A stretch of DNA of 64,000 nucleotides from Synechococcus sp. UW179A (GTDB lineage Bacteria > Cyanobacteriota > Cyanobacteriia > PCC-6307 > Cyanobiaceae). The notes beneath the pieces were generated by a model, which ran no database searches, was not told the origin of the DNA, and saw nothing but the letters and a program-made list of their open reading frames with translations. Positions within the stretch are counted from its first letter, which is position 1. Every line of letters starts with the position of its first letter. The stretch covers positions 62,001-126,000 of the forward strand of contig NZ_UCNJ01000032.1 in the NCBI RefSeq assembly GCF_900473965.1, given 5' to 3'. Made by a program: the position numbers and the translations under genes. Shown piece by piece: positions 1 through 64,000 of this stretch.

Positions 1-619
1 CGATGGCATCAGCTGCGTTTACAGCCGAAGCGATGCCTCCCTCGCAAACCAGCAGGATTGAGGAGGGAAGCTGCTCTCTCAAAGGATGTAACAGGTTCAT
101 GGCCGGCGGAGAGAGCTGTGCAGTGTCTTCTGTGTATCCAAACAGGGTCGTCCCAACCCAATCACATCCCAGAGCCGCAGCCCTCAGGCCGTTTTCAACA
201 CTGTCGACATCCGCCATCAAGGTTGCACCGAGCTCTGTTCTCGCTAATTGGATCAGCGTCTCAAGCGCTTGGCCTGAGGGCCGCTTGCGGGCGGTTGCAT
301 CCAGCGCAATCACATCAGCACCAGCCCCCCAGACAGCTCTCAGCTCCTCCCAACGAGGAGTGATGTAGACCGAACTATCGGGGAAAGAGCGTTTCCACAG
401 ACCAACGATCAGAGCATCCGGACAACGCTCCCGAACAGCTCCGATATGCTCAGGACTCTCCAGCCTGACACCGATAGCACCGTTGCGAAGACTGGCTTCG
501 GCCATAGCGGCGATCACATCAGGATGACGCATTGGAGACCCCTCGGGGGCCTGAACAGAAACAATCAGGCCTCCCTGGAGATGATCGCGAGACAAGCGAT
601 TCCTGGACGAGACGACCAT
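1..619 (-). CDS. nanE: N-acetylmannosamine-6-phosphate 2-epimerase, 3' end beyond window
   Basis: Cytosolic TIM-barrel enzyme interconverting ManNAc-6-P and GlcNAc-6-P in amino-sugar metabolism. Read on the minus strand from the ATG at 617-619, it shows the NanE N-terminus GGLIVSVQAPEG, then SSVYITPRWEEL and VIALDAT, which line up with the family phosphate- and substrate-binding strands. About 206 codons are present; the family is near 230 residues, so only the C-terminus is missing because the window begins inside the gene. It lies 6 bases after the stop of the next minus-strand gene and is probably cotranscribed with it. Confidence 0.85.
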   Translation of the reverse strand, partial: MVVSSRNRLSRDHLQGGLIVSVQAPEGSPMRHPDVIAAMAEASLRNGAIGVRLESPEHIGAVRERCPDALIVGLWKRSFPDSSVYITPRWEELRAVWGAGADVIALDATARKRPSGQALETLIQLARTELGATLMADVDSVENGLRAAALGCDWVGTTLFGYTEDTAQLSPPAMNLLHPLREQLPSSILLVCEGGIASAVNAADAI

Positions 620-625
620 GACCTC

Positions 626-1117
626 TCAGGACGCTTTAGGCAAATCATGCTCGCTGACAGGTGTCAGCCAGCGGCGCAATCGTTGAGGACCGGCTGCTGG
701 AACCGGACGAAGACTCGGGGCCGGCATATCGGTACTGATCTCAGGATCCACCACGCGACCCACGTCATCCAGACAGGTTTTCAACAACGTGCTGAAACGA
801 TTCAGTCCAGGACTCAGGGTCTCAGATCCCACAACTGATGTTGCTTCGGGTTTAGCAGCAGGCGCTGCACTCGATTCAGGCGAAGCGATCGGAGAAACCT
901 CAGCCACTGGCTGTGCCATGGGTGATGGAGAACAGTCTTCAGAAGCCAGCAAACCCATCGGCAGGGAGTCGACACCGAAGCGGTGAACCCACTGCAGTTC
1001 GAGCCTTGTCAACAGCTGTTGGTCGTCCTGTTGCAGAGCCTGTTCGATCAGGTGCTGAAGGCTGATCTGACGAGGGTCCTGATGCTGGTAAGGGGAATGG
1101 TTCACGGAATCAGGCAA
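626..1117 (-). CDS. Conserved cyanobacterial hypothetical protein
   Basis: A 163-residue soluble protein that I cannot assign to a function. The N-terminal third is charged and helical (Gln-rich, QISLQHLIEQALQQDD). The middle is an Ala/Pro/Ser-rich linker, and the C-terminal third (FSTLLKTCLDDVGRVV) looks like a short folded helix. Its first codons overlap the end of the ABC permease gene by 8 bases, so it belongs to the same minus-strand operon. There are no membrane segments and no signal peptide. Confidence 0.7.
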   Translation of the reverse strand: MPDSVNHSPYQHQDPRQISLQHLIEQALQQDDQQLLTRLELQWVHRFGVDSLPMGLLASEDCSPSPMAQPVAEVSPIASPESSAAPAAKPEATSVVGSETLSPGLNRFSTLLKTCLDDVGRVVDPEISTDMPAPSLRPVPAAGPQRLRRWLTPVSEHDLPKAS

Positions 1118-1967
1118 GCTTGCGATTGAGCAACGGGCGGATCAACAGGAACAACGCGGCCGTCAACAGCGTCAACACCAGAAGGCAGGTGGTGCCGGTG
1201 ACGGAGCCATAGGGCGCTTCCAGCAGAACCGATGACAGATCAAGCGGGCCGGCATAAGCGGCACGAATGGGTTCAATCGCGAAGGTAAGGGGATTTAGCG
1301 ATGCAAGCCAGCCCAGCCAGGGAGGCATGAAACTCAGAGGGGCCAGCGCCGTGCTTGCGAACAGCAGAGGCAGGTTGGCCACAAAGATCACTGCAATCAA
1401 TTCGATGTGTCCTGGCAGGGCGAACGCCAATCCAAGGCTCAGAGCTGTGACTGCGAACACCAGCAGCAGCAACGTGAGCACCACCAGCAGAAGACCAGCA
1501 GCGCCTGGCCAGCCATAACCGAGCAAAGATGCGGTGAGCATGATCGCCAGGCTCTGCACAAGACTCAACGTCGTGATGTAGATGACCGAGGCCAGAACAA
1601 TTGAACTGCGACTGCGTAGCGGAGCGACCAAAAGACGGTTTAGGAAACCGAATTCACGGTCGAACATCACTGGAAGCCCTGCATTGAGCGCAGCACTGAA
1701 GGCGGTGAACACAATCACCCCGGCTCCCAGAAAACGGCCATAGCTCATGCCACCTGGCAGCAACCCCTCTGGTGCGCGTGAGAACAAAGCACCAAACAGA
1801 ACCAACCAGATCAATGGTTGGAGCACACCGGCCACCAATGTGGATGGACGCCGTTGCAGCTGAAGGAACAGACGTCGCGTCAGAGCGAAGGTTTCCTGGA
1901 GAAGCTCAGCAAACGCCGATCCGTTGTCGGAGTTTGAGGAATTTGTACCGAGGGCAGGACTGGTCAT
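1110..1967 (-). CDS. ABC-2 type transporter permease
   Basis: Inner-membrane permease of about 286 residues with six hydrophobic segments in ABC-2 (DrrB/NodJ) arrangement, including the conserved region MPPWLGWLASLNPLTFAIEP between the last helices. I place the start at the ATG giving MTSPALG rather than 34 codons upstream, because the upstream extension lies inside the ATPase gene and is not family-like; the overlap with that gene is impossible to avoid fully only if the long form is used. The partner is the ATPase directly upstream. In marine picocyanobacteria this pair sits with ctaA/ctaB, but its substrate is not shown by the sequence. Confidence 0.85.
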   Translation of the reverse strand: MTSPALGTNSSNSDNGSAFAELLQETFALTRRLFLQLQRRPSTLVAGVLQPLIWLVLFGALFSRAPEGLLPGGMSYGRFLGAGVIVFTAFSAALNAGLPVMFDREFGFLNRLLVAPLRSRSSIVLASVIYITTLSLVQSLAIMLTASLLGYGWPGAAGLLLVVLTLLLLVFAVTALSLGLAFALPGHIELIAVIFVANLPLLFASTALAPLSFMPPWLGWLASLNPLTFAIEPIRAAYAGPLDLSSVLLEAPYGSVTGTTCLLVLTLLTAALFLLIRPLLNRKLA

Positions 1968-2004
1968 TGACAAGACGAAAACTGAAAGAACATCAGGACA
2001 GGCC

Positions 2005-3018
2005 TCAACGCATCGACTGGCGTCGCTCTTGTTTGGGATCGCGCTGACCTGCAACGGCAAGCTCGGCATCCATCAGCGTGCGGCCCGTGGCCTGCAGATA
2101 CACATCGTCGAGGCTGGGACGACTCTGTGAAAGGGAGAACACGTCGAAAGCCTCACTCGCCAACCGTTGCTTCAGCGCTGCAAGCACATGCTCACCATCG
2201 ACAACGAGATTGAGTGAATAACCCTGAGCGCGATTAATCACGATCCGCCTGACGCCGTCCACCACTTCGAGAAGTTGACGAACGCGTTCCGCTTCTAGCT
2301 GATCACTGAATTCGCGGACTCTCAGAGTCACCCGATCTCCACCGAGCTCACGTTTCAGGGCTTCCGGGGGACCCTCTGCAATCACACGACCGGCATCGAT
2401 GATCGCCATCCGATCAGCAAGAGCCTCCACTTCCTCGAGGTAATGACTGCTCAGCAGGATCGTGGTTCCCTGATCGCGCAGGTCCCGAAGCACCTCCCAG
2501 ATCACAGCGCGACTTTCGATATCGAGTCCGACTGTCGGCTCATCCAGAACAAGCAGCTGCGGTTGGTGCAATAGACCAGAAGCAAGATCCAGACGCCGTC
2601 GCATCCCTCCGGAATAGGTACCGCAGCGACGATCGATCCAATCGCCCATCGACATCCGATCCACCAGTTGATCAATCCGATTATTCCTGTCCTGCCGTGG
2701 CAGATGGTAGAGATCTCCCTGGAGTGCCAGAAGCTCGCGGCCGGTGAGGATCTTGTCAATCGCCACCTCCTGAGCCACGTAGCCCATCAGTTGGCGAACC
2801 GTTCGAGGCTCCTGAAGTGCGTCCACCCCTGCAACAACGACGCGGCCTTGATCAGGGGCAAGCAGTGTGGCCAAGATGCGCAATGCAGTGGTTTTTCCGG
2901 CTCCATTCGGTCCAAGCAATCCGTAGAGGCAGCCGGAAGGAACCGACAAACTGAGTCCGCTCAGAGCCGAAACGGTCCCATAGGACTTTTCCAGTTGATC
3001 CAGCTCAAGCAGTGACAT
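2005..3018 (-). CDS. ABC transporter ATP-binding protein (DrrA/CcmA type)
   Basis: Cytoplasmic ATPase of 337 residues. Walker A GPNGAGKTT is at about residues 36-44, the signature is YSGGMRRRL, Walker B is LLVLDEPTVGLD, and the H-loop is LSSHYLEEV. A C-terminal domain of about 100 residues is typical of DrrA-type exporters. The start MSLLELDQLEKSYG is chosen because homologs begin at this strand; an ATG 13 codons upstream would overlap ctaB. It acts with the permease immediately downstream as an exporter of unknown substrate. Confidence 0.9.
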   Translation of the reverse strand: MSLLELDQLEKSYGTVSALSGLSLSVPSGCLYGLLGPNGAGKTTALRILATLLAPDQGRVVVAGVDALQEPRTVRQLMGYVAQEVAIDKILTGRELLALQGDLYHLPRQDRNNRIDQLVDRMSMGDWIDRRCGTYSGGMRRRLDLASGLLHQPQLLVLDEPTVGLDIESRAVIWEVLRDLRDQGTTILLSSHYLEEVEALADRMAIIDAGRVIAEGPPEALKRELGGDRVTLRVREFSDQLEAERVRQLLEVVDGVRRIVINRAQGYSLNLVVDGEHVLAALKQRLASEAFDVFSLSQSRPSLDDVYLQATGRTLMDAELAVAGQRDPKQERRQSMR

Positions 3019-3046
3019 CCCGCCCACAGAAACAATCGTTTGAAAT

Positions 3047-4054
3047 CTAGGAAGCAATCCCAGGGAACCCTGCAGTCAGCGTCATTAGAAATCCCCTGAG
3101 CTGAAGATCAAACAGGGAAGCCGCGGAGAGACGGCTGATGATCAGCAACAGACAGATCCCGAAGAGATAAAGAATCGACCAGCGGAACAGTCCTTTAGCG
3201 CGATCAGTGCTGTCAGGGTCTTCAGCGAGTTTGCCGATCATCTGCAGCAGGCGTCCATTGAAGGGAAGCACTAAAAGGCCATAGAAAAGCCCACCCTCAG
3301 GCAGTGCCCAGATCCCAAGCATGCTGATTAGAACCGTTGCCCAGCCATAACGGCGAATGGCGCGCGCTGTAACGACAGACCCTTTCACGACAGGAAGCAT
3401 GGGAATGCCGACCGCCCGGTAGTCATCGCGCAGAAGCAGGGCCAGAGCCCAGAAATGCGCCGGCGTCCACACCATCACTAGAGCAAACAGCCACCAGCCA
3501 CTCAGCCCCACATGGCCGGTGGCTGCGGCTGCACCTACCAGAGGAGGGATGGCACCAGCGACACCTCCAACCACGATGTTCTGAGGGGTCCTTGGCTTGA
3601 GCAGTGCCGTATAAAGCAGGACATAACTGCAGAGCCCCAGCAGCGAAAGCCCTGCGGCGAGACAATTCACACCACTAACGAGCAGCATTGCCGCCGCAAG
3701 TGTGCAGGAGACAGCACCGGCGAAAGCGGCTGTTGGAGACAATCGACCCGAAGGCAGAGCACGGCCGCTTGTGCGCTGCATGCGGCCATCAAGCTCCTGC
3801 TCCCATAAACAATTGAGGACTCCTGCGGCGGCTGCGGCGAGAGCTCCCCCGCCGAGTGTGCAGACCAGTCTCGGAGAGGAGAGTGGCCAGCCCTCGGTCA
3901 AGGCCATGCCACCGAGTGTCGTGGCCAGCAGCAGAGGGATTAGTCGCGGTTTGGCCACCTCAAGCCAGGGAGGAAGTTTGATGCGTTTGCGCGAAGGAAC
4001 AACCTGTTCGCGCGTGAGCGGAGCCGAGGCTGCAGCTGTGGCGGAACTAGCCAT
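3047..4054 (-). CDS. ctaB: Protoheme IX farnesyltransferase (heme O synthase)
   Basis: Membrane prenyltransferase that adds farnesyl to protoheme to make heme O, the precursor of heme A for cytochrome c oxidase. About nine hydrophobic segments follow a short basic N-terminus. The two Asp-rich family motifs are present in cyanobacterial form: [19 protein letters not shown] and [12 protein letters not shown]. The start codon overlaps the end of ctaA by 8 bases, so the two heme-A genes are translationally coupled. Confidence 0.93.
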
Positions 4055-4979
4055 GACAGGCCTCCAGGGCAGAAGAGTCGAGAACGACGGGGAGTGGATT
4101 AGATGAAGGGGGTTGACGCCTGCAGGTCAGTCCTGCAAGAACCGCGACAAGAAGACAAGCCACGAGCTGATGAGCCACGGTCACTGCGGGCTGTGAAAGG
4201 CCAAGACGCAGAGTGGTGACACCAAGGCCGATCTGTGTGACGACGAGCAGAGGAGCCATCAGCAGAAGCGGCCATTGCTCTCGCCCCCAGCGCCCACTGA
4301 GCAGGGCCACCAGGACGAAAAGCAGCACACTTAAAGCTGCTGGCGTGGCTGCGGCACGATGCCAATGCAACCATTGGCAAGACTGACCTGCTTCAAGACA
4401 GCGCTGAGAGGCCCAAGACGTAGCCATGCCAGCACCGAGGAGGCACTGGCCAGAAACCGCCAACACGCTCAATGAGCCGAAAACGGTCCACCAGCGAGGC
4501 GGCGCGACGGACTGGGGGCCTGCCAAAAGTGTCTGGGTAAGACCACTGACCGTGATCACCAGGGTGAGCGCTAGAGCCAGATGAGCCGTGACCACACCCG
4601 AAGGCAACAGTTTCAAAACCGTGAGCGCTCCGAGGCCTCCCTGCAGTGCAACCATCAGCACCAGAAGGGCGCTAAGAGGCAGCAACCATCCAGGCAGATC
4701 ACGGCGATACCACCAGACGACCGCCATCTGCACCAGAAGTGCCACGCCTACGACAAAGGCATCGAGACGATGAAACCACTCGAGGAAGACCTGGACGTTC
4801 ATCTGACGACCAGGCAACAGGCTGCCGTAACAAAGAGGCCAATCAGGACAGGCCAGGCCTGCCTCCATGACCCTCGTCGCTCCTCCGATCACCACCAGAG
4901 CCACGAGGGCCACCACGAGATGGGCAGCCAACTGAGCCAGGCGGAGACGAATCGGATTGAGAGACGATGCAGTCAACAC
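4047..4979 (-). CDS. ctaA: Heme A synthase
   Basis: COX15/CtaA-family membrane protein of 310 residues with eight hydrophobic helices. It oxidises the C8 methyl of heme O. Heme-ligand histidines appear in [24 protein letters not shown] and AHQLVACL, and the conserved loop cysteines in CPDWPLCYG. It is the first gene of a minus-strand run and faces away from ctaC across 228 bases that should hold promoters for both directions. Confidence 0.93.
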
Positions 4980-5207
4980 AAACTCCTAAATGGAGATGGT
5001 TATCCACGGAACGTAGCCGTTTGAATCAGAACGGCACGATGTGTAGCCGAGTGCAACATCTGCAATCTCAGACTTGATGAGACTTTGCTGACAAGAGAGC
5101 TCTTTAGCTCAGAAAAGCCGAAGGATTTTCAGGCTTGCTTAACAATCAACGCGTGGTGATTATTAACCAACCTCCATAGCCTGAAGACAAACAGATTGAG
5201 GTCCGGG

Positions 5208-6032
5208 GTGCCCATCCCCTCAGCAATTCTGACGCTGGTCATAGGAATGCTCCTCGTGCTCGGGGGGCTCTGGATTGGCCAGAACATCAACCTTCTTCCA
5301 ATTGATGCCAGTGCCAATGCGCCGATTTACGACGAGTTGTTTCGTGTTTTGTTCAGCATTGGCACAATCCTTTTTGTAGGAATAGTCGGATTAATTCTTT
5401 TCAGCCTTGTGCGTTTTCGTCGCCGTCCAGGACAGCTCGGTGATGGATTGGCGCTTGAGGGCAATCTTCCACTCGAAGTGTTCTGGACTGCTGTTCCGGC
5501 AATCGTTGTTCTGTTCGTTGGGCTCTACAGCTACGACATCTACGAACGCATGGGTGGGATGGTCCCACTCGGCCATGGCAACCACGGCACTGAGACCGTG
5601 GTTGATCAGCGCATTTGGGGTGGCATCGGCTCGACGCAGGATTCCCAGATAGCCACAACGACAGGCATACCGCCACTGCCCATTGAGGTGACAGCAATGC
5701 AGTTTGCATTCCTCTTCCATTACCCCGACGGAGACATCATTTCCGGAGAAATGCATGTGCCTGTCGACCGACCAGTTTCACTACGGATGGAAGCCAAAGA
5801 TGTGATTCATGCGTTTTGGATTCCTGAATTCCGGCTGAAGCAGGACGTGATCCCCGGTCAGCCGACGGTTCTCGACTTCACCCCAACCCGCACGGGCAGT
5901 TACTCGATCGTGTGCGCAGAACTCTGCGGTCCTTATCACGGAGGTATGCGCTCGAGCGTCGTGGTCGACAGCGCCGATGACTTTGACACCTGGCTCCAGT
6001 CCAACAGAAAGCTCCCCGCTGCTGAAGCATGA
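5208..6032 (+). CDS. ctaC: Cytochrome c oxidase subunit II
   Basis: Subunit II of the aa3-type oxidase, which takes electrons from soluble cytochrome c or plastocyanin through the CuA centre on the lumen/periplasm side. Two N-terminal membrane helices precede a cupredoxin domain with CuA ligands in HAFWIPEF and VCAELCGPYHGGM. I choose the GTG giving MPIPSAILTL, which has GAGG about 7 bases upstream; a TTG four codons earlier is possible. The stop overlaps ctaD as ATGA. Confidence 0.93.
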   Translation: MPIPSAILTLVIGMLLVLGGLWIGQNINLLPIDASANAPIYDELFRVLFSIGTILFVGIVGLILFSLVRFRRRPGQLGDGLALEGNLPLEVFWTAVPAIVVLFVGLYSYDIYERMGGMVPLGHGNHGTETVVDQRIWGGIGSTQDSQIATTTGIPPLPIEVTAMQFAFLFHYPDGDIISGEMHVPVDRPVSLRMEAKDVIHAFWIPEFRLKQDVIPGQPTVLDFTPTRTGSYSIVCAELCGPYHGGMRSSVVVDSADDFDTWLQSNRKLPAAEA

Positions 6033-7699
6033 CGATTACAGCTCCCCAAAAAACAGCGCCAGCTTCACCCTCACTGCAACCGCAAGGCTGGCTTCGCTAT
6101 TTGAGCTTCAGCGTCGACCACAAGGTGATCGGCATTCAGTATCTCGTTTGCGGATTTGCCTTCTATCTGATCGGAGGCGCCATGGCGGGCGCGATCAGAA
6201 CCGAACTGCTGAGTCCGGTTTCAGACTTCATGGCCAGAGATGTTTACAACCAGATCCTCACCCTGCACGGGACAGTGATGATCTTTCTCTGGATCGTTCC
6301 AGTGGTCAACGGGGCCTTCGGTAATTACCTGATTCCCTTCTATGTGGGCGCCAGAGATATGGCCTATCCAAGACTGAATGCGGTTGCTTTTTGGCTCATT
6401 CCTCCAGCAGGGCTGATGCTTATTAGCAGTTACTTCATCACGGGAGCAGCACAGTCTGGCTGGACAGCGTATCCACCTCTCAGCATCACAACGCCAGCAA
6501 CTGGTCAAATAATATGGATTCTGAGTGTTCTTCTTCTCGGAGGAAGTTCAATCTTCGGCGGCATTAATTTCATTGCGACGATTCTCAAGCTCCGCCGCCC
6601 TGGCTTGAAATTGATGCAGCTTCCGATGTACTGCTGGGCGATGCTTGGCACAAGCATTCTCGTGGTTCTCTCTACTCCAGTTCTGGCGGGAACACTCATT
6701 ATGCTGAGCTTCGATATTGTTGCTCACACGGGTTTTTTCAATCCAGGCATGGGTGGAAATGTTGTTGTTTACCAACATCTTTTCTGGTTCTATTCTCATC
6801 CCGCGGTTTACATCATGGTGCTGCCAGCTTTTGGCTTAGTTAGCGAAATTCTTCCGGTTCACTGCCGTAAACCCCTCTTTGGATACACAACCATGGTGTA
6901 TTCGATTATGGCCATCGTTGTTCTTGGATTAGTGGTGTGGGCTCATCACATGTTCACCAGTGGCACTCCACCCTGGATGCGTCTGTTCTTCACCATTGCG
7001 ACAGCTTTCATTGCGGTTCCTACCGGAATCAAATTCTTCAATTGGCTTGCAACGCTTTGGGGAGGCCGAATCAGTCTGAACAGTGCTGTGCTGTTTTCTT
7101 GTGGCTTCATTGTGAATTTCGTGCTCGGAGGAATCACTGGTGTGGCCCTCGCACAGGTTCCGTTTGATGTTCATGTTCATGACACCTACTTCGTCGTTGC
7201 CCATTTCCACTACATCGTCTACGGGGGGTCGGTGTTTGTGATTTTCGCTTCGGTTTATCACTGGTATCCCAAAATCACCGGACGCATGCTTGATGAGCAT
7301 CTCGGACGTTTGCATTTCCTGCTGACCTTCGTTGGCTTCAACCTCTGCTTTGCTCCGCAACACTGGCTTGGCCTGAACGGCATGCCTCGCCGGGTGGCCG
7401 AATACGACCCGCAGTTTGAGCTCGTCAATCAGATCAGCAGTGCAGGAGCGCTGCTGATGGCCATCAGCACTCTGCCTTTTCTCTGGAATGTGATTGCCAG
7501 TGCATTTCACGGAGCCATTGCAGGCGACAACCCATGGCGAGCACTCACTCCTGAGTGGCTGACGTCATCGCCACCACCGGTTGAGAACTGGAAAGGAGAT
7601 CCCCCTCTTGTCACCCATCCATATGGCTATGGCACCCCGGCAGACGAGATCGATCTGAACTCCGCCAGCGGTAGTGATCTTTGGAGAAGCGGTCAATGA
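6029..7699 (+). CDS. ctaD: Cytochrome c oxidase subunit I
   Basis: Catalytic heme-copper subunit of 556 residues with twelve membrane helices. CuB/heme a3 ligands and the cross-linked His-Tyr are seen in FYSHPAVYIMVLP, VVWAHHMFTSG and DTYFVVAHFHYIVYGG, with the low-spin heme His in LHGTVMIF. It overlaps ctaC by 4 bases and ctaE by 4 bases, giving a ctaCDE operon that terminates respiratory electron transport. Confidence 0.96.
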   Translation: MTITAPQKTAPASPSLQPQGWLRYLSFSVDHKVIGIQYLVCGFAFYLIGGAMAGAIRTELLSPVSDFMARDVYNQILTLHGTVMIFLWIVPVVNGAFGNYLIPFYVGARDMAYPRLNAVAFWLIPPAGLMLISSYFITGAAQSGWTAYPPLSITTPATGQIIWILSVLLLGGSSIFGGINFIATILKLRRPGLKLMQLPMYCWAMLGTSILVVLSTPVLAGTLIMLSFDIVAHTGFFNPGMGGNVVVYQHLFWFYSHPAVYIMVLPAFGLVSEILPVHCRKPLFGYTTMVYSIMAIVVLGLVVWAHHMFTSGTPPWMRLFFTIATAFIAVPTGIKFFNWLATLWGGRISLNSAVLFSCGFIVNFVLGGITGVALAQVPFDVHVHDTYFVVAHFHYIVYGGSVFVIFASVYHWYPKITGRMLDEHLGRLHFLLTFVGFNLCFAPQHWLGLNGMPRRVAEYDPQFELVNQISSAGALLMAISTLPFLWNVIASAFHGAIAGDNPWRALTPEWLTSSPPPVENWKGDPPLVTHPYGYGTPADEIDLNSASGSDLWRSGQ

Positions 7700-8310
7700 C
7701 ATCACTTACTCCTCAAAACACTCAGCTTGATCACATGGATGATCACGGGGCTGACCACGGGACCGAACATCCGGATCACCGCATGTTCGGACTGGCCACC
7801 TTCCTGGTGGCTGACGCCATGACGTTCGCTGGTTTCTTCGCCGCTTATCTCACCTTCAAGGCAGTCAATCCATTAATGCCGGGTGCGATTTATGAGCTCG
7901 AACTGCCGCTGCCAACGCTCAACACCATTCTGCTGCTGGTGAGTAGCGCAACCTTTCACCGCGCGGGCGTGAACCTGCGCAGACAGCACAACGAACGCTG
8001 CCGCCTCTGGCTGATATTGACCGCAATTCTGGGTCTGGGCTTTCTCGCCAGCCAGATGGTGGAGTACTTCACTTTGCCCTTTGGTCTCGCCGACAATCTC
8101 TACGCCAGCACTTTTTATGCCCTCACGGGGTTCCATGGGCTGCACGTGACACTGGGGACACTGATGATCCTGATTGTGTGGTGGCAATGCCGAACACCTT
8201 CAGGTCGTATCAGTGCCAGCAATCATTTTCCGCTGGAGGCCGCAGAGCTCTACTGGCATTTCGTGGACGGAATCTGGGTCATTCTCTTTGTGATTCTCTA
8301 CCTGATCTAA
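7696..8310 (+). CDS. ctaE: Cytochrome c oxidase subunit III
   Basis: Five-helix subunit III of 204 residues, starting at the ATG that overlaps the ctaD stop (ATGA) and giving MTSLTPQNTQ. The N-terminal segment is His/Asp-rich (DHMDDHGADHG), a feature of cyanobacterial CtaE. The family signature FTLTGFHGLHVTLG-type stretch appears as ALTGFHGLHVTLGT, and the last helix ends in WHFVDGIWVILF. A 5-codon-longer TTG start exists but is unlikely. Confidence 0.94.
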   Translation: MTSLTPQNTQLDHMDDHGADHGTEHPDHRMFGLATFLVADAMTFAGFFAAYLTFKAVNPLMPGAIYELELPLPTLNTILLLVSSATFHRAGVNLRRQHNERCRLWLILTAILGLGFLASQMVEYFTLPFGLADNLYASTFYALTGFHGLHVTLGTLMILIVWWQCRTPSGRISASNHFPLEAAELYWHFVDGIWVILFVILYLI

Positions 8311-8405
8311 CGAGCATCGAGATCGGTTCAATTGACAGAACTTCGACGAAATCCTTGCCCGGGTTGCAGTCTGGAGTCAGAATTGATGTGTCTTTTCCGA
8401 TAGAC

Positions 8406-8762
8406 ATGCTGGTTGGAGATGAATTACTGAACAAGGCGCGAGCTCTCAGCAACCGCCCTGAAGATGAAATCGCCCGGGGCTGCGGTTACGTCGGTCCCAG
8501 TGGCCGTCTGATGCGCAAAAGTTTTTACAGAGCTCTGGTGGAAGCCAAGGGGTACAAACTTCCTTCCAGTAACGGCGGTTCAGGAGGAGGTAGCAGAGGA
8601 CGTCAGGCCGAATTCCGCACACGCGTTCATGGCAACGGCAATCTTCTGATCGGCCATGCCTACACAAAACGCCTTGAGCTTGTTCCAGGCCAGGAATTCA
8701 AGATTGAACTGAACAAGGATTCCGGCACGATCACGCTTCTGCCACTCGCTGAATCCACCTGA
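8406..8762 (+). CDS. cyAbrB-family transcriptional regulator
   Basis: Small cyanobacterial AbrB-like DNA-binding protein (118 residues). The conserved N-terminal block NRPEDEIARGCGYVGPSGR and the C-terminal strand region VPGQEFKIELNKDSG are typical of cyAbrB regulators, which tune carbon/nitrogen genes. I choose the ATG giving MLVGDELLNKA; the open frame upstream overlaps ctaE and is not homologous in type. A strong hairpin terminator follows. Confidence 0.88.
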   Translation: MLVGDELLNKARALSNRPEDEIARGCGYVGPSGRLMRKSFYRALVEAKGYKLPSSNGGSGGGSRGRQAEFRTRVHGNGNLLIGHAYTKRLELVPGQEFKIELNKDSGTITLLPLAEST

Positions 8763-8798
8763 CACCACACGCAGGGCCTCGATCACTCTCAGTGTTCA

Positions 8799-8840
8799 CC
8801 CAAGGAGACAACTGTCTGCTGCTCCTTGGGATTCTTTTTT
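8799..8840 (+). terminator. Rho-independent terminator after cyAbrB gene
   Basis: A perfect 9-base stem CCCAAGGAG/CTCCTTGGG with a 14-base loop is followed by TTCTTTTTT. It ends the plus-strand transcript and may also serve the convergent gene from the other side. Confidence 0.85.
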
Positions 8841-8853
8841 GCAGGCTGTCTCT

Positions 8854-9444
8854 TTAGGCGACGGCAGGAGGATCCTGGCCGTCATCGATGCTCGAGCTGA
8901 ACGCGATCAGCTCGATTCCGCTGAACAGGAAGCTAATGCCCACTAGCGTTCCCAGCACCCAGAGCAAACCCCAGAACTTGAGGGTGACGATTAACAGTCC
9001 CAGAATGAAAGTGATCACTCCGTTGGCGATGGCCCAGCCAGAGCCGGGCTGACTGCTGTTGGCCAGTCCATTGAAGAAGGCCACGACGCCCTCCACAAGG
9101 AAGACGATGCCAATGGCCAAGGCAAACGCAGCAACCTGCTCTGCGGCTTCACCAGGATCGCGAAAGTTACTGATCATCGAACCGCCGGCCACGATGAACA
9201 GCGTGGAGACCACCAAACGCCAGAAGCAGATCCAACGGCCCATCCTGCGGGAACGGGCAAGGTTGCTGATCCAGCCGACCACACCGCCAACCAGAAACAG
9301 CACCGCAATCACGCCTGTGGTCCAAAACGAAGCAATGACTGGGAAGATCAGGGCCAGGACGCCCAGAATGATGAGAAGAATGCCCTCTGCAATCGAGAAA
9401 GCTTTGAAGGTGCCCAGGGATTCGGAGCGGTCCTCGGAATTCAT
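8854..9444 (-). CDS. HdeD/DUF308-family membrane protein
   Basis: A 196-residue integral membrane protein with six regularly spaced hydrophobic helices, each about 20 residues, as in HdeD. Gly-rich helix edges (VLFLVGGVVGWI, FLVEGVVAFFNGL) fit DUF308 repeats. HdeD is linked to acid resistance in enterobacteria; the role in cyanobacteria is not known. I take the internal ATG giving MNSEDRSESLG as start because the 19 upstream codons lack family character. Confidence 0.85.
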   Translation of the reverse strand: MNSEDRSESLGTFKAFSIAEGILLIILGVLALIFPVIASFWTTGVIAVLFLVGGVVGWISNLARSRRMGRWICFWRLVVSTLFIVAGGSMISNFRDPGEAAEQVAAFALAIGIVFLVEGVVAFFNGLANSSQPGSGWAIANGVITFILGLLIVTLKFWGLLWVLGTLVGISFLFSGIELIAFSSSIDDGQDPPAVA

Positions 9445-9517
9445 GAACAGTTCAGAGTGAACAACATCCGAAAGGTATTTAGACCTCACAAATCCCGCCA
9501 TGAATTGCGGTAGTCAT

Positions 9518-10165
9518 TCAGCCCCAGCCATGCTCTGCCAGCCAGGCGGCGCTGATTGGCGGAGTTCCCTCCTGAGAGCCGCTGGCACTGATGAGCCGTT
9601 CCGTATAGCGAGCCAGCAGATCAATCTCGAGGTTCACCTCATCTCCCACCTGCAGATCACGAAGAGCTGTGACCGACCAGGTGTGCGGAATCACCGCCAG
9701 CCAAAACCTTGACCCGGCATCAGCGCAACCCGCCACAGTGAGGCTGATGCCATTCACCGCAACACTGGCCTTATCGCAGATGTAGCGGCCGAAGTCCGCA
9801 TCCCGCCAGCGCAGCTCCAGATGCCATGACTGGGGCAAAGACTCCACGGCGACCACCTCCCCGATGCCGTCCACATGTCCGCTCACAAGGTGTCCTCCCA
9901 AACGGTCCGACAGACGTAGAGCGGGCTCGAGGTTCACAGACCCTCCTCCTGCGGCCTTCGCCCCGAGAGTGGTGCGTTGAAGCGTCTCTTCACTCACATC
10001 CGCCAGAAAGCCGTCACCCACCAGTGAAGCCACCGTGAGGCAGACACCGTCCACAGCAACGCTGTCACCAAGCTGCAGTGGAGCGAAAGCACTGCAGCCT
10101 TCGACGAGCAGAGCGCGGCCACGTCGTTCGACCTGACCCACCGCCTGGACCAACCCGGTGAACAT
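9518..10165 (-). CDS. ribE: Riboflavin synthase, alpha subunit
   Basis: Converts two molecules of 6,7-dimethyl-8-ribityllumazine to riboflavin. Two tandem lumazine-binding barrels are clear: MFTGLVQAVGQ, GDSVAVDGVCLTV and VSGHVDGIG in the first, KASVAVNGISLTVAG and LAVIPHTWSVTAL in the second. The start is the ATG of MFTGLVQ, the nearly invariant family N-terminus. It is divergent from the next gene with only a couple of dozen bases between the start codons. Confidence 0.95.
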   Translation of the reverse strand: MFTGLVQAVGQVERRGRALLVEGCSAFAPLQLGDSVAVDGVCLTVASLVGDGFLADVSEETLQRTTLGAKAAGGGSVNLEPALRLSDRLGGHLVSGHVDGIGEVVAVESLPQSWHLELRWRDADFGRYICDKASVAVNGISLTVAGCADAGSRFWLAVIPHTWSVTALRDLQVGDEVNLEIDLLARYTERLISASGSQEGTPPISAAWLAEHGWG

Positions 10166-10188
10166 TGCCCATCTCCATCCCCTCTGCA

Positions 10189-10815
10189 ATGGTCATAATC
10201 GAGATAGCGGCGGAGCCGTACTTGATCGAGATGAGCGTGGCGGGAATCGCCCTGGATGCCAGCAGCCGCAGTCCGATCGTGCTGCTGCGGGACCCATCCC
10301 GAAGCCGTCAGGTGCCGATCTGGATTGATCAGGCTCAAGCGCACAACATCATGGCCGGCCTCAATGACACGCCTCAGCCCAGGCCCCTTAGCCATGACCT
10401 GATGGCGGCATTGCTGGAGGCAGGAGGATTGCAGCTAGAGCGCGTGATCATTCATGCGATCGAAGACAGCACCTTCAGGGCCGTATTGCGACTATGCGAG
10501 AGAGGCCATGACAGCGAGACTTCCAGAACAGATGAGCTTGAGGCCGCTGTCGACGACGACGACAACCTGCTGGAGGTCGATGCACGACCCAGTGATGCGA
10601 TCGCACTAGCCATCCGCACTGGCAGCAGGATCTGGATGCTGGAGGAGGTTGTTGCGGAAGCCTCGATTGCCGTGGATGCCGAAGCGGATGCGGAGGATCG
10701 TGATGAATTCCGTCGATTCCTCGATGGGATCAGTCCCGCCGCCCTGGGACGACACCTGAAATCACGCCAGCCTGGAGATCCCAGGGATGCCCAGGGCGAC
10801 ACCCAAGACCCTTGA
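10189..10815 (+). CDS. Bifunctional nuclease family (DUF151) protein
   Basis: Cytosolic protein with an N-terminal DUF151 domain (VAGIALDASSRSPIVLLRD, VPIWIDQAQAHNI) and a conserved RPSDAIALAIR motif near residue 140. Plant members of this family show nuclease activity; the bacterial role is not established. The start is uncertain: the ATG used gives MVIIEIAAEP, but an ATG at 10231 gives MSVAGIALD, which fits homologs equally well. The stop overlaps the following TTG start. Confidence 0.82.
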   Translation: MVIIEIAAEPYLIEMSVAGIALDASSRSPIVLLRDPSRSRQVPIWIDQAQAHNIMAGLNDTPQPRPLSHDLMAALLEAGGLQLERVIIHAIEDSTFRAVLRLCERGHDSETSRTDELEAAVDDDDNLLEVDARPSDAIALAIRTGSRIWMLEEVVAEASIAVDAEADAEDRDEFRRFLDGISPAALGRHLKSRQPGDPRDAQGDTQDP

Positions 10816-11969
10816 GCAGCACACTCCCCCGTCCTGTGCTGCGCCGCTCATTCGGTGACGGGGCCGATGTGAGCCTTTTCACGCTGGGCACCATGCGCGC
10901 TCTCCAATCTCCAGAGCAGATGCTGCAGGTGTTACGCGCAGCTCTTGCGGCTGGCATCAACCATCTTGAGACAGCACCGGCCTATGGACCAGCTGAAGCC
11001 TTTCTGGGCAAGGCGCTGGCTCAGCTGGACAAGGAGGGCGTCGCCCCGGCAGATGGTGGCTGGGTGATCACAAGCAAGCTGCTTCCCGGGCAGAGTTTTC
11101 TTTCTGGGCGTGAGGCTCTCGAGGCCAGCCTTCGCAGACTCGGAATCAACACACTGGACAATCTGGCCATCCATGGCCTGAACCTGGACAGCCATCTCGA
11201 CTGGGTTCTCTCCGGTGAGGGTGCCCGGCTGATCGACTGGGCCTTAACAAGCGGCAAGGTGCGACAGGTGGGTTTCAGCAGCCACGGGTCCAACGCCCTG
11301 ATCGAGCGTGCAATCGCCAGTGACCGCTTCAGATTCTGTTGCCTACATCTGCATCTGCTGGACCCCACGCGCATGCCGCTGGCACAGCGGGCTCTAGAGC
11401 GATCCATGGGTGTTCTTGCGATTTCACCGGCAGACAAGGGCGGGCGACTGCAAGCGCCAAGTGAGCAGCTGAAAGTTGACTGCAGTCCCTTCCAGCCCCT
11501 GCAGCTGGCTTATCGCTTTCTGCTGGCAGCCGGCATCAGCACACTCACCGTGGGGGCCCAGAGCGCCGCAGACCTCAAACTGGCTCGATCGCTTGCTGCC
11601 AGCGAGGGTCCATTGGATCTAGAAGAGCAAAGGGCGCTCGCTCACCTTGAGCAGCAGCGTGAGCGTCGATTAGGGAATGAGCTCTGTAGCCAGTGCCGTG
11701 CCTGCCTTCCATGCCCCAACGACGTCCCGATCCCCGAGCTGCTGAGGTTGCGCAATCTTGCCCACGGCCATGACCTGATGGAATTCGCCGGGGAGCGCTA
11801 CAACCTGATCGGCCGGGCAGGGCACTGGTGGGAAGCGGTCGATGCGAGCCAATGCGACAGCTGCGGTGATTGCTTGCCGCGCTGCCCGCACCAGCTGCCA
11901 ATCCCCGACCTACTAACGGAGACCCATCAACTACTGGCAGCGTCACCGCGCCGGCGCCTATGGGGCTGA
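10812..11969 (+). CDS. Aldo/keto reductase with C-terminal Fe-S domain
   Basis: Oxidoreductase of 385 residues. The N-terminal AKR barrel is visible from INHLETAPAYGPAE (the catalytic Tyr region) through FSSHGSNAL and ISPADKGG. The C-terminus carries two cysteine clusters, CSQCRACLPC and CDSCGDCLPRCP, which look like 4Fe-4S sites. It begins with TTG overlapping the previous stop, so the two genes are coupled. The substrate is unknown; the Fe-S tail suggests ferredoxin-type electron input. Confidence 0.88.
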   Translation: MSSTLPRPVLRRSFGDGADVSLFTLGTMRALQSPEQMLQVLRAALAAGINHLETAPAYGPAEAFLGKALAQLDKEGVAPADGGWVITSKLLPGQSFLSGREALEASLRRLGINTLDNLAIHGLNLDSHLDWVLSGEGARLIDWALTSGKVRQVGFSSHGSNALIERAIASDRFRFCCLHLHLLDPTRMPLAQRALERSMGVLAISPADKGGRLQAPSEQLKVDCSPFQPLQLAYRFLLAAGISTLTVGAQSAADLKLARSLAASEGPLDLEEQRALAHLEQQRERRLGNELCSQCRACLPCPNDVPIPELLRLRNLAHGHDLMEFAGERYNLIGRAGHWWEAVDASQCDSCGDCLPRCPHQLPIPDLLTETHQLLAASPRRRLWG

Positions 11970-12968
11970 TGCTTCCCAGAGCTGCTGCAAACGTTGCGCT
12001 TCTGCAGCATCGGGGGGCAACAACATCCAGCTCTTTGCCCAGACCGATTGCTTAGGGAGCACGAGAGGGCGCAGTCTGAGCGGAATTCGATCCTCCGCCC
12101 CGACAAGCTCATCCCTAGGCAACGGCGGAATCCAACCCTGAGCCAACAATCGAGACAGCAACGGTTGGTTCCATGCTTTCAGCACCCAGTCCTGCGGAAT
12201 GGGTTCAACCGTCTGGGAAGGCCGAGCCAGCAATGTCCAGTGCAGTGGTGCACCCTGCTCCGGCAACAAAGCGGTAAGCCTGGGATCACGCTGTAGGGAT
12301 GCCATGCAGCGCTGGAGAGGCAGCACAGCAACCCTGACATCACCCTGCAGCAGCCAGTTCATGCCGAAACGGTCATCAAAACTGAGGGCCGCCGCACGCA
12401 GGCGACGCAAGGCATCGCCATCTTGCATTCTCTCGGCGAGTGAGATCAGCAGCCTTGGACTGGAGGGCAGTAGCAGCTTGCCCTGGGCTGCAGGTTCGAG
12501 CAGAACATTCCAGCCAGCATCCGGCGCAGGAGCATTCGTCCCATCTCGCCGGATCACTATCACCCATGGACTGAAGGCCACCGGCAACAGCAGGGTCCTC
12601 CAAGCCAAGGGAGCCTCGCTGAGGAAGCGTTGTCCAGAAGGCCCCATCCTCGACAGAAGAGCATCAGCAGCTACTGCCTGCAAACGTTCGGGGCTGATCA
12701 CCGACAACCAGCCGTCAGTGAGAGCCAGCAGGTCGGTTGGCCGCGGCCAAGAACTCTCGAGTGGGTTTTTCCCTGACAAAGCATCGAAACGCCAGGGCGC
12801 GGGCAGATCACGACGCCACAGAGAGGGCAGACAGTCCGCCGTTGCACGCAGGGTGGGAACCGATCCTCGCCGACCACAGCCGCTCAGTCCGGCCGCCGCT
12901 GTCACAGCGGCGAAATGGAGAAACCGACGACGGTTCAACAATGGCGCCGGATCAGTAACAGGCTTCAT
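11958..12968 (-). CDS. Twin-arginine lipoprotein resembling spermidine/putrescine-binding protein
   Basis: A 336-residue exported protein with a Tat-like signal (NRRRFLHFAAV) leading into a lipobox LSGC. The mature part has the general look of a PotD-type periplasmic binding fold (ALTDGWLSVISPERL, LLISLAERMQ), but it stands alone without ABC partners here. The 3' end overlaps the convergent reductase gene by 12 bases. The ligand is unknown. Confidence 0.75.
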   Translation of the reverse strand: MKPVTDPAPLLNRRRFLHFAAVTAAAGLSGCGRRGSVPTLRATADCLPSLWRRDLPAPWRFDALSGKNPLESSWPRPTDLLALTDGWLSVISPERLQAVAADALLSRMGPSGQRFLSEAPLAWRTLLLPVAFSPWVIVIRRDGTNAPAPDAGWNVLLEPAAQGKLLLPSSPRLLISLAERMQDGDALRRLRAAALSFDDRFGMNWLLQGDVRVAVLPLQRCMASLQRDPRLTALLPEQGAPLHWTLLARPSQTVEPIPQDWVLKAWNQPLLSRLLAQGWIPPLPRDELVGAEDRIPLRLRPLVLPKQSVWAKSWMLLPPDAAEAQRLQQLWEASAP

Positions 12969-12977
12969 GGTCCGAAC

Positions 12978-14180
12978 CTACGGGGCGACAGTGTTCGCAT
13001 GGCCCGCCGCGAATAGCTGATCGACCGCCCGATCGCAGCACTGCACCAGAGTGTCGACGGAAACACCTCTCCACTGAGCCAGAAGGGCCAGGCCACCAGC
13101 ACCGACTCCTTCTTTTACATAGCCCAGCTCGAAGTCGCGGAGTCGGGAGTGGCGGCTTGCAGAGAACCGCAGACCAGAGGCATAAGCCTGCAGTGAAACG
13201 GAGTAGTGCTGCTCGAGGTTGCAGAGCAGTGTCACCAGGGAAGAAGCAGGCGTTGCAGCCTGCAAACGCTCCGTGGCAAGCCAAGCGGTGGTGCCGATCA
13301 CAACCCGATCGCAGAGCTGCTGACGACGGTCTGCTGAAACCGCGTGAAGTGCCAGCGCAAGCACCGCAGCCATCTGACTACCACCGGCGAGCAGTACGGG
13401 CTGATCCGTATCGAGCACCCCGATCAACAGCCCTGTGGCGAGGACCTGAAAAGGATCACCCACGGCCGCGAGCAACGCCTGTGCATCGATTTTTGATTGG
13501 CCAGACAAGTGAGACAGCCCCTCGCTGACCAGCTGCTGCTTAAGCGCCATGGGGGGATGCAGAGCACTGCCACTAACCAGTTTCTGCACATGCAATCCCA
13601 GCCCCGTCAACACGGCCAGGGCTGTGGTGGTGCCACCAGGCACACATTCCGCCAGCACCAGCGGCCGACGCAGTCGTCGCCCCAGACGCCGTCCGCGATC
13701 CAACAGCTTCTGCACTCGTTTGGTCTCCATCGCACAGCCACTGGAGACGCACTCAGCAGCTCCGGAACATGGATCTTCAAAGCGGAGATGAGGGAACTGC
13801 GGTGGCAGCGGCAATCCCAGGGCAGCGACCTGAGGAACCAGGCCGAGCTGGTCGCACACCACCCAGCTGATCAAGGCTGGTGAAACCCCTGCCGGCAAAG
13901 GTGGCAGGCACCAAAGCGGAGGAACGGATGGACCGTTGAGCAGCAGTTCCGCATCTGCGAGAGCCGTGGTGCGGCGTGCAGCTGGTGTGCAGCCCGCCGC
14001 AGAGATTCCCTGTTGTTCAGCGGTCCTTGTGGACCCGAGCACCAGCAGCAGATCGGGAAGCGGTTGAAGAGGGTCAGACCAGATGCCAGCAAAGCGTGTT
14101 CCATCTGCCGTCGCCGGCGAACCGGTCAGACGACACACCCCGAATGGAGGATCAGAGAGGGTCGAGTGCGACCAGTCCAT
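12978..14180 (-). CDS. UPF0284 family, CobT-like protein
   Basis: About 400 residues related to nicotinate-nucleotide:dimethylbenzimidazole phosphoribosyltransferase (CobT). Conserved stretches include VLAECVPGGTTTALAVL, LAAVGDPFQVLATGL and VLLAGGSQMAAVLALAL. The family is common in cyanobacteria, many of which use pseudocobalamin, so the precise base substrate cannot be inferred. I use the ATG giving MDWSHSTLSD; upstream Met codons would lie deeper inside the neighbouring gene. It overlaps that gene by 29 bases. Confidence 0.85.
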   Translation of the reverse strand: MDWSHSTLSDPPFGVCRLTGSPATADGTRFAGIWSDPLQPLPDLLLVLGSTRTAEQQGISAAGCTPAARRTTALADAELLLNGPSVPPLWCLPPLPAGVSPALISWVVCDQLGLVPQVAALGLPLPPQFPHLRFEDPCSGAAECVSSGCAMETKRVQKLLDRGRRLGRRLRRPLVLAECVPGGTTTALAVLTGLGLHVQKLVSGSALHPPMALKQQLVSEGLSHLSGQSKIDAQALLAAVGDPFQVLATGLLIGVLDTDQPVLLAGGSQMAAVLALALHAVSADRRQQLCDRVVIGTTAWLATERLQAATPASSLVTLLCNLEQHYSVSLQAYASGLRFSASRHSRLRDFELGYVKEGVGAGGLALLAQWRGVSVDTLVQCCDRAVDQLFAAGHANTVAP

Positions 14181-14796
14181 GAAGCAGCGGGGGAGGGTCC
14201 GGGACGGGGGCCTGCAGTCGGGGGAAAATCCAGTAAGCCAGCGCATGGAGAGCAAGCACGTAAACCAGCTGCTGGATGAGCACAAGAGCCAGCGCCATCA
14301 TCTGAACCAGCAGCAGATCAGGCGCAAGTGGCAATTGCAGCAGTTCCAGCAACCTGTCCAGAAGGCCTGCACCGGCACGGGTGATGATCACCCAGAGGTT
14401 TTCACCCACCAACAGCGAGAGAGCAACAACCCTGACAAGAAAACCAGCAGCGCCGATCAGCAAGCCAATCCCCCAGCTCAGCCACCAGCTGCAGCGATGC
14501 AGCCAGCACCAGCCGAGCCATACGGACAGCAATCCATAAGGGAACAGCATCAAGGGTCCGCGGACCGGCCCCATCAAGGCGATCAGCAGAAGAATCGCCA
14601 CCGCCAGTCCCTCGACCCCGGCACGCGCACCCCGACGAACCGCCAACAAGGCGAGTGGCAGAGGCAGGGCAAGACGGAACAGAGCTCCACCGACTGGGAG
14701 GTAGTAAAGAGCCAGCCAGATCAAGGCAGCCGCAGCCGCTAGATAGGAGGATTCCATCATGCGCAAGGCCTGGCGATGGCTGAGAACTGGTCGCAT
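14152..14796 (-). CDS. DUF2232-like polytopic membrane protein
   Basis: A 214-residue protein with about six hydrophobic helices (LIWLALYYLPVGGALF, MLFPYGLLSVWLGWCW, LVQMMALALVLIQQL). The pattern fits the YybS/DUF2232 family, often an S-component-like or uncharacterised membrane protein. It lies between the CobT-like gene and a lipoprotein in a compact minus-strand run starting from topA. Confidence 0.72.
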   Translation of the reverse strand: MRPVLSHRQALRMMESSYLAAAAALIWLALYYLPVGGALFRLALPLPLALLAVRRGARAGVEGLAVAILLLIALMGPVRGPLMLFPYGLLSVWLGWCWLHRCSWWLSWGIGLLIGAAGFLVRVVALSLLVGENLWVIITRAGAGLLDRLLELLQLPLAPDLLLVQMMALALVLIQQLVYVLALHALAYWIFPRLQAPVPDPPPLLHGLVALDPL

Positions 14797-15320
14797 CAGG
14801 AAGCAGGCTTCGCCTCAAGGTTGGAAGGCTGATTCAGATCGCTGACAGGCACCTTTTCGATGGTCTCCACCTCGAAGCCGATGCCAGCACGTCTGAGAGC
14901 CTCGGTGACCCCCTCCGCAGGAGCCGCTGGATCCGCTGCTGAGAGGCGAATCATGATGCGATAAGGCAAGGTACGCTCCGGAGTGGATCTCGGCTCAGAG
15001 TTATCGGTCGAGTCCTCAACTTCGTTGACTCTGGCTTTGGGCTTTTTGTTGTCGTTGTCGTTGTCGTTGTCGTTGGCCTGGTCCTCCTCCTTTTCAGCAA
15101 CCACGCTGGAATCTGAAACGCTGGAATCTGCAGTGCGTGCATCTGCATCGTTGTCGTCCGAAACGTCGTCGTCTGGATCCGCCTGGGTGACTGCTGGACT
15201 GACCTCCCCTGCCTGAGAGTCAAAGCTTTCTGACAGCCGCTGGCCGAATGGTGTGCCATCACAGGCCTGCAGCAGCATCAGAAAGGGCAGCAACAACCGA
15301 ACAAATAGCCTGATGCCCAT
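14796..15320 (-). CDS. Asp/Asn-rich putative lipoprotein
   Basis: A 174-residue secreted protein. The N-terminus is a lipoprotein signal (VRLLLPFLMLLQAC). Residues 45-100 form an acidic, disordered linker containing a run of alternating Asp and Asn (DNDNDNDN) coded by a GTTGTC-type hexanucleotide repeat. The last 60 residues (LPYRIMIRLSAADPAAP, GIGFEVETIEKV) look like a small folded domain. The ATG overlaps the topA stop. Function unknown. Confidence 0.75.
   Translation of the reverse strand: MGIRLFVRLLLPFLMLLQACDGTPFGQRLSESFDSQAGEVSPAVTQADPDDDVSDDNDADARTADSSVSDSSVVAEKEEDQANDNDNDNDNKKPKARVNEVEDSTDNSEPRSTPERTLPYRIMIRLSAADPAAPAEGVTEALRRAGIGFEVETIEKVPVSDLNQPSNLEAKPAS
15048..15074. repeat. Hexanucleotide repeat (GTTGTC) in lipoprotein gene
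   Basis: About four and a half units of GTTGTC on the plus strand encode the Asp-Asn run on the minus strand. Because the unit is six bases, changes in copy number keep the frame and would only lengthen the linker. Confidence 0.8.
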
Positions 15321-18022
15321 CAGGAGTCGGCGGGGCGAATCACGCGCACTGCACTGGCACGCAAGCGACCTGACTTCGTCGTGGCAGGAGGCTTCTTGGT
15401 TGCGGGCTTTTTGGCTGCAGCTTTTTTGGCTGCAGGTTTTTTCGTGGTGGAAGCCTTTCGGCCTCCCTTTTTGCTAGCGGCCTTAGCATCCAGCAGCTCC
15501 ACAGCTTGCTCAAGGGTGATGTCATCCGCTCCCTTTCCCTCCGGAAGCGAAGCATTGACCTTGCCCTGCTTCACATAAAGACCGTAGGGGCCGTCATAGA
15601 CCTGCACGGACTCATCACTGCCCTCGGGCTTGCCGAGATCCTTGAGCGCGGTCCGACCGCCTCGACCACGTTTGGGCATGGCCAGCAGCTCAAGAGCACG
15701 GGTGAGTCCCACAGCCAGGACATCGTCATCGCCCTTCAGCGAGCGGTAGTCCTTCTCACTCTTGCCCTTGTCCCAAACCACATAGGGGCCAAAACGACCT
15801 AGTCCTGCCTGGACCCTGCCACCGTCAGGGTGCTCTCCCAGCAGCCTGGGCAGGCGCAGCAGTCCCAGCGCATCATCAAGGCTGAGGTCTTCGGGCTTCA
15901 CTCCCTTGGGCAGTGATGCGCGCTTGGGCTTGGGGTTCTCATCACTGACCTGTCCACGCTGCACGTAGGGCCCGTATTGACCGAACAACAGATAGACGAG
16001 ATCCCCAGTTTCCGGATCTTCACCTAAAGCCTCAGGCCCATCAGCCTTTTGCTTGAGAATGAGCTCGGCCTGGTCGTGATCAAGATCGGCGGGGGTGATC
16101 TCACGTGGAAGAGTGGCCTTGATCAGCTCCTCCTCACCGTCGTCACCGACACGTTTGGCTTCGAGATAGGCACCAAAGCGGCCGATTCTGACCACACAGG
16201 GAAGGCCCTCGAGGTCGATCGTGCGCGAGGCACCGGGGTCGATGTCGCCCTCCCTCAGGTGCACCTGGGACTCCAGCCCCTCGTTGCCCTTGTAGAAGCT
16301 TTCCAGGTAAGGCAACCACTGAACCTTCCCGTGAGAGATCTCATCAAGGGTGTTCTCCATCCTGGCGGTAAAGGAGGTGTCAACCAGGTCGGGGAAGTGC
16401 TCCTCGAGCAGAGCAGTCACCGCAAAGGCTGTGAAACTGGGCGTGAGTGAATTGTTTTGGAGCGCGGCATAGCCGCGATCAACGATCGTTCCAATGATCG
16501 AGGCATAGGTGGAGGGCCTGCCGATCCCCTCCTTCTCGAGCATCTTGACCAGGGAGGCTTCCGAGAAACGTGCTGGGGGCTGGGTCTGGTGACCAAGAGC
16601 CTCAATGTCTTTCAGCTTGGGAGAATCTCCCTGCTTGAGGGCTGGCAGCAACACTTCCTGGCCTTCCAGGGCCGCATCTGGATCATCACTGCCCTCCACG
16701 TAGGCACGGAAGAAGCCAGGAAAATCAATGCGCTTTCCACTAGCACGGAACACTGCATCAGCCGCACTCAGATCAACGGACAGCATGGTGAGGCGGGCCT
16801 CAGCCATTTGGCTGGCGACGGTGCGCTTCCAGATCAGCTCATAGAGAGCAAGGTCCCTACCGTCGAGACCTGTCTCCTGTGGAGCACGAAAACTCTCCCC
16901 GGCAGGACGAATCGCTTCATGGGCCTCCTGTGCATTTCGGGCCTTGGTGCTGAACTGCCTGGCTCCCTTGCTCAGATAGTCCTTGCCGTAACGCGATTCC
17001 ACACAGCTGCGGGCAGCGCTAATCGCCTGATCAGAGAGATGCACCGAATCGGTGCGCATGTAGGTGATGAAACCACGCTCATAAAGACCCTGAGCGCAAC
17101 GCATGGTTTCCCTGGCAGAAAGCCGAAGCTTGCGGTTCGACTCCTGCTGCAGGGTGCTGGTGGTGAACGGCGGAACGGGCCGGCGCACCGTGGGTTTTTC
17201 CTCCACGGACGTGACGCTCCATGCCACCGACTTAACCGTTTCTGAGAGGGTCAGGGCATCGCTTTCACTCAGAAGGCGGACCTTGCTCCCGGCCTTGAGC
17301 TCGCCAGTGTTTTCATCAAAGTCATTGCCTGTGGCAATGCGCTGCCCCTCAAGGTGAGTGAGCTTGGCGTCAAAACAACTGCCGGTCTGCTCTAGAGCGG
17401 CCTTGAGGTCCCAGTAGCTGCCGCTGCGGAATGCCCGACGAGCGCGTTCCCGTTGCACCAGCAAACGCACAGCCACAGACTGCACGCGACCTGCGGACAG
17501 GCCCCAGGCCACTTTCTTCCACAACAGCGGCGACAAGGTATATCCCACCAGACGATCCAGGATTCGCCTGGTCTCCTGGGCATGCACCAGTTCCATGTCC
17601 AGCTCACGGGTCTGGTCAAGAGCCCGCCCAATCGCTTCCTTGGTGATCTCGTGAAACACCATTCGTTTCACAGGAACCTTTGGCGCCAGGAGCTGCAACA
17701 AATGCCAGCTGATGCTTTCACCTTCTCGGTCTTCATCAGTCGCCAACAAAAGTTGGTCAGCACCTTTGAGGGCGTCCTTCAGCTCTTTGACCGTTTTTTT
17801 CTTGTCCTTTGGCACCACATAAAGGGGCTCGAAGTCGGACTCAGTGTTCACTCCAAGGTTGGCCCACTTCTGGCCCTTTTGCGCCGCGGGAATCTCACTG
17901 GCGTTGTTCGGGAGATCACGCACATGCCCCATGGAGGCTTCCACCCGGAAGTCCTTGGGAAGGAATCCACGGATGGTGCGGGCCTTGGTGGGGCTCTCAA
18001 CGATGACCAGGGTGTGCGCCAA
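15320..18022 (-). CDS. topA: DNA topoisomerase I
   Basis: Type IA topoisomerase relaxing negative supercoils. The Toprim domain shows VIVESPTKA at the N-terminus and [11 protein letters not shown] near residue 95; the catalytic tyrosine is in [10 protein letters not shown]. Several C-terminal topoisomerase repeats follow ([26 protein letters not shown]), ending in a Lys/Ala-rich basic tail. I place the start at the TTG giving [14 protein letters not shown], 901 residues; the open frame extends about 100 codons further but is unlike the family. It is divergent from ndhB. Confidence 0.93.
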
Positions 18023-18149
18023 AGGAGGGCAAATAACCGTTCCCTTCTTTATCGCACCGCCGAACCAGTTGCAGCTAATACGCGCGATGCCACAAGGAGG
18101 AACGGGAGCGCGGCTAAAGTCGCCCGAATCGCTTTGCCCTGCGCGCGCC

Positions 18150-19721
18150 ATGCCCGAAATGGGTGCCTTACTTCTCGACACCCAGCCATTGGCAGCGCCG
18201 GGTGATCTTCTCAATCTTGCGCTGAACGCCGGTGCGATTGCCCCGGAAGGCGCAGTTCTGCTGGCGATGCTGGCCACCCTGCTGGTGGATTTGGCCGGCG
18301 AAAAAGTCTCTGTGCGCTGGGTTCCACCCATTTGTTACGCAGGTCTGGGAACAGCCCTGGTGTTGCTTGCCCTGCAGTGGAACGCTCCACTAGAGCCATC
18401 CTTCCTGGGCGCATTTCTCTCTGATCATCTAGCGATTGCCTTCCGGGCCGTCGTCGCCTGCTCAACGCTTCTGTCTTTGCTGATCAGCTGGAGGTATGCC
18501 GAACAGGGAGGAACCCCTGTGGGTGAATATGCCGCAATCCTTCTGGCAGCAACGCTTGGAGGCATGCTGCTCTGCGGTGCCACCGATCTGGTGAGCATTT
18601 TTGTGTCCCTGGAAACCCTGTCAGTCGCGAGTTACCTGCTCTCCGGCTACATGAAACGCGATGCGCGTAGTTCGGAAGCAGCTCTGAAATATTTGCTGGT
18701 GGGTTCCGCCGCAGCTGCGGTTTTTCTTTACGGCTCATCACTGCTGTATGGACTTAGCGGCTCCACCAGCCTTGAGGCGATCGGGCAGTCACTGCTGACT
18801 AGTCCCACACCTCTTGCTGCTTTGGCACTGGTATTTGTGCTGGCAACAGTGGCGTTCAAGATCGCTGCAGTGCCCTTTCACCAGTGGACGCCAGACGTTT
18901 ATGAAGGATCTCCAACCCCGGTGGTTGCCTTCCTGTCAGTGGGTTCGAAAGCCGCCGGTTTCGCCCTAGCTCTACGCATCCTGGTGGGCTGTTTCGGCAG
19001 TTTCGACACACAGTGGAAGCTGCTGTTCACCGTTCTCGCGGTGCTCAGTATGACCCTCGGCAATGTCGTTGCGCTCGCCCAGACCTCGATGAAACGGATG
19101 CTGGCCTATAGCTCCATCGGTCAGGCCGGCTTCGTGATGATCGGCCTGGTGTGCGGCACCGAGGACGGTTTCGCGGCCATGGTCCTCTACATGGCCGCCT
19201 ACCTGTTCATGAACCTGGGGGCGTTTGCCTGCATCATCCTGTTCTCGATTCGCACCGGCAGTGATCGCATCTCCGATTACGCCGGTCTTTATCAGAAGGA
19301 TCCCCTAATCACACTTGGGCTCAGTCTCTGCTTGCTGTCACTTGGTGGCATTCCACCAATGCTTGGGTTCTTCGGCAAGATCTATCTCTTCTTTGCGGGC
19401 TGGGCCGATCACCAGTATCTGCTGGTGGTGGTGGGACTGATCACTTCAGTGGTGTCGATCTACTACTACATCGGCGTAATCAAGATGATGGTGGTCAAGG
19501 AGCCTCAGGAAGCCTCCGATGCAGTGAAGTCCTATCCGCCGATCCAGTGGAATACCCTGGGACTCCCTCCACTCCGCGTTGCCCTGGTGACCTGCGTGGT
19601 GGTTACAGCTGTTGGTGGAATCCTCTCCAATCCCCTCTTCCAGTGGGCCAGTGATGCGGTAGCTGGAACCCCGATCCTGCAACAGGCGATCGCGAACGCC
19701 TCCGGAGCCACCCTTGGCTGA
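18150..19721 (+). CDS. ndhB: NAD(P)H-quinone oxidoreductase subunit 2
   Basis: Membrane subunit of the cyanobacterial NDH-1 complex, used in respiration, cyclic electron flow and CO2 uptake. The 524-residue protein has about fourteen helices and the proton-channel signature [17 protein letters not shown] followed by [14 protein letters not shown]. The ATG giving [10 protein letters not shown] is the start; a second ATG three codons on is also possible. The stop overlaps the following TTG start by 8 bases. Confidence 0.95.
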
Positions 19722-20433
19722 CCAAGTGACGTGTCAACGCTCACCCGTCGCTGAATTGCGCGGAGTCGACAAGATCTATGGAACTGGCGCTGGCCTTGTT
19801 AGGGCGCTCGATCAACTTGATCTGACCGTGCGGAAAGGCGATTACCTCGCCGTCATGGGTGCAAGCGGCTCTGGCAAAAGCACTGCAATGAACATTCTGG
19901 GCTGCCTCGACCGCCCCAGCAGCGGCTCCTATCACCTCAATGGAAGTGCCGTGGAAGAGCTTGATGACGATGCCCTGGCCGATCTACGCAACCAGCAGCT
20001 GGGTTTTGTGTTTCAGCAATTCCATCTGCTGCCCCACGCGACGGCTCTCGAGAACGTGATGCTGCCGATGATCTATGCAGGGCTCTCACCCCAGCAGAGA
20101 CGGGACAAGGCCAGAGATGCACTGGACCGCGTAGGGCTTGGGGAAAGGATGCAGAACAAGCCGAATCAGCTTTCCGGCGGTCAACAGCAAAGAGTCGCCA
20201 TTGCCAGGGCCATCATCAACCAGCCTGCTCTTCTCCTGGCTGATGAACCCACCGGTGCCCTCGACTCACGCACCACGGATGACGTGTTGAATCTGTTCGA
20301 TGCCTTGCACGACCAGGGCATCACGCTGGTGCTGGTCACCCATGAAGATGACGTAGCGGCGCGTGCTGAACGGGTGGCTCATTTCCGCGACGGCCGTGTC
20401 GAACGCTGGGATGGACGCACCCACGACTCCTAG
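19714..20433 (+). CDS. ABC transporter ATP-binding protein (LolD/MacB type)
   Basis: A 239-residue ATPase with Walker [10 protein letters not shown], the MacB/LolD Q-loop [18 protein letters not shown], signature [10 protein letters not shown] and Walker [13 protein letters not shown]. Starts at TTG overlapping ndhB. No permease lies next to it in the window, so its partner must be encoded elsewhere. Members of this subfamily energise efflux of lipoproteins, peptides or macrolides. Confidence 0.9.
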
Positions 20434-20463
20434 CCGTTCTGAGATAGCTGATTAGGGTGGTCC

Positions 20464-21222
20464 GTGGGTGAACTGGATTACATGGTCTCCTCCGCCACTC
20501 CGAAGACGAGGCTCCTACTGGTAGACGACGAGGCTCGCCTCACGGAACTCCTGAAGATGGAACTGGAGGTTGAAGGGTATGAAGTTGATGTGGCCGCGGA
20601 TGGTGCGACTGGTCTGATCCGAGCCCGCACGGATCCATCCCCAGACCTCATTGTTCTGGATTGGAATCTTCCTGATTTCAGTGGCGTGGACATCTGCCAG
20701 AGAATCCGCAGTAGCGCCATCACCACACCGATCCTGATGCTCACCGGCCACGACGACGTCGCTGATCGTGTGACGGCTCTGGATGCTGGAGTTGACGACT
20801 ATCTGGTGAAGCCTTTTTCAATCGAAGAACTGATGGCACGACTGCGGGCTATGCAGAGACGTGCCAGCACATTCTCTGGTGCAGCTGGCGATGGACAACA
20901 TCCTGAAACGCTCCAGGTCGGAGATCTGGTGATGAACACGAGCACAAGAGATGTGAGCCGGTCAGGCCAGTTGATTCAGTTATCCGTAAAGGAATACGAA
21001 TTGCTCAATTTCCTGATGCGTGGTCAGGGGAAAGTGCTTGAACGTTCCGAAATCATGCACGGAGTCTGGGGTGAGAACTTTTACGGTGATGACAATCTGC
21101 TCGATGTTTACATCCGCTACCTACGTCAGAAGATCGAATCAAGTGAGCGTCCTGCATTAATCCACACCGTGAGAGGTGTGGGTTTCATCTTGCGAGAAGA
21201 GCGTCAGCTTGAGACCTCATGA
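20464..21222 (+). CDS. OmpR/PhoB-family response regulator
   Basis: Two-component transcription factor of 252 residues. The receiver domain has the acidic pair VDDE, the phospho-acceptor Asp at about residue 66 in VLDWNLPD, the Thr in MLTGHDD and the Lys in YLVKPFS. A winged-helix DNA-binding domain follows (VWGENFYGDDNLLDVYIRYL). The start is a GTG; an ATG six codons later is the alternative. No sensor kinase is adjacent, so it is an orphan regulator here. Confidence 0.92.
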   Translation: MGELDYMVSSATPKTRLLLVDDEARLTELLKMELEVEGYEVDVAADGATGLIRARTDPSPDLIVLDWNLPDFSGVDICQRIRSSAITTPILMLTGHDDVADRVTALDAGVDDYLVKPFSIEELMARLRAMQRRASTFSGAAGDGQHPETLQVGDLVMNTSTRDVSRSGQLIQLSVKEYELLNFLMRGQGKVLERSEIMHGVWGENFYGDDNLLDVYIRYLRQKIESSERPALIHTVRGVGFILREERQLETS

Positions 21223-22188
21223 GTCCTGTGAACGCTCGAGACTGGTCATCAGCTGCCCCACAAGCAGCGACACGGCGTCTGCACCGGAAGCAGTGAGCGG
21301 GTTGAGGTCAAGATCGCCAGGATCGACAGCCACCCAGCCACCGGCCTCAGGCTTACGCAGTTCAAAATGCAGATGCGGTCCTGTACTAAGCCCCGTACTG
21401 CCAACACGGCCGATCACTTCACCCTGACGAACCTTCTGGCCGGACTTCACGTAAATCTCTGAAAGATGTCCATACAGGGTCCGACGTGTGGGCTGGGCAT
21501 GATCCAGCTCCACAGCAATGCCATAACCACCCGCGAGACCGCTGCTCAGGACCGTGCCAGACAACGCAGCGACCACTGGGGTCCCTTCAGGGGCAGCCAG
21601 GTCCTTGCCGGCATGCATCAGCCATCTGCCGATGATCGGATGGATCCGCCAGCCGAATTCACTGGTGGTGATGGCTGAACCGATGATCGGGAACAGCAGC
21701 TTGCGATCACCGTTGCCAGAGATCGACGCGGGCCTGGGTGAAACCGCAAACACCGTCTCCAGACGGAACGTGGCAGAGGAGCCTGCCAGCAAAGCTTTCA
21801 CCGGTACTGAGATCGGAGGAAGCGGTGTGCCATCAAAGCCGCGTCTGGACAACCCGGTGAGCGTTTCGTCACGACCTTTCCAGACAACGCGTGGTTGCAG
21901 ACGGGAACTACGGCGGCGCACCGCCACACCACTGCTGCATTCTTGCTGCGAGAGCGCACCGCTGCGGCAGGCCTTCTGGAACGCCGGAACATCGATGGGT
22001 CGGGCCTGTTCCCCCGTTTCAAGCTGCCGACGCTCGAGCGGTGTGATGACGCGATTTCGTTCGAGGGACTCCAGCGAACGATCGAAGGTCAGCGGCGGTG
22101 GTAGCGGCTTGAGCTCAGGAGGATTCACTGGCCCCTGCAGGGCAGGGATGGACAGCAGAACCGATGCGGCAAGCCAACGCAGAACCAA
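21217..22188 (-). CDS. M23-family (LytM) cell-wall metallopeptidase, secreted
   Basis: A 323-residue exported protein with an N-terminal signal peptide (RWLAASVLLSIPALQG). The C-terminal M23 domain has zinc-binding HAGKDLAAPEGTPV and GPHLHFELRKP, the complete family motif, so it is likely catalytically competent on peptidoglycan cross-links. The start is a TTG; the coding ends overlap the convergent regulator gene by 6 bases. Confidence 0.88.
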   Translation of the reverse strand: MVLRWLAASVLLSIPALQGPVNPPELKPLPPPLTFDRSLESLERNRVITPLERRQLETGEQARPIDVPAFQKACRSGALSQQECSSGVAVRRRSSRLQPRVVWKGRDETLTGLSRRGFDGTPLPPISVPVKALLAGSSATFRLETVFAVSPRPASISGNGDRKLLFPIIGSAITTSEFGWRIHPIIGRWLMHAGKDLAAPEGTPVVAALSGTVLSSGLAGGYGIAVELDHAQPTRRTLYGHLSEIYVKSGQKVRQGEVIGRVGSTGLSTGPHLHFELRKPEAGGWVAVDPGDLDLNPLTASGADAVSLLVGQLMTSLERSQDS

Positions 22189-22218
22189 CGGATCAAGACG
22201 GTCTCATCGAACGAGACT

Positions 22219-22989
22219 TTAGAGATCCTGTTCAGGACTGTCAGTCCAACGGGTCCAGCTGGTCCTCCGGGTCCCCTGCTCCAAAAGCAGACGTCCGTCC
22301 ATGCCAATGCCTCGCACTTGCCAGGCCTCTCCCGTGGCTGGATCAGCAACCGATTCAGCCCAGAGACGCTGCTCGGCCTGACGGACCACCATGCAAGGCT
22401 CAAGCGCCAACTCGCGGGCGCGGTCGAGTGCTCGCAGCACGGCTGCCTGCCAGATCCTCAGCCGACATCGCCCTGAAGAAAGAAGTTGCCGAAGGGAAAC
22501 CGCACTTGGGGGCACAGGATTATTCACGTTGAGCCCGACCCCGATCCTGGCTAGTCGGACCCGGCTGCCGCGGAAGACCAGGGTGGGCAGCACACCGGCC
22601 AGTTTGCGGGAATCAATCATCAGATCATTGGGCCACTTGATAGACACCCGCAGGCCAGTGGACTCGACCTGCTCCGCCAAAGCAAGAGCCACTGTGAGAC
22701 CAAACAAGCCCGTTGAGCATTGCTGCTGAGGCCAGGGAAGAGCCGCGCTCAACCAGACACCACCCATCGGTGCCATCCAGCGGCGTCCGTACTGTCCATG
22801 GCCACGGATCTGATGATCAGCCAACACAGCGCGTGAATGGAGGTCACACCAGGGCTGTTGCACAAGCCATTGAGACAGCTCGGTCTCAGTGCTGGCACAG
22901 ACGCCCAACCGCCTCAGCCACCAGGAGTCATGACCATGGCGCCGCAGATCATGCAGCAATAGCCCCCGGCCCGTCCGCACAAAGGTCAA
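22219..22989 (-). CDS. birA: Biotin-[acetyl-CoA-carboxylase] ligase
   Basis: Attaches biotin to AccB for fatty-acid synthesis. Biotin-binding GHGQYGRRW and substrate motif IKWPNDLMI are present, along with KLAGVLP and IGVGLNVNN. It lacks the N-terminal DNA-binding domain, so it is a class I ligase. The start I use is a TTG that overlaps the stop of the upstream aminotransferase (TTGA); a GTG three codons later is an alternative. Confidence 0.9.
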   Translation of the reverse strand: MTFVRTGRGLLLHDLRRHGHDSWWLRRLGVCASTETELSQWLVQQPWCDLHSRAVLADHQIRGHGQYGRRWMAPMGGVWLSAALPWPQQQCSTGLFGLTVALALAEQVESTGLRVSIKWPNDLMIDSRKLAGVLPTLVFRGSRVRLARIGVGLNVNNPVPPSAVSLRQLLSSGRCRLRIWQAAVLRALDRARELALEPCMVVRQAEQRLWAESVADPATGEAWQVRGIGMDGRLLLEQGTRRTSWTRWTDSPEQDL

Positions 22990-24179
22990 TGGCGCTTCTC
23001 CCACCAGGGCTGTAGGCGGGTGACAGCGTTCTCCAGATCCTTGACAGGACGGACAAGAGCCAGCCGCAACCAACCGCGACCCGCATCACCAAAGCCGGAA
23101 CCGGGGGTCAGCGCCACGCCGCAGTGATCCAACAACTCAGCCGCAAGTTGTTCATCGCTCCAGCCCCTGGCACTCGCCCATTCCGGAATAGGCATCCAGA
23201 GGTAGAGGGCCATGGATGGAATTGGCACGGTCCAGCCAAGATCAGCCAAGGCCTGTCGCATGCGGTCGCGGCGCTGGCGATAAACAGGCAGGAGACGTGA
23301 TGGCCAGTCGGCATGTTGATCCAGCGCCACCACCGCGCCCCGCTGAAGCGCCTGGCACTGATTGAAGTCAACGACACCTTTGAGCTGGCGCAACGCATGG
23401 ATCAACGGGGCAGCCCCCACCGCAAACGCCAATCGGAATCCTCCGAGACACCATCCCTTGGACAAAGAGAAGAATTCGATTCCTCGCTCACGCCAGTGGG
23501 GACAGCGCAGCAGTGATGGGGCATCGCCCTCCAGCGCCAGATCCACATAAGGGTTGTCGTGGGCCAGCACCAGATCGTGTTGAACCGATCGGTGCATGGC
23601 CTCATCCAGCCAGGCCTGCTCTCCAGTGCGGGCGGTGGGGTTATGAGGAAAACCGAGCACCATCAAACCCAACTGCTGCCATTGGTCTGAAGAGAGCGCG
23701 TCGAAGTCTGGAGCCCAGTCCCGCTCAGCCGTCAGTGGAAGGGTGTGAATGTCGGCATCCGCCAGTTCTAGGCCACCCCGGTGAGAGGGGTAGGAGGGGT
23801 CAAGAATCAGAGCCGAATCGCCGGGATCAAGAACTGCGAGAGGCAGATGAGCTGTACCTTCCTGCGATCCCACCAGCAGCAGCACTTCGGTCTCGGCGTC
23901 CACTTGAACCCCGAAGCGCTGCTGACACCATGAGGCAGCAGCACTCCTGAACGATTGCGTCCCTGCATGAAGGCAGTACGAGGAGCTAGAGGAATGCTGA
24001 AGCACCTCGGCCATGGCTTCCACGGCAGCGACTGGTGGCGCCAAATCAGTGGAGCCGAGAGAAAGATCGATCAGAGCCTGGTGCTTCTGACGTTCACTGT
24101 CGACGTATGCCGATTTGCGCCTGTCATTGCGATCGAAGACGCCGCTGCCGAGTCTTGCGAGGCGATCAGAGGTGATCAT
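22986..24179 (-). CDS. PLP-dependent class I/II aminotransferase
   Basis: A 397-residue fold-type I enzyme. The PLP lysine is in SLSKGWCLGGFRLAF; other family residues include GSQEGTAHL, DPSYPSHRGG and GFPHNPTA. It resembles the succinyldiaminopimelate/LL-diaminopimelate or aspartate transaminase branch, so a role in lysine or another amino acid pathway is likely but not provable here. The gene is coupled to birA by a 4-base overlap. Confidence 0.85.
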   Translation of the reverse strand: MITSDRLARLGSGVFDRNDRRKSAYVDSERQKHQALIDLSLGSTDLAPPVAAVEAMAEVLQHSSSSSYCLHAGTQSFRSAAASWCQQRFGVQVDAETEVLLLVGSQEGTAHLPLAVLDPGDSALILDPSYPSHRGGLELADADIHTLPLTAERDWAPDFDALSSDQWQQLGLMVLGFPHNPTARTGEQAWLDEAMHRSVQHDLVLAHDNPYVDLALEGDAPSLLRCPHWRERGIEFFSLSKGWCLGGFRLAFAVGAAPLIHALRQLKGVVDFNQCQALQRGAVVALDQHADWPSRLLPVYRQRRDRMRQALADLGWTVPIPSMALYLWMPIPEWASARGWSDEQLAAELLDHCGVALTPGSGFGDAGRGWLRLALVRPVKDLENAVTRLQPWWEKRH

Positions 24180-24222
24180 CCAGAAAAGTCTGCAGTTGAA
24201 GGCGGGTGATCAAGGTCCCTGA

Positions 24223-25002
24223 TCAGATCTTGTCGATGGAGCGGCGGAGCTCTTCAAGGTCATTGTCGACTTCCGAGACATTGACAGGCTTTACAGCATC
24301 AGCCTTGCCTTGTTCAGCTGCTGGAAGTGCAACGGCTTCCGGCCCACCCGCCAGTTGCTGACGAAGGGCAGCGAGATCATCATCAACATCATCACCACCC
24401 TCAAGGGCTGCAAACTGGCTCTCCAGATCGGCGCCTGCCAACTCAGCTGCTGCCTGACTGCTGGCTTCCATCGCCTGAACCTTGTCCTCCATCCGCTCAA
24501 AAGCGGCCATGGCGGAATTGCTGCCCATATTTCCCACTGCACTCTGGAGCTGCTGCTGAGCCTTGGCCGCCTGGGCCCTGGCCTTGAGCATGTCCTTCTT
24601 GGTCCGCGCCTCGGCGATCTTGCCTTCGAGTGCCACAAGACTCTTCTTAAGAGTTTCCACCTGGGCGTCCTGACCCTGCACCTGCTTGGCCAGAGCGGCA
24701 GAGGTCTCCTGGAATGTTTTCCGCCGGGTAAGTGCCTCTCGGGCCAAATCCTCTTCGTTCTTCTTGAGAGCGAGCTCCGCCCGTTCGTACCAGGTGCGCG
24801 CCTGGGATTCAGCTTGATCCGCCTGATTGCGAAGGCGCTTCTGACTGGCGATCGCCATGGCGACAGCCTGGCGAAGCTTCACCAGATCCTCCTGCATATC
24901 CGCAACGGATTGGTCGAGAATCTTGACGGGATCCTCGGCCTTGCTCACGAGATCGTTGACGTTGGCGCGCAGCAGTCGGCTGAGCCTGTCGAAGAAACCC
25001 AT
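24223..25002 (-). CDS. vipp1: PspA/IM30 family protein (VIPP1)
   Basis: ESCRT-III-like membrane-remodelling protein that supports thylakoid biogenesis and membrane stress response. Starts MGFFDRLSRLLRANVNDLV, the canonical amphipathic helix, followed by long coiled-coil helices (residues about 25-185). An additional C-terminal acidic tail ending in LEELRRSIDKI is the feature that separates VIPP1 from plain PspA. It stands alone without other psp genes. Confidence 0.92.
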   Translation of the reverse strand: MGFFDRLSRLLRANVNDLVSKAEDPVKILDQSVADMQEDLVKLRQAVAMAIASQKRLRNQADQAESQARTWYERAELALKKNEEDLAREALTRRKTFQETSAALAKQVQGQDAQVETLKKSLVALEGKIAEARTKKDMLKARAQAAKAQQQLQSAVGNMGSNSAMAAFERMEDKVQAMEASSQAAAELAGADLESQFAALEGGDDVDDDLAALRQQLAGGPEAVALPAAEQGKADAVKPVNVSEVDNDLEELRRSIDKI

Positions 25003-25084
25003 GGATCGGGGCGAGCAGCAATTCGAGCGTAGCGAGCAAATCAAGAGCACTTGCCTAAGGTCGATTCAAAAATCGGCAATTGGC

Positions 25085-25630
25085 ATGGGTCGGGCCCCGA
25101 AATCGCAGCGGCGCCGCTTCGGGAAAGGAGAAGTGCTGTTGCCTCCTGAACCGGCACCCGTTCAACCGATTAGCGATTGTCTGGAGGCTCTTAAACGCAA
25201 TTGGAGACAGGAGGGTTCACTGGCTGCGCTCTGGCAGGACTGGCCGAAACTGGCCGGCGATCCCCTCTCCAGCCATTGCCAACCACTGGCGCTGCGGAGC
25301 GGAACGCTGATCGTGGGGGCCAAATATCCCCAGTGGCGCCAGGCCTTGCTTTACAGCAAACCACAGCTGCTCGCAGCCATTCGTGCGGCAGGCCATCCAG
25401 TACGCGATCTGCGGATTCAGCAACACCATCCATCAGCGCGGGAGGTGGGCACAGATCCCCTCGAGGAATGGAAACAACACCCAAGTCGCATTGATGTGCA
25501 TGGCATCGCGGCATGTCCCCGTTGTGGAAGCCCCTCTCCCCTGGGAGAAATGGCGCAGTGGGGGCATTGCAGCTTCTGCCGCCGCATCCAACTGAGTGAA
25601 TTATCGACGCAGGGTGATCGCGATCAGTAA
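25085..25630 (+). CDS. DUF721 (DciA-like) protein with C-terminal zinc ribbon
   Basis: A 181-residue protein. The DUF721 domain (LAALWQDWPKLAGDPLSSHC, LIVGAKYPQWRQALLY) is the family of DciA, the ancestral loader of replicative helicase. After a linker, two CxxC pairs (CPRCGSP and HCSFC) form a probable zinc ribbon. I start at the ATG giving MGRAPKSQRRR; the longer open frame overlaps vipp1 on the other strand. The convergent glycosyltransferase gene overlaps its 3' end by 7 bases. Confidence 0.82.
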   Translation: MGRAPKSQRRRFGKGEVLLPPEPAPVQPISDCLEALKRNWRQEGSLAALWQDWPKLAGDPLSSHCQPLALRSGTLIVGAKYPQWRQALLYSKPQLLAAIRAAGHPVRDLRIQQHHPSAREVGTDPLEEWKQHPSRIDVHGIAACPRCGSPSPLGEMAQWGHCSFCRRIQLSELSTQGDRDQ

Positions 25631-27480
25631 CGCTCAGGTCGCGGTTTCTTCCAGGTGAGAACCACACCTTCATCGCGCAGATCAGCAGCACGCTGCTCAA
25701 GCCGTGATCTGTCCAGCCGCCACAACTCGTAAATGCCTGCGCTGGCCAGCTTCTGAGGTTGGAGACCCTGCCAGTGCTGCTTGGCTGCCGTTCCACGATT
25801 AATGACGACAAGCACCGAGGGGGAAGCGTCGACCTCGGTAGTGGGCAAACCCTGGAAACCTTGTCGCTGCTCATAGCTGAGACGATCAGCGAGGTTGGCG
25901 AGAGCTGCCCTTGACTGGCCTTCGTAGACCACCACCTGATCCGTGTAGAAGTGAAGTGAAGGCTTGAGCACGCCGATCATCGCCAGGGGTTCTCCTGGAC
26001 GGCGTTGCGCCACAACCTGATTGGCGACCTGCCGCACCGGCAGCTGACGGACGCGATCGCCAAGCTGGATCATCGGCACGAGGGCAATGAGCTGAAACAG
26101 CACCATCGGTCCCTGCCAGGCCAGCAGTCGTCCGGGCACAGAGCCCCACAAACTCCAAGTTCCAAGCAGAACAGCAACGATGAAACACACTGCAGCTCTG
26201 ATCACCAAACCACTGGCCATCAGCTCAGCCGGAAGGGTCGGCATCTCCGGATCCTGAATCAGAGGAATCCAGAGGGGCGAGGCCAGCAGGCCAGCCGCCA
26301 GGATCGCTGTGAGAAGCGCAGTTGAACCCCAGGCGATCAGCAACCCTCTGCGTCGCTGTAGAGACGGGGCAAGGGCTGTAGAGGCAATCAGCAAGGCTGC
26401 GGCCGGTGTAGCTGGCAGCCAATAGCTGGGCAACTTGGTCGCCGCTGCGGTGAACAGCAGAAACACTGCCAACAGCCAGCAGCCAGCGAAAGGGCCCAAG
26501 CTGTCGCGAGCCGGAATGCGCTGGAAGGAAGCACCTCCCACGAAATCGGCAATCACCCTCCCCAATCCGAAAAAGAGCAGCGGAGTGAAGGGGAATGACG
26601 CCACCACTAACACAGGTCCGAAAAACCACCAGGGCTGCAGATGGTCGTTCACCACGCTGGTAAGGCGCTGAAGATTGTGATATCCGAAAAAGCTGTCCCA
26701 AAAAGGCTGCCCCTCCACCAGCAGCTCTGCTGCATACCAGGGAAGACTGATCAAGCCTGTAATCAGGAGTCCTTGCAAAGGCCTCAGAGAACTCCACAGA
26801 CCTAACAGATCCCGGCGAATCACAGCGAACAGCACCAAAGTGATCCCTGTGAGAACCACCGCCACTGGGCCTTTCGTCAAGACGGCGAAAGCCAGAACGA
26901 TCCAGGCCAGCCACCAACGTCGACCCGATCCACTCACATAGCAGCGCCATTGGCAGAGCAGGCTGAGAGCGAGCGTCCCCGTCAGGAGCGAATCACTAAC
27001 AGCGGTCCTGCTCCAGATCAGCACGAGTGGGGACAGGGCGAACGCAAGCGCTGCGGCGATGGCCGTCCGACGGGGATAGGAATCGCCCTGCAATGGGTGG
27101 CGCAGCAGGGTGTCCCCCAGAGCGAGCATGGTCAACACCGAGGCCAGGGCAGAGGGCAGCCGAGCCGCCCACGTACCGAGCGGGTCCCAGACGTTTCCGG
27201 CCGGCAGGGCATATCCCAGCCCCATCAGCCAATACACCAGTGGTGGTTTGTCGAACCGGGGCAGCCCGTTGACCCTTGGCGTGAGCCAGTCACCGGTCTC
27301 CGCCATGGCACGGCCCGACGCCGCGAATAAAGGAGGCGTTTCGTCAACGAGACCGGTATTACCGAGCTGCCAGCAGAAGATCGCCAGTGCCAACACCAGG
27401 ATGAGCAGCATTCCACGCCGACGCTGGCGAGCGGTTGGACGAACGACTGAAGGAGTCGGTGCTGATGAATCCGCTGTCAT
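25624..27480 (-). CDS. ArnT/PMT-like (GT39) membrane glycosyltransferase
   Basis: A 618-residue polytopic protein of about 11 helices with the family N-terminal loop motif (GLVDETPPLFAASGRAM) carrying the acidic catalytic residue, and DKPPLVYWLMG. The C-terminal soluble part ends in a basic region. It would transfer a sugar from a polyprenyl-phosphate donor to lipid, glycan or protein. Its ATG touches the stop of the next GT4 gene, suggesting one surface-glycan operon. Confidence 0.85.
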   Translation of the reverse strand: MTADSSAPTPSVVRPTARQRRRGMLLILVLALAIFCWQLGNTGLVDETPPLFAASGRAMAETGDWLTPRVNGLPRFDKPPLVYWLMGLGYALPAGNVWDPLGTWAARLPSALASVLTMLALGDTLLRHPLQGDSYPRRTAIAAALAFALSPLVLIWSRTAVSDSLLTGTLALSLLCQWRCYVSGSGRRWWLAWIVLAFAVLTKGPVAVVLTGITLVLFAVIRRDLLGLWSSLRPLQGLLITGLISLPWYAAELLVEGQPFWDSFFGYHNLQRLTSVVNDHLQPWWFFGPVLVVASFPFTPLLFFGLGRVIADFVGGASFQRIPARDSLGPFAGCWLLAVFLLFTAAATKLPSYWLPATPAAALLIASTALAPSLQRRRGLLIAWGSTALLTAILAAGLLASPLWIPLIQDPEMPTLPAELMASGLVIRAAVCFIVAVLLGTWSLWGSVPGRLLAWQGPMVLFQLIALVPMIQLGDRVRQLPVRQVANQVVAQRRPGEPLAMIGVLKPSLHFYTDQVVVYEGQSRAALANLADRLSYEQRQGFQGLPTTEVDASPSVLVVINRGTAAKQHWQGLQPQKLASAGIYELWRLDRSRLEQRAADLRDEGVVLTWKKPRPERY

Positions 27481-28583
27481 CAGGAGATGGTGCCATCCAC
27501 TGGTGTCAGCCCCCTGCGGATCCAGGCTTCAACTCGAGCTGCCAATCCTTCTTGACTCGCGCAACGCTCCACCCAACGACGGCAGGCACGACGGTCGATG
27601 GCCGACACCTGAAGTGTTGCTTTTGCAAGGGCTTCACGATCATCGGCGGCTACCAGCCAACCGGTTTCACCGTCTTGAATGATCTCTCCAGGGCCGCCAC
27701 GGTTGTAGGCGATCACTGGCACACCACAAGCCAAAGCCTCAACGACAACATTGCCGTAGGCCTCATTCCACTTGGGCGTGTTGAGCAGCGCTCTGCAACC
27801 TCCAAGCTCGCGCTGCAGCTCAGCTGTGGGCTTGAAGCCGCACCATTCAACCGTGCCCGCTGGAACGGCACTCTCGACCCGCTTCGCATAGGCAGCGTCC
27901 TCCACCAGCCCCCAAACGCGCAGTGTCTCGCCAAGCTGGGCCGCAACCGACGCCGCATCCTCAAGCCCCTTTTCGGGGGCCACACGTCCAGCCCAGCCCA
28001 ACGGACCACCCGTTGTGAGCTGCAGCTCATAACGGGAGAGATCGAAACCGTTACCGACCACCTCAGGGGGCCTAACCAGGGCGAAGTCGTCGGCCTGACG
28101 CCGGGTGTGAAACGCAAGGCGGCGCTGATCCCATCGGGCCAAATCAGCCACCGCACCGTCCATCACCGCAGACACGGACCCCATACTCACGAGGTGAAAA
28201 ATGTTTGGGGCCACGTGGGGAGTGAGCCATAGCGGCAGCCAGTCGTATCCGAAATTGAGTAGAGCATCGGCATCGCTGCCCAGCCCCAAGGCGCGATCCC
28301 AGAGACGAGGCAGCACAGCATCTCTGGGAATCCGCATCGGTGCGTTCCGATCCGCATGCTGCCAACTCGGCTGATCAACCCCCGGGACGGTGTGAAGTGT
28401 CACTGTGCCGTCTGTCACCGGTGAACAGGAACCCTCCGGGGCAACAAGATGCAGGCGATGCCCACGCTGGACCAGGCCCTTCAGCAACGAAGCAAGCGTG
28501 AGCTCAACCCCGCCGCCCCTGCCAGTTCCGAGTTGTCCTACGGGTGTGCTTACTAGCACCAGAGTCAGAGGACGATCATTCAT
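27480..28583 (-). CDS. GT4-family glycosyltransferase
   Basis: A 367-residue GT-B glycosyltransferase. The N-terminal acceptor domain has GTGRGGGVELTLASLL and the C-terminal nucleotide-sugar domain has GWAGRVAPEKGLED and EAYGNVVVEALACGVPVIAY. The start MNDRPLTLVL overlaps the upstream transporter gene as ATGA. Substrates are unknown; the neighbour suggests cell-envelope glycan synthesis. Confidence 0.88.
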   Translation of the reverse strand: MNDRPLTLVLVSTPVGQLGTGRGGGVELTLASLLKGLVQRGHRLHLVAPEGSCSPVTDGTVTLHTVPGVDQPSWQHADRNAPMRIPRDAVLPRLWDRALGLGSDADALLNFGYDWLPLWLTPHVAPNIFHLVSMGSVSAVMDGAVADLARWDQRRLAFHTRRQADDFALVRPPEVVGNGFDLSRYELQLTTGGPLGWAGRVAPEKGLEDAASVAAQLGETLRVWGLVEDAAYAKRVESAVPAGTVEWCGFKPTAELQRELGGCRALLNTPKWNEAYGNVVVEALACGVPVIAYNRGGPGEIIQDGETGWLVAADDREALAKATLQVSAIDRRACRRWVERCASQEGLAARVEAWIRRGLTPVDGTIS

Positions 28584-29542
28584 GCCTTCAGGTCTCCGGG
28601 AGGCGCGATCGAGGCTGAAAGCCAGGGCTCCCAGAGACGCTGTCGTTGACTCACCAACAGCACTGAGATCAGCACCAGCAGCACCGCCAACCATTGCAGG
28701 GTGTTAAGCCGTTCCCCCAACAACACTCCCCCGGAGGCAAGCGCAAACACCGGTGTGAGAAATCCAAGCGTGCTGAAACCGGTGAGATCCTCCCGGTTGG
28801 CGAACCAGAAAAAGAGGGAATAGGCCAGAGCACTGCCTAAAAGCGAGGCGTAGGCCATCTGAGCCCAGTCGAAGGCCGACCAGGGTGGGATCAGCTCAGT
28901 GCTGGCATCGAGACCATGCCAAGCGAGCAAAGGTAATCCACCCAGAACCATGTGCCACCCAGTGACCGCCACGGGATCACTGTTTCTGCACGCAAAGCGA
29001 CAGAGCACGGTGCCCAGGGCCATCGCCAAGGCCGCCAGCAGCATCCAGCCCGTGCCGTCCTGCCATCCAGCCTGCAGATCGGAGAGATCAGCCTGCAACC
29101 ACCAGTGCTGAAGTAGAGGTGCCGGAACCCCCAAACAAACGATTCCGGACAGTCCGAGCACAAGACCAACCCAGCCGATCGGATTGATCGATTCGGCGAA
29201 CAGCCAGCGTGCGAGCAGAGCCACGATCAGGGGCTGCGAATCAATCAGAACCGATCCAAGGCCTGCACCAGTGCCCTGCAGTCCCTTGGCGAGAAAAAAC
29301 TGAAAAAGAATCGCATCGACGAGGGTGAAAACCAGAAACCAGCCGCGATCAGCAGGATTAATGGACAGCGGCCTCCCCAGGAAGGGAACGGCGATCAGCA
29401 GCACGATCCCAGCAGGGAGCAGGCGAAGACAGGCCACCAGCGGAGCCCCACCAGATTCCACCAGAGGGGCCATGGCCGCCATTGCAGTCCCCCATAGAGC
29501 GAAGGGCAACACCATCAGCAGCCCGCGCTGCAGCGTCGTCAT
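28580..29542 (-). CDS. DMT-superfamily (EamA) transporter
   Basis: A 320-residue inner-membrane protein with ten helices arranged as two EamA repeats; the signature LPAGIVLLIAVPFLG is in the first and LTPVFALASGGVLLGE in the second. It would move a small metabolite, possibly an amino acid or nucleotide sugar. Its start lies within the gap upstream of sppA, in the opposite direction. Confidence 0.86.
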   Translation of the reverse strand: MTTLQRGLLMVLPFALWGTAMAAMAPLVESGGAPLVACLRLLPAGIVLLIAVPFLGRPLSINPADRGWFLVFTLVDAILFQFFLAKGLQGTGAGLGSVLIDSQPLIVALLARWLFAESINPIGWVGLVLGLSGIVCLGVPAPLLQHWWLQADLSDLQAGWQDGTGWMLLAALAMALGTVLCRFACRNSDPVAVTGWHMVLGGLPLLAWHGLDASTELIPPWSAFDWAQMAYASLLGSALAYSLFFWFANREDLTGFSTLGFLTPVFALASGGVLLGERLNTLQWLAVLLVLISVLLVSQRQRLWEPWLSASIAPPGDLKA

Positions 29543-29595
29543 GGAAGAAGGCCGATAGGGTCCTTTTTAAGATCCGGCGAGTTGAACGGAGGATC

Positions 29596-30408
29596 ATGGG
29601 GTGGCTTTGGCGCCGCAAGTCCAAACGCCGCATGGCGCGCATCGTGATTGAAGGCGCGATCAGTGGCTCGACAAGACGCAGGGTGCTGAAGGCTCTGCGA
29701 GACGTCCAGGAGCGGGAATTCCCGGCACTCCTGCTGCGCATCGATAGTCCAGGAGGAACGGTCGGCGACAGCCAGGAAATCCATGCTGCGCTGCTGCGCC
29801 TGCGCGAAAAAGGCTGCAAGGTAGTGGCAAGCTTCGGGAACATTTCCGCTTCAGGAGGTGTCTATGTCGGCGTGGCAGCTGATTCGATCGTGGCCAATCC
29901 CGGCACGATCACTGGTTCGATCGGTGTCATTCTGCGGGGCAACAACCTCTCGGAATTGCTGGCGAAAGTCGGTGTGCGCTTCGAAACCGTTAAGAGTGGT
30001 GCCTACAAGGACATTCTTTCCCCCGACCGGGCTCTGAGTCCTGAGGAACGTGAACTGCTCCAGAGCTTGATTGACAGCAGTTACGACCAATTCGTCACTG
30101 CCGTTGCCGACGGCCGTGGAATGGACAAAGACAAGGTTCGGACCTTCGCTGATGGACGGGTGTTCAGTGGTGCACAAGCCAAGGATCTGGGCCTTGTGGA
30201 TGAGCTAGGGGATGAGGAACAGGCTCGATTGGTGGCAGCCCGCTTAGCTGAGCTTGATGAGGAGCGCTGTCGTCCTGTGACCCTCGGCAAACCTCGCAAA
30301 CGCCTCCTGCAAAGCCTGCCTGGATCCAGCCTTCTGCTGCGACTCGATCAGTTGCTGACCACGGAACTTGAGCTGAGCGGCCAGCCTCTCTGGATGCACA
30401 GACCATGA
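29596..30408 (+). CDS. sppA: Signal peptide peptidase SppA, short form
   Basis: Clp-like serine protease (S49), about 270 residues. The nucleophile Ser is in NISASGGVYVG and the Lys of the dyad is in VKSGAYKDI. It is the short form found in Gram-positives and many cyanobacteria; the N-terminus MGWLWRRKSKRR shows no clear membrane helix. The start has GGAG 5-9 bases upstream (cggaggatc). It overlaps aroH by 4 bases. Confidence 0.9.
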   Translation: MGWLWRRKSKRRMARIVIEGAISGSTRRRVLKALRDVQEREFPALLLRIDSPGGTVGDSQEIHAALLRLREKGCKVVASFGNISASGGVYVGVAADSIVANPGTITGSIGVILRGNNLSELLAKVGVRFETVKSGAYKDILSPDRALSPEERELLQSLIDSSYDQFVTAVADGRGMDKDKVRTFADGRVFSGAQAKDLGLVDELGDEEQARLVAARLAELDEERCRPVTLGKPRKRLLQSLPGSSLLLRLDQLLTTELELSGQPLWMHRP

Positions 30409-30785
30409 CAGCCCCTCGGCTGCTGCGAGGCCTGCGCGGTGCCACCACCTGCGCTGACAACAGCACCCATGCCATCCATGAGGCTGTCACCGAGCTGGTG
30501 GATGCACTGATGGACCAGAACGCCCTGGATCCAGATCAGCTGGTCTCGGTGACGTTCTCCGTGACAGCCGATCTGGACGCCAGCTTTCCCGCAGCGACGG
30601 CACGCCACCGCTCAGGCTGGGAAGAAGTGGCCCTTCTGGATGTCCAACAGATGGCCGTGCAGGGAGATCTTGCCCGTTGCATCCGTCTGTTGGCACACGC
30701 CTGGCTTCCATACGATCGATCGCTTCACCATCCCTACCTAAGGGGAGCATCAAGGCTGCGCCCGGACCGATCTAGTCACAACTGA
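30405..30785 (+). CDS. aroH: Chorismate mutase, AroH class
   Basis: Converts chorismate to prephenate in Phe/Tyr synthesis. The 126-residue trimeric-type enzyme has the catalytic Arg in LLRGLRGATTC and conserved VSVTFSVTADLDASFPA. ATGA overlap with sppA implies one transcript. Confidence 0.9.
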   Translation: MTAPRLLRGLRGATTCADNSTHAIHEAVTELVDALMDQNALDPDQLVSVTFSVTADLDASFPAATARHRSGWEEVALLDVQQMAVQGDLARCIRLLAHAWLPYDRSLHHPYLRGASRLRPDRSSHN

Positions 30786-30884
30786 CAGATCAGGGGCCGA
30801 CCCCCAAAGCACCTGGGTTCGTGAGATTCTCACGACAATTCACCTACGACTCACGGCATCCGCGCCGACTGCTCCCAAATCACG

Positions 30885-31472
30885 ATGAAAAGACATTGTT
30901 CTCTCACACCCCATCGCAGAGCAGGACTGGCAGCCTTGGTCGGTTGCGGAGTCATCGGCGCAGCGGCGGCGCTACCCCTCTCAACACCCCCCGCCGTTGC
31001 TCAGAACACACCGTCTCTGCTGGAATTCCGCTGGGATTCAGGAACTGGATATCGGAAGCTCTACTTCGTTCAGAGCAGCCAACGCCGGCGTGAGCGCTCG
31101 GAGTACTTCTTCATGCTGCGAAAGAAGGATCGCAAGACCGCGATCCTCAAATTGAGCATCACGGTGCCCAGCTATTTCAACGCGCGCATCCGTCCTAAGA
31201 ATCTCTCTCTCTGCAAGATGTCGATGGGCGGAATGCTCTCAAGAAGCAAGTGCAAAGAGGTGCTGCCGGCGGTGTTCGAAGTGAATGAGAAACAGACAGC
31301 CATCGAGGTCTTCCCCGACACTCCGATTCCAACTGGTGGTACTTATGCCGTGGTCATGAATGTCTTCAATCCGAGCCAGGGGGGAATGTTCCAGTTCAAT
31401 GCTCTGGCGCAGGCCCCCGGAGACGTTCCCGTGTCCGGCTACCTCGGCAGCTGGCTTGTGGATATCGACTAA
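30885..31472 (+). CDS. DUF2808-like secreted protein
   Basis: A 195-residue protein with a signal peptide (LAALVGCGVIGAAAALPL) and cleavage near AVAQ. The mature part has VPSYFNARIRPKNLSLC and ending with a conserved beta-rich region GTYAVVMNVFNPS, as in DUF2808, a family confined mostly to cyanobacteria. Function is unknown. Two cysteines (in SLCKMS and SKCKEV) could form a disulfide in the periplasm. Confidence 0.8.
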   Translation: MKRHCSLTPHRRAGLAALVGCGVIGAAAALPLSTPPAVAQNTPSLLEFRWDSGTGYRKLYFVQSSQRRRERSEYFFMLRKKDRKTAILKLSITVPSYFNARIRPKNLSLCKMSMGGMLSRSKCKEVLPAVFEVNEKQTAIEVFPDTPIPTGGTYAVVMNVFNPSQGGMFQFNALAQAPGDVPVSGYLGSWLVDID

Positions 31473-31525
31473 CCCCGGCTGATAAACTCGCTTCTTGACG
31501 AAAGGCCGGGTGCCGGAAAAATCTC

Positions 31526-31663
31526 ATGACGAAACGAACCCTCGGAGGCACAAGTCGCAAGCGCAGACGCGTGTCCGGTTTCAGAGTGCGGATGCGCACT
31601 CACACGGGTCGTCGTGTGATCCGCAGCCGCCGCAAACGCGGTCGTTCACGCCTTTCCGTGTGA
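31526..31663 (+). CDS. rpmH: 50S ribosomal protein L34
   Basis: A 45-residue highly basic ribosomal protein, starting [18 protein letters not shown] and ending SRKRG-type RSRLSV. It sits 18 bases before rnpA, the usual bacterial order rpmH-rnpA-yidC. It is shorter than 60 codons, so it is easily missed. Confidence 0.95.
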
Positions 31664-31681
31664 ATCTTTCGGATTGCGGCG

Positions 31682-32083
31682 ATGGTCCTGCCGGCATCCA
31701 TGCGTCTGCGCGGCCATCGCTGTTTTGATCATCTGCATCGGAAAGGCAAGCGCTTCCACGGCAGCCTGATGGTGCTGAGGAAGGCCTCAGCCCACCATTC
31801 CCTGCTCAAATACCCTGCAACCACGTCGTCATCAGACACACCCTGCGCAGCTCGAACATGCCGTGTGGCTGTGGTGATCAGTAGCAAAGTCAGCAAGCGG
31901 GCCGTGATCAGGAATCGATTACGGCGGCGCTTGCACGACCATCTGCGTACAAGGTTCGAGCATGCTCCAGAACACGCCAGCGTCTGGATACTGGTCAGTT
32001 TGAAGCCCGGGGCAGCCACAGAGGATCACGACTTGCTGGAAGAATGCGACAGATTGCTTGAACAGGCGGGCCTGAAGCCATGA
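31682..32083 (+). CDS. rnpA: Ribonuclease P protein component
   Basis: Protein cofactor of RNase P for 5' tRNA maturation. The RNR motif appears as SKVSKRAVIRNRLRRRL and the N-terminal half has RLRGHRCFDHLHRKG. An ATG at the sixth in-frame Met position (ASMRLRG) is a possible shorter start. The stop overlaps the next gene as ATGA. Confidence 0.92.
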   Translation: MVLPASMRLRGHRCFDHLHRKGKRFHGSLMVLRKASAHHSLLKYPATTSSSDTPCAARTCRVAVVISSKVSKRAVIRNRLRRRLHDHLRTRFEHAPEHASVWILVSLKPGAATEDHDLLEECDRLLEQAGLKP

Positions 32084-32502
32084 CCAGCTCCATCAAGGAA
32101 AACACCTTTTACGAAGGAGGTCCTGCGAAAGGGGATCTCATCTTCAACATCCTTCTGGGCTTCACCCTGATTGCCCTGCCATTCACCGTGGGGGCCATCG
32201 TGCGGGCTCTTTGGCTGCGCTTTCGCATCACCAGTCGGAGAGTGTCCGTGAGCGGCGGATGGATGGGCAAGGACCGCAGCCAGGTGGTCTACAGCCAGAT
32301 CCGTGAGGTGCGCTGTGTGCCCCGTGGCTTTGGCGCATGGGGCGACATGGTTCTTGTGCTTACGGATGGATCACGACTTGAGCTCCGTTCGATGCCGCGC
32401 TTCCGTGAGGTTGAGACCTACATCCAGGAACGCATCACGAGCAGGCCTGAATCCAATGGCTCAAGCAGTGACAGCATTCCAAGCAAAGGCTTCGCTGCCT
32501 AA
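32080..32502 (+). CDS. PH-domain (bPH2) membrane protein
   Basis: A 140-residue protein with a transmembrane hairpin (FNILLGFTLIALPFTVGAIV) followed by a small beta-rich bacterial PH domain (RITSRRVSVSGG, VVYSQIREVRCV). In cyanobacteria this gene is regularly placed between rnpA and yidC; the role is unknown. Confidence 0.85.
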   Translation: MTSSIKENTFYEGGPAKGDLIFNILLGFTLIALPFTVGAIVRALWLRFRITSRRVSVSGGWMGKDRSQVVYSQIREVRCVPRGFGAWGDMVLVLTDGSRLELRSMPRFREVETYIQERITSRPESNGSSSDSIPSKGFAA

Positions 32503-32577
32503 TCCTGTGCAGCAACGCAACGGCCTCGACGCTGTTGCACACTGGCATCACCCTTCACCGCCCATCGGAACGCCATC

Positions 32578-33717
32578 GTGATCGGTTACATCTCCGACAA
32601 TCTGCTGCTGCCGATCCTGGATTTCTTCTATGGATTGGTGCCCAGCTACGGGCTCGCGATCGTGGCTCTCACGGTGGTGATCCGCCTGGCTCTGTTCCCG
32701 CTAAGCGCGGGATCCATCCGCAGCGCACGGCGCATGCGCATCGCCCAGCCTGTGATGCAGAAGCGGCAGGCTGAGATCAAGTCTCGCTTCGCCAGCAACC
32801 CTCAGAAACAGCAGGAAGAGCTGGGCAAATTGATGAAAGAGTTCGGCAGCCCCCTAGCCGGATGCTTGCCATTGTTGGTGCAGATGCCGATCCTGTTCGC
32901 GTTGTTCGCCACGCTGCGTGGATCACCATTTGCAGACGTTCCTTACACCCTCAATCTGAAAGTGCTGCCCGCCGAGCAGATCGCTGCGGTTGAGCCCAAA
33001 CCATTTACCAGTGCAAGCCACTCGATCTTTGTCACTGAGACCGATCATGTCCCCGTGATCGCCAGCCTGCCCGGTGGGACCAAGCTCGGCACCGGTGAAA
33101 GCGTTCAGATCCAGCTTCAGACCAAAAGCGGTGAGGCTTTCGCGGAGGTCCTTAACGGTGTTGCAAACGGTAAGTCCTTCCTGCCTGCCTGGGCTGTGAC
33201 CAAAGGGGAGTCGATTGTCTCCGTCTCCGAAGCCGGAGAGATCACAGCACTGGCTCCCGGTGATGCAACCGTTGAAGGCAAGATCCCCGGTTTGGCCGCC
33301 CGCAGTGGTTTCCTGTTCATCAAGGCTCTTGGACAGGTGGGCTTCTACACGGACGGTGCCGTGAATTGGGACATCGCCATCCTTGTTGGCTCCTTTGGCC
33401 TGAGCCTGTTCATTTCCCAGCTGCTGTCGGGTATGGGCATGCCAGCGAATCCGCAGCAATCCACAGCCAACAAGATCACCCCGGTGATGATCACTGGAAT
33501 GTTCCTGTTCTTCCCACTGCCGGCCGGCGTTCTGCTTTACATGGTGATCGCCAACATCTTCCAGGCCCTGCAAACCTTCTTGCTGACCCGTGAAGCTTTA
33601 CCAGACAATCTGCAAGCCATCCTGGACGACCAGCTCAAGCAGCAACCTGCCGCAGCCGCAGCCGGTGGAGTTCCAGGAAGCCGGTTACCTTTCGAGCCTA
33701 AGGGCGGCAACAAATGA
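32578..33717 (+). CDS. yidC: Membrane protein insertase YidC/Oxa1 with an Ig-like insert
   Basis: Inserts proteins into plasma and thylakoid membranes. The core helices are seen at [20 protein letters not shown] and in [16 protein letters not shown] followed by [18 protein letters not shown]. Between the second helix and the core a large periplasmic loop holds [20 protein letters not shown], which looks like a bacterial Ig-like (Big_2) domain. Start is GTG. It overlaps yceD as ATGA. Confidence 0.92.
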
Positions 33718-34268
33718 TTCCCGGCCTTGAGCCGGTACCGCTCAGGGAGCTACAAGCTCTGGGAACCTCCAGGGTCTGGTCTGTGGATGGTCAACTTGAT
33801 GAGATGCCCAGCCTCACTCCCGTGCGAGGCACTCTTAGGGCTGAGCATCTTGGCAATCTTCTCGAGGTTGAAGGATCGTTGCAGACCATCGTCTGCCTTC
33901 GCTGCGACCGTTGCCTCGGGCACTTCAACCAACAGCTCAGCGCCATCTCCAAGGAACTGATCTGGCTGGGCCAGGAACCTAGCGATAGTCATCTCGCCGA
34001 AGCGGGACTGGACCCGGCTTCACCCGATGGCCTGATGGAGTGCCTGAACCCACGCGGCGATTTCGAACCGGAACGTTGGGTTTTTGAACAGCTGAGCCTG
34101 CAGATGTCGGTCGTCAATCACTGCGGAGAGCACTGCCCGGGGATGCCACAACAACCATCGGATATCTCCGTCATTGGCGGAGAGAAGAGGCAAACACCTG
34201 ATCCTCGCTGGCAGGCCCTGAAGGATCTGCAGTCGTCGATGCACCGCAAAGAGACGAACCATGACTGA
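33714..34268 (+). CDS. YceD (DUF177) family protein
   Basis: A 184-residue protein of the family linked to 23S rRNA and plastid ribosome assembly. Two Cys pairs are visible: CLRCDRCLG near residue 61 and CGEHCPG near 141, a possible metal site. It lies in the yidC cluster and overlaps the next gene by 8 bases. Confidence 0.86.
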
Positions 34269-35760
34269 TAACTGGATCGCACAACTGGACCTCTTAATTC
34301 GATCGGGCACACCGTTGATCTGGATCCGTAGCCATGAGGAGGAACGCGTGGAAACGCTGCTACGCCAGACATCGGAGCGGCTGCCCGATCGCACCCTGAC
34401 CTGCTGGGATTTCGTGGGAGGTCTCAGCGGCGCCCTGGGCCAGGAACAACTGGGAGCTCGACAGCCGATGGCGGTGCTGCAGTGGCTGCAGGAGCGCTCC
34501 CCTTCCAGTCCGACCCTTCTGCTGCTCAAGGATGTGCACAGGTTCTGCGAGGACCCTGGAATCGCCCGCATGCTGCGCAACCTCGCCAGCCAGCTACGAA
34601 CCACTCCACACACCTTGATCGTGACCTGCGGGCAGTGGACACCCCCCGCCGACCTGGACGAGGCGCTCACCCTGATGGACCTGCCTTTGCCCCAGGAGCA
34701 GGAATTACGAACACTGCTCGCCAACATTGCTAAAGCCAGCGGACGAGCCCTGGAGGCTGAAGTGCTTGAGGAACTCACCCATGCCTGCTGCGGCCTTAGC
34801 GAAACCAGGGTGAGGCATGTGGCCGCCAAAGCACTCGCACAACGTGGATCTCTCAGCCGCGAAGACTTGGTCGATGTGCTGGAAGAGAAACGGCTTTCCC
34901 TAGCCCGCAGCGAAGTGCTGGAGTTCTGCCGAACGGATGCGACGCCTGGTGACATCGGCGGGTTGGAAACGCTCAAGCATTGGCTTGATCAACGTCACAG
35001 GGCCTTCAACGATGATGCACGCCGCTTTGGACTTCCACTGCCTCGAGGGGTGCTCCTGGTGGGGCCTCAGGGCACCGGCAAGTCACTCACAGCCAGAGCA
35101 ATCGCCCACAGCTGGTCGATGCCTCTTCTGAGACTTGACGTTGGCCGCCTCTTTTCCGGCCTAGTCGGAGCCAGTGAAGCCAGAACCCGCGACATGATTC
35201 AACGGGCGGAAGCGATGGCGCCCTGCGTTCTCTGGATCGATGAAATCGACAAGGGATTCGGCAACGACAGCCGCAGTGATGGCGGCACCAGTCAGCGAGT
35301 TCTGGCCACCGTGCTCACCTGGATGGCCGAGAAACGCTCTGCGGTGTTTGTGGTGGCCACGGCGAACGGTGTGGAGCGTTTACCTGCGGAGCTGCTGCGC
35401 AAGGGACGTTTTGATGAAATCTTCCTGCTGGATCTGCCTTCGAGAGATGAGCGACTGAGCATCCTCAGCCTTCACCTGCAGAGGCGGCGTCCTGGTCTCA
35501 ATCTGCCGTTGTCAACCGTGGTCGATCGCACGGACGGCTACTCCGGCGCTGAATTGGAGCAAGTGGTGATCGAAGCGATGCACCTGGCATTCGCCGAAAT
35601 CCGTGAACTCACGGAAAGCGACATGATCCTGGCGGCATCGCAGCTCGTCCCCCTGTCACGCACGGCAAGGGAGCAGATGGAAAGCCTTAAGCAATGGGCC
35701 AGTGCCGGGCGAGCCAGACCTGCATCATTGCGAGCCGTAACGAACCCTGACACGGCGTAA
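34261..35760 (+). CDS. Ycf46-like AAA ATPase
   Basis: A 499-residue AAA+ protein. Walker A is GPQGTGKSLTAR and Walker B VLWIDEIDKGF, with a second-region-of-homology Arg in RKGRFDEIF. The N-terminal 250 residues are a degenerate AAA-like domain. The family (Ycf46) is encoded in plastids and cyanobacteria and has been tied to photosynthetic carbon uptake, but its substrate is not known. Confidence 0.88.
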   Translation: MTDNWIAQLDLLIRSGTPLIWIRSHEEERVETLLRQTSERLPDRTLTCWDFVGGLSGALGQEQLGARQPMAVLQWLQERSPSSPTLLLLKDVHRFCEDPGIARMLRNLASQLRTTPHTLIVTCGQWTPPADLDEALTLMDLPLPQEQELRTLLANIAKASGRALEAEVLEELTHACCGLSETRVRHVAAKALAQRGSLSREDLVDVLEEKRLSLARSEVLEFCRTDATPGDIGGLETLKHWLDQRHRAFNDDARRFGLPLPRGVLLVGPQGTGKSLTARAIAHSWSMPLLRLDVGRLFSGLVGASEARTRDMIQRAEAMAPCVLWIDEIDKGFGNDSRSDGGTSQRVLATVLTWMAEKRSAVFVVATANGVERLPAELLRKGRFDEIFLLDLPSRDERLSILSLHLQRRRPGLNLPLSTVVDRTDGYSGAELEQVVIEAMHLAFAEIRELTESDMILAASQLVPLSRTAREQMESLKQWASAGRARPASLRAVTNPDTA

Positions 35761-35811
35761 CGATCCGCCCCTTCAACCTGGGACGAACCCAGTCAAGCTC
35801 CGTAAGTTCCA

Positions 35812-35994
35812 GTGACCACTGAAAGCCCGGAATTGAACCGTTCTCCCGAAATCACCACTCAATTGGCAGCTGCCTGCCTCGGAGCCGGGGTGATCACCAC
35901 GGTGGCCGTCGCTCAGGGGCAGAACCCTCTCACCGCCTTAGGAATCACATTGTTCTCTGCTGTGGCGGCTGTGATGGTTGGGCAGGTTTTCTGA
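35812..35994 (+). CDS. Small membrane protein, unknown
   Basis: A 60-residue protein starting from GTG. It has two hydrophobic stretches, LAAACLGAGVITTVAVAQ and LTALGITLFSAVAAVMVGQV, separated by a short Gly-Asn turn, so it is probably a hairpin in the membrane. It lies between the ycf46-like gene and serS. I know of no function. Confidence 0.6.
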   Translation: MTTESPELNRSPEITTQLAAACLGAGVITTVAVAQGQNPLTALGITLFSAVAAVMVGQVF

Positions 35995-36053
35995 CAGCAA
36001 ACAGAGCGCTGACAGCGGACGCCTAGGCTGCCGGCGCGATCATCCGAACCCCT

Positions 36054-37331
36054 GTGCTCGATCAGCGTCTGGTGCGAGAGAACCCTGAGCTGATTGCTAC
36101 TCAGCTGGGACGCAGGGGCCTGAATGTGGATCTCAGCTCCCTTCAGCAGATCGCTCAGCATCAAAGGGATCTCGAAGAAGAGCGCAGCACGCTTCAGGCG
36201 GAGGGAAACCGCATCGGCAAGGTCGTGGGGCAGAAGATCAAAGCCGGAGCCGATCCGAAGGGAGCAGAAGTCGCTGATCTGCGTCAGCAGGGCAACGCCA
36301 TCAAGCAGAAGGTGTCAGCTCTCGAGGATGAAGAAAAGCAGATCGCCTCACGCTTGAAGGATCAGCTGCTCACATTTCCCAACCTGCCATCGGCCGACAG
36401 CCCCGATGGAAAAGATGAAAACGACAACATTGAGGTGCGCAGCTGGGGCGTCCCGCGCCAACAGGAGGGCCTTGACGAGCACTGGGCGATTGCTGACCGT
36501 CTTGGCCTGCTGGACAGTGAGCGATCAGTGCGCATTGCCCAGAGCCGATTCGTCACCCTGTTCGGCCAAGGCGCGCGACTAGAGCGCGCTCTGATCAACT
36601 TCATGCTCGACCTGCATGGCAGCAAGGGCTACAAAGAGGTGTTGCCCCCAGTGCTGGTGAACAGCGCCAGTCTCACAGGATCAGGGCAGCTGCCGAAGTT
36701 TGCCGAAGAGAGCTTCCGCTGCGCTGACGACGATCTCTGGCTGACGCCCACTGCGGAAGTACCTGTTACATCTCTGCATCGCGATGAAATCATTCCGGGG
36801 GATCAGCTGCCTCTGAAGTACGTGGCCTACAGCCCGTGCTTTCGCAGAGAAGCCGGCAGCTATGGCCGTGACACCCGAGGGCTGATCCGCCTGCACCAAT
36901 TCAACAAAGTGGAGCTGTACTGGTTCGTGCACCCCGAACACTCAGCGGAAGCTCACGCGCAAATCACCGCCGATGCAGAGGCGGTGCTGCAAGCCCTGGA
37001 ACTCCCTTACCGGGTGCTGGAACTCTGCACCGGTGATCTGGGATTTTCCGCGTCGCGCACCTACGACCTCGAAGTCTGGCTGGCAGGCGCCGGTGCGTAC
37101 CGGGAGATCTCAAGTTGCAGCGTTTGCGGCGATTTCCAGGCACGACGTTCCTCGATTCGCACCAAGGAAGGGAAAGTGACCCGGCTGGTTCACACCCTGA
37201 ATGGCAGTGGCCTGGCGATCGGCCGCACCATGGCCGCTCTGCTGGAAAACGGTCAGCAGTCCGACGGCAGTGTGCTGCTGCCTCAGGCACTGGTCCCTTA
37301 CTTCGGTGGGAACAGAATCCAGCCAGAATGA
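36054..37331 (+). CDS. serS: Seryl-tRNA synthetase
   Basis: Class II synthetase of 425 residues. The N-terminal antiparallel coiled coil spans about 30-100. Motif 2 is [19 protein letters not shown] and motif 3 is [18 protein letters not shown]. The start is a GTG giving [10 protein letters not shown], the family N-terminus. Confidence 0.95.
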
Positions 37332-37350
37332 GTGGATTGAAACGGTATCC

Positions 37351-38433
37351 ATGAACGTTCTGGCCTCACTCCTGGCTCTGGGGCTGTTGATCGTTATTCA
37401 TGAAGCGGGGCATTTCCTGGCTGCCCGTCTGCAAGGCATTCGTGTCAACGGCTTTTCGGTGGGATTTGGGCCGGCTCTGCTCAAAACCGAGCAGGGAGGA
37501 GTGACCTACGCCCTGCGATTACTCCCACTGGGTGGATTTGTTTCCTTCCCTGAAGACGATGAAGAGAGTGATATTCCCAAAGACGATCCGGATCTTCTGC
37601 GCAACCGACCGATTCCCCAGCAGATGCTGGTGATCAGTGCTGGCGTTCTGGCCAATCTGCTGCTGGCCTGGTTAGTTCTTGTGGGACACACTGCCACCAC
37701 AGGAGTCCCTGGGGAACCTGGACCAGGCGTGATGGTGATGAGCGTGCAGGGAGGTGAACCGGCAGCTCTTTCCGGGCTGAAAGCTGGCGACCGCATCTTG
37801 TCAATCGATGCCGTTGATCTTGGCCGTGGAGAGCCGGCCGTCCAGGCGGCAGTGGATCCGATCCGCAACAGCCCTGGGCAACCGCTCACGCTTCAAGTGC
37901 TCAGAAACGGTGTGGTCACGCCACTCCAGCTCACGCCTACTGACCAGCAGGGTATCGGCCGTATCGGCGCCCAACTTCAGGAAGTTGTCAGCGGCTCCAC
38001 TCGTCCCGTGCGCTCACTGCTGGAAGCGGTCCGCGTATCCAGCCAGCAGTTCGGCGGGCTCTTCAGCAGAACGGTGTCTGGCTATGCAGGATTGTTCACG
38101 AATTTCGGCGCCACCGCTCAGCAGGTCTCAGGCCCTGTGAAAATTGTGGAAATGGGTGCGCAACTCTCGAGTCAGGGAGGGTCGGGTCTCGCCCTATTTC
38201 TGGCTCTGATCTCCATCAACCTGGCGGTTCTCAACGCCTTGCCACTGCCGCTGCTCGATGGCGGACAACTGGTGTTTCTGCTGCTGGAGGGGCTGCGCGG
38301 CCGCCCACTGCCGGAGCGGTTTCAGTTGGCAGTGATGCAGTCCAGTCTGCTGTTGGTGCTTGGCCTCAGCGTGCTGCTGATCGTGCGCGACACCAGCCAG
38401 CTTCCTGTGGTGCGTCAATTAATCGGCCAATGA
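37351..38433 (+). CDS. rseP: Site-2 protease, RseP/S2P family
   Basis: Intramembrane zinc metalloprotease of 360 residues. HEAGHF near residue 17 in the first helix and [13 protein letters not shown] in the C-terminal helix provide zinc ligands; a single PDZ domain lies between ([18 protein letters not shown]). The ATG giving [11 protein letters not shown] is chosen since the upstream frame runs inside serS. It likely cleaves anti-sigma factors or signal-peptide remnants. Confidence 0.92.
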
Positions 38434-38476
38434 AACTGTATGGTTGCTGATTGAACTGCTCCTGTTTAATCGCTGC

Positions 38477-38779
38477 ATGGCCAAAAAGTCGATGATCGCC
38501 CGCGATGCGAAGCGCAAGAAGATGGTTGAGCGCTTCTCAGCCAAGCGGACTGCCCTAATGGCCGCCCTCAATGCAGCGGAGGGTCCTATGGAGCGGCTTG
38601 AGATCCACCGAAAGATCCAGGCACTCCCCCGCAACAGCGCCCCCACCCGCATGCGCAACCGCTGCTGGGCTACTGGCAAACCAAGAGGTGTTTATCGCGA
38701 CTTTGGACTCTGCCGCAATCAACTTCGCGAACGTGCCCACAAAGGTGAACTCCCTGGTGTGGTCAAGTCCAGCTGGTGA
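38477..38779 (+). CDS. rpsN: 30S ribosomal protein S14
   Basis: A 100-residue S14 of the zinc-free (C-minus) type. Conserved blocks include [15 protein letters not shown] at the start and [16 protein letters not shown]. The start is the ATG directly before AKKS; upstream open codons are not homologous. A strong terminator follows. Confidence 0.95.
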
Positions 38780-38813
38780 TTTGTCGAGAGTCCGCTTCAA
38801 AGTGATGCAGTTG

Positions 38814-38840
38814 AGGAGGTGTTTGAACACCTCCTTTTTT
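38814..38840 (+). terminator. Rho-independent terminator after rpsN
   Basis: AGGAGGTGTT and AACACCTCCT form a near-perfect stem with a minimal loop, followed by five more T residues. Confidence 0.85.
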
Positions 38841-38939
38841 GATGGATGTGACGGAGCGAATCAAATTGGATTCAATGGGATTGACGTTTCAATCCTGTGA
38901 AGTGCCAGAATCAACATTGACAGAAAGACATAAACAACA

Positions 38940-41105
38940 GTGCAAGGTCAGACACAGTCGATCTCCTTTGACGGTCGGGAGATTCGGTTGACCACGGGGC
39001 GGTACGCCCCCCAGGCCGGTGGCTCGGTGATGATCGAATGCGGTGACACTTCGGTGCTTGTCACAGCTACCAGATCCAAGGGACGCGAAGGCATCGATTT
39101 CCTTCCCCTCATCTGCGACTACGAAGAGCGCCTTTACGCAGCAGGCCGCATTCCAGGAAGTTTCATGCGCCGAGAGGGGAGACCTCCCGAGCGAGCCACA
39201 CTGATCTGCCGTTTGATCGACAGGCCGATGCGGCCTCTCTTCCCTAGCTGGATGAGAGACGACATCCAAATCGTGGCCACTTGCATGTCGCTTGACGAGC
39301 GTGTTCCTGCGGATGTGCTGTCGGTGACTGGCGCTTCAATGGCGACACTCTTGGCGGGCATTCCCTTCCAAGGACCGATGGCTGCGGTGCGTGTTGGCCT
39401 CCTGGGCGACGACTTCGTGCTCAACCCCAGCTTCCGAGAGATCGAACGAGGAGATCTCGATCTGGTCGTGGCCGGCACACCCGATGGTGTTGTGATGGTT
39501 GAGGCAGGGGCGAATCAGCTGCCGGAAGGGGATGTGATTGAAGCGATCGACTTCGGATATGAAGCGGTCTGTGAGCTGATCAAGGCTCAGGAATCCATCC
39601 TCAAAGAGGCTGGAATCGAGCAGGTCAAGCCAGAGGCTCCCAGCGAAGACACCACCTTGCCGGTTTATCTGGAAAAGGCTTGCAGCAAGTCGATTGGCGA
39701 TGTGCTCAGCCAGTTCGATCAGAGCAAGGCAGAACGCGACGAAAAGCTCGATGCCATCCGTGATCAAACCGCTGAAACCATTGAGGGGCTCAAGGACTCG
39801 GACCCCGTCCGTCAGCTGGTTTCAGGCAATGGCAAAGCACTGCCGACCAGCTTCAAAGCCCTGACCAAGAAGCTGATGCGTCAGCAGATCGTGAAAGACG
39901 GCAAGCGTGTTGACGGCAGAAGTCTCGACCAGGTGCGTCCGATCAGCGCGGCGGCCGGCGTGCTGCCCAAGCGAGTTCATGGCTCAGGTTTGTTCCAACG
40001 CGGCCTCACGCAGGTGCTGTCGACCGCAACTCTTGGCACACCCAGCGATGCCCAGGAGATGGACGATCTCAACCCCAACACTGAGAAGACCTACCTCCAT
40101 CACTACAACTTCCCTCCCTACTCAGTGGGCGAGACCAAACCGATGCGCTCCCCTGGCAGGCGTGAAATCGGCCATGGAGCCCTTGCAGAACGAGCCATCT
40201 TGCCCGTGCTGCCAGCGAAAGACACCTTCCCTTACGTGGTGAGGGTGGTGAGTGAGGTTCTCAGCTCCAATGGCTCCACCTCAATGGGTTCAGTCTGCGG
40301 CAGTACCCTCGCCCTGATGGACGCCGGTGTGCCATTGAAAGCACCCGTCAGCGGTGCCGCAATGGGTTTGATCAAAGAGGGCAAAGAGGTTCGAATCCTC
40401 ACCGATATCCAGGGCATTGAGGACTTCCTCGGCGACATGGACTTCAAGGTGGCGGGCACCGACAAGGGCATCACCGCCCTGCAGATGGACATGAAGATCA
40501 CCGGCCTGGAGATCAAAACCGTTGCAGAGGCCATCAATCAGGCGCGTCCTGCCCGTCTCCACATCCTCGAAAAGATGCTGGAGGCAATTGATACTCCCCG
40601 TGATGGCATGTCACCCCATGCCCCTCGCTTGCTCAGCTTCCGCATTGACCCGGAACTCATCGGCACTGTGATTGGTCCTGGTGGCCGCACCATCAAGGGG
40701 ATCACTGAACGCACCAACACCAAGATCGATATCGAAGACAGTGGCATTGTCACTATTGCGTCCCATGACGGAGCGGCGGCTGATGAAGCTCAGAAGATCA
40801 TCGAAGGGCTCACCCGCAAGGTCAATGAGGGCGAGGTGTTCAGCGGTTCGATTACCCGGATCATTCCAATCGGCGCCTTTGTGGAGATTCTCCCTGGCAA
40901 GGAAGGCATGATCCACATCTCCCAGCTGTCTGAAGCACGGGTCGAGAAGGTGGAAGACGTGGTGAAAGTGGGCGACGAGGTCACCGTTCGTGTCCGCGAA
41001 ATTGACAACCGCGGCCGCATCAATCTGACCCTGCGCGGTGTGCCCCAGAGCGGTGAACACACTGAGCCCGAACCTGCCCCCACGCCTGTTGCTCCCCTCT
41101 CCTGA
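38940..41105 (+). CDS. pnp: Polyribonucleotide nucleotidyltransferase
   Basis: 3'-5' phosphorolytic exoribonuclease of 721 residues. Two RNase PH domains flank a helical region, with the catalytic second domain around [19 protein letters not shown] and [22 protein letters not shown] domain ([16 protein letters not shown]) and an S1 domain ([20 protein letters not shown]) follow. The start is a GTG. A GC-rich hairpin spans the stop codon, without a T-tract. Confidence 0.95.
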
Positions 41106-41114
41106 GGGGTCTAT

Positions 41115-42032
41115 TCAGACCTGAAAACCAGGATCGATGGTCTCCATAGCCCGTGCCGCTCGCTGCTCAAGCTCGGCATGGGCTTTTCCATTGCTGGCGA
41201 TCAGGCAACCTGCCTGACGCACATCGCCAGTGTTGTAGGCAAGCGAACGACCATCCGCATGGGTAAAGGCACCACCAGCCGCCAGCAACACGGCCTCAGG
41301 GGCTGCCATATCCCAGTCTTTTGGAGCGCTCTTGCCAGAGAGCGAGATGTAGAGATCGGTCTCTCCTCGAAGGATGGTGGCCACCTTGCAGCCCACACTG
41401 CCGACAGCCTTGGAGCCGGCGAGAGGAAGAGCTGCAATCAGTCGTTCCAGGCGATCGTCGCGATGACTACGGCTTGCCACCATGATCAGTTCGCCCTCAG
41501 CAGAGCGGTCGCTGAAGCAAACGGGACTGTGGATGCCGCTGCGATTTTCGCACCAGCTGCCATCACCCACCAGGCCGAACCACAGCTCATCTGCTTCCGG
41601 AAGCAACACCACACCCAGAACCGGACGCTGACCCTGCACCAGCGCCAGATGAACCGCGTATTCACCGGTGCCTTGCAAAAAATCCTTGGTGCCATCCAGA
41701 GGATCCAGAATCCAGAGCCATTCCGCAGGCAATGGCTCTCCATCGGTGAGCTGCTCTTTGGCCGTCTCCTCACTGAGCAAGGTCCAGCCAGCATCGGGGA
41801 ACGCTGAACTCAGACCATCCAGCAACCATTGATTCACCGCCAGGTCAGCTGCAGAGACGGGCCCCTCTCCACCGTTGTCAACACTCAGGGCCCTGGAAAA
41901 ACCATGGGGAGGCTGCTCACCGCGGGCATAGGCCCGCAGAATGTCGGCGGCCCCCCAGCAGAGAGGGCGCAGTGCCTCGAGCAGGCTGTCCTGACTGATG
42001 CCGGCAGGCAGGTCCATCGAAGTCGGCATCAT
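41115..42032 (-). CDS. cysQ: 3'(2'),5'-bisphosphate nucleotidase / inositol monophosphatase family
   Basis: Lithium-sensitive-type phosphatase, 305 residues. Metal-binding motifs are LLSEETA, WILDPLDGTKDFL and KDWDMAAPEAVLLAAGG. The position of these motifs and the length fit CysQ, which recycles adenosine 3',5'-bisphosphate from sulfate assimilation. An inositol-phosphatase role cannot be excluded. Convergent with pnp, divergent from rsmI. Confidence 0.85.
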   Translation of the reverse strand: MMPTSMDLPAGISQDSLLEALRPLCWGAADILRAYARGEQPPHGFSRALSVDNGGEGPVSAADLAVNQWLLDGLSSAFPDAGWTLLSEETAKEQLTDGEPLPAEWLWILDPLDGTKDFLQGTGEYAVHLALVQGQRPVLGVVLLPEADELWFGLVGDGSWCENRSGIHSPVCFSDRSAEGELIMVASRSHRDDRLERLIAALPLAGSKAVGSVGCKVATILRGETDLYISLSGKSAPKDWDMAAPEAVLLAAGGAFTHADGRSLAYNTGDVRQAGCLIASNGKAHAELEQRAARAMETIDPGFQV

Positions 42033-42055
42033 GGAGTGATCTGGGCGGAGCCATT

Positions 42056-42922
42056 GTGAAGCAGCGCGCCGAACCGGAAGCGGGAGTTCTTTATCTGGTG
42101 GGGACTCCTATCGGTCATCTAGGCGACCTTTCACCGAGAGCACGGGCCCTGCTGGTGGCCGTGGACACCATTGCCTGCGAAGACACACGCCATAGCGGCC
42201 AACTACTTACAGCCCTGGGATCGAAAGCGCGCCGCTGCAGCTTTCACCAGCACAACACGAATGGCCGCATTCCTCAGTTGCTCAACGAACTCAGCAGCGG
42301 CCACAGCGTTGCCGTGATCAGTGATGCCGGACTACCCGGGATTAGTGACCCAGGCGAAGAGCTCGTGTCTGCAGCACATCAGGCTGGCCATGCCGTGATC
42401 TGCATCCCCGGACCCTGCGCCGCCACCACAGCACTGGTCAGCAGTGGCCTTCCCAGCGGTCGCTTCTGCTTTGAAGGGTTTCTGCCTGCCAAAGGGCGTG
42501 AACGACGCGAAAGCTTGGCAACCGTGGTTGCCGAACAACGCACCACCGTGCTTTATGAGGCTCCGCATCGACTGGTGAAGTTGCTGGAAGAACTCCGGGA
42601 ACTCTGTGGTGATCAACGCGCTCTACAGGTGACTCGCGAACTGACCAAACGCCATGAACAACAGGTGGGACCGACCGTGATTGCTGCTCTGACGCATTTC
42701 AAGGAGCATCCTCCCCAGGGTGAGTTCACACTGGTGCTAGGCGGTGCTCCGCAACAGAAGCAAGCCACCATGAACGACGATCAGTGCCGCCAGCAACTCG
42801 CTGCACTGATCGAGCAGGGCATGAAGCCAAGTGACGCGGCGAGGGATTTAGCCAGAAGCGCTGGACGATCACGGCGTGAACTGTATGCACTGCTGCATGC
42901 GGATCAGAAACAGGCAGACTGA
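42056..42922 (+). CDS. rsmI: 16S rRNA (cytidine1402-2'-O)-methyltransferase
   Basis: SAM-dependent rRNA methyltransferase of 288 residues. It begins at a GTG. Family motifs are LVGTPIGHLGDLSPRA, CEDTRHSGQLL and ISDAGLPGISDPGE; the C-terminus has GRSRRELYALLH, a short helical tail. Confidence 0.93.
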   Translation: MKQRAEPEAGVLYLVGTPIGHLGDLSPRARALLVAVDTIACEDTRHSGQLLTALGSKARRCSFHQHNTNGRIPQLLNELSSGHSVAVISDAGLPGISDPGEELVSAAHQAGHAVICIPGPCAATTALVSSGLPSGRFCFEGFLPAKGRERRESLATVVAEQRTTVLYEAPHRLVKLLEELRELCGDQRALQVTRELTKRHEQQVGPTVIAALTHFKEHPPQGEFTLVLGGAPQQKQATMNDDQCRQQLAALIEQGMKPSDAARDLARSAGRSRRELYALLHADQKQAD

Positions 42923-42946
42923 GCAGAGCTTTGCGAAACCCGCGGC

Positions 42947-43174
42947 ATGTTGCTGCGCCTGAGACTGCTGCTGATCACGCTGGGGGGTAGTGCCGCATTG
43001 CTGGTGGTGCTTTGCCTTGGAGCGCAAAACCTCAGCGACCGCTACAGGTTGAAACTGGGTATAGGCACGACAGCACCGCTGCCTGCAGGATTCATTGTTG
43101 GAGTCAGCACTGTTCTGGGAGTGATCAGCGGTGGCAGCCTCGCGGTGGTGTTGATGCCTCACTCACAACGATGA
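42947..43174 (+). CDS. Small two-helix membrane protein
   Basis: A 75-residue protein with an N-terminal helix (RLLLITLGGSAALLVVLCL) and a C-terminal helix (AGFIVGVSTVLGVISGGSL). The layout resembles LapA-like proteins, but I cannot assign it firmly. It follows rsmI by 24 bases and is probably cotranscribed. Confidence 0.6.
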   Translation: MLLRLRLLLITLGGSAALLVVLCLGAQNLSDRYRLKLGIGTTAPLPAGFIVGVSTVLGVISGGSLAVVLMPHSQR

Positions 43175-43175
43175 A

Positions 43176-43919
43176 TCAGTCGTCCAGTGAATACAGGGCG
43201 CCTTCAAGCACGAGGCGAGTGATTCCCCTGGCCAGCAGATGGCGAGAAGTGCGCTCAAACACCTCGGTATCGGGAACCTTGATCACACGCTGACTTCGGC
43301 CGCACTGACGCTTGGCAGAGCGAGGGCTTGAGTAGAGGCATAAGGCCTGACGTGCCAGCTCTTCGGGATTGACCACACCCAGTTCGGGGAATTCACTCAG
43401 CGGTCGTGGGTCTAGCTCAACCGTCTTATCGACGAGCATGTACACACTGTCGGGAAGGATGCCTGTAACGAAAGGACGACAGCTGACCTGCTCCCTGCTG
43501 ACTTGCGGCAGATCAACCGGCAAAACAGCGATCTCCTGAAAGACCCCATCCGATGGCGCATCGAAGGGCTCGTCATCGCTGACATCATCAGCATCGTCAT
43601 CACCAAAATCGTCCGCATCATCGAGGGCGAGGGTGACGCTGCCATCGGTTTCTTCCGCCTCCAACTGCTCAGGATCCTCTTGTGCTTCGGACAGTTCAGG
43701 AGCTTCTAGGCAATCAGCCTGAGGCGTGGACACGGAAGCGCGAGCACGCGCCGCCTTGAGCGCGTCGTAATCCTCTGGACTCAACAGGGTGCGAACAGTG
43801 CGGCTGACCGTATTCACGCTGCATCCATAAAACGCAGCGAGAGCGGCCGTTGACTCCCCGGCGCGATAATGGACCAAAAGCTCCTGCTTCTGACTGTCAG
43901 TAAGCCGGCTGGGTGGCAT
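43176..43919 (-). CDS. Helix-turn-helix protein with acidic linker, unknown
   Basis: About 247 residues. An N-terminal HTH (TDSQKQELLVHYRAGE, STAALAAFYGCSVNTVSRTV) resembles the DNA-binding part of resolvases and transposases. Residues 90-130 are strongly acidic (DDADDFGDDDADDVSDDE) and the C-terminus is basic and folded (RSAKRQCGRSQRVIKV). I start at the ATG giving MPPSRLTDSQ; an upstream ATG would add 18 codons. The gene lies just outside the tRNA-anchored island and is divergent from the tRNA. Confidence 0.7.
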   Translation of the reverse strand: MPPSRLTDSQKQELLVHYRAGESTAALAAFYGCSVNTVSRTVRTLLSPEDYDALKAARARASVSTPQADCLEAPELSEAQEDPEQLEAEETDGSVTLALDDADDFGDDDADDVSDDEPFDAPSDGVFQEIAVLPVDLPQVSREQVSCRPFVTGILPDSVYMLVDKTVELDPRPLSEFPELGVVNPEELARQALCLYSSPRSAKRQCGRSQRVIKVPDTEVFERTSRHLLARGITRLVLEGALYSLDD

Positions 43920-43986
43920 CGGACAATTTGAGCAGCCTTCAACTTTAGATGCTTCTCCTTGCTTTGACTGCAAGAATGAACTCCAT

Positions 43987-44060
43987 GCTCCCTTAGCTCA
44001 GCTGGATAGAGCAACTGCCTTCTAAGCAGTCGGTCGATGGTTCGAATCCATCAGGGGGCG
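43987..44060 (+). tRNA. trnR: tRNA-Arg (UCU anticodon)
   Basis: A full cloverleaf: acceptor GCTCCCT/AGGGGGC with one G-T pair, D-arm GCTC/GAGC, anticodon stem ACTGC/GCAGT with loop CTTCTAA (anticodon TCT), a 5-base variable loop and T-arm GATGG/CCATC with TTCGAAT. CCA is not encoded. Its 3' 44 bases are repeated twice downstream, marking it as an integration target. Confidence 0.95.
44017..44060 (+). repeat. att-like direct repeat, copy 1 (inside intact tRNA)
   Basis: The 3' part of the tRNA from the anticodon arm to the discriminator base. The same 44-base segment recurs downstream at 49840 and 57438. Such partial tRNA copies are a hallmark of tyrosine-recombinase elements that integrate into tRNA 3' ends. 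Confidence 0.85.
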
Positions 44061-44306
44061 TCAGTCACAGACAGGTTTCTCAGCCATCCTTGCCCGCCAC
44101 ACCGTATAGGCCATGCCCTGACGATTGGCGATGAGTTCCCGAAGGGAGGCATCCCGTTCAAGCGTGCGGGCAAGAGTCAGATGACCGAAGGAGCGGGACT
44201 GACCTGGTTGCGCACGATGTTGTGGGCGACTCGAGTGATCGCGGTGAGAGCCAGCCATGGGTGAAAGCGAGTCGAAGGTGCAGAGCATTTTGGGAACTGA
44301 CGCCAC
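44061..44306 (-). CDS. Possible small gene or remnant in duplicated block
   Basis: An 81-codon minus-strand frame containing TLERDASLRELIANRQGM and AYTVWRARMAEKP, which look like real protein sequence, while its N-terminal half is Ser/Pro/His-rich and less convincing. An identical frame lies at 57482-57727, but since the DNA there is identical, conservation gives no independent support. It may be the tail of a decayed gene. Confidence 0.35.
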   Translation of the reverse strand: MASVPKMLCTFDSLSPMAGSHRDHSSRPQHRAQPGQSRSFGHLTLARTLERDASLRELIANRQGMAYTVWRARMAEKPVCD

Positions 44307-44440
44307 TGCTGGCCAGAGACAGCAAAAAGCGGGAGCTGTTGGATCCCACTGCGATCACGCATTCGATTGATACGTGGCGGTATGCAGTGAACTACTGCCA
44401 GAAGCCTTATGCGTTGGGCCGTGGGCCGGAGGTGTGGTGA
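44222..44440 (+). CDS. Small hypothetical protein in duplicated block
   Basis: A 72-codon frame from GTG, ending TWRYAVNYCQKPYALGRG. The stop TGA overlaps the ATG of the next gene, which suggests translational coupling. No family recognised. It is duplicated without change at 57643-57861. Confidence 0.45.
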   Translation: MGDSSDRGESQPWVKASRRCRAFWELTPLLARDSKKRELLDPTAITHSIDTWRYAVNYCQKPYALGRGPEVW

Positions 44441-44784
44441 TGGATGTTGTCGTTAAGGGTGAGAGGGCCGTTATTGGCGATTGTGTGCTGTTGAGTTGTG
44501 GTGATAGCGAGCGGATTATGAGGGTGCGTGATGTGGATGGATGTCAGATCAGGCTTGATGGAGTGGTGAAGAGTGTGGAGCGCAATTGGTGCAAGGTTTT
44601 AGTTCAGGCTGAAGAAAGAGGACGGATTACTTATTCGTTGATGCACACAAGGCTGAGGGATGTGGAATTAACGGAGAGGGTGAATGTATGGAGCAAGGTG
44701 AATGCAAAGGGGATTGATCGTGTGAGGAATACCGGGACTGAAGAGTGTGAGTATTGGGCACCGTTAGGGGAAAGCAGTTTTTAG
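44440..44784 (+). CDS. Hypothetical protein of the island left end
   Basis: A 114-residue protein starting MDVVVKGERAVIGDCVLLSC with regular beta-strand patterning (SERIMRVRDVDGCQIRLDG), perhaps a small barrel. Compared with the copy at 57861, most nucleotide changes are silent (for example AGG/CGT for Arg), which shows past purifying selection and so real coding. No known family. Confidence 0.6.
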   Translation: MDVVVKGERAVIGDCVLLSCGDSERIMRVRDVDGCQIRLDGVVKSVERNWCKVLVQAEERGRITYSLMHTRLRDVELTERVNVWSKVNAKGIDRVRNTGTEECEYWAPLGESSF

Positions 44785-44799
44785 AGCTACCCAAACGGG

Positions 44800-44842
44800 G
44801 GAGTCAGGCGGCTGGCAGCGTTGCCCGCCTATGTGGTGATTC
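44800..44842 (+). pseudogene. DUF1651 C-terminal remnant
   Basis: In one plus-strand frame this short stretch reads GGWQRCPPMW followed by TGA, the characteristic end of picocyanobacterial DUF1651 proteins. The rest of the gene is absent. It lies just upstream of the first Nif11 gene. Confidence 0.5.
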
Positions 44843-44848
44843 AGATCA

Positions 44849-44879
44849 GTGCTATGACTTTTGTACTGGCCAATCACCC
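44849..44879 (+). promoter_or_regulatory. Promoter-like TGCTATGAC box before first Nif11 gene
   Basis: An extended -10-like TGCTATGAC sits about 30 bases before the ATG, followed by CTTTTGTACTGGCCAATCACCC. The same box recurs before most Nif11-type genes in this island, and this exact 3' flank is shared with the gene at 52370. No convincing -35 is seen. Confidence 0.55.
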
Positions 44880-45134
44880 ATGTCAGAAGAACAGCTCAAA
44901 GCCTTTCTAGAAAAAGCCAAAGCTGACGCCAGCCTTCAGGAGAAGCTCAAAGCTGCAGCCGATTCCGATGCTGCACTTTCGATTGCGAATGAAGCTGGCT
45001 TTGCAATTACTGCAGAAGACATTCAATCGATGAAATCATCTACGGACATATCAGATGATGAACTGGAAAGTGCAGCTGGCGGCGGTTGGTGGCAATCCGG
45101 ACCTGAGCATAGCTGTCATATCACTTGTTTGTAG
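44880..45134 (+). CDS. Nif11-like leader precursor peptide 1 (prochlorosin-type)
   Basis: An 84-residue precursor. The leader begins MSEEQLKAFLEKAKADASLQ and ends in DDELESAAGG, the double-Gly site where ProcA-type leaders are cut by a peptidase-exporter. The core is GWWQSGPEHSCHITCL: two Cys with Ser and Thr, so thioether rings are possible if a LanM enzyme acts on it. The ATG shown matches the leader start in all paralogs; the longer open frame is not part of it. No modifying enzyme is in the window. Confidence 0.88.
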   Translation: MSEEQLKAFLEKAKADASLQEKLKAAADSDAALSIANEAGFAITAEDIQSMKSSTDISDDELESAAGGGWWQSGPEHSCHITCL

Positions 45135-45164
45135 TGGTTGCGGCTGACCATGACTTACGCCCCC

Positions 45165-45193
45165 AAAGCCACTGCCGCCGGAGGGGCTTTTTA
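45165..45193 (+). terminator. Weak Rho-independent terminator
   Basis: AAAGCC pairs with GGCTTT across a 14-base loop and runs into TTTTT. It is followed directly by a copy of the intergenic repeat. Confidence 0.5.
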
Positions 45194-45256
45194 CTTCTTC
45201 AATCTCGCCAATAATCCCATAAATCAGCCCCCGATACCTGGCACAGTTGAGCGCAC
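45188..45256 (+). repeat. Dispersed intergenic repeat, copy 1
   Basis: Shares the core AATCCCATAAATCAGCC and TACCTGGCAC..TTGAGCGCA with seven other copies in this island. It lies between the terminator of a Nif11 gene and the next gene. Confidence 0.75.
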
Positions 45257-45265
45257 TTAGAGGCC

Positions 45266-45301
45266 TTTTTATTGCCTTAAGCTTTGGGGTTCATCTAAGC
45301 T
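45266..45301 (+). repeat. Short repeat TTTTTATTGCCTTRARSTTTGGGG, copy 1
   Basis: This T-rich segment followed by CATCTAAGC recurs at 46198-46233 (before Nif11 peptide 2). The two copies lie upstream of different genes, again showing reused 5' flanks. Confidence 0.6.
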
Positions 45302-45326
45302 TCTGACGAAGTAAAACAACTCTTCT

Positions 45327-46160
45327 ATGTCTCGCAGGACTATTGCCATTGCTGCAGCACTGTCCGTGCTGGCTTTTGGGTCTTCGTTGATTACCACTTA
45401 TGCGAACCCTTTCGCGAACAATTCATTCAACAGTGGGGTGGATAAATATGAACAGGGCAATTACCAAGGAGCAATTGCTGATTACACGAAGGCAATAGAG
45501 AGCAATCCTCAGTATGTCGATGCCTTCATTAATCGTGGTGCCGCCAAGGGTAAATTAGGGGATTATCAGGGAGCAATTGCTGATTACGATACGGCAATAG
45601 AGATTGATCCTGCGAGTGCTGATATCTTCTACAATCGAGGCACCGCAAAGATTAACGTAGAAGATTATCAAGGAGCAATTGCTGATTACACAAAGGCGAT
45701 AGAGATCAATCCTAAGTTTTCCCGTGCCTTCGTTAATCGTGGTGCCGCCAAGGATGAATTAAAAGATTATCAAGGAGCAATTGCTGATTACAACAAGGGA
45801 ATAAAACTCAATCCTGAAGACACTAATGCCTATTTCAATCGTGGCAATAGCAAGCGTGACCTTAAAAATTATCAAGGTGCAATTGCTGATTTCACGAAGG
45901 CAATAGAAGTCAATCCTCAGTATGCCAGCGCTTATATGAATCGTGGCAATGTCAAGGCTAAATTAAAAGATTATCAAGGAGCAATTCCTGATTACACGAA
46001 GGCAATAGAGATCAATCCTCAGTATGCCAGCGCTTATATGAATCGTGGTATTGCTAGAGAAATGACAAATAATCTTGAGGGTGCCTGTGTTGATTGGAGA
46101 AAAGCAGCAGATTTTGGATTGACAGAACCTGCTGAATGGGTGAAGAAGCAGTGTTCTTGA
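45327..46160 (+). CDS. Secreted TPR-repeat protein
   Basis: A 277-residue protein with a signal peptide (IAIAAALSVLAFGSSLITT) and about seven tetratricopeptide repeats of 34 residues; each has YQGAIADYTKAIE and NPxYxxAYxNRG. The C-terminus EGACVDWRKAADFG..EWVKKQC recurs in the TPR protein at 58411. TPR arrays bind peptides or proteins, so it may act as a periplasmic scaffold. The repeats are also alike at DNA level, which allows unequal recombination. Confidence 0.85.
   Translation: MSRRTIAIAAALSVLAFGSSLITTYANPFANNSFNSGVDKYEQGNYQGAIADYTKAIESNPQYVDAFINRGAAKGKLGDYQGAIADYDTAIEIDPASADIFYNRGTAKINVEDYQGAIADYTKAIEINPKFSRAFVNRGAAKDELKDYQGAIADYNKGIKLNPEDTNAYFNRGNSKRDLKNYQGAIADFTKAIEVNPQYASAYMNRGNVKAKLKDYQGAIPDYTKAIEINPQYASAYMNRGIAREMTNNLEGACVDWRKAADFGLTEPAEWVKKQCS
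45444..46064 (+). repeat. Tandem 102-base repeats inside the TPR gene
   Basis: Six near-identical 102-base units with the core GATTATCAAGGAGCAATTGC encode the TPR repeats. High DNA similarity implies recent expansion. Confidence 0.8.
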
Positions 46161-46197
46161 CTAGACTGTCCATAGCCCAACCTTAGATACGGTGGGT

Positions 46198-46233
46198 TTT
46201 TTATTGCCTTGAAGTTTGGGGTACACCTAGGCC
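46198..46233 (+). repeat. Short repeat, copy 2
   Basis: TTTTTATTGCCTTGAAGTTTGGGG with CACCTAGG matches the copy before the TPR gene at 45266. Confidence 0.6.
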
Positions 46234-46239
46234 GACAGC

Positions 46240-46269
46240 TGCTATGACGGGTGAACAGACCTGTCATCT
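46240..46269 (+). promoter_or_regulatory. Promoter-like TGCTATGAC box before Nif11 peptide 2
   Basis: TGCTATGAC about 28 bases upstream of the ATG, in the same position as before the other precursor genes; here followed by GGGTGAACAGACCTG. Confidence 0.5.
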
Positions 46270-46554
46270 ATGTCAGAAGAACAACTCAAAGCCTTCCTCG
46301 AAAAAGTCAAAGGCGACACCAGCCTTCAGGAGAAGCTCAAAGCTGCAGCGAACCCTGATGCAGTTCTTGCGATAGCGAAAGAGGCGGGATTTAGTATTTC
46401 TGTTGATTTAATCACCAAGGCACATTCAGAGATTTCTGAAGAGGAGCTTGAGGATGCGGCTGGTGGAAACCTTATGAGGGCGAATTGGGGTTGCCTACTT
46501 GATCCTGAAATTTCTAAAGCGCAGCCTTGGTGGGCAAAACCCTTTCTACCTTAA
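46270..46554 (+). CDS. Nif11-like leader precursor peptide 2
   Basis: A 94-residue precursor. Leader MSEEQLKAFLEKVKGDTSLQ ... SEEELEDAAGG, then a 28-residue core starting NLMRANWGC. The core has one Cys, three Trp and a Pro-rich end, unlike classical two-Cys lanthipeptides; it may be exported with little modification or be ring-forming with its single Cys and a distant Ser. Confidence 0.85.
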   Translation: MSEEQLKAFLEKVKGDTSLQEKLKAAANPDAVLAIAKEAGFSISVDLITKAHSEISEEELEDAAGGNLMRANWGCLLDPEISKAQPWWAKPFLP

Positions 46555-46565
46555 CCTCAAAAAGA

Positions 46566-46632
46566 CCATCAATCAGCCTTCAATAGGTGACGACTTCGTC
46601 GCCATACCTGGCACGATTGAGTGCAGCTGAGC
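46566..46632 (+). repeat. Dispersed intergenic repeat, copy 2 (with insertion)
   Basis: AATCAGCCTTCAATA and ATACCTGGCACGATTGAG match the repeat consensus but are separated by an extra 14 bases (GGTGACGACTTCGTCGCC), itself a palindrome-like insert. Confidence 0.65.
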
Positions 46633-46694
46633 AGAGATAGATAAAATTTGGCGTAGCTAAAATAAGTTTTCTTCTTGCGTAAGCATCTCATCGA

Positions 46695-46868
46695 GTGAGT
46701 GAAACCTTCAATCTGATGGTTGCTAGTGCTAAGCGGTATCCACTGCCCACGGCGCAGCAGGAGTTGCTTATCAGCCGTCAGATTAGGGAGTTGCTTGATA
46801 CTGAAAAGACGACAAGATTACAGGTCAAGCGTTGGCAGCGTGCAAAAGGCTATAGCTCGATCATCTGA
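46695..46868 (+). CDS. Small basic protein, unknown
   Basis: A 57-codon frame from GTG (an in-frame ATG seven codons later is equally possible). It reads as helical and basic: LLISRQIRELLDTEKTTRL and VKRWQRAKGYSSII. Composition and length look like a genuine small protein. No family recognised. It lies between Nif11 peptide 2 and the DMT transporter on the other strand. Confidence 0.5.
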   Translation: MSETFNLMVASAKRYPLPTAQQELLISRQIRELLDTEKTTRLQVKRWQRAKGYSSII

Positions 46869-46986
46869 GGTACAGATCAGCTTTTGGATGTTTTATCCTT
46901 GCCTAGAACCACACGGACGACCAACTCGGTATTGATCCAGTGGGTCCCCTACCTCCTTGGTCTGTTGACGATAATATTGACATTGT

Positions 46987-47862
46987 TTAAATCGACTTAA
47001 TCCTCTCCTCTCCTGAGAAAATTCCAATAATAGCCGAGGCTACCATCAGAAGGACTCCTGCCCATTGCGAAGGATGCAGATAGACTTCGAAAATCCACAT
47101 ATCACAGATCGCCACAATAGGTAGATTTAATAATAGAATATTTTCAAAGGGCAATGGTGGCAATGCAAATGCAGTCTTGGAGGCCATGAAACTTACGAAC
47201 ATGCTTAAGCCTCCAACGATAATGAGAAGCGCCCATAAAATAGCTATTGAATGTGGTGATGAGGATGGTATTTTGGACCATATCAATATTCCAGCACACC
47301 CAAATAAGATTTTACTTAATTGTTTGGTGAAAACTACCTCTCTTGCGTCAATTTTCTCCCTCATCCTTCCCATTAAAAACGATGCATTCGTGGCAAAGGC
47401 TAACGCTCCAATGCCGCACGTGATGCCTATGAGCGAATATGATTGGACTCTGATTCCAAGCATTAGATAAACTCCTATTATTGCGCTCAAGCCAGACACT
47501 GCTTCTAGCAGCATAGGCTTTCTCTTTTCAATCCCGCAGGTTCTGAGGATCAGCAATAGTGGTGCCAATCCAAGGAACATCGCCATGATTGTTGCTGGTA
47601 AGAAATTCAAGCCAAGAAAAAAGCAAATGTTGTACAAGCCGCTAAGCATTGCCAAGACAAAAACCAATTTCCACTCCTTCTTGCTCCACCCTTTGTAAAC
47701 GTTCCAATTCTTTATTGTCCTTTGCAGTAATAATACTATTCCTAGTCCTGACGCAAGCAATAGCCATCCTGCGGAAAAGTGTTGAATAAGGAATTTTGAC
47801 AAAATCGTAAATGAGGCAATTGCAAGCGCAGAGGCAATCCCCCATTTCAAACCATTTTTCAT
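46987..47862 (-). CDS. DMT-superfamily (EamA-like) transporter
   Basis: About 291 residues with ten hydrophobic helices (LAIASFTILSKFLIQHFSA, LLLILRTCGIE, AIIGVYLMLGI). The base composition is clearly more AT-rich than the core genome, pointing to transfer with the island. I choose the ATG giving MKNGLKWGIAS; an open frame continues 42 codons to a TTG but without helical character. It might export an amino acid or metabolite; nothing links it to peptide export. Confidence 0.75.
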   Translation of the reverse strand: MKNGLKWGIASALAIASFTILSKFLIQHFSAGWLLLASGLGIVLLLQRTIKNWNVYKGWSKKEWKLVFVLAMLSGLYNICFFLGLNFLPATIMAMFLGLAPLLLILRTCGIEKRKPMLLEAVSGLSAIIGVYLMLGIRVQSYSLIGITCGIGALAFATNASFLMGRMREKIDAREVVFTKQLSKILFGCAGILIWSKIPSSSPHSIAILWALLIIVGGLSMFVSFMASKTAFALPPLPFENILLLNLPIVAICDMWIFEVYLHPSQWAGVLLMVASAIIGIFSGEERIKSI

Positions 47863-48294
47863 AAAATCGTAGGCGTTGTTTTGTGTCTTGCCAGATAAAG
47901 CAATATTTACTTGTTTTGTTTGTCCGTTTATGCCCCGCAATGTGCAGAGTTTTTGTTGTTTATTCCTGAATAATAAATCCTCTGACAAGTGAATGAATCA
48001 AAGTTTGGCACCCTTTGCTGATGATTGAGTAATGCTTCGTCCTTTCTTCCAGTCATTCCTTTCTTTGCAATATCTGGAGACTATCCCAGGTCCAGACAGT
48101 GAGGCAATGGCAAAGACAAGTCGTTACCACATTGCAGCTAGGGCCTAATTCTCGACAGACTCGCCTCATGTCTTGGCCTGGGATGCCATCACAACTCACC
48201 CAAAAGAGGGATTTGCCAACAGGTAATCCCAAGAGATGGATCTGGGAACTCCAAGCAAGAGCTCAGCCCAAATATCCTTTACCCCTACAGAACT

Positions 48295-48417
48295 ATGAAC
48301 AAGAAAAAGCCCAAGAAAGAAGCCGCTAACTACTACAGCACCCTCAACCTGGTCGCTGACCAGAAGGTGTTAGAGCAGGTCTCCAACGAGAAAGCACGGC
48401 AGAAGCTGAAATTATAG
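48295..48417 (+). CDS. Possible 40-residue Lys-rich protein
   Basis: Starts MNKKKPKKEAANYYSTLNLV and ends EKARQKLKL. Good start and stop but nothing else supports it; could be a remnant. Confidence 0.3.
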   Translation: MNKKKPKKEAANYYSTLNLVADQKVLEQVSNEKARQKLKL

Positions 48418-48543
48418 AAAAAGGGACGCTGGAGCCAGTTACACGAAAACGAGCGGTTCCACGACTGGCTCTTGCTTGACTTCCTGCTTCTTGTCTTGCT
48501 CTTCAGGCATCAGATTCTCCAGGACGTCCCCCAGATGTAGCAG

Positions 48544-48660
48544 CTATCTCGGGTCCGTAGGAACGAGCTTCCACTGAGCGTTCATGGGGATCTTTGGCCC
48601 GATCTTCATGTCATCTGGCTCTTTGAACGTCACGCGCCAATTAGGAATCCTGCAAGGCAC
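48544..48660 (-). CDS. Possible 38-residue protein after the membrane gene
   Basis: Begins at a GTG five bases after the stop of the larger minus-strand gene and reads PNWRVTFKEPDDMKIGPKIP, a protein-like pattern with WKLVPTDPR at the end. It may be an operon partner or the tail of a decayed gene. Confidence 0.3.
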   Translation of the reverse strand: MPCRIPNWRVTFKEPDDMKIGPKIPMNAQWKLVPTDPR

Positions 48661-48664
48661 GGAA

Positions 48665-49381
48665 TCAGAAATTATTGCGCAACACCTCCATCTTCAGATC
48701 GGTCATCGACATGCCTTGATTGTGAACCCCATCCCAGAACGGAACGTCCAGGAACCAGGCCAGCTGATCAGCGTCGCGACGCAGGCCGGCCAGATCAGCG
48801 TGATCAATCAGATTGAGGCGTCCACCACGACGATTGACAAGATTGAGTTCATAGCTCTTGTAAAAATATCGGTGTCGAAGATGCGAAAGCCCCTGAGGAG
48901 CAAATGCTCCTGAAGTTGAAACCCTTTCTCCCAGCAATTGAATGGCATAAATCCCCCTGAGACTGCCACCAACAGCTGCAGCTGATCGAGCCGGAGGGGC
49001 TGGGGGAGCGCCTTTCGGCCGGGCTTTCCAGGCCATCCTCTGCTCCCAGAAACGACCGGATCGGAGATCGAATACAACCGTCCGCAGCGTCAGTGCATAG
49101 ATGGGCATAAAGATCAGAACGATGGTCAGCCACGGGAGCCAGCCGGTCGTTACGACATCAGTGGACGACAGAACGTCTCTGGCGATCTGCCAGACGATCA
49201 GGATCAGCCCCGTTGCCTCACTCACAATCAGCAATGGCCTGTTGTGAGGAAGGTTTGGTCGCAATTCGGCCCAGCCTTCAGCCTCATGCACCACGAGGCG
49301 ATGGGTGCGCCATGCATGACCGTTCATGGCCATAGGTGTCCAGGATGTTCGCTCGTAAACAGGGTCTGGCCGCATCGTCAT
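48665..49381 (-). CDS. Two-helix membrane protein, unknown
   Basis: A 238-residue protein. Hydrophobic segments at about 50-70 (PLLIVSEATGLILIVWQIA) and 82-100 (WLPWLTIVLIFMPIYAL) are followed by a soluble domain (TVVFDLRSGRFW, AIQLLGERVSTSG, FYKSYELNLVNRRGGRLNLI). The composition is like the core genome rather than the AT-rich cargo. No family recognised beyond cyanobacterial hypothetical proteins. Confidence 0.7.
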   Translation of the reverse strand: MTMRPDPVYERTSWTPMAMNGHAWRTHRLVVHEAEGWAELRPNLPHNRPLLIVSEATGLILIVWQIARDVLSSTDVVTTGWLPWLTIVLIFMPIYALTLRTVVFDLRSGRFWEQRMAWKARPKGAPPAPPARSAAAVGGSLRGIYAIQLLGERVSTSGAFAPQGLSHLRHRYFYKSYELNLVNRRGGRLNLIDHADLAGLRRDADQLAWFLDVPFWDGVHNQGMSMTDLKMEVLRNNF

Positions 49382-49423
49382 TGACCTCTCCGGAATCGGT
49401 CGACAGCTGCAGATTCCAACTCC

Positions 49424-49639
49424 TCACACCCATTTTCTCGATTCTGACCCCGCCCAGGACTGACTCAGCGCCATACCACCCTCCGCGCAGCGGTCTTGTC
49501 TCGACGATGACCCACTGAGCATGTGCCGTGGGGAGTCATTCGTGAAGCTGCAGACCTTCCCTTGCTGAGTGTTCACAAGCCAGCCGACACCCTTCTTTGG
49601 TGCGTGCCTATCGACGAGTGGCCTGTCCTTGTTCAACAT
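49424..49639 (-). pseudogene. DUF1651 gene with frameshift (unit 1 right end)
   Basis: Begins MLNKDRPLVDRHAPKKGVGW, matching the intact copy at 56974. After about CSFTNDSP, a one-base deletion relative to that copy shifts the frame into non-homologous sequence, and the WKRCPPMW end is lost. DUF1651 is a small protein family confined to marine picocyanobacteria, function unknown. Confidence 0.65.
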
Positions 49640-49839
49640 CGGTGGAGTCTGGCGAAACCGTCTGCCCACCAAGCGAAAGACCGACTGCTCAACAGGCAGT
49701 CGGTCGATCCCTAGAAAAACTGGATACAGCTCGCTTTCTATATCCAGAAACGTCCATCTCAGGGTCGCCCCCAACCGACCCCAGGCATTAAAAACCAAGT
49801 CATAGCCTTAAAGCCCTTGCTACGACTGGGCTGAAAATT
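49486..49839. repeat. Right-end module, copy 1
   Basis: Homologous to 57085-57437 and, like it, directly precedes a tRNA-Arg fragment. It contains the start of a DUF1651 gene (minus strand) and a 10-base-pair hairpin. Confidence 0.8.
49679..49705. repeat. Hairpin mimicking the tRNA segment, copy 1
   Basis: GACCGACTGC, a 7-base loop, then GCAGTCGGTC. The right arm with the next bases (GCAGTCGGTCGAT) is identical to the anticodon-stem/variable-loop part of the tRNA-Arg target, only 150 bases from the att-like fragment. Confidence 0.75.
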
Positions 49840-49883
49840 GCCTTCTAAGCAGTCGGTCTATGGTTCGAATCCATCAGGGGGCG
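49840..49883 (+). repeat. att-like direct repeat, copy 2 (tRNA-Arg 3' fragment)
   Basis: Identical to the last 44 bases of the tRNA except G to T at the first T-stem base (GTCTATGG). The flanking 30 bases downstream are still recognisably similar to the sequence after the intact tRNA. This is the boundary of units 1 and 2. Confidence 0.85.
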
Positions 49884-49920
49884 CTAGTCACACCAGGGCA
49901 TCTCAGCCAATCACCACTCG

Positions 49921-49938
49921 CCGCTCGGCGGTTTTTTT
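49921..49938 (+). terminator. Terminator after tRNA fragment 2
   Basis: CCGC-TCG-GCGG followed by seven T. It may be the ancestral terminator of the tRNA-Arg transcript. Confidence 0.7.
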
Positions 49939-50066
49939 GCCTGGCATCACCTGTGACCCATATCACTAACGACTGAAACACGCGTCATCAAATAATTTAT
50001 GGATTAAAGAGATCTTGAGTGCATTAGCTGGACTCCTTCGGCTCTGCTCTTCGCATACTCAAATCA

Positions 50067-50240
50067 ATGATGAGCCTTCTTCTCTTAATTACTGTCACTT
50101 ACCTACTGTTTTTATTGCTTAAACAATTAGAGAGTAAACTGGATGGGTTGGAGGAATGGAAACAATATTCACTATTGATTTTCGCTTTCGCTTTAATGAT
50201 TGAGGTAAGCCGACATGGGTATATACCTAAGAATTCTTGA
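50067..50240 (+). CDS. Small hydrophobic protein (57 residues)
   Basis: Starts at tandem ATG codons. A long hydrophobic helix (LLLLITVTYLLFLLLKQL), then a short charged loop ESKLDGLEEW, a second partly hydrophobic stretch (YSLLIFAFALMIEVSRHG). AT-rich. Could be a small membrane or immunity-type protein; no family recognised. Confidence 0.5.
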   Translation: MMSLLLLITVTYLLFLLLKQLESKLDGLEEWKQYSLLIFAFALMIEVSRHGYIPKNS

Positions 50241-50323
50241 TACGTAATCCTCTATACATGCAGTAATGATGGTTAAGGCGGTGTCGACATCGGAGTCAAA
50301 GAGAAGCAATGAACAACACCGTG

Positions 50324-50345
50324 CCCCGCCAAGTGCGGGGTTTTT
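50324..50345 (+). terminator. Reused terminator hairpin, copy 1
   Basis: CCCCGC-CAAGT-GCGGGG-TTTTT. The same stem and loop recur at 52298 and 59029 and in weaker form near 58321 and 60633. Confidence 0.8.
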
Positions 50346-50386
50346 AGCAGCCAAGCCCCACTGATGTCGCAGGCTTCTGGCAAGCC

Positions 50387-50402
50387 TGTGAGCAAGAGCA
50401 CA
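50387..50402 (+). promoter_or_regulatory. TGTGA-N6-(T/G)CACA palindrome, copy 1
   Basis: TGTGAGCAAGAGCACA precedes a TTG-started short frame. The two sister copies (56952, 60925) are perfect TGTGA-N6-TCACA, the classical CRP-type operator. The same bases could form an RNA hairpin next to the start codon. Confidence 0.5.
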
Positions 50403-50494
50403 GGCTTATTTGAGACAGATCACTGAGTCAGACGTTGAAGCCGGAGATGGTAAGTGCATCGAGAGGAAACATTCCTCCACCACTTCTTAAACCA

Positions 50495-51691
50495 ATGCCT
50501 CACATCACCACCTGGGATGCAATACGCGCCTCTCTTAGTGCTTGGGGTGGACAGTCCAATACTAAGAAGACATGGATCAGAAAAGCCAAGTTCACTGATG
50601 CTGCCGGCAACAAAAATGTTGAGCAAGACGCGCTAGCGTTCATGGGCTCTGCAGGAGCGATCACCAAAAACGCCTTAAACAACACTATTCAAGACAGTTT
50701 GCTTGTAAATTCAGGCACTCAATACGACCTGGCTCATAAATTAAATAATCAAGCCATTGCATCGAAAGGCATTTGCTTAAGGACTGATCATTTTGGCAGG
50801 GTGGATGTCAATGGAAGCTTAATCAATCGAACTCCATCTCATGGACTTCTTGGGGATGGCTTTGTCAATGAAAAGACTGAACTGTTAGAAGACAAAGTCA
50901 AAGGATTGGATTCAAATCCAGGTAGGGAGCCTGGTCATGATGGTGATGTTGACAGTCAACATGATAACGGATGCCATAGGAATTATTTTAAAGTCTATGA
51001 AGAACCACTTAGTGAAAGATTCCCATCCTCATGGGACGAAAATCATGAATCCACAAATCAGGGTGATGATTTTCTGAGCGATTTCGGCTTTCCCTTTCCA
51101 AGCAGCGACGGTGATAGCGATGCTCCGGAGCCTGCACCAGAAGGCGATACCGATGGAGGTGGCATGACAGATCCAGATGATCCAATGTCCGTTGATTCGT
51201 CGCCATCTGAAGATGATCCTGAAGGCGAGGATGGCAGCCAGGGTGGGATGAGCGATCCAGAGGCTCCAGTATGTGAAGACCCTGAGCCTTCTCAAGATGT
51301 TGATCAATCATCTGATAACCCAATGAATGATCATCAAGGAGATGCTGGCGAAACCCCTGCAATCGATAATCCCAATAGTGATATCAATTGGGGGCCAGAT
51401 GGGCAAAACAGTCAAGCCGATTCAGCCTCGATTGGATTCATGCATCAACTCGATCCGATTACAAATTGGGGGCCTGACGGAAAGCTAGGAGATGCTGGTT
51501 TTGGGTTAGACATCGGAATTGGTGTTCGTGACCCTCATACAAACTGGGGCAGTGAACAGCACGATGAGTATTACAATCCATCCGGTCTAATCAACAGACT
51601 AGTTGGTATTAACCCTAAGCACAATGAATCCTATGATATCAATTCAAATGTCGTGGAATCAATGACAGCTGTCGGAAATGATTTCTTTTAA
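50495..51691 (+). CDS. Acidic low-complexity protein, paralog of the 56051 gene at its N-terminus
   Basis: Starts MPHITTWDAIRASLSAWGGQ; about 398 residues. The middle (about 205-300) is extremely acidic (DPDDPMSVDSSPSEDD). Motif NWGPDG occurs twice and NWGSEQ once in the C-terminal third. The region just upstream matches the first 28 codons of the minus-strand gene at 56051-56944 but has a stop, so this copy likely begins at the internal ATG; the open frame extends 20 codons further upstream. Unknown function; possibly secreted or surface. Confidence 0.6.
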   Translation: MPHITTWDAIRASLSAWGGQSNTKKTWIRKAKFTDAAGNKNVEQDALAFMGSAGAITKNALNNTIQDSLLVNSGTQYDLAHKLNNQAIASKGICLRTDHFGRVDVNGSLINRTPSHGLLGDGFVNEKTELLEDKVKGLDSNPGREPGHDGDVDSQHDNGCHRNYFKVYEEPLSERFPSSWDENHESTNQGDDFLSDFGFPFPSSDGDSDAPEPAPEGDTDGGGMTDPDDPMSVDSSPSEDDPEGEDGSQGGMSDPEAPVCEDPEPSQDVDQSSDNPMNDHQGDAGETPAIDNPNSDINWGPDGQNSQADSASIGFMHQLDPITNWGPDGKLGDAGFGLDIGIGVRDPHTNWGSEQHDEYYNPSGLINRLVGINPKHNESYDINSNVVESMTAVGNDFF

Positions 51692-51920
51692 TTGATAACT
51701 GCCGGAGAGCATGATTCGCGCAAAAAATAAAAGCCATATAAGACCCAAGCTCAGGAAAAGCGGGGCAGGTCAAGTGGTTCCTGATAAAAGCCGGCAAAAG
51801 ACAATCGATCAGCCAACAACAACTAACAGCAAAAACCCCCCGCCTAGCGCGGGGTTTTTGCTGTCCTGGAACCTTGGCGTCACCAGCTTCCTGGTGATCT
51901 AAGCACAGTCAGGCACTGTG
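51692..51920. other. Intergenic stretch with terminator
   Basis: Contains a terminator at 51838 and otherwise no supported gene. A 63-codon frame here is not convincing. Confidence 0.5.
51838..51859 (+). terminator. Rho-independent terminator after acidic protein gene
   Basis: CCCCGC-CTAGC-GCGGGG-TTTTT, preceded by AAAAACC so that it could work in both directions. Confidence 0.8.
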
Positions 51921-52068
51921 TTCTGAGCCATTCACTAGAAGCTCACCAGAACTTGGCAAGGTCTGCACCAGAGCTGTGTAGTGGGGTTCACCAGAAAGGC
52001 TGTGATCTTGAAGGAGTCGAGGGGGCAACGCCTCCAACACAACTCACACACTTATCAGCTTTAAAACA
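51921..52068 (+). promoter_or_regulatory. Shared 5' leader, copy 1
   Basis: Homologous over about 145 bases to 59600-59770, although the peptides that follow are different. Shared blocks include GCTCACCAGAACTT, CACCAGAGCTGTGTAG, GGCTGTGATCTTGAAGGAGT and CCTCCAACACAACTCACACA. Probably carries promoter and 5' UTR. Confidence 0.7.
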
Positions 52069-52257
52069 ATGACTACTTCAATCTTCAATGCTCCCTTGCA
52101 AATCAAGGAAGCTATTCCAACCTCCACCCAGCCAGAGCTTGAACCGCTCTTCGATCAAGAGTTGGAAGCTGCTGCTGGGGGAATGTACCTCGGCAATCTG
52201 GATCGCGTCCTGGCACCACTCGATCGCTGTCTCTCACCTCTGGGAAGATGTTTGTAA
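52069..52257 (+). CDS. Double-glycine peptide precursor with repeated LDR/LGR core
   Basis: A 62-residue peptide. The leader (IKEAIPTSTQPELEPL..ELEAAAGG) is not Nif11 but ends in the same ELE-x-AAGG cleavage motif. The core MYLGNLDRVLAPLDRCLSPL has an internal pseudo-repeat L-D/G-R-x-L and two Cys. It has a very strong leader region shared with the gene at 59771. Confidence 0.65.
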   Translation: MTTSIFNAPLQIKEAIPTSTQPELEPLFDQELEAAAGGMYLGNLDRVLAPLDRCLSPLGRCL

Positions 52258-52297
52258 AAACTGAACGCAGGCCTCTCAACAAGTGAGACCAATTACG

Positions 52298-52319
52298 CCC
52301 CGCCAAGTGCGGGGTTTTT
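52298..52319 (+). terminator. Reused terminator hairpin, copy 2
   Basis: CCCCGC-CAAGT-GCGGGG-TTTTT, identical to the copy at 50324. Confidence 0.8.
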
Positions 52320-52369
52320 AATTGCCAACTGCCGACCGTTGCTATGACTTTTGTACTGGCCAGTCACCC

Positions 52370-52597
52370 ATGTCCCTAGAACAACTCAAAGCATTCCTCG
52401 CCAGGGTCAAAGGTGATTCCAATCTTCAAGAGAAACTAAAAGCAGCTAAGTCACCTGAAGATGTTGTAGGCATTGCGAAAGAACATGGTCATGAATTCAC
52501 TTCTGACAAGTTCGGTCAGCTCAGTGAAGAGGAGCTGGAAGGCGTGGCTGGGGGACAGTGCTACATGTCACCTTGGATTCCTAGCCTAAAGGATTAA
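52370..52597 (+). CDS. Nif11-like leader precursor peptide 3
   Basis: A 75-residue precursor of the second leader type: MSLEQLKAFLARVKGDSNLQ, then SPEDVVGIAKEHGHEFTSD and SEEELEGVAGG. The core QCYMSPWIPSLKD has one Cys and two Ser. TGCTATGAC lies about 30 bases upstream, with flanking bases matching those before peptide 1. The ATG used is that of the paralog leaders. Confidence 0.87.
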   Translation: MSLEQLKAFLARVKGDSNLQEKLKAAKSPEDVVGIAKEHGHEFTSDKFGQLSEEELEGVAGGQCYMSPWIPSLKD

Positions 52598-52689
52598 CAA
52601 GAGCATTAAGACATAAACACTCGAAAAGAAACCCCCACTCTAGAATATCTTACCATTAGCTCACTCACCCCAAATCCCACCATTGACAG

Positions 52690-52800
52690 CGGTTTTTATT
52701 TCTTCAATCTCGCCAATAATCCCACAAATCAGCCTCCAATACCTGGCACGATTGAGCGTAGTAATTATTAGCCAAAGACACTGCAGCAGACTGTTGCTAG
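52690..52800 (+). repeat. Dispersed intergenic repeat, copy 3
   Basis: Well-preserved copy with AATCCCACAAATCAGCCTCC, TACCTGGCACGATTGAGCG and a longer tail GCCAAAGACACTGCAGCAGAC that is shared only with the copy at 63715. Confidence 0.8.
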
Positions 52801-52827
52801 AACTAGGCTGTAGCTCAACGTACTCCC

Positions 52828-53010
52828 ATGTCAGAAGAGCAGGCCAAGAGAAAGAAAGATGAGTCAAAGGATGTTAAAGAAGAGTTGACTGAAGACGAGT
52901 TGAAGGGTTTGTCAGGAGGAGGCGTTGTGTACAACAAAGACACTGGGGAGATGAGTTTTGATGAGCGAAACGCAGACAATAATTGGGGTTTGGGTGCAGT
53001 CAGAAAATAA
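52828..53010 (+). CDS. Short double-glycine peptide, type C
   Basis: A 60-residue peptide with Lys/Asp/Glu-rich leader (MSEEQAKRKKDESKDV) ending in EELTEDELKGLSGG and a core GVVYNKDTGEMSFDERNADN without Cys. The leader shape matches the next gene but not the Nif11 family. Confidence 0.65.
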   Translation: MSEEQAKRKKDESKDVKEELTEDELKGLSGGGVVYNKDTGEMSFDERNADNNWGLGAVRK

Positions 53011-53070
53011 AGAAAGAGGAGGGCAAGAGCAGACACTCCCTACAGTTTCAGAAACTCTACTATTAATACT

Positions 53071-53247
53071 ATGGAAGACACCAAAAACATCAAGGACGCC
53101 AAAAAAGAGAACGAGTCGCCGGAACTCAAGGAAGAGTTGATTGACGAAGAGTTGTCAGAACTATCTGGCGGAGACAACCTTAAGCACCGTAATGAGGACG
53201 GTTTTCCCTGTAAACGTCAATACAATGGTCCAAACCTCGGCAACTAG
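53071..53247 (+). CDS. Short double-glycine peptide, type C (58 residues)
   Basis: Leader MEDTKNIKDAKKENESPELK ends EELIDEELSELSGG; the core DNLKHRNEDGFPCKRQYNGP has a single Cys and no Thr. Under 60 codons and easily overlooked. Forms a tandem pair with the preceding type C gene and is followed 10 bases later by a Nif11 gene. Confidence 0.65.
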   Translation: MEDTKNIKDAKKENESPELKEELIDEELSELSGGDNLKHRNEDGFPCKRQYNGPNLGN

Positions 53248-53256
53248 AACTGAACT

Positions 53257-53493
53257 ATGACACTTGATCAACTCAAAGCCTTCCTCGCCAAGGTCAAAGG
53301 TGATTCCAATCTTCAGGAAAAACTAAAGGCAGCAAAGTCACCTAAAGACGTTGTGGGAATCGCTAAAGAACACGGCCACGAATTCACTGCTGATAAGATT
53401 ACTGAACTCAGTGATGAGGAACTAGAAGGCGTGGCTGGGGGCAATGGCTGCTGCAAAAAAGGAACTGAAAAACTGCAAGCGAGTTGGGGGTGA
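53257..53493 (+). CDS. Nif11-like leader precursor peptide 4
   Basis: A 78-residue precursor: MTLDQLKAFLAKVKGDSNLQ ... SDEELEGVAGG with core NGCCKKGTEKLQASWG. The adjacent Cys pair and Thr/Ser are favourable for ring formation. It begins 9 bases after the preceding stop, so these genes form a short operon. Confidence 0.87.
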   Translation: MTLDQLKAFLAKVKGDSNLQEKLKAAKSPKDVVGIAKEHGHEFTADKITELSDEELEGVAGGNGCCKKGTEKLQASWG

Positions 53494-53538
53494 ATAGGAA
53501 CTCTCTGTAGGGGTTCTCCCTGATTCTACTCATCAAAC

Positions 53539-53562
53539 CCCCTGCTGCCGAAGGGGCTTTTT
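53539..53562 (+). terminator. Rho-independent terminator after peptide 4
   Basis: CCCC-TGCTGCCGAA-GGGG-CTTTTT, directly continuous with the intergenic repeat. Confidence 0.6.
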
Positions 53563-53665
53563 ATTGCTTCAATCAACCAAATAATCCCATAAATCAGCCT
53601 CCAAGACTTGATACCATTGAGAGCAGTAAGTATTAATCAAAGGCGCTGCGTCACATCGTTGCTAT
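53559..53665 (+). repeat. Dispersed intergenic repeat, copy 4
   Basis: AATCCCATAAATCAGCCTCC is perfect; the second half is diverged (AGACTTGATACCATTGAGAG). It ends right before the promoter-like TTGCTATAAC of peptide 5. Confidence 0.75.
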
Positions 53666-53689
53666 AACCGCAAAACACATTCGATACCC

Positions 53690-53914
53690 ATGTCAGAAGA
53701 GCAACTCAAAGCCTTTCTAGAAAAGGTCAAAGCAGACACCAGCCTTCAGGAGAAGATCAAGGCAGCTGCGGATGCCAATACCGTTGTGACGATTGCCAAG
53801 GAAGCAGGATTCAGTATTTCTGCTGAGGATTTGAAGAAAACTCACGCGGAGTTAACGGTTGAAGAGTTGGAAAACGTGACTGGGGGCACAGCCTGGAGCA
53901 ATAGCTGTTACTAA
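53690..53914 (+). CDS. Nif11-like leader precursor peptide 5 (minimal core)
   Basis: A 74-residue precursor. Leader MSEEQLKAFLEKVKADTSLQ ... VEELENVTGG; core only eight residues, TAWSNSCY, with one Cys and Ser/Thr. This is the shortest core of the set. Confidence 0.87.
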   Translation: MSEEQLKAFLEKVKADTSLQEKIKAAADANTVVTIAKEAGFSISAEDLKKTHAELTVEELENVTGGTAWSNSCY

Positions 53915-53974
53915 AAATTGTCTAGACAATGCTGACGACTGACTGAGCCCTTACCCAGCAAAGCATACAAATTC

Positions 53975-53995
53975 AAAAGCCTCAGGAGGCTTTTT
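53975..53995 (+). terminator. Rho-independent terminator after peptide 5
   Basis: AAAAGCCTC and GAGGCTTTTT form a tight hairpin with T-run. Confidence 0.7.
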
Positions 53996-54080
53996 ATTAC
54001 TTTATTTACCCCAATAATCCCACAAATCAGTCTTAAATACCTGGCACAATTGAGCGCAATAATTATTAGTTAAAGGCAAG
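53990..54080 (+). repeat. Dispersed intergenic repeat, copy 5
   Basis: AATCCCACAAATCAG and TACCTGGCACAATTGAGCGCA follow the terminator T-run. It overlaps the 3' end of a possible minus-strand gene. Confidence 0.75.
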
Positions 54081-54403
54081 AAACCGTCGCTGAAAGGGTG
54101 GCGAAGGCGCATCCCCCAAACTAGTGAATGTAACTTCTGACCGTAAAGCTCGACCCAGTTCACCGCACCGACTGCGCCGGTGAGGAGCTGCCGGCATCGT
54201 TCACGCGCAGCAGCGTTCTCCTCAACTGAGTGAAACTTTTCGTTTGCTCGAAGCTGGCTCCAGCGGCCACGCTCCAGAATTTCCGCTTCAGCTTGAGCCC
54301 GTGCTTTCGGCGGTGGTGGTCTCCGCCGGCGCATCAGTGTCATCAGCGCAGATTTCATCAACGCCCTGGTTATTGAATTCAGGTCAACAACAGGCAGCGT
54401 CAC
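54002..54403 (-). CDS. Possible hypothetical protein or fragment
   Basis: A 133-codon frame, GC-rich compared with its neighbours. ARAQAEAEILERGRWSQLRA and EENAAARERCRQLL look like real helices, but the last 20 codons run into the intergenic repeat, so the natural C-terminus is probably lost. No family recognised. Confidence 0.4.
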   Translation of the reverse strand: MTLPVVDLNSITRALMKSALMTLMRRRRPPPPKARAQAEAEILERGRWSQLRANEKFHSVEENAAARERCRQLLTGAVGAVNWVELYGQKLHSLVWGMRLRHPFSDGFLPLTNNYCAQLCQVFKTDLWDYWGK

Positions 54404-54604
54404 AGTTGCATCAATGGGCGCGCTGCATGGTGTCGACAGAAGTGTCTGACAGAAGCACTCGAGGGCTGTAAGCAGCGCCGCTGATCGGAGTTCTGGGGAT
54501 GACTCCAGCGCTTCAGTTCACCAGAGCATTAAGTTTGCGAAAGTTCCATAAAGACTAAAAGCTAAAAAATCACCTATTATTGGAGAACTAAATAGCCATA
54601 GCCG
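54404..54604. other. Intergenic, nothing recognised
   Basis: Separates the possible minus-strand fragment from the hydrolase. AT content rises sharply near 54500, marking the start of the AT-rich hydrolase cassette. Confidence 0.5.
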
Positions 54605-55474
54605 ATGAGAGTAAGAAGCAATTACTTTTTAACTACCGATGGTGTGCGTCTTCATTGGTTAGAGGCTGGCGACGGAATACCCTTGATTATGTTGCCAGGC
54701 TGGTCTCAATCAGCCGTCTTATTTCGGGACCAATTTAGTGGCTTATCCGAGCACGTACGATGTATAGCTCTAGACCATCGTGGCCACGGAGAAAGCGATA
54801 AGGCTGAACATGGTTATCGCGTTGACAAGTTGGCTCGAGACCTTCAGGAGTTTATATCCTTCTGCGGATTTAAAGGAGTAATCATTCTTGGACATTCAAT
54901 GGGTGCATCTGTAATTTGGTCTTATCTAAACAGTTTTAGTGATGAAGCTATATCGGGTATTGTAATTGTTGATCAGCCCGCAGCATTGACGCTGCCAGAC
55001 TATGAACCTAGTGAGCTGTTGAGGAAATCAGGGGCTATTTTTTCCTGGGAAGTACTTAATCACACATGCTCTTCACTGATTGGCAGCAATGGAATAGAGT
55101 TCTCTAAAAACATGATTTTAAATATGCTTAGTGATGAAATTAGCAATGCGGACCGTGAGTGGATACTAAAGGAGAATTTCAAGTTTCCTCGGCACCATGC
55201 AGCAACGCTGCTTTTTAATGCATGTGTTCAGGACTGGAGAGACACAATTTCCATGATAAAGCTTCCTGCGTTAATAATAGGTGGCGAAAAAAGCATCGTT
55301 CCGCCTGACAGCCAGCGCTGGATACAAAGCCAAATCGAAGGGTCTAGATTGCAAATATTTTCATCCGATCAAGGAGGATATCATTTCGCATTTCTTGAAA
55401 ATCCTGAGAAATTTAATTTGGTTGTACGTCAATTTGTTGATGAATTGAAAGGTTCGAGTGATTGCTATGCCTGA
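54605..55474 (+). CDS. Alpha/beta hydrolase, AT-rich cargo gene
   Basis: A 289-residue cytosolic alpha/beta hydrolase. The oxyanion/nucleophile region is ILGHSMGAS (Ser about residue 99), an HG-type motif is VMLPGWS-like in MLPGWSQSA, and the His is in GGYHFAFLENP. The fold resembles haloalkane dehalogenase/esterase relatives; substrate unknown. Codon and base use are more AT-rich than the core genome. Confidence 0.85.
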   Translation: MRVRSNYFLTTDGVRLHWLEAGDGIPLIMLPGWSQSAVLFRDQFSGLSEHVRCIALDHRGHGESDKAEHGYRVDKLARDLQEFISFCGFKGVIILGHSMGASVIWSYLNSFSDEAISGIVIVDQPAALTLPDYEPSELLRKSGAIFSWEVLNHTCSSLIGSNGIEFSKNMILNMLSDEISNADREWILKENFKFPRHHAATLLFNACVQDWRDTISMIKLPALIIGGEKSIVPPDSQRWIQSQIEGSRLQIFSSDQGGYHFAFLENPEKFNLVVRQFVDELKGSSDCYA

Positions 55475-55562
55475 GACAGTTGCTCTTCTGATATCAGACA
55501 GGTGCCAATAGAGCTGTTGTAGCACTGGTTCAGTAGCTAAGACGCTGGCGGTTCAACTAAGT

Positions 55563-55632
55563 ATTGATTAGTGCCAGGTATTGAAGGCTGATTTGTGGGA
55601 TTTTTGGGGTGATTGACGCAATAAAAAGCCCT
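55563..55632 (-). repeat. Dispersed intergenic repeat, copy 6 (inverted)
   Basis: On the minus strand reads AATCCCACAAATCAGCCTTC then AATACCTGGCAC. It lies downstream of the minus-strand Nif11 gene, so the repeat keeps its relation to the peptide gene even when inverted. Confidence 0.75.
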
Positions 55633-55673
55633 TGCTAATGCAGGGGCTGTGAGTGTGTAGCCCTGTCCCCAGC

Positions 55674-55916
55674 TTATTTTGAATAGCGCTCGCAATATGC
55701 AGAATCTTCTTCTGGCCACAGTGCTCGTATGCCCCCCGCTGCGCCTTCCAGCTCCTCTTCACTGAGCTCTTCGAGCTTATCAGCAGTGAATTCATGACCA
55801 TGTTCTTTAGCAATGCCTAAAACATCTTCAGGTGACTTAGCTGCTTTTAGTTTCTCCTGAAGATTGGAGTCACCTTTGACCTTGGCGAGGAATGCCTTGA
55901 GTTGTTCTAGGGACAT
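55674..55916 (-). CDS. Nif11-like leader precursor peptide 6
   Basis: An 80-residue precursor of the second leader type, MSLEQLKAFLAKVKGDSNLQ ... SEEELEGAAGG, on the minus strand. The core IRALWPEEDSAYCERYSK has one Cys and two Ser. Terminates in a hairpin (AGCCC..GGGCT-TTTTT) at about 55623-55649. Confidence 0.87.
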   Translation of the reverse strand: MSLEQLKAFLAKVKGDSNLQEKLKAAKSPEDVLGIAKEHGHEFTADKLEELSEEELEGAAGGIRALWPEEDSAYCERYSK

Positions 55917-55956
55917 GGGTGATGGGTCAGTTCAGCAGTAATAGCACTGGCTTAAA

Positions 55957-56004
55957 TCACCACCTGGGCGGGCAACGCTTCCACCCGCCCACTGCAGGCA
56001 AACA
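55957..56004 (-). pseudogene. DUF1651 C-terminal remnant
   Basis: On the minus strand the sequence reads GGWKRCPPRW and stops, as in the C-terminus of the intact DUF1651 gene at 56974. Only the tail remains. Confidence 0.45.
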
Positions 56005-56028
56005 AAAACCCCACTCGTAAGAGCGGGG
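56005..56028 (-). terminator. Rho-independent terminator after the 56051 gene
   Basis: On the minus strand CCCCGCTC-TTAC-GAGTGGGG followed by TTTTTG. Confidence 0.75.
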
Positions 56029-56050
56029 CATTGCGTTGAAACGTCGTGGC

Positions 56051-56944
56051 TCAGAAGGCGCAGCCGTCACCTCCGCTAAGAGGGCTGAGCATCTGACCAG
56101 GGTTAGCGCCGGTCTTTTCTGCCATGAAGGTCGAACCACCAGGACCAGAGGTGCCGCCGAGTTCAACAACAGGGTTCAGTGATTCCCTGAAGCTGTTCAT
56201 CTCAGCGGATGGTTCGAAGCGTTCGATTACAAAGCTGTTATCGCTTCTTAGATCGGTTGTTTGTAATTCACCCTTGATGTCTCCGAGCTTCATAAAGCCA
56301 TCGACATCTTCATCGACATAAGCATTGGTCTTGCTGGCGGTCTTTGCTGCCAGGTAACTCGAACCAGGACCACCATTAGCTGCAGTCCAGTCGATGTTCT
56401 CCCTCATACCGAACACCGCATCATTGTTGTGTTGGTCACTCTTGACGTCGTTGCAGTCCTGCCAAATCCAGTTGCTGTCTTCAAAGGATGTGGCACTGCC
56501 ATTTATCCAGACATTCATTGGACGACCTTCACCGGTTAGGGAGTCGCCGCCACGATCTGGCGTGAAGTGGTTATCGCCAACGATCACGCTGCCTTTGGCA
56601 TCGATGTCTTGGGACTTGAAGACACCTTCACCACTGATAGGACCAAGGATTCTTGGATCACCGTCGCCAAAGGTCTCTGACAGAGAGTCAATCGAATCAG
56701 TGTCGTAACCCGTTTTAAAAGTTGGATGAACAGTGCTGATGCTTGCGCCTTTGGTGGGTCTGAAGTTGGTCGTTTCGTTCAAGGCATTGAAGGTACCGGT
56801 CAGCTCATCAACAGACTGAGCGGAGAGGTAGGAACCGCCGTAGGTCGTGTAGTGAGGCATTGATTTGAAAGCGGTAGAGGGTTGTTCCCTCTCGATGCAC
56901 GCACCATCTCCGGCTTCAACATCTGACTCGATGACCTGTGTCAA
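56051..56944 (-). CDS. Repeat-containing hypothetical protein with shared leader
   Basis: A 297-residue protein starting at TTG (or MPHYTTYGGSYL at 56860). The N-terminal 28 codons and the upstream DNA match the region before the acidic protein at 50495. It contains three copies of a short motif, GGSYLSAQS, GSSYLAAKT and GGSTFMAEKT, each followed by an Asn/Gly-rich stretch, and ends in LSGGDGCAF. Only two Cys-containing sites. No known family. Confidence 0.65.
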   Translation of the reverse strand: MTQVIESDVEAGDGACIEREQPSTAFKSMPHYTTYGGSYLSAQSVDELTGTFNALNETTNFRPTKGASISTVHPTFKTGYDTDSIDSLSETFGDGDPRILGPISGEGVFKSQDIDAKGSVIVGDNHFTPDRGGDSLTGEGRPMNVWINGSATSFEDSNWIWQDCNDVKSDQHNNDAVFGMRENIDWTAANGGPGSSYLAAKTASKTNAYVDEDVDGFMKLGDIKGELQTTDLRSDNSFVIERFEPSAEMNSFRESLNPVVELGGTSGPGGSTFMAEKTGANPGQMLSPLSGGDGCAF

Positions 56945-56951
56945 GCAGGGC

Positions 56952-56967
56952 TGTGATCTTGCTCACA
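56952..56967 (-). promoter_or_regulatory. TGTGA-N6-TCACA palindrome, copy 2
   Basis: Perfect TGTGAGCAAGATCACA on the minus strand, 8 bases before the TTG start. It is either a CRP-type operator or a translation-affecting hairpin. Confidence 0.55.
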
Positions 56968-56973
56968 GGGGCG

Positions 56974-57237
56974 TCACCACATAGGCGGGCAACGCTTCCA
57001 CCCACCTGATTTCTGCATCGTTTCCCAGGCTTCGATCGCGTTGTGGCGAAGCATTCGCCTGATGACCGGCTGACCACCACCCCGCAACGGTCTGGTCTCC
57101 ACGACAACCCACTGAGCATGAGCTGTTGGATTGGCGTTGGTGAAGCTGCAGGCCTTCCCTTGCTGGTCGTTCACTAGCCAGCCGACATCGTTCTTCGGTG
57201 TATGGCGATCAACAAGTGGGCGGTCCTTGTTTGGCAT
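56974..57237 (-). CDS. DUF1651 family protein, intact
   Basis: An 87-residue protein starting MPNKDRPLVDRHTPKNDVGW. The family core is GWLVNDQQGKACSFTN and GGGQPVIRRMLRHNAIEAWE, ending in KRCPPMW. DUF1651 is restricted to marine picocyanobacteria and has many copies per genome; function unknown. The gene belongs to the right-end module of unit 2. Confidence 0.8.
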   Translation of the reverse strand: MPNKDRPLVDRHTPKNDVGWLVNDQQGKACSFTNANPTAHAQWVVVETRPLRGGGQPVIRRMLRHNAIEAWETMQKSGGWKRCPPMW

Positions 57238-57437
57238 CGGTGAATTCTGGCGAAATCGCCTACCCACCAAGCCAAAGACCGACTGCTCAACAGGCAGTCG
57301 GTCGATCCACAAAAAACTGGATACAGCTCGCTTTCTGTGTCCAGAAACGTCCATCTCAGGGTCGCCCCCAACCGAGCCCAGGCATTAAAAACCCAGTCAT
57401 AGCCTTGAAAACCCTTGGCACGACTGTGAATTTTTTT
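57085..57437. repeat. Right-end module, copy 2
   Basis: Homologous to 49486-49839, with the same order: DUF1651 gene start, hairpin, about 130 bases, then the tRNA fragment. Confidence 0.8.
57277..57303. repeat. Hairpin mimicking the tRNA segment, copy 2
   Basis: GACCGACTGC / GCAGTCGGTC, same as at 49679; the right arm again continues as in the tRNA (GCAGTCGGTCGAT). Confidence 0.75.
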
Positions 57438-57481
57438 GCCTTCTAAGCAGTCGGTCGATGGTTCGAATCCATCAGGGGGCG
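57438..57481 (+). repeat. att-like direct repeat, copy 3 (tRNA-Arg 3' fragment)
   Basis: Exact copy of the tRNA 3' 44 bases without the 5' half, and the start of the third unit. Confidence 0.88.
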
Positions 57482-57860
57482 TCAGTCACAGACAGGTTTC
57501 TCAGCCATCCTTGCCCGCCACACCGTATAGGCCATGCCCTGACGATTGGCGATGAGTTCCCGAAGGGAGGCATCCCGTTCAAGCGTGCGGGCAAGAGTCA
57601 GATGACCGAAGGAGCGGGACTGACCTGGTTGCGCACGATGTTGTGGGCGACTCGAGTGATCGCGGTGAGAGCCAGCCATGGGTGAAAGCGAGTCGAAGGT
57701 GCAGAGCATTTTGGGAACTGACGCCACTGCTGGCCAGAGACAGCAAAAAGCGGGAGCTGTTGGATCCCACTGCGATCACGCATTCGATTGATACGTGGCG
57801 GTATGCAGTGAACTACTGCCAGAAGCCTTATGCGTTGGGCCGTGGGCCGGAGGTGTGGTG

Positions 57861-58133
57861 ATGGATGTTGTCGTAAAGGGTGAGCGTGCAGTTGTTGGTG
57901 ATTGTGTGCTGCTGAGTTGTGGCGATAGCGAGCGAATTATGAGGGTGCGTGATATGGATGGATGTCAGATCAGGCTTGATGGTGTGGTGAAGAGTGTGGA
58001 GCGTGATTGGTGCAAGGTTTTAGATCAGGCTGAAGAAAGAGGACGGATTACTTATTCGTTGATGCACACAAGGTTGAGAGATGTGGAATTAACGGAGAGG
58101 GTGCATGTATGGAGCAAGGTGAATGCAAAGTAG
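57861..58133 (+). pseudogene. Truncated copy of the island left-end gene
   Basis: Matches the 114-residue protein at 44440 (MDVVVKGERAVVGDCVLLSC) but a TAG replaces a GGG codon, cutting it to 90 residues. Downstream bases still resemble the original coding sequence (ECEFWASLGESNF), so this is a recent nonsense mutation. Confidence 0.65.
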
Positions 58134-58205
58134 ATTGATCGAGTGAGGCGATATGGAAATAATGAGTGCGAGTTTTGGGCATCGCTTGGTGAGAGCAATT
58201 TTTAC

Positions 58206-58410
58206 AGCTACCCAAACGAGCGAGGCTGAGAGCTATACAAAACCCGAAAGGGAAAAATCAGGGGACGTTGAGTAGTCGCTATCGATCTCCCGACAAAACA
58301 ACCTCACACCAATCACACAACGCCAAGTGCGGGTTTTTTCATTTGCAGACTAGACATAGTCAGTGCTGGCATATAAAGGCTAGAGATGGAGTCACCATGC
58401 AACGCCAAGG
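58206..58410. other. Intergenic with degenerate terminator
   Basis: Contains ACGCCAAGTGCGGGTTTTTT, a weak form of the reused terminator. No gene seen. Confidence 0.4.
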
Positions 58411-58989
58411 ATGCCTCGCACTACTACTGCATTTGCTGCTGCCTTAGCCCTATGCTTGCCATTAGGACGCCCGTTGCTGGTTGCTCTGACACCTACCATT
58501 GGAATTGGCGTAGGGTTTCTCTCAACACAGGCGGCACATGCAAAAAACGTAATAGGCGTTTATGAATCAGGTTTAGAGAAGTTTAAAAGCGGGGATTATC
58601 AAGGGGCAATTTCTGATTTCAATAAGGTAATAGAATTAGATCCTAAGAGTCGATCTGGCTACTATGCCCGCGGCATGTCAAAAGCAAGCTTAGGAAAATA
58701 CAAAAGCGCTATTAATGATTATACAAAAGCATTGCAGATTGATCCTAGTTTTGTCGCAGCCTACATAGGCAGGAGTGAAGCGAAAAGGAAAATAGGCAAT
58801 ACCAACGGATCCATGAAAGACCTTGATGCAGCAATAGAATTAGATCCCAAAAATGCCTTTGCATACAGAGTTCGAGGAATCCAAAAAGAGGAATTAGCTG
58901 ACCTTGAAGGCGCTTGCGCCGATTGGTCGAAGGCAGCTGAATTGGGTGATAAGTCACCAGTCGCTGAATGGGTTAAGAAGCAATGCTGA
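58411..58989 (+). CDS. Secreted TPR-repeat protein, second copy
   Basis: A 192-residue protein with a signal peptide (AFAAALALCLPLGRPLL) and four TPR units (YQGAISDFNKVIELDP). The C-terminal block GACADWSKAAELGDK..EWVKKQC is shared with the TPR protein at 45327, and both lie near a left-end block and a Nif11 gene. Probably periplasmic; partner unknown. Confidence 0.82.
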   Translation: MPRTTTAFAAALALCLPLGRPLLVALTPTIGIGVGFLSTQAAHAKNVIGVYESGLEKFKSGDYQGAISDFNKVIELDPKSRSGYYARGMSKASLGKYKSAINDYTKALQIDPSFVAAYIGRSEAKRKIGNTNGSMKDLDAAIELDPKNAFAYRVRGIQKEELADLEGACADWSKAAELGDKSPVAEWVKKQC

Positions 58990-59028
58990 AATCTGAAGCT
59001 GTCTAATATCGACGAATGCATGACACTC

Positions 59029-59051
59029 CCCCGCCAAGTGCGGGGTTTTTT
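59029..59051 (+). terminator. Reused terminator hairpin, copy 3
   Basis: CCCCGC-CAAGT-GCGGGG-TTTTTT. Confidence 0.8.
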
Positions 59052-59109
59052 CATTACCTACTGCCGAACTGCTGAATGGTGCTATGACAGCAGAACAGCG
59101 CTGCTACCC

Positions 59110-59382
59110 ATGTCAGAAGAACAACTCAAAGCCTTCCTCGAAAAAGTCAAAAGCGACACCAGCCTTCAGGAGAAGCTCAAGACAGCTGCTGATGCTGATG
59201 CAGTAGTTGCAATAGCTAAGGACGTAGGTTTAACTATTTCTGCTGATAACTTGAAGAAAGCCCAGTCAGAACTTGCAAATGAAGAGCTAGAAAAGGTGGC
59301 TGGTGGAGAACAGTGCCCCCTGAATACTGGGTGCCCCCTGCATACTGGCTGGTGGTGCACTGGAGTACAAGTGGATCAATGA
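59110..59382 (+). CDS. Nif11-like leader precursor peptide 7, multi-Cys core
   Basis: A 90-residue precursor: MSEEQLKAFLEKVKSDTSLQ ... NEELEKVAGG, then a core with EQCPLNTGCPLHTG followed by WWCTGVQVDQ. Three Cys and three Thr occur in a CPLxTG repeat, the best candidate in the window for a multi-ring lanthipeptide. TGCTATGAC lies about 30 bases upstream. Confidence 0.88.
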   Translation: MSEEQLKAFLEKVKSDTSLQEKLKTAADADAVVAIAKDVGLTISADNLKKAQSELANEELEKVAGGEQCPLNTGCPLHTGWWCTGVQVDQ

Positions 59383-59479
59383 CCACATCGTTCTGCCAGT
59401 AGTGAGTCATAAATGCGCAAAAGAAGTGATTAGCAATTTGAGCCAAAGATAATAGGCATAAAAGATCAAAACTTAGGCA

Positions 59480-59562
59480 TTTAATTTCTTCAATAGCCTG
59501 ACTAATCCCTTAAATCAGTCTCCAATACCTGGCACGATTGAGCGCAGTTGAGCAGAGATCAA
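59480..59562 (+). repeat. Dispersed intergenic repeat, copy 7
   Basis: AATCCCTTAAATCAGTCTCC and TACCTGGCACGATTGAGCGCA, followed by GTTGAGCAGAGAT which is shared with copy 2. Confidence 0.8.
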
Positions 59563-59599
59563 GGAGATGAAAGCGTTAGCCAACTAGGTGAAAACAAAG

Positions 59600-59770
59600 T
59601 TCTGGAGCATTCACCAGAAGCTCACCAGAACTTCGCGGGGTCTACACCAGAGCTGTGTAGAGAGGTTCTCTAGAAGGGCTGTGATCTTGAAGGAGTCGAG
59701 GGATCAACGCCTCCAACACAACTCACACACTCACTCACTCACTCACTCACTCACTCACTCACTTGAAAAC
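59600..59770 (+). promoter_or_regulatory. Shared 5' leader, copy 2, with microsatellite
   Basis: Homologous to 51921-52068 but precedes a different peptide gene. Here the 3' part contains an expanded TCAC repeat. Confidence 0.7.
59731..59762 (+). repeat. (TCAC)8 microsatellite in 5' leader
   Basis: Eight perfect tetranucleotide units end 8 bases before the ATG of the next peptide gene; the sister leader has only a short TCACACAC remnant at this position. Slippage would change leader length. Confidence 0.9.
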
Positions 59771-59938
59771 ATGACTGAACAAAACATTCAAGATCAAATC
59801 ATCGAGCTGACTGACGACCAACTGGAACGCGTCGTAGGGGGGTGGATACCTCCACTAATGAGGCTACCTATCCCCCCCCCCGGGGGTTTCCAGCCTTGGC
59901 ATGAGAGAACTCCCCCAACTGAAACTTATAGATCCTGA
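59771..59938 (+). CDS. Double-glycine peptide, Pro-rich core
   Basis: A 55-residue peptide with leader MTEQNIQDQIIELTDDQLER ending VVGG and a core WIPPLMRLPIPPPGGFQPWH followed by a short tail, without Cys. Six codons are carried by a C10G5 tract, prone to slippage. The leader resembles that of microcin-like double-Gly peptides. Confidence 0.7.
   Translation: MTEQNIQDQIIELTDDQLERVVGGWIPPLMRLPIPPPGGFQPWHERTPPTETYRS
59872..59886 (+). repeat. C10G5 homopolymer tract in coding sequence
   Basis: Ten C then five G inside the peptide gene; a one-base change would alter the C-terminal third of the core. A sequencing artefact in the original assembly is also possible. Confidence 0.75.
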
Positions 59939-60087
59939 ATACCAGGGAAATCAGATTTGTTGAACTTCTTTTTTCTGATACTCATTACAGCTCGCCCTAA
60001 ACAAGGCGAGCTTTTTATTCCAAAGTGCTACTTGGCACAATCCAGTAGACCATTGCTATCTATGACTGCTGAACAGACCTGATATCC

Positions 60088-60324
60088 ATGCCAGAAGAGC
60101 AACTCAAAGCGTTTCCAGAGAAGGTCAAAGCTGACACCAGTCTTCAGGAGAAACTCAATGCAGCTAAGTCACCTGAAGATGTTTTAGGCATTGCTAAAGA
60201 ACATGGCCATGAATTCACTGCTGATAAGATCAGCTAGCTCAGTGAAGAGGAGCTGGAAGGCGTGGCTGGAGGTGGTGGATGGTGCTGCTATGGACCATAT
60301 AGCATGACACTCCATCACAATTAA
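60088..60324 (+). pseudogene. Nif11-like precursor 8, broken by in-frame TAG
   Basis: Reads MPEEQLKAFPEKVKADTSLQ ... HEFTADKIS, then TAG at 60235, then the frame continues as LSEEELEGVAGG with a core GGWCCYGPYSMTLHHN. Paralogs have Gln or Glu at the stop (CAG to TAG). Either a recent pseudogene or, less likely, a stop-readthrough gene. Confidence 0.8.
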
Positions 60325-60340
60325 GTCTCCATATAGGTTA

Positions 60341-60538
60341 GTGATAAAGGATTCTGAGACAGTTCTGCTGACAAGAATTGATGTTTACAATCATCATTCG
60401 GAGTGGAATTGCTTTGAAGTTGAAATTGATCATGCTGAGGCTGATAAATACTTTCGCGAGCCGCAATCGAAAGGTTGGTTTGTTTACAAATTAATTGACC
60501 CAGATGCTCCTCCGCGCCCTGTAAATGGCTCAGATTAA
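60341..60538 (+). CDS. Small hypothetical protein
   Basis: A 65-residue frame from GTG following the broken Nif11 gene: TRIDVYNHHSEWNCFEVE and GWFVYKLIDPDAPPRP. Acidic, Tyr/Trp-containing, soluble. No family recognised. May be part of the same cassette. Confidence 0.5.
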   Translation: MIKDSETVLLTRIDVYNHHSEWNCFEVEIDHAEADKYFREPQSKGWFVYKLIDPDAPPRPVNGSD

Positions 60539-60632
60539 CTCAGTCATCAAAACCTTGGAAATACTGCGGATCCTGATGAAATCAAAAGGTGTGGATTATT
60601 CCATGTGAAATGAAGTAGTAACAAACCAAGAG

Positions 60633-60656
60633 CCCAGCCAAGTGCAGGGTTTTTTA
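60633..60656 (+). terminator. Degenerate reused terminator
   Basis: CCCAGC-CAAGT-GCAGGG-TTTTTT with one mismatched pair. Confidence 0.5.
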
Positions 60657-60673
60657 TTGCTGCAGTAACGCCA

Positions 60674-60895
60674 TCAGCTGAAGATCTCAGTCGTTTGCGG
60701 GAGGCTACTGACCTGCTCATTCAAAACAGCTTCGACGATGCCGTGTAGATAAGCAGCTCGACGTAGTTTTGTCATCGTTAAAGATTCAGGACTGAGTGTG
60801 CTCATGGAATTAAGAATCAGCTGAAGGGCGAACATGTTTTCTGCGCGATTCATGGCAATGGTATCGGTTGACATCACCATCTCTAGGATCAGCAC
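60674..60895 (-). CDS. Small hypothetical protein preceded by shared leader
   Basis: A 73-codon frame; ATG options include MVMSTDTIAMNRAENM and MNRAENMFALQLIL. The upstream DNA matches the leader before the genes at 50495 and 56051, including the TGTGA-N6-TCACA site, but the short upstream TTG frame is broken here (TTGAGATAA). No family. Confidence 0.5.
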   Translation of the reverse strand: MLILEMVMSTDTIAMNRAENMFALQLILNSMSTLSPESLTMTKLRRAAYLHGIVEAVLNEQVSSLPQTTEIFS

Positions 60896-60924
60896 CTGAC
60901 TCGATGGTTTATCTCAAGTAAGGC

Positions 60925-60940
60925 TGTGATCTTGCTCACA
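60925..60940 (-). promoter_or_regulatory. TGTGA-N6-TCACA palindrome, copy 3
   Basis: Perfect TGTGAGCAAGATCACA on the minus strand upstream of the small gene, in the same position as the other copies. Confidence 0.55.
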
Positions 60941-60959
60941 GTCCAATCACATCGTCGGA

Positions 60960-61172
60960 AGGATGTGCGTCACCAGATCAGTGTTGACCCAACGAATCAC
61001 GCCTGAATCTTCATCAACGATCTGGACAGGTTGTGCATGGAGGGGGCACGGGCAGCACCACTTTCACGTCTGCAGTCCTGACCTTCGCCTCACTTGCGTT
61101 GCCTGGACAAGCCGACACCGTGAGGGGCGCTCTGTGAGAACTGAATCGATTGAATCGGCCTGCGCCTATTGA
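60960..61172. other. Gene-remnant region
   Basis: On the minus strand one frame reads AQPVQIVDEDSGVIRW and VNTDLVTHILPTM before a stop, without a usable start; this looks like the tail of a decayed gene. Confidence 0.35.
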
Positions 61173-61376
61173 GCAGTTCACCTGAGACTTCACGCAACCC
61201 AGGGCAACGCCTACATCCACAGCAGTCGCTGGACATTTGCCTTCCCCGCTGCTGAACAGGGCAAGACGTATCAACACCAGAACAGCGATGATTATGTGCT
61301 GTTCATTCGCGAAGGAAAGTACGCACTGACCGTGGATCAATCAGGCGCGAGACCACTGAAGCCAGGTTGTCGGTGA
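61173..61376 (+). pseudogene. Start-less protein fragment
   Basis: A 67-codon stretch without a start codon, reading GNAYIHSSRWTFAFPAAEQG then HQNSDDYVLFIREGKYALTV; convincing protein pattern. Probably the remaining 3' half of a cargo gene. Confidence 0.4.
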
Positions 61377-61438
61377 GCATGGGCTCGTGACAACTCGCTT
61401 GTGAAGCTGCAGACCCTGAGCGGATCCCTCAGCATCAT

Positions 61439-62962
61439 TCAGGGAAACGACTGCTGCTCAGCCGGTTTCACATAGGGGCAACTCAAATCCCTCGGTGGCA
61501 CCGAGGCCGTCAGCAAATAGCGGCTTACTTCTTTCTCGACGCAGGGTGTCTGGGCGTTGGTGTAGATGCCGTGCTCGTTACCGACCACCTGGAGCGTGCG
61601 CATCGAAGGAAACGCCCGGGCCATCGCGGTGGACCAGATCCAAGGTGTGGCGCCATCCCAACTGGATCCGGTGATCAGGCCGGACACGTCGCGCTGGGGA
61701 AAGGGAGCACGGGGCACTGGTGTGTTGACCTTCAGATCCTCATAGCCGCTGCAGAGAGCAAGAAAGTTCACGCCGATGCTGCCGCCGTAGATCGGAGCCT
61801 GACGGGTGAGATCCCCAAGCAAGGCAGCCTGTTGACGCGGAGACATCCGCTGGGGGAAGTCCTGACAGGTGACAGCAGCAAAACCTGCGGCAGCGAGCAG
61901 ATCGTGCTCTGGACTGCGCAACAGAGGGTGTTGCAGCGTCTCCAGCGCAGCGGTTTGCTCCGCCGGAGCGCCGACCAGGGCCTGGTGCACCGTTTCGATC
62001 AGGGTCCGTCCATAGGTCCCGGATATCCTGGATTGCGGCAGGTAATTGACCAGGGGATCCAGCAGATCCCAGCGGGTGTACAGGCTGCCATCCGGCAAGA
62101 TCAGTGGCTCCTGTTCCAGCCGGGCCAGCGATGCCTGCAAGGGAACCTTCAGGTCCGGATTTAATTGCAGGAAGAAACGGATTGCGTCATCGGGCGCTGT
62201 GGCGGAAAGACGCAGACCGGAGAGATCGCTCCAGGGATCGACACTCCCATCAAGGACCAGAGCACGCACTCGCCCAGGGAACAATGCCGCATAGGTGGAG
62301 CCAATCACCGTTCCGTAGGAGACACCCCAGAAGGTGAGCCGGTCATCACCAACCGACTGGCGCAGGGCGTCCAGATCATGAGCAGCCTCCACAGTGCCCA
62401 TCTCAGGAATCAGGGCACGATGTCGCGCAATGCAGTCGCGGTTGCGCTCGGTGAGCTCTAGCTGACGCTGCGACAGCACCCGTTGCCAGTCCACGGGTCC
62501 AGTCGCTGGTCGGCGGGGCATGGGCACTTGACAATCCGACAGTGCAGGCCGGGACTGGCCAAGCCCCCGGGGGTCCCAGGTGACGAAATCAAACGCGCGC
62601 CGGATCTCATCAGGCAGGAGCATTCCTTTGTAAGCACTGCCGTGTCCTGGCTGACCGGGACCGCCTGGGTTGAAAAACACAGTCCCAATCCGTTCCTTGG
62701 CCGTGCCTGTTGCCGAAAGACGAAAGACCGCCAGCTCCACCTTGGGGCCATCCGGCTCTCGTCGGCGCAGTGGACGGATCAGGGTGGCGCACTCATAGCC
62801 GAAGGAGGCCAACTGTTCGTCCTGGCATGCCTGCCACTGCAGAGATGGAAGAGATTGCTCGGTCTGCCCCCACACAGCGAGTGGACTGAGCAGAGCCAGG
62901 CCGGGCAGCAAGACCATCGCCTTGCAAATCCAGGACAAACGTCCCCAAGCAGATGGTTTCAA
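61439..62962 (-). CDS. Secreted alpha/beta hydrolase (S33/TAP-like)
   Basis: A 507-residue exported protein. A signal peptide (AMVLLPGLALLSPLAVWG) precedes a large alpha/beta hydrolase: oxyanion FFNPGGPGQPGHG, nucleophile FWGVSYGTVIGS, and a C-terminal TAP-like cap ending with VVGNEHGIYT (His). Homologs cleave tripeptides or hydrolyse amides. Start is a TTG. GC content is like the core genome. Its presence among peptide genes may be incidental. Confidence 0.85.
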   Translation of the reverse strand: MKPSAWGRLSWICKAMVLLPGLALLSPLAVWGQTEQSLPSLQWQACQDEQLASFGYECATLIRPLRRREPDGPKVELAVFRLSATGTAKERIGTVFFNPGGPGQPGHGSAYKGMLLPDEIRRAFDFVTWDPRGLGQSRPALSDCQVPMPRRPATGPVDWQRVLSQRQLELTERNRDCIARHRALIPEMGTVEAAHDLDALRQSVGDDRLTFWGVSYGTVIGSTYAALFPGRVRALVLDGSVDPWSDLSGLRLSATAPDDAIRFFLQLNPDLKVPLQASLARLEQEPLILPDGSLYTRWDLLDPLVNYLPQSRISGTYGRTLIETVHQALVGAPAEQTAALETLQHPLLRSPEHDLLAAAGFAAVTCQDFPQRMSPRQQAALLGDLTRQAPIYGGSIGVNFLALCSGYEDLKVNTPVPRAPFPQRDVSGLITGSSWDGATPWIWSTAMARAFPSMRTLQVVGNEHGIYTNAQTPCVEKEVSRYLLTASVPPRDLSCPYVKPAEQQSFP

Positions 62963-63399
62963 GGCATGCGATCTTCAAGAACCACTCATCCAATCCCTGA
63001 TGCACCCGGAGAAGCAACCCCTGATGATGAACTGCACAATCTTCCGCTGAGCAGGGTTGGCTGACCAGACCACATCGTCGAGTGACTGCGGTGACGATCG
63101 AATGAATCAACCGACAAACAGCAAACCATTACAGCTGCAGTGCACAACAACATGGCAATGGTTTTTTTTCGGAGAAACGCTTCAAACAAACGTCAATAGC
63201 CAGCTGAATGCCGATGATTCATCATCGAAAATTGATTGCTCTTTTGGTAAAAGAGATGACTTCATGAGCGCTTGCAAGACCAATTCAATCCAACACCCAA
63301 TCGCTCCATGTTCCTGAAACCAAACCTGAGCAGATGGGCAATCCCACCTTTCAACTGCCAGAAAGCAGCCGTTGACCGACAAAGCCCAGAAGGAGTCAC
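62963..63399. other. Intergenic stretch with one doubtful frame
   Basis: A plus-strand frame from ATG at 63102 (QPTNSKPLQLQ, 71 codons) has start and stop but unconvincing composition. Contains a T8 tract. Nothing else recognised. Confidence 0.4.
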
Positions 63400-63657
63400 A
63401 TGATGTCGCAGACACAACTCAAGACCCTCGTCAGCAGAGTCCTAGACAATCCAGATCTTCAGTAACGGATCAAAGCGGCCAAGTCAGCTGAGGATGACAT
63501 CGCGATCGCAAAAGAGTACGGCTGCGAACTCGCATCATTGCAGCTCAGAAAACTCAATGAGTCAGAACTGGAAAATGTGGCTGGCGACGATGTCACTCAG
63601 TGCGATATGTATTGGCAGAAGCCAACGACGGCGAGGGCTTTGTGGAAGGTTTGTTGA
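63400..63657 (+). pseudogene. Nif11-like precursor 9, broken by in-frame TAA
   Basis: Reads MSQTQLKTLVSRVLDNPDLQ then TAA at 63463, then RIKAAKSAEDDIAIAKEYG and NESELENVAGDD, with a core containing one Cys and two Thr. The Gly-Gly is changed to Gly-Asp. Two lesions support a decaying gene. Confidence 0.75.
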
Positions 63658-63712
63658 TCTGACTTCAGCTGCACTTCCAGCCTAAACACTCAAAGCACTT
63701 GCATTAGCTGGG

Positions 63713-63825
63713 GCTTTTTATTGCTTCAATAGCCCGACTAATCCCATAAATCAGCCTCCAATATCTGGCACGATTGGGTGCAGCAAGTAATAGCCAAAGA
63801 CACTGCAGCAGACCATTGCTGTAGT
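63713..63825 (+). repeat. Dispersed intergenic repeat, copy 8
   Basis: AATCCCATAAATCAGCCTCC, ATATCTGGCACGATTGGGTG and the long tail AAAGACACTGCAGCAGACC, as in copy 3. Confidence 0.8.
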
Positions 63826-63854
63826 GGTTACACTAACCCATTTTTTCTCAAGCA

Positions 63855-64000
63855 ATGGCTGCGATTGATGATCTGATGGCTGCTCTTATTAGCCATGTTG
63901 AATTACAGCAGGCTATGACAAACGCCACATCTCTAGAAGATGCTGTTGAGGTTGCTGTTGATGCGGGATACAAAGTAACTTCACAGGAGTTGCTAGAAGC
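63855..64000 (+). CDS. Nif11-like leader precursor 10, cut by window end
   Basis: Starts MAAIDDLMAALISHVELQQA and continues EDAVEVAVDAGYKVTSQELL to the window end. The spacing of hydrophobic residues and VAVDAGYKVTSQELLE match a divergent Nif11-like leader. The cleavage site and core are outside the window. Confidence 0.7.
   Translation, partial: MAAIDDLMAALISHVELQQAMTNATSLEDAVEVAVDAGYKVTSQELLE

Follow-up and report, generated by a model that had tools for sequence, protein, structure and literature searches.

The window analysed here, a 64,000-nucleotide stretch of the genome of Synechococcus sp. UW179A, contains two copies of a leader module (L), both on the + strand, at 51920..52052 and 59599..59731. 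A direct-repeat search and alignment of the window gave 89% identity over 133 nt without gaps, and each copy, used as a query against the genome, retrieved the other with an E value of about 1e-43, so the similarity is not due to chance. The preliminary description of this DNA was right to regard the two leaders as homologous, but its length of 145 bases is slightly long, because the homology stops 16 nt 5' of the first ATG (52069) and 39 nt 5' of the second (59771). The stretches between the leader end and the ATG align poorly between the two copies.

Copy 1 carries four boxes on the + strand, read from the sequence with their register taken from the analysis of box spacing: CACTAGA (51933..51939), then CACCAGA 11 bp on (51944..51950), 22 bp on (51966..51972) and 23 bp on (51989..51995). 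Box 1 of this copy has one substitution. The boxes are followed by a conserved core, GGCTGTGATCTTGAAGGAGTC (51998..52018, +), delimited by sequence, spacing and information content, within which TGTGATCTT (52001-52009, +) is a weak candidate for an extended -10 element. A G/C hairpin, GGGGGC-AAC-GCCTCC (52021..52035, +), recognized from the sequence and from stem counts, follows in the presumed 5' UTR. Copy 2 reads CACCAGA in its first three boxes (59612..59618, 59623..59629 and 59645..59651, all +), has a degenerate fourth box, CTCTAGA (59668..59674, +), and a broken hairpin; its core lies at 59677..59697 (+), and a (CACT)n run, also seen in the direct-repeat search, extends towards its ATG (59721..59764, +).

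The ORF list places peptide 1 (62 aa; 52069..52257, +), with the double-glycine leader LFDQELEAAAGG and a core with two cysteines, behind copy 1, and peptide 2 (55 aa; 59771..59938, +), with the double-glycine leader ELTDDQLERVVGG and a proline-rich core, behind copy 2. Both contain the GG leader motif L.D..LE...GG and would thus belong to the double-glycine export class; the UW179A genome has four matches to Peptidase_C39. Searches of Pfam and NCBIfam at E values up to 1 gave nothing for peptide 1, the top NCBIfam match of peptide 2, to the CTB family bacteriocins (NF038167), reaches 18 bits against a cut-off of 32, and neither peptide matches the Nif11 leader models PF07862 or TIGR03798. The preliminary description held that the two peptides share no sequence. 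This is true beyond the GG motif: BLASTP of one against the other returned a sole match of 6/13 residues, L.D..LE...GG, with an E value of 0.012 in this single comparison, and nothing C-terminal to the GG. The same comparison addresses the possibility that the peptides are homologues that have diverged, the GG motif alone being common to them.

Copies of the leader in the genome and the genus

In the UW179A genome (G000), the copy 1 query has 29 matches and copy 2 adds one more, giving 30 own copies. Within the genus, L is present in 12 of 31 genomes, which together hold at least 138 matches, at least 28 of these in G000; the counts for G000, G005, G008 and G026 are lower bounds, taken from the best 28 candidates per genome. 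The complete genome of WH7803 (G002) has three copies, and a plasmid collection searched for L gave no match. The set used below comprises the 110 matches outside G000 minus six short ones (26-38 nt), that is 104, and the 30 own copies, 134 in all.

Downstream of L lie genes for Nif11 precursors, for short double-glycine peptides of two kinds, for small signal-peptide-like proteins and for some larger ones. A predicted exported-peptide ORF follows in the same orientation in 102 of the 131 core-bearing copies (Nif11 in 21, short GG peptides in 32 and 22, signal-peptide-like proteins in 27), with labels assigned by a regular expression and 12 hand corrections. The other 29 copies were labelled 'other', and in 14 of these an ORF of 51-325 aa begins 30-43 nt past the core. 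Nif11 precursors follow nine copies in UW179A, which has 117 Nif11 matches, so that the majority are without L. A genome search for further leaders and the peptides behind them, the check named in the preliminary description, gave about 30 copies before many apparently unrelated exported peptides and supports its view of a re-used, promoter-like 5' module. About 30 dispersed copies, some of them truncated (C32:127140 in G000 and G008:2724280), might also be expected of a non-autonomous mobile repeat of the MITE/REP type, spread by transposition and incidental to expression. This is highly improbable in view of the shared orientation towards exported-peptide ORFs, the focus of conservation on the spaced boxes and the core, and the finding that no inverted repeat of at least 20 nt frames copy 1 or copy 2 in the window.

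CACCAGA boxes lie at -65, -54, -32 and -9 relative to the core in 106 of the 131 copies, with exact spacings of 11, 22 and 23 bp. The information per position is 1.55 bits in the boxes and 1.73 in the core, against 0.97 in the spacers, the box consensus across 128 distinct copies is TTCACCAGA, and the reversed box-pair pattern, used as a control, has one match across the 31 genomes. The common box spacing among copies is partly a matter of descent. The first ATG beyond 25 nt lies mostly 34-58 nt past the core, with outliers from 25 to 161. Because the spacing from boxes to core is exact in so many copies while the distance to the ATG varies, L looks like a promoter acting as DNA rather than a structured RNA, as judged from its sequence.

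A reading of L as a transcribed regulatory RNA with a structure of its own, such as a riboswitch-like leader or an sRNA-derived UTR, is very unlikely. Of 132 copies, 124 have a stem of at least 4 bp just past the core (45% in shuffles) and 79 one of at least 5 bp (16% in shuffles), and the 3' parts of two copies fold with z-scores of -2.2 and -2.1, as such an RNA would predict; against it, copy 1 folded in full has a z-score of -1.0 and two other copies have -0.5 and 0.2, an Rfam search over L gave no match at either threshold, RNAalifold on 121 L sequences gave no consensus structure, and the box spacing is strict without pairing. Some role of the G/C hairpin at the RNA level is possible, since it is commoner than the shuffled expectation. 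Pairing of AAGGAG with CTCCTT before some ATGs, noticed by eye, was discarded because the variants at C4:26344 and C4:60560 are not compensating. The RNA Yfr103, of 290-328 nt in the portion of PMC5069720 consulted, is set apart from L by its described length alone.

The copies contain direct repeats of about 8 bp with an 11-bp period, as do operators of the OmpR/PhoB type. Pho sites, recognized by PhoB/SphR, are likewise described in the relevant passages of PMC1906773 as direct repeats with an 11-bp period, made of an 8-bp box and a 3-bp linker, upstream of the promoter, and their consensus is given as CTTAACCT or PyTTAAPyPy(T/A) (excerpts of PMC1906773 and PMC10976474). The likeness of L to the Pho regulon, as far as these excerpts describe it, thus lies in the 11-bp direct repeats and in an OmpR/PhoB-type regulator encoded beside a histidine kinase; the box differs from the Pho consensus, the targets are predicted exported peptides, and the sensor operon includes a phosphonate-family binding protein. 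Operators of the OmpR/PhoB type have their last repeat about 10 bp ahead of a -10 element; in L, GAYCTT lies at roughly this distance from the last box, yet it fits TAnnnT poorly, its first position not being T. Downstream of the -10 candidate, GAAGGAGTCGAGGGG is conserved as well, which a plain promoter leaves unexplained.

A candidate regulatory system

The positions of Trans_reg_C genes led to the candidate regulator, and the counts of such genes do not separate genomes with L from those without. The candidate system consists of a PhnD-like substrate-binding lipoprotein, a histidine kinase and a PhoB-like regulator (G000:C2:257.5-261.3 kb). Orthologues of the kinase, defined by a cut-off above 430 bits (next best 193) that was set after the scores were seen, occur in 9 of 12 L genomes and in 2 of the 19 others in the genus (Fisher 4.6e-4, inflated by relatedness). 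Orthologues of the lipoprotein, defined by E values below 1e-40 (next best 1.5e-17), again set after the scores were seen, occur in 8 of 11 L genomes and in 2 of 289 others, a Fisher value of 4.9e-12 that is uncorrected for kinship and draws on the best two matches per genome. These Fisher values overstate independence because of the kinship among L genomes within the genus, and outside the genus the co-occurrence comes down to one shared genome (P 0.03). More than five L copies are found solely in genomes with the system.

In three genera the locus of the system itself carries either boxes or a copy of L. Box pairs mark the junction between lipoprotein and kinase in G000, G008, G026 and G017 and, in another genus, in G054 and G125 (with a degenerate middle), and the reversed box-pair control around the system loci gave 0 matches in 753,507 bp. 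L also occurs no more than about 1 kb from the system in G000, G008, G026, G017 and G014 and, in a third genus, in G059, where the copy at about 75-200 of contig C23 falls outside the best two L matches per genome. In G001, variant box arrays adjoin the system, this genome having the six-box variant only, with six contiguous 11-bp repeats read from the sequence. Against a link between L and the system, the stretches read around the lipoprotein, kinase and regulator in G005, G010, G029, G023 and G027 contain no box pair, and G027 (63% complete) has the system and no L match. The recognition helix NVVDV[YF]VRYLR[KR]KLE is present in 13 of the 13 orthologues read.

L is thus probably the promoter-operator of this binding-lipoprotein/kinase/PhoB-like system, shared by up to about 30 putative exported peptides. 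It might instead be a promoter module under another regulator, such as a paralogous response regulator, PhoB or an unrelated factor, with shared ancestry accounting for the co-occurrence of the system. We regard this as rather unlikely, since it leaves aside the boxes or L copies that three genera have at the locus of the system, the variant arrays in G001 and the restriction of high copy numbers to genomes with the system. In its favour, WH7803, which is complete, and G018 and G030, each about 80% complete, carry L without an orthologous kinase; a regulator paralogue whose helix, NVIEVYVRYLRQKLE, resembles that of the system occurs in G000 (C25) and G009 and might recognize these boxes too; the G000 regulator of the system scores 216 bits with the PhoB model TIGR02154, short of the cut-off of 296; and the L box TTCACC is one base off the Pho site TTAACC in the part of PMC1906773 cited above.

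If L is the promoter-operator of the lipoprotein-kinase system, it would span about 115 bp as a cassette and lead into a short 5' UTR. Its CACCAGA half-sites, which would lie on one face of the helix in slots 0, 1, 3 and 5 of the 11-bp register, the last off by one base, would be bound by a response regulator of the OmpR/PhoB type, most likely the one whose gene adjoins those of the PhnD-like lipoprotein and the histidine kinase. This regulator would recruit RNA polymerase to the core, TGTGAYCTTGAAGGAGTC, with the putative -10 element, and the transcript would begin inside or just past the core, with a UTR of roughly 35-60 nt and the G/C hairpin at its head. The regulator would also control its own locus, and the L copies would place up to about 30 putatively exported peptides, unrelated in sequence, under one putative signal.

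Related arrangements are known from other bacteria. The Pln regulators belong to the LytTR type, AioX is PhnD-like, and AioR is a member of another regulator class. In Lactobacillus plantarum, PlnC/PlnD act on tandem repeats upstream of promoters to control several operons of the pln bacteriocin regulon as well as their own, according to the section of PMC2714321 consulted; L resembles it in the use of response regulators, the inclusion of the regulator's own locus and tandem repeats just before promoters, and differs in that pln is a single quorum-sensing locus, whereas L is scattered over the genome in about 30 copies, with a different repeat and a sensor based on a binding protein. The AioX-AioS-AioR arsenite sensor, in the excerpts of PMC7533571, PMC7565993 and PMC4563254, likewise combines a periplasmic binding protein, a kinase and a regulator, with other targets than the L system. 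The prochlorosin and Nif11 families, as presented in parts of PMC10783134 and PMC2887384, are large, with a conserved leader peptide and a variable core; by contrast, proteins of the non-Nif11 and signal-peptide-like kinds are also found behind L, and most Nif11 genes of UW179A lie without it. A word search of the main texts of these two papers found neither 'promoter' nor 'upstream', and in the portion of PMC10783134 consulted the function of prochlorosins is called unknown. Among titles and abstract openings searched, none describes this leader or operator, and an earlier description may exist.

The probable regulon unites precursors without common sequence, namely Nif11, non-Nif11 and signal-peptide-like proteins, and L may serve as a sequence tag by which unannotated small exported proteins can be located. 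If the proposed control is correct, one ligand or one regulator would govern about 30 peptides and give entry to their function; for the large double-glycine and Nif11 families of marine Synechococcus and Prochlorococcus, the shared operator and the candidate sensor offer a route to both control and function.

Separate exchange of promoter and peptide

A block of 283 bp containing the last part of the leader, ORF 1 and most of its terminator (52034..52316, +) is identical to a copy behind the leader at G000:C12:358769, and the leader just 5' of the block differs from that copy at 11 of 114 positions. The identity changes sharply at 52033 (Fisher 7.7e-7, with borders picked after the mismatches had been seen). 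Identity over 283 bp behind a leader with so many differences supports separate recombination of promoter and peptide, in this one case, and provides a clear example of a promoter module recombining away from the peptides that it drives. The preliminary description had proposed that the 5' region travels independently and that new peptides are captured behind it; the re-used module and the 283-bp case uphold the first part, and capture is one of two possible directions, since peptides may have come to lie behind L or L may have been copied in front of peptides.

Promoter, leader peptide and core would be open to exchange by recombination at two places, the UTR and the GG site. A more ambitious proposal, which we advance tentatively and hold to be somewhat doubtful, is that in marine picocyanobacteria the operator of a three-part chemosensory system has become a portable cassette. 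With this cassette spread through the genome ahead of some 30 interchangeable peptides for export, a single dissolved signal would elicit a combinatorial mixture that evolves by cassette swaps behind a fixed promoter. The leader tree (131 rows, 115 columns) is too weak for transfers to be counted, because 10 of its 125 inner branches are starred; it requires 55 changes of the downstream label against 78.7 after shuffling, and the well-supported branches force only 1-3 per group. Cores of peptides are also found behind differing leader-peptide families, at G008:1792876 and G026:1700528.

Copies of the leader module and the sequences behind them

The UW179A genome (G000; 3.06 Mb, same genus as Synechococcus WH7803), whose contig C32 contains the window at positions 62001-126000, carries in this window two copies of a promoter-like leader module, at 51920-52052 and 59599-59731. 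The preliminary description called them homologous, and a repeat search and alignment of the window bear this out (89% identity over 133 nt). The peptides behind them (peptide 1, 52069-52257; peptide 2, 59771-59938) were said to share no sequence, which pairwise comparison upholds beyond the double-glycine region; a motif around the double glycine is common to both. This motif is the sole likeness found, which speaks against peptides that are homologous and have merely diverged. In a profile search, neither peptide matched the Nif11 models.

New peptides had been pictured as captured behind a ready leader. The module recurs in the genome. With copy 1 as the query, 29 matches were found (E <= 1e-3), some of them truncated, and copy 2 added another (C12:363936). 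The module is present in 12 of 31 genomes of the genus; with up to 28 candidates scored in each, the number of matches ranges from 1 to 28 or more. A family sample of 300 genomes yielded matches in 11: eight belong to the genus and two, G059 and G147, to a second genus, while the match in G189 is weak (23 nt). An exact-pattern scan of named genomes, listing 21 stretches in total, hit WH7803, UW105, UW140, two single-cell (AG-) Synechococcus genomes, and Prochlorococcus MIT 0701, as well as four records from three organisms outside the picocyanobacteria.

Altogether 134 copies were collected (30 from G000, 104 from others), and 131 have a recognizable core, the conserved stretch after the fourth repeat box. 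With classes assigned by regular expression and hand correction, these 131 precede short double-glycine peptides of the ELTDDQLE (32) and LLDQEL (22) types, small proteins with signal-peptide-like starts (27), Nif11 precursors (21), and a class "other" (29). In 14 of the latter, an ORF starts 30-43 nt past the core, and eight such ORFs encode 227-325 aa. Nine modules in G000 precede a Nif11 precursor, compared to 117 Nif11 matches genome-wide. Proteins of roughly 100-260 aa with a PWE[KE]W..LP.EER motif lie behind several modules (L023, from 1074; L093, from 4902; L021), and at G026:C1:811996 (L085) the module is followed by a double-glycine-peptide-like frame whose start codon is gone.

Exchange of parts and a putative island setting

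Peptide 1 recurs behind the module at C12:358769 in G000, and near relatives of it lie behind two modules in G008 (1267147 and 2489221). The block 52034-52316, which includes peptide 1, is identical at every base to the C12:358769 copy; the modules preceding the two differ at 11 of 114 positions, and the outer flanks diverge. The modules at C19:1030, C17:76664 and C12:153001 are identical over 117 nt. Two of them have the same Nif11 peptide behind them, and a different peptide lies behind the third. A peptide core ending in SPTLRIFEWLNGGRGPLA is joined to an ELTDDQLE leader peptide at G008:1792876 and to an LLDQEL leader peptide at G026:1700528. Truncated modules fused to other sequence occur at C32:127140 in G000 and at G008:2724280. 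The identical block, the shared modules and the swapped peptide cores indicate that promoter, leader peptide and core act as exchangeable units, any of which may be the one that moves in a given case.

An intact tRNA-Arg (TCT) lies at 43986-44062, and its 3' part is repeated at 49836-49909 and from 57437. The stretch 44016-44797, comprising the tRNA 3' half and the DNA following it, is repeated at 57437-58218 with 95% identity, and copy 1 of the module sits between the two 3' fragments. The tRNA-Arg and its fragments look like putative island borders. Tycheposons use tRNA genes. PMC10654061 names them as mobile elements of Prochlorococcus.

Three Nif11 genes of the window lack the module and have [TG]TGCTAT[AG]AC exactly 21 nt before the ATG (52339-52348, 53659-53668, 59079-59088), which suggests that promoters of a second class may also serve these peptide families. 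A repeat starting near CAATAATCCCACAAATCAG...CCTGGCAC.ATTGAGCG follows terminators at 52693, 53558, 53991 and 59479, and inverted at 55571; it stands before both promoter classes. The Nif11 ORF at 60088-60307 has an in-frame TAG at codon 50, leaving 49 aa versus 74-80 aa in three window paralogues, and is a predicted pseudogene.

Repeat geometry of the module

CACCAGA boxes (at most one mismatch) stand at -65, -54, -32 and -9 relative to the core in 106 of the 131 copies, occupying slots 0, 1, 3 and 5 of an 11-bp register, the last shifted by one base; the remaining copies have lost boxes, one-base shifts, or one box in slot 2. Information per position is 1.55 bits in the boxes, 1.73 in the core and 0.97 in the spacers, indicating that spacers change by substitution and hardly by indel. 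The first ATG past 25 nt is mostly 34-58 nt downstream of the core (outliers 25 to 161). A family search found no RNA family over the module, and neither single folds nor alignment folding gave a consensus fold; a G/C stem of at least 4 bp follows the core in 124 of 132 copies, versus 45% of shuffles. The box geometry, the spacer pattern and the null results for RNA fit a protein-DNA array as the probable nature of the module. According to PMC1906773, sites of PhoB and SphR consist of 8-bp repeats; for PhoB, these have a 3-bp linker and are placed about 10 bp ahead of the -10. Here GAYCTT after TGT might tentatively be a -10; compared with TAnnnT, it has the A and the last T and lacks the first T.

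A candidate regulator system

Box-pair sites also occur away from the module. Four of these sites (G000:C2:259072, G026:2624087, G008:3200843, G017:C18:32862) are located where a histidine kinase gene begins. Adjoining this gene are those for a phosphonate-binding-family lipoprotein (PF12974) and, in divergent orientation, for a response regulator that has a receiver and a Trans_reg_C domain, the domains having been read in G000. In these four genomes a module copy and a small signal-peptide-like protein follow the regulator gene; in G014 and G059, the distance between a module copy and the kinase is about 0.5 kb. Kinase orthologues (>430 bits) are found in 9 of 12 genomes with the module versus 2 of 19 others of the genus (G001 and the 63% complete G027), and lipoprotein orthologues in 8 of 11 versus 2 of 289 in the family sample, genome kinship being left in the co-occurrence P values. 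In both exceptions of the latter comparison (G054 and G125, from another genus), a box array lies precisely in the gap from lipoprotein to kinase; it has three repeats in G054, and in G125 two repeats flank a degenerate middle one. Around the system in G005, G010, G029, G023 and G027, the stretches inspected contained no box pair. The recognition helix NVVDV[YF]VRYLR[KR]KLE is present in 13 of 13 orthologous regulators read; most non-orthologous ones read have VDVHIRWLREKIE or others, and one paralogue (G000:C25, G009) is similar. The lipoprotein-kinase-regulator system is a testable candidate sensor for the module. Taken singly, the parts described here, such as a PhoB-like regulator and double-glycine peptides, are ordinary; the whole is unusual, being a portable promoter in about 30 copies that heads unrelated exported peptides and comes with such a candidate.

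The module is present and no kinase orthologue was found in G018, G030 and WH7803 (G002), the last a complete genome. One ORF behind a module has 51 aa in WH7803 (G002:C1:1533412, L103) versus 143 aa in G023 (G023:C1:1649952, L106), a shortening that perhaps reflects decay following regulator loss. G001, which has no module match, carries three elements (G001:C1:665048, 666775, 1025763; L145, L146), in each of which six 11-bp repeats directly adjoin one another. These six-box variants of the array stand in front of what by eye is an RTX-like protein and of two further large ORFs. Core-like sequence follows two of the elements (by eye; one matched by script with six substitutions), and two are no more than 3 kb away from the regulator gene. 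At two sites in G026, the boxes occupy slots 0, 1, 3 and 4.
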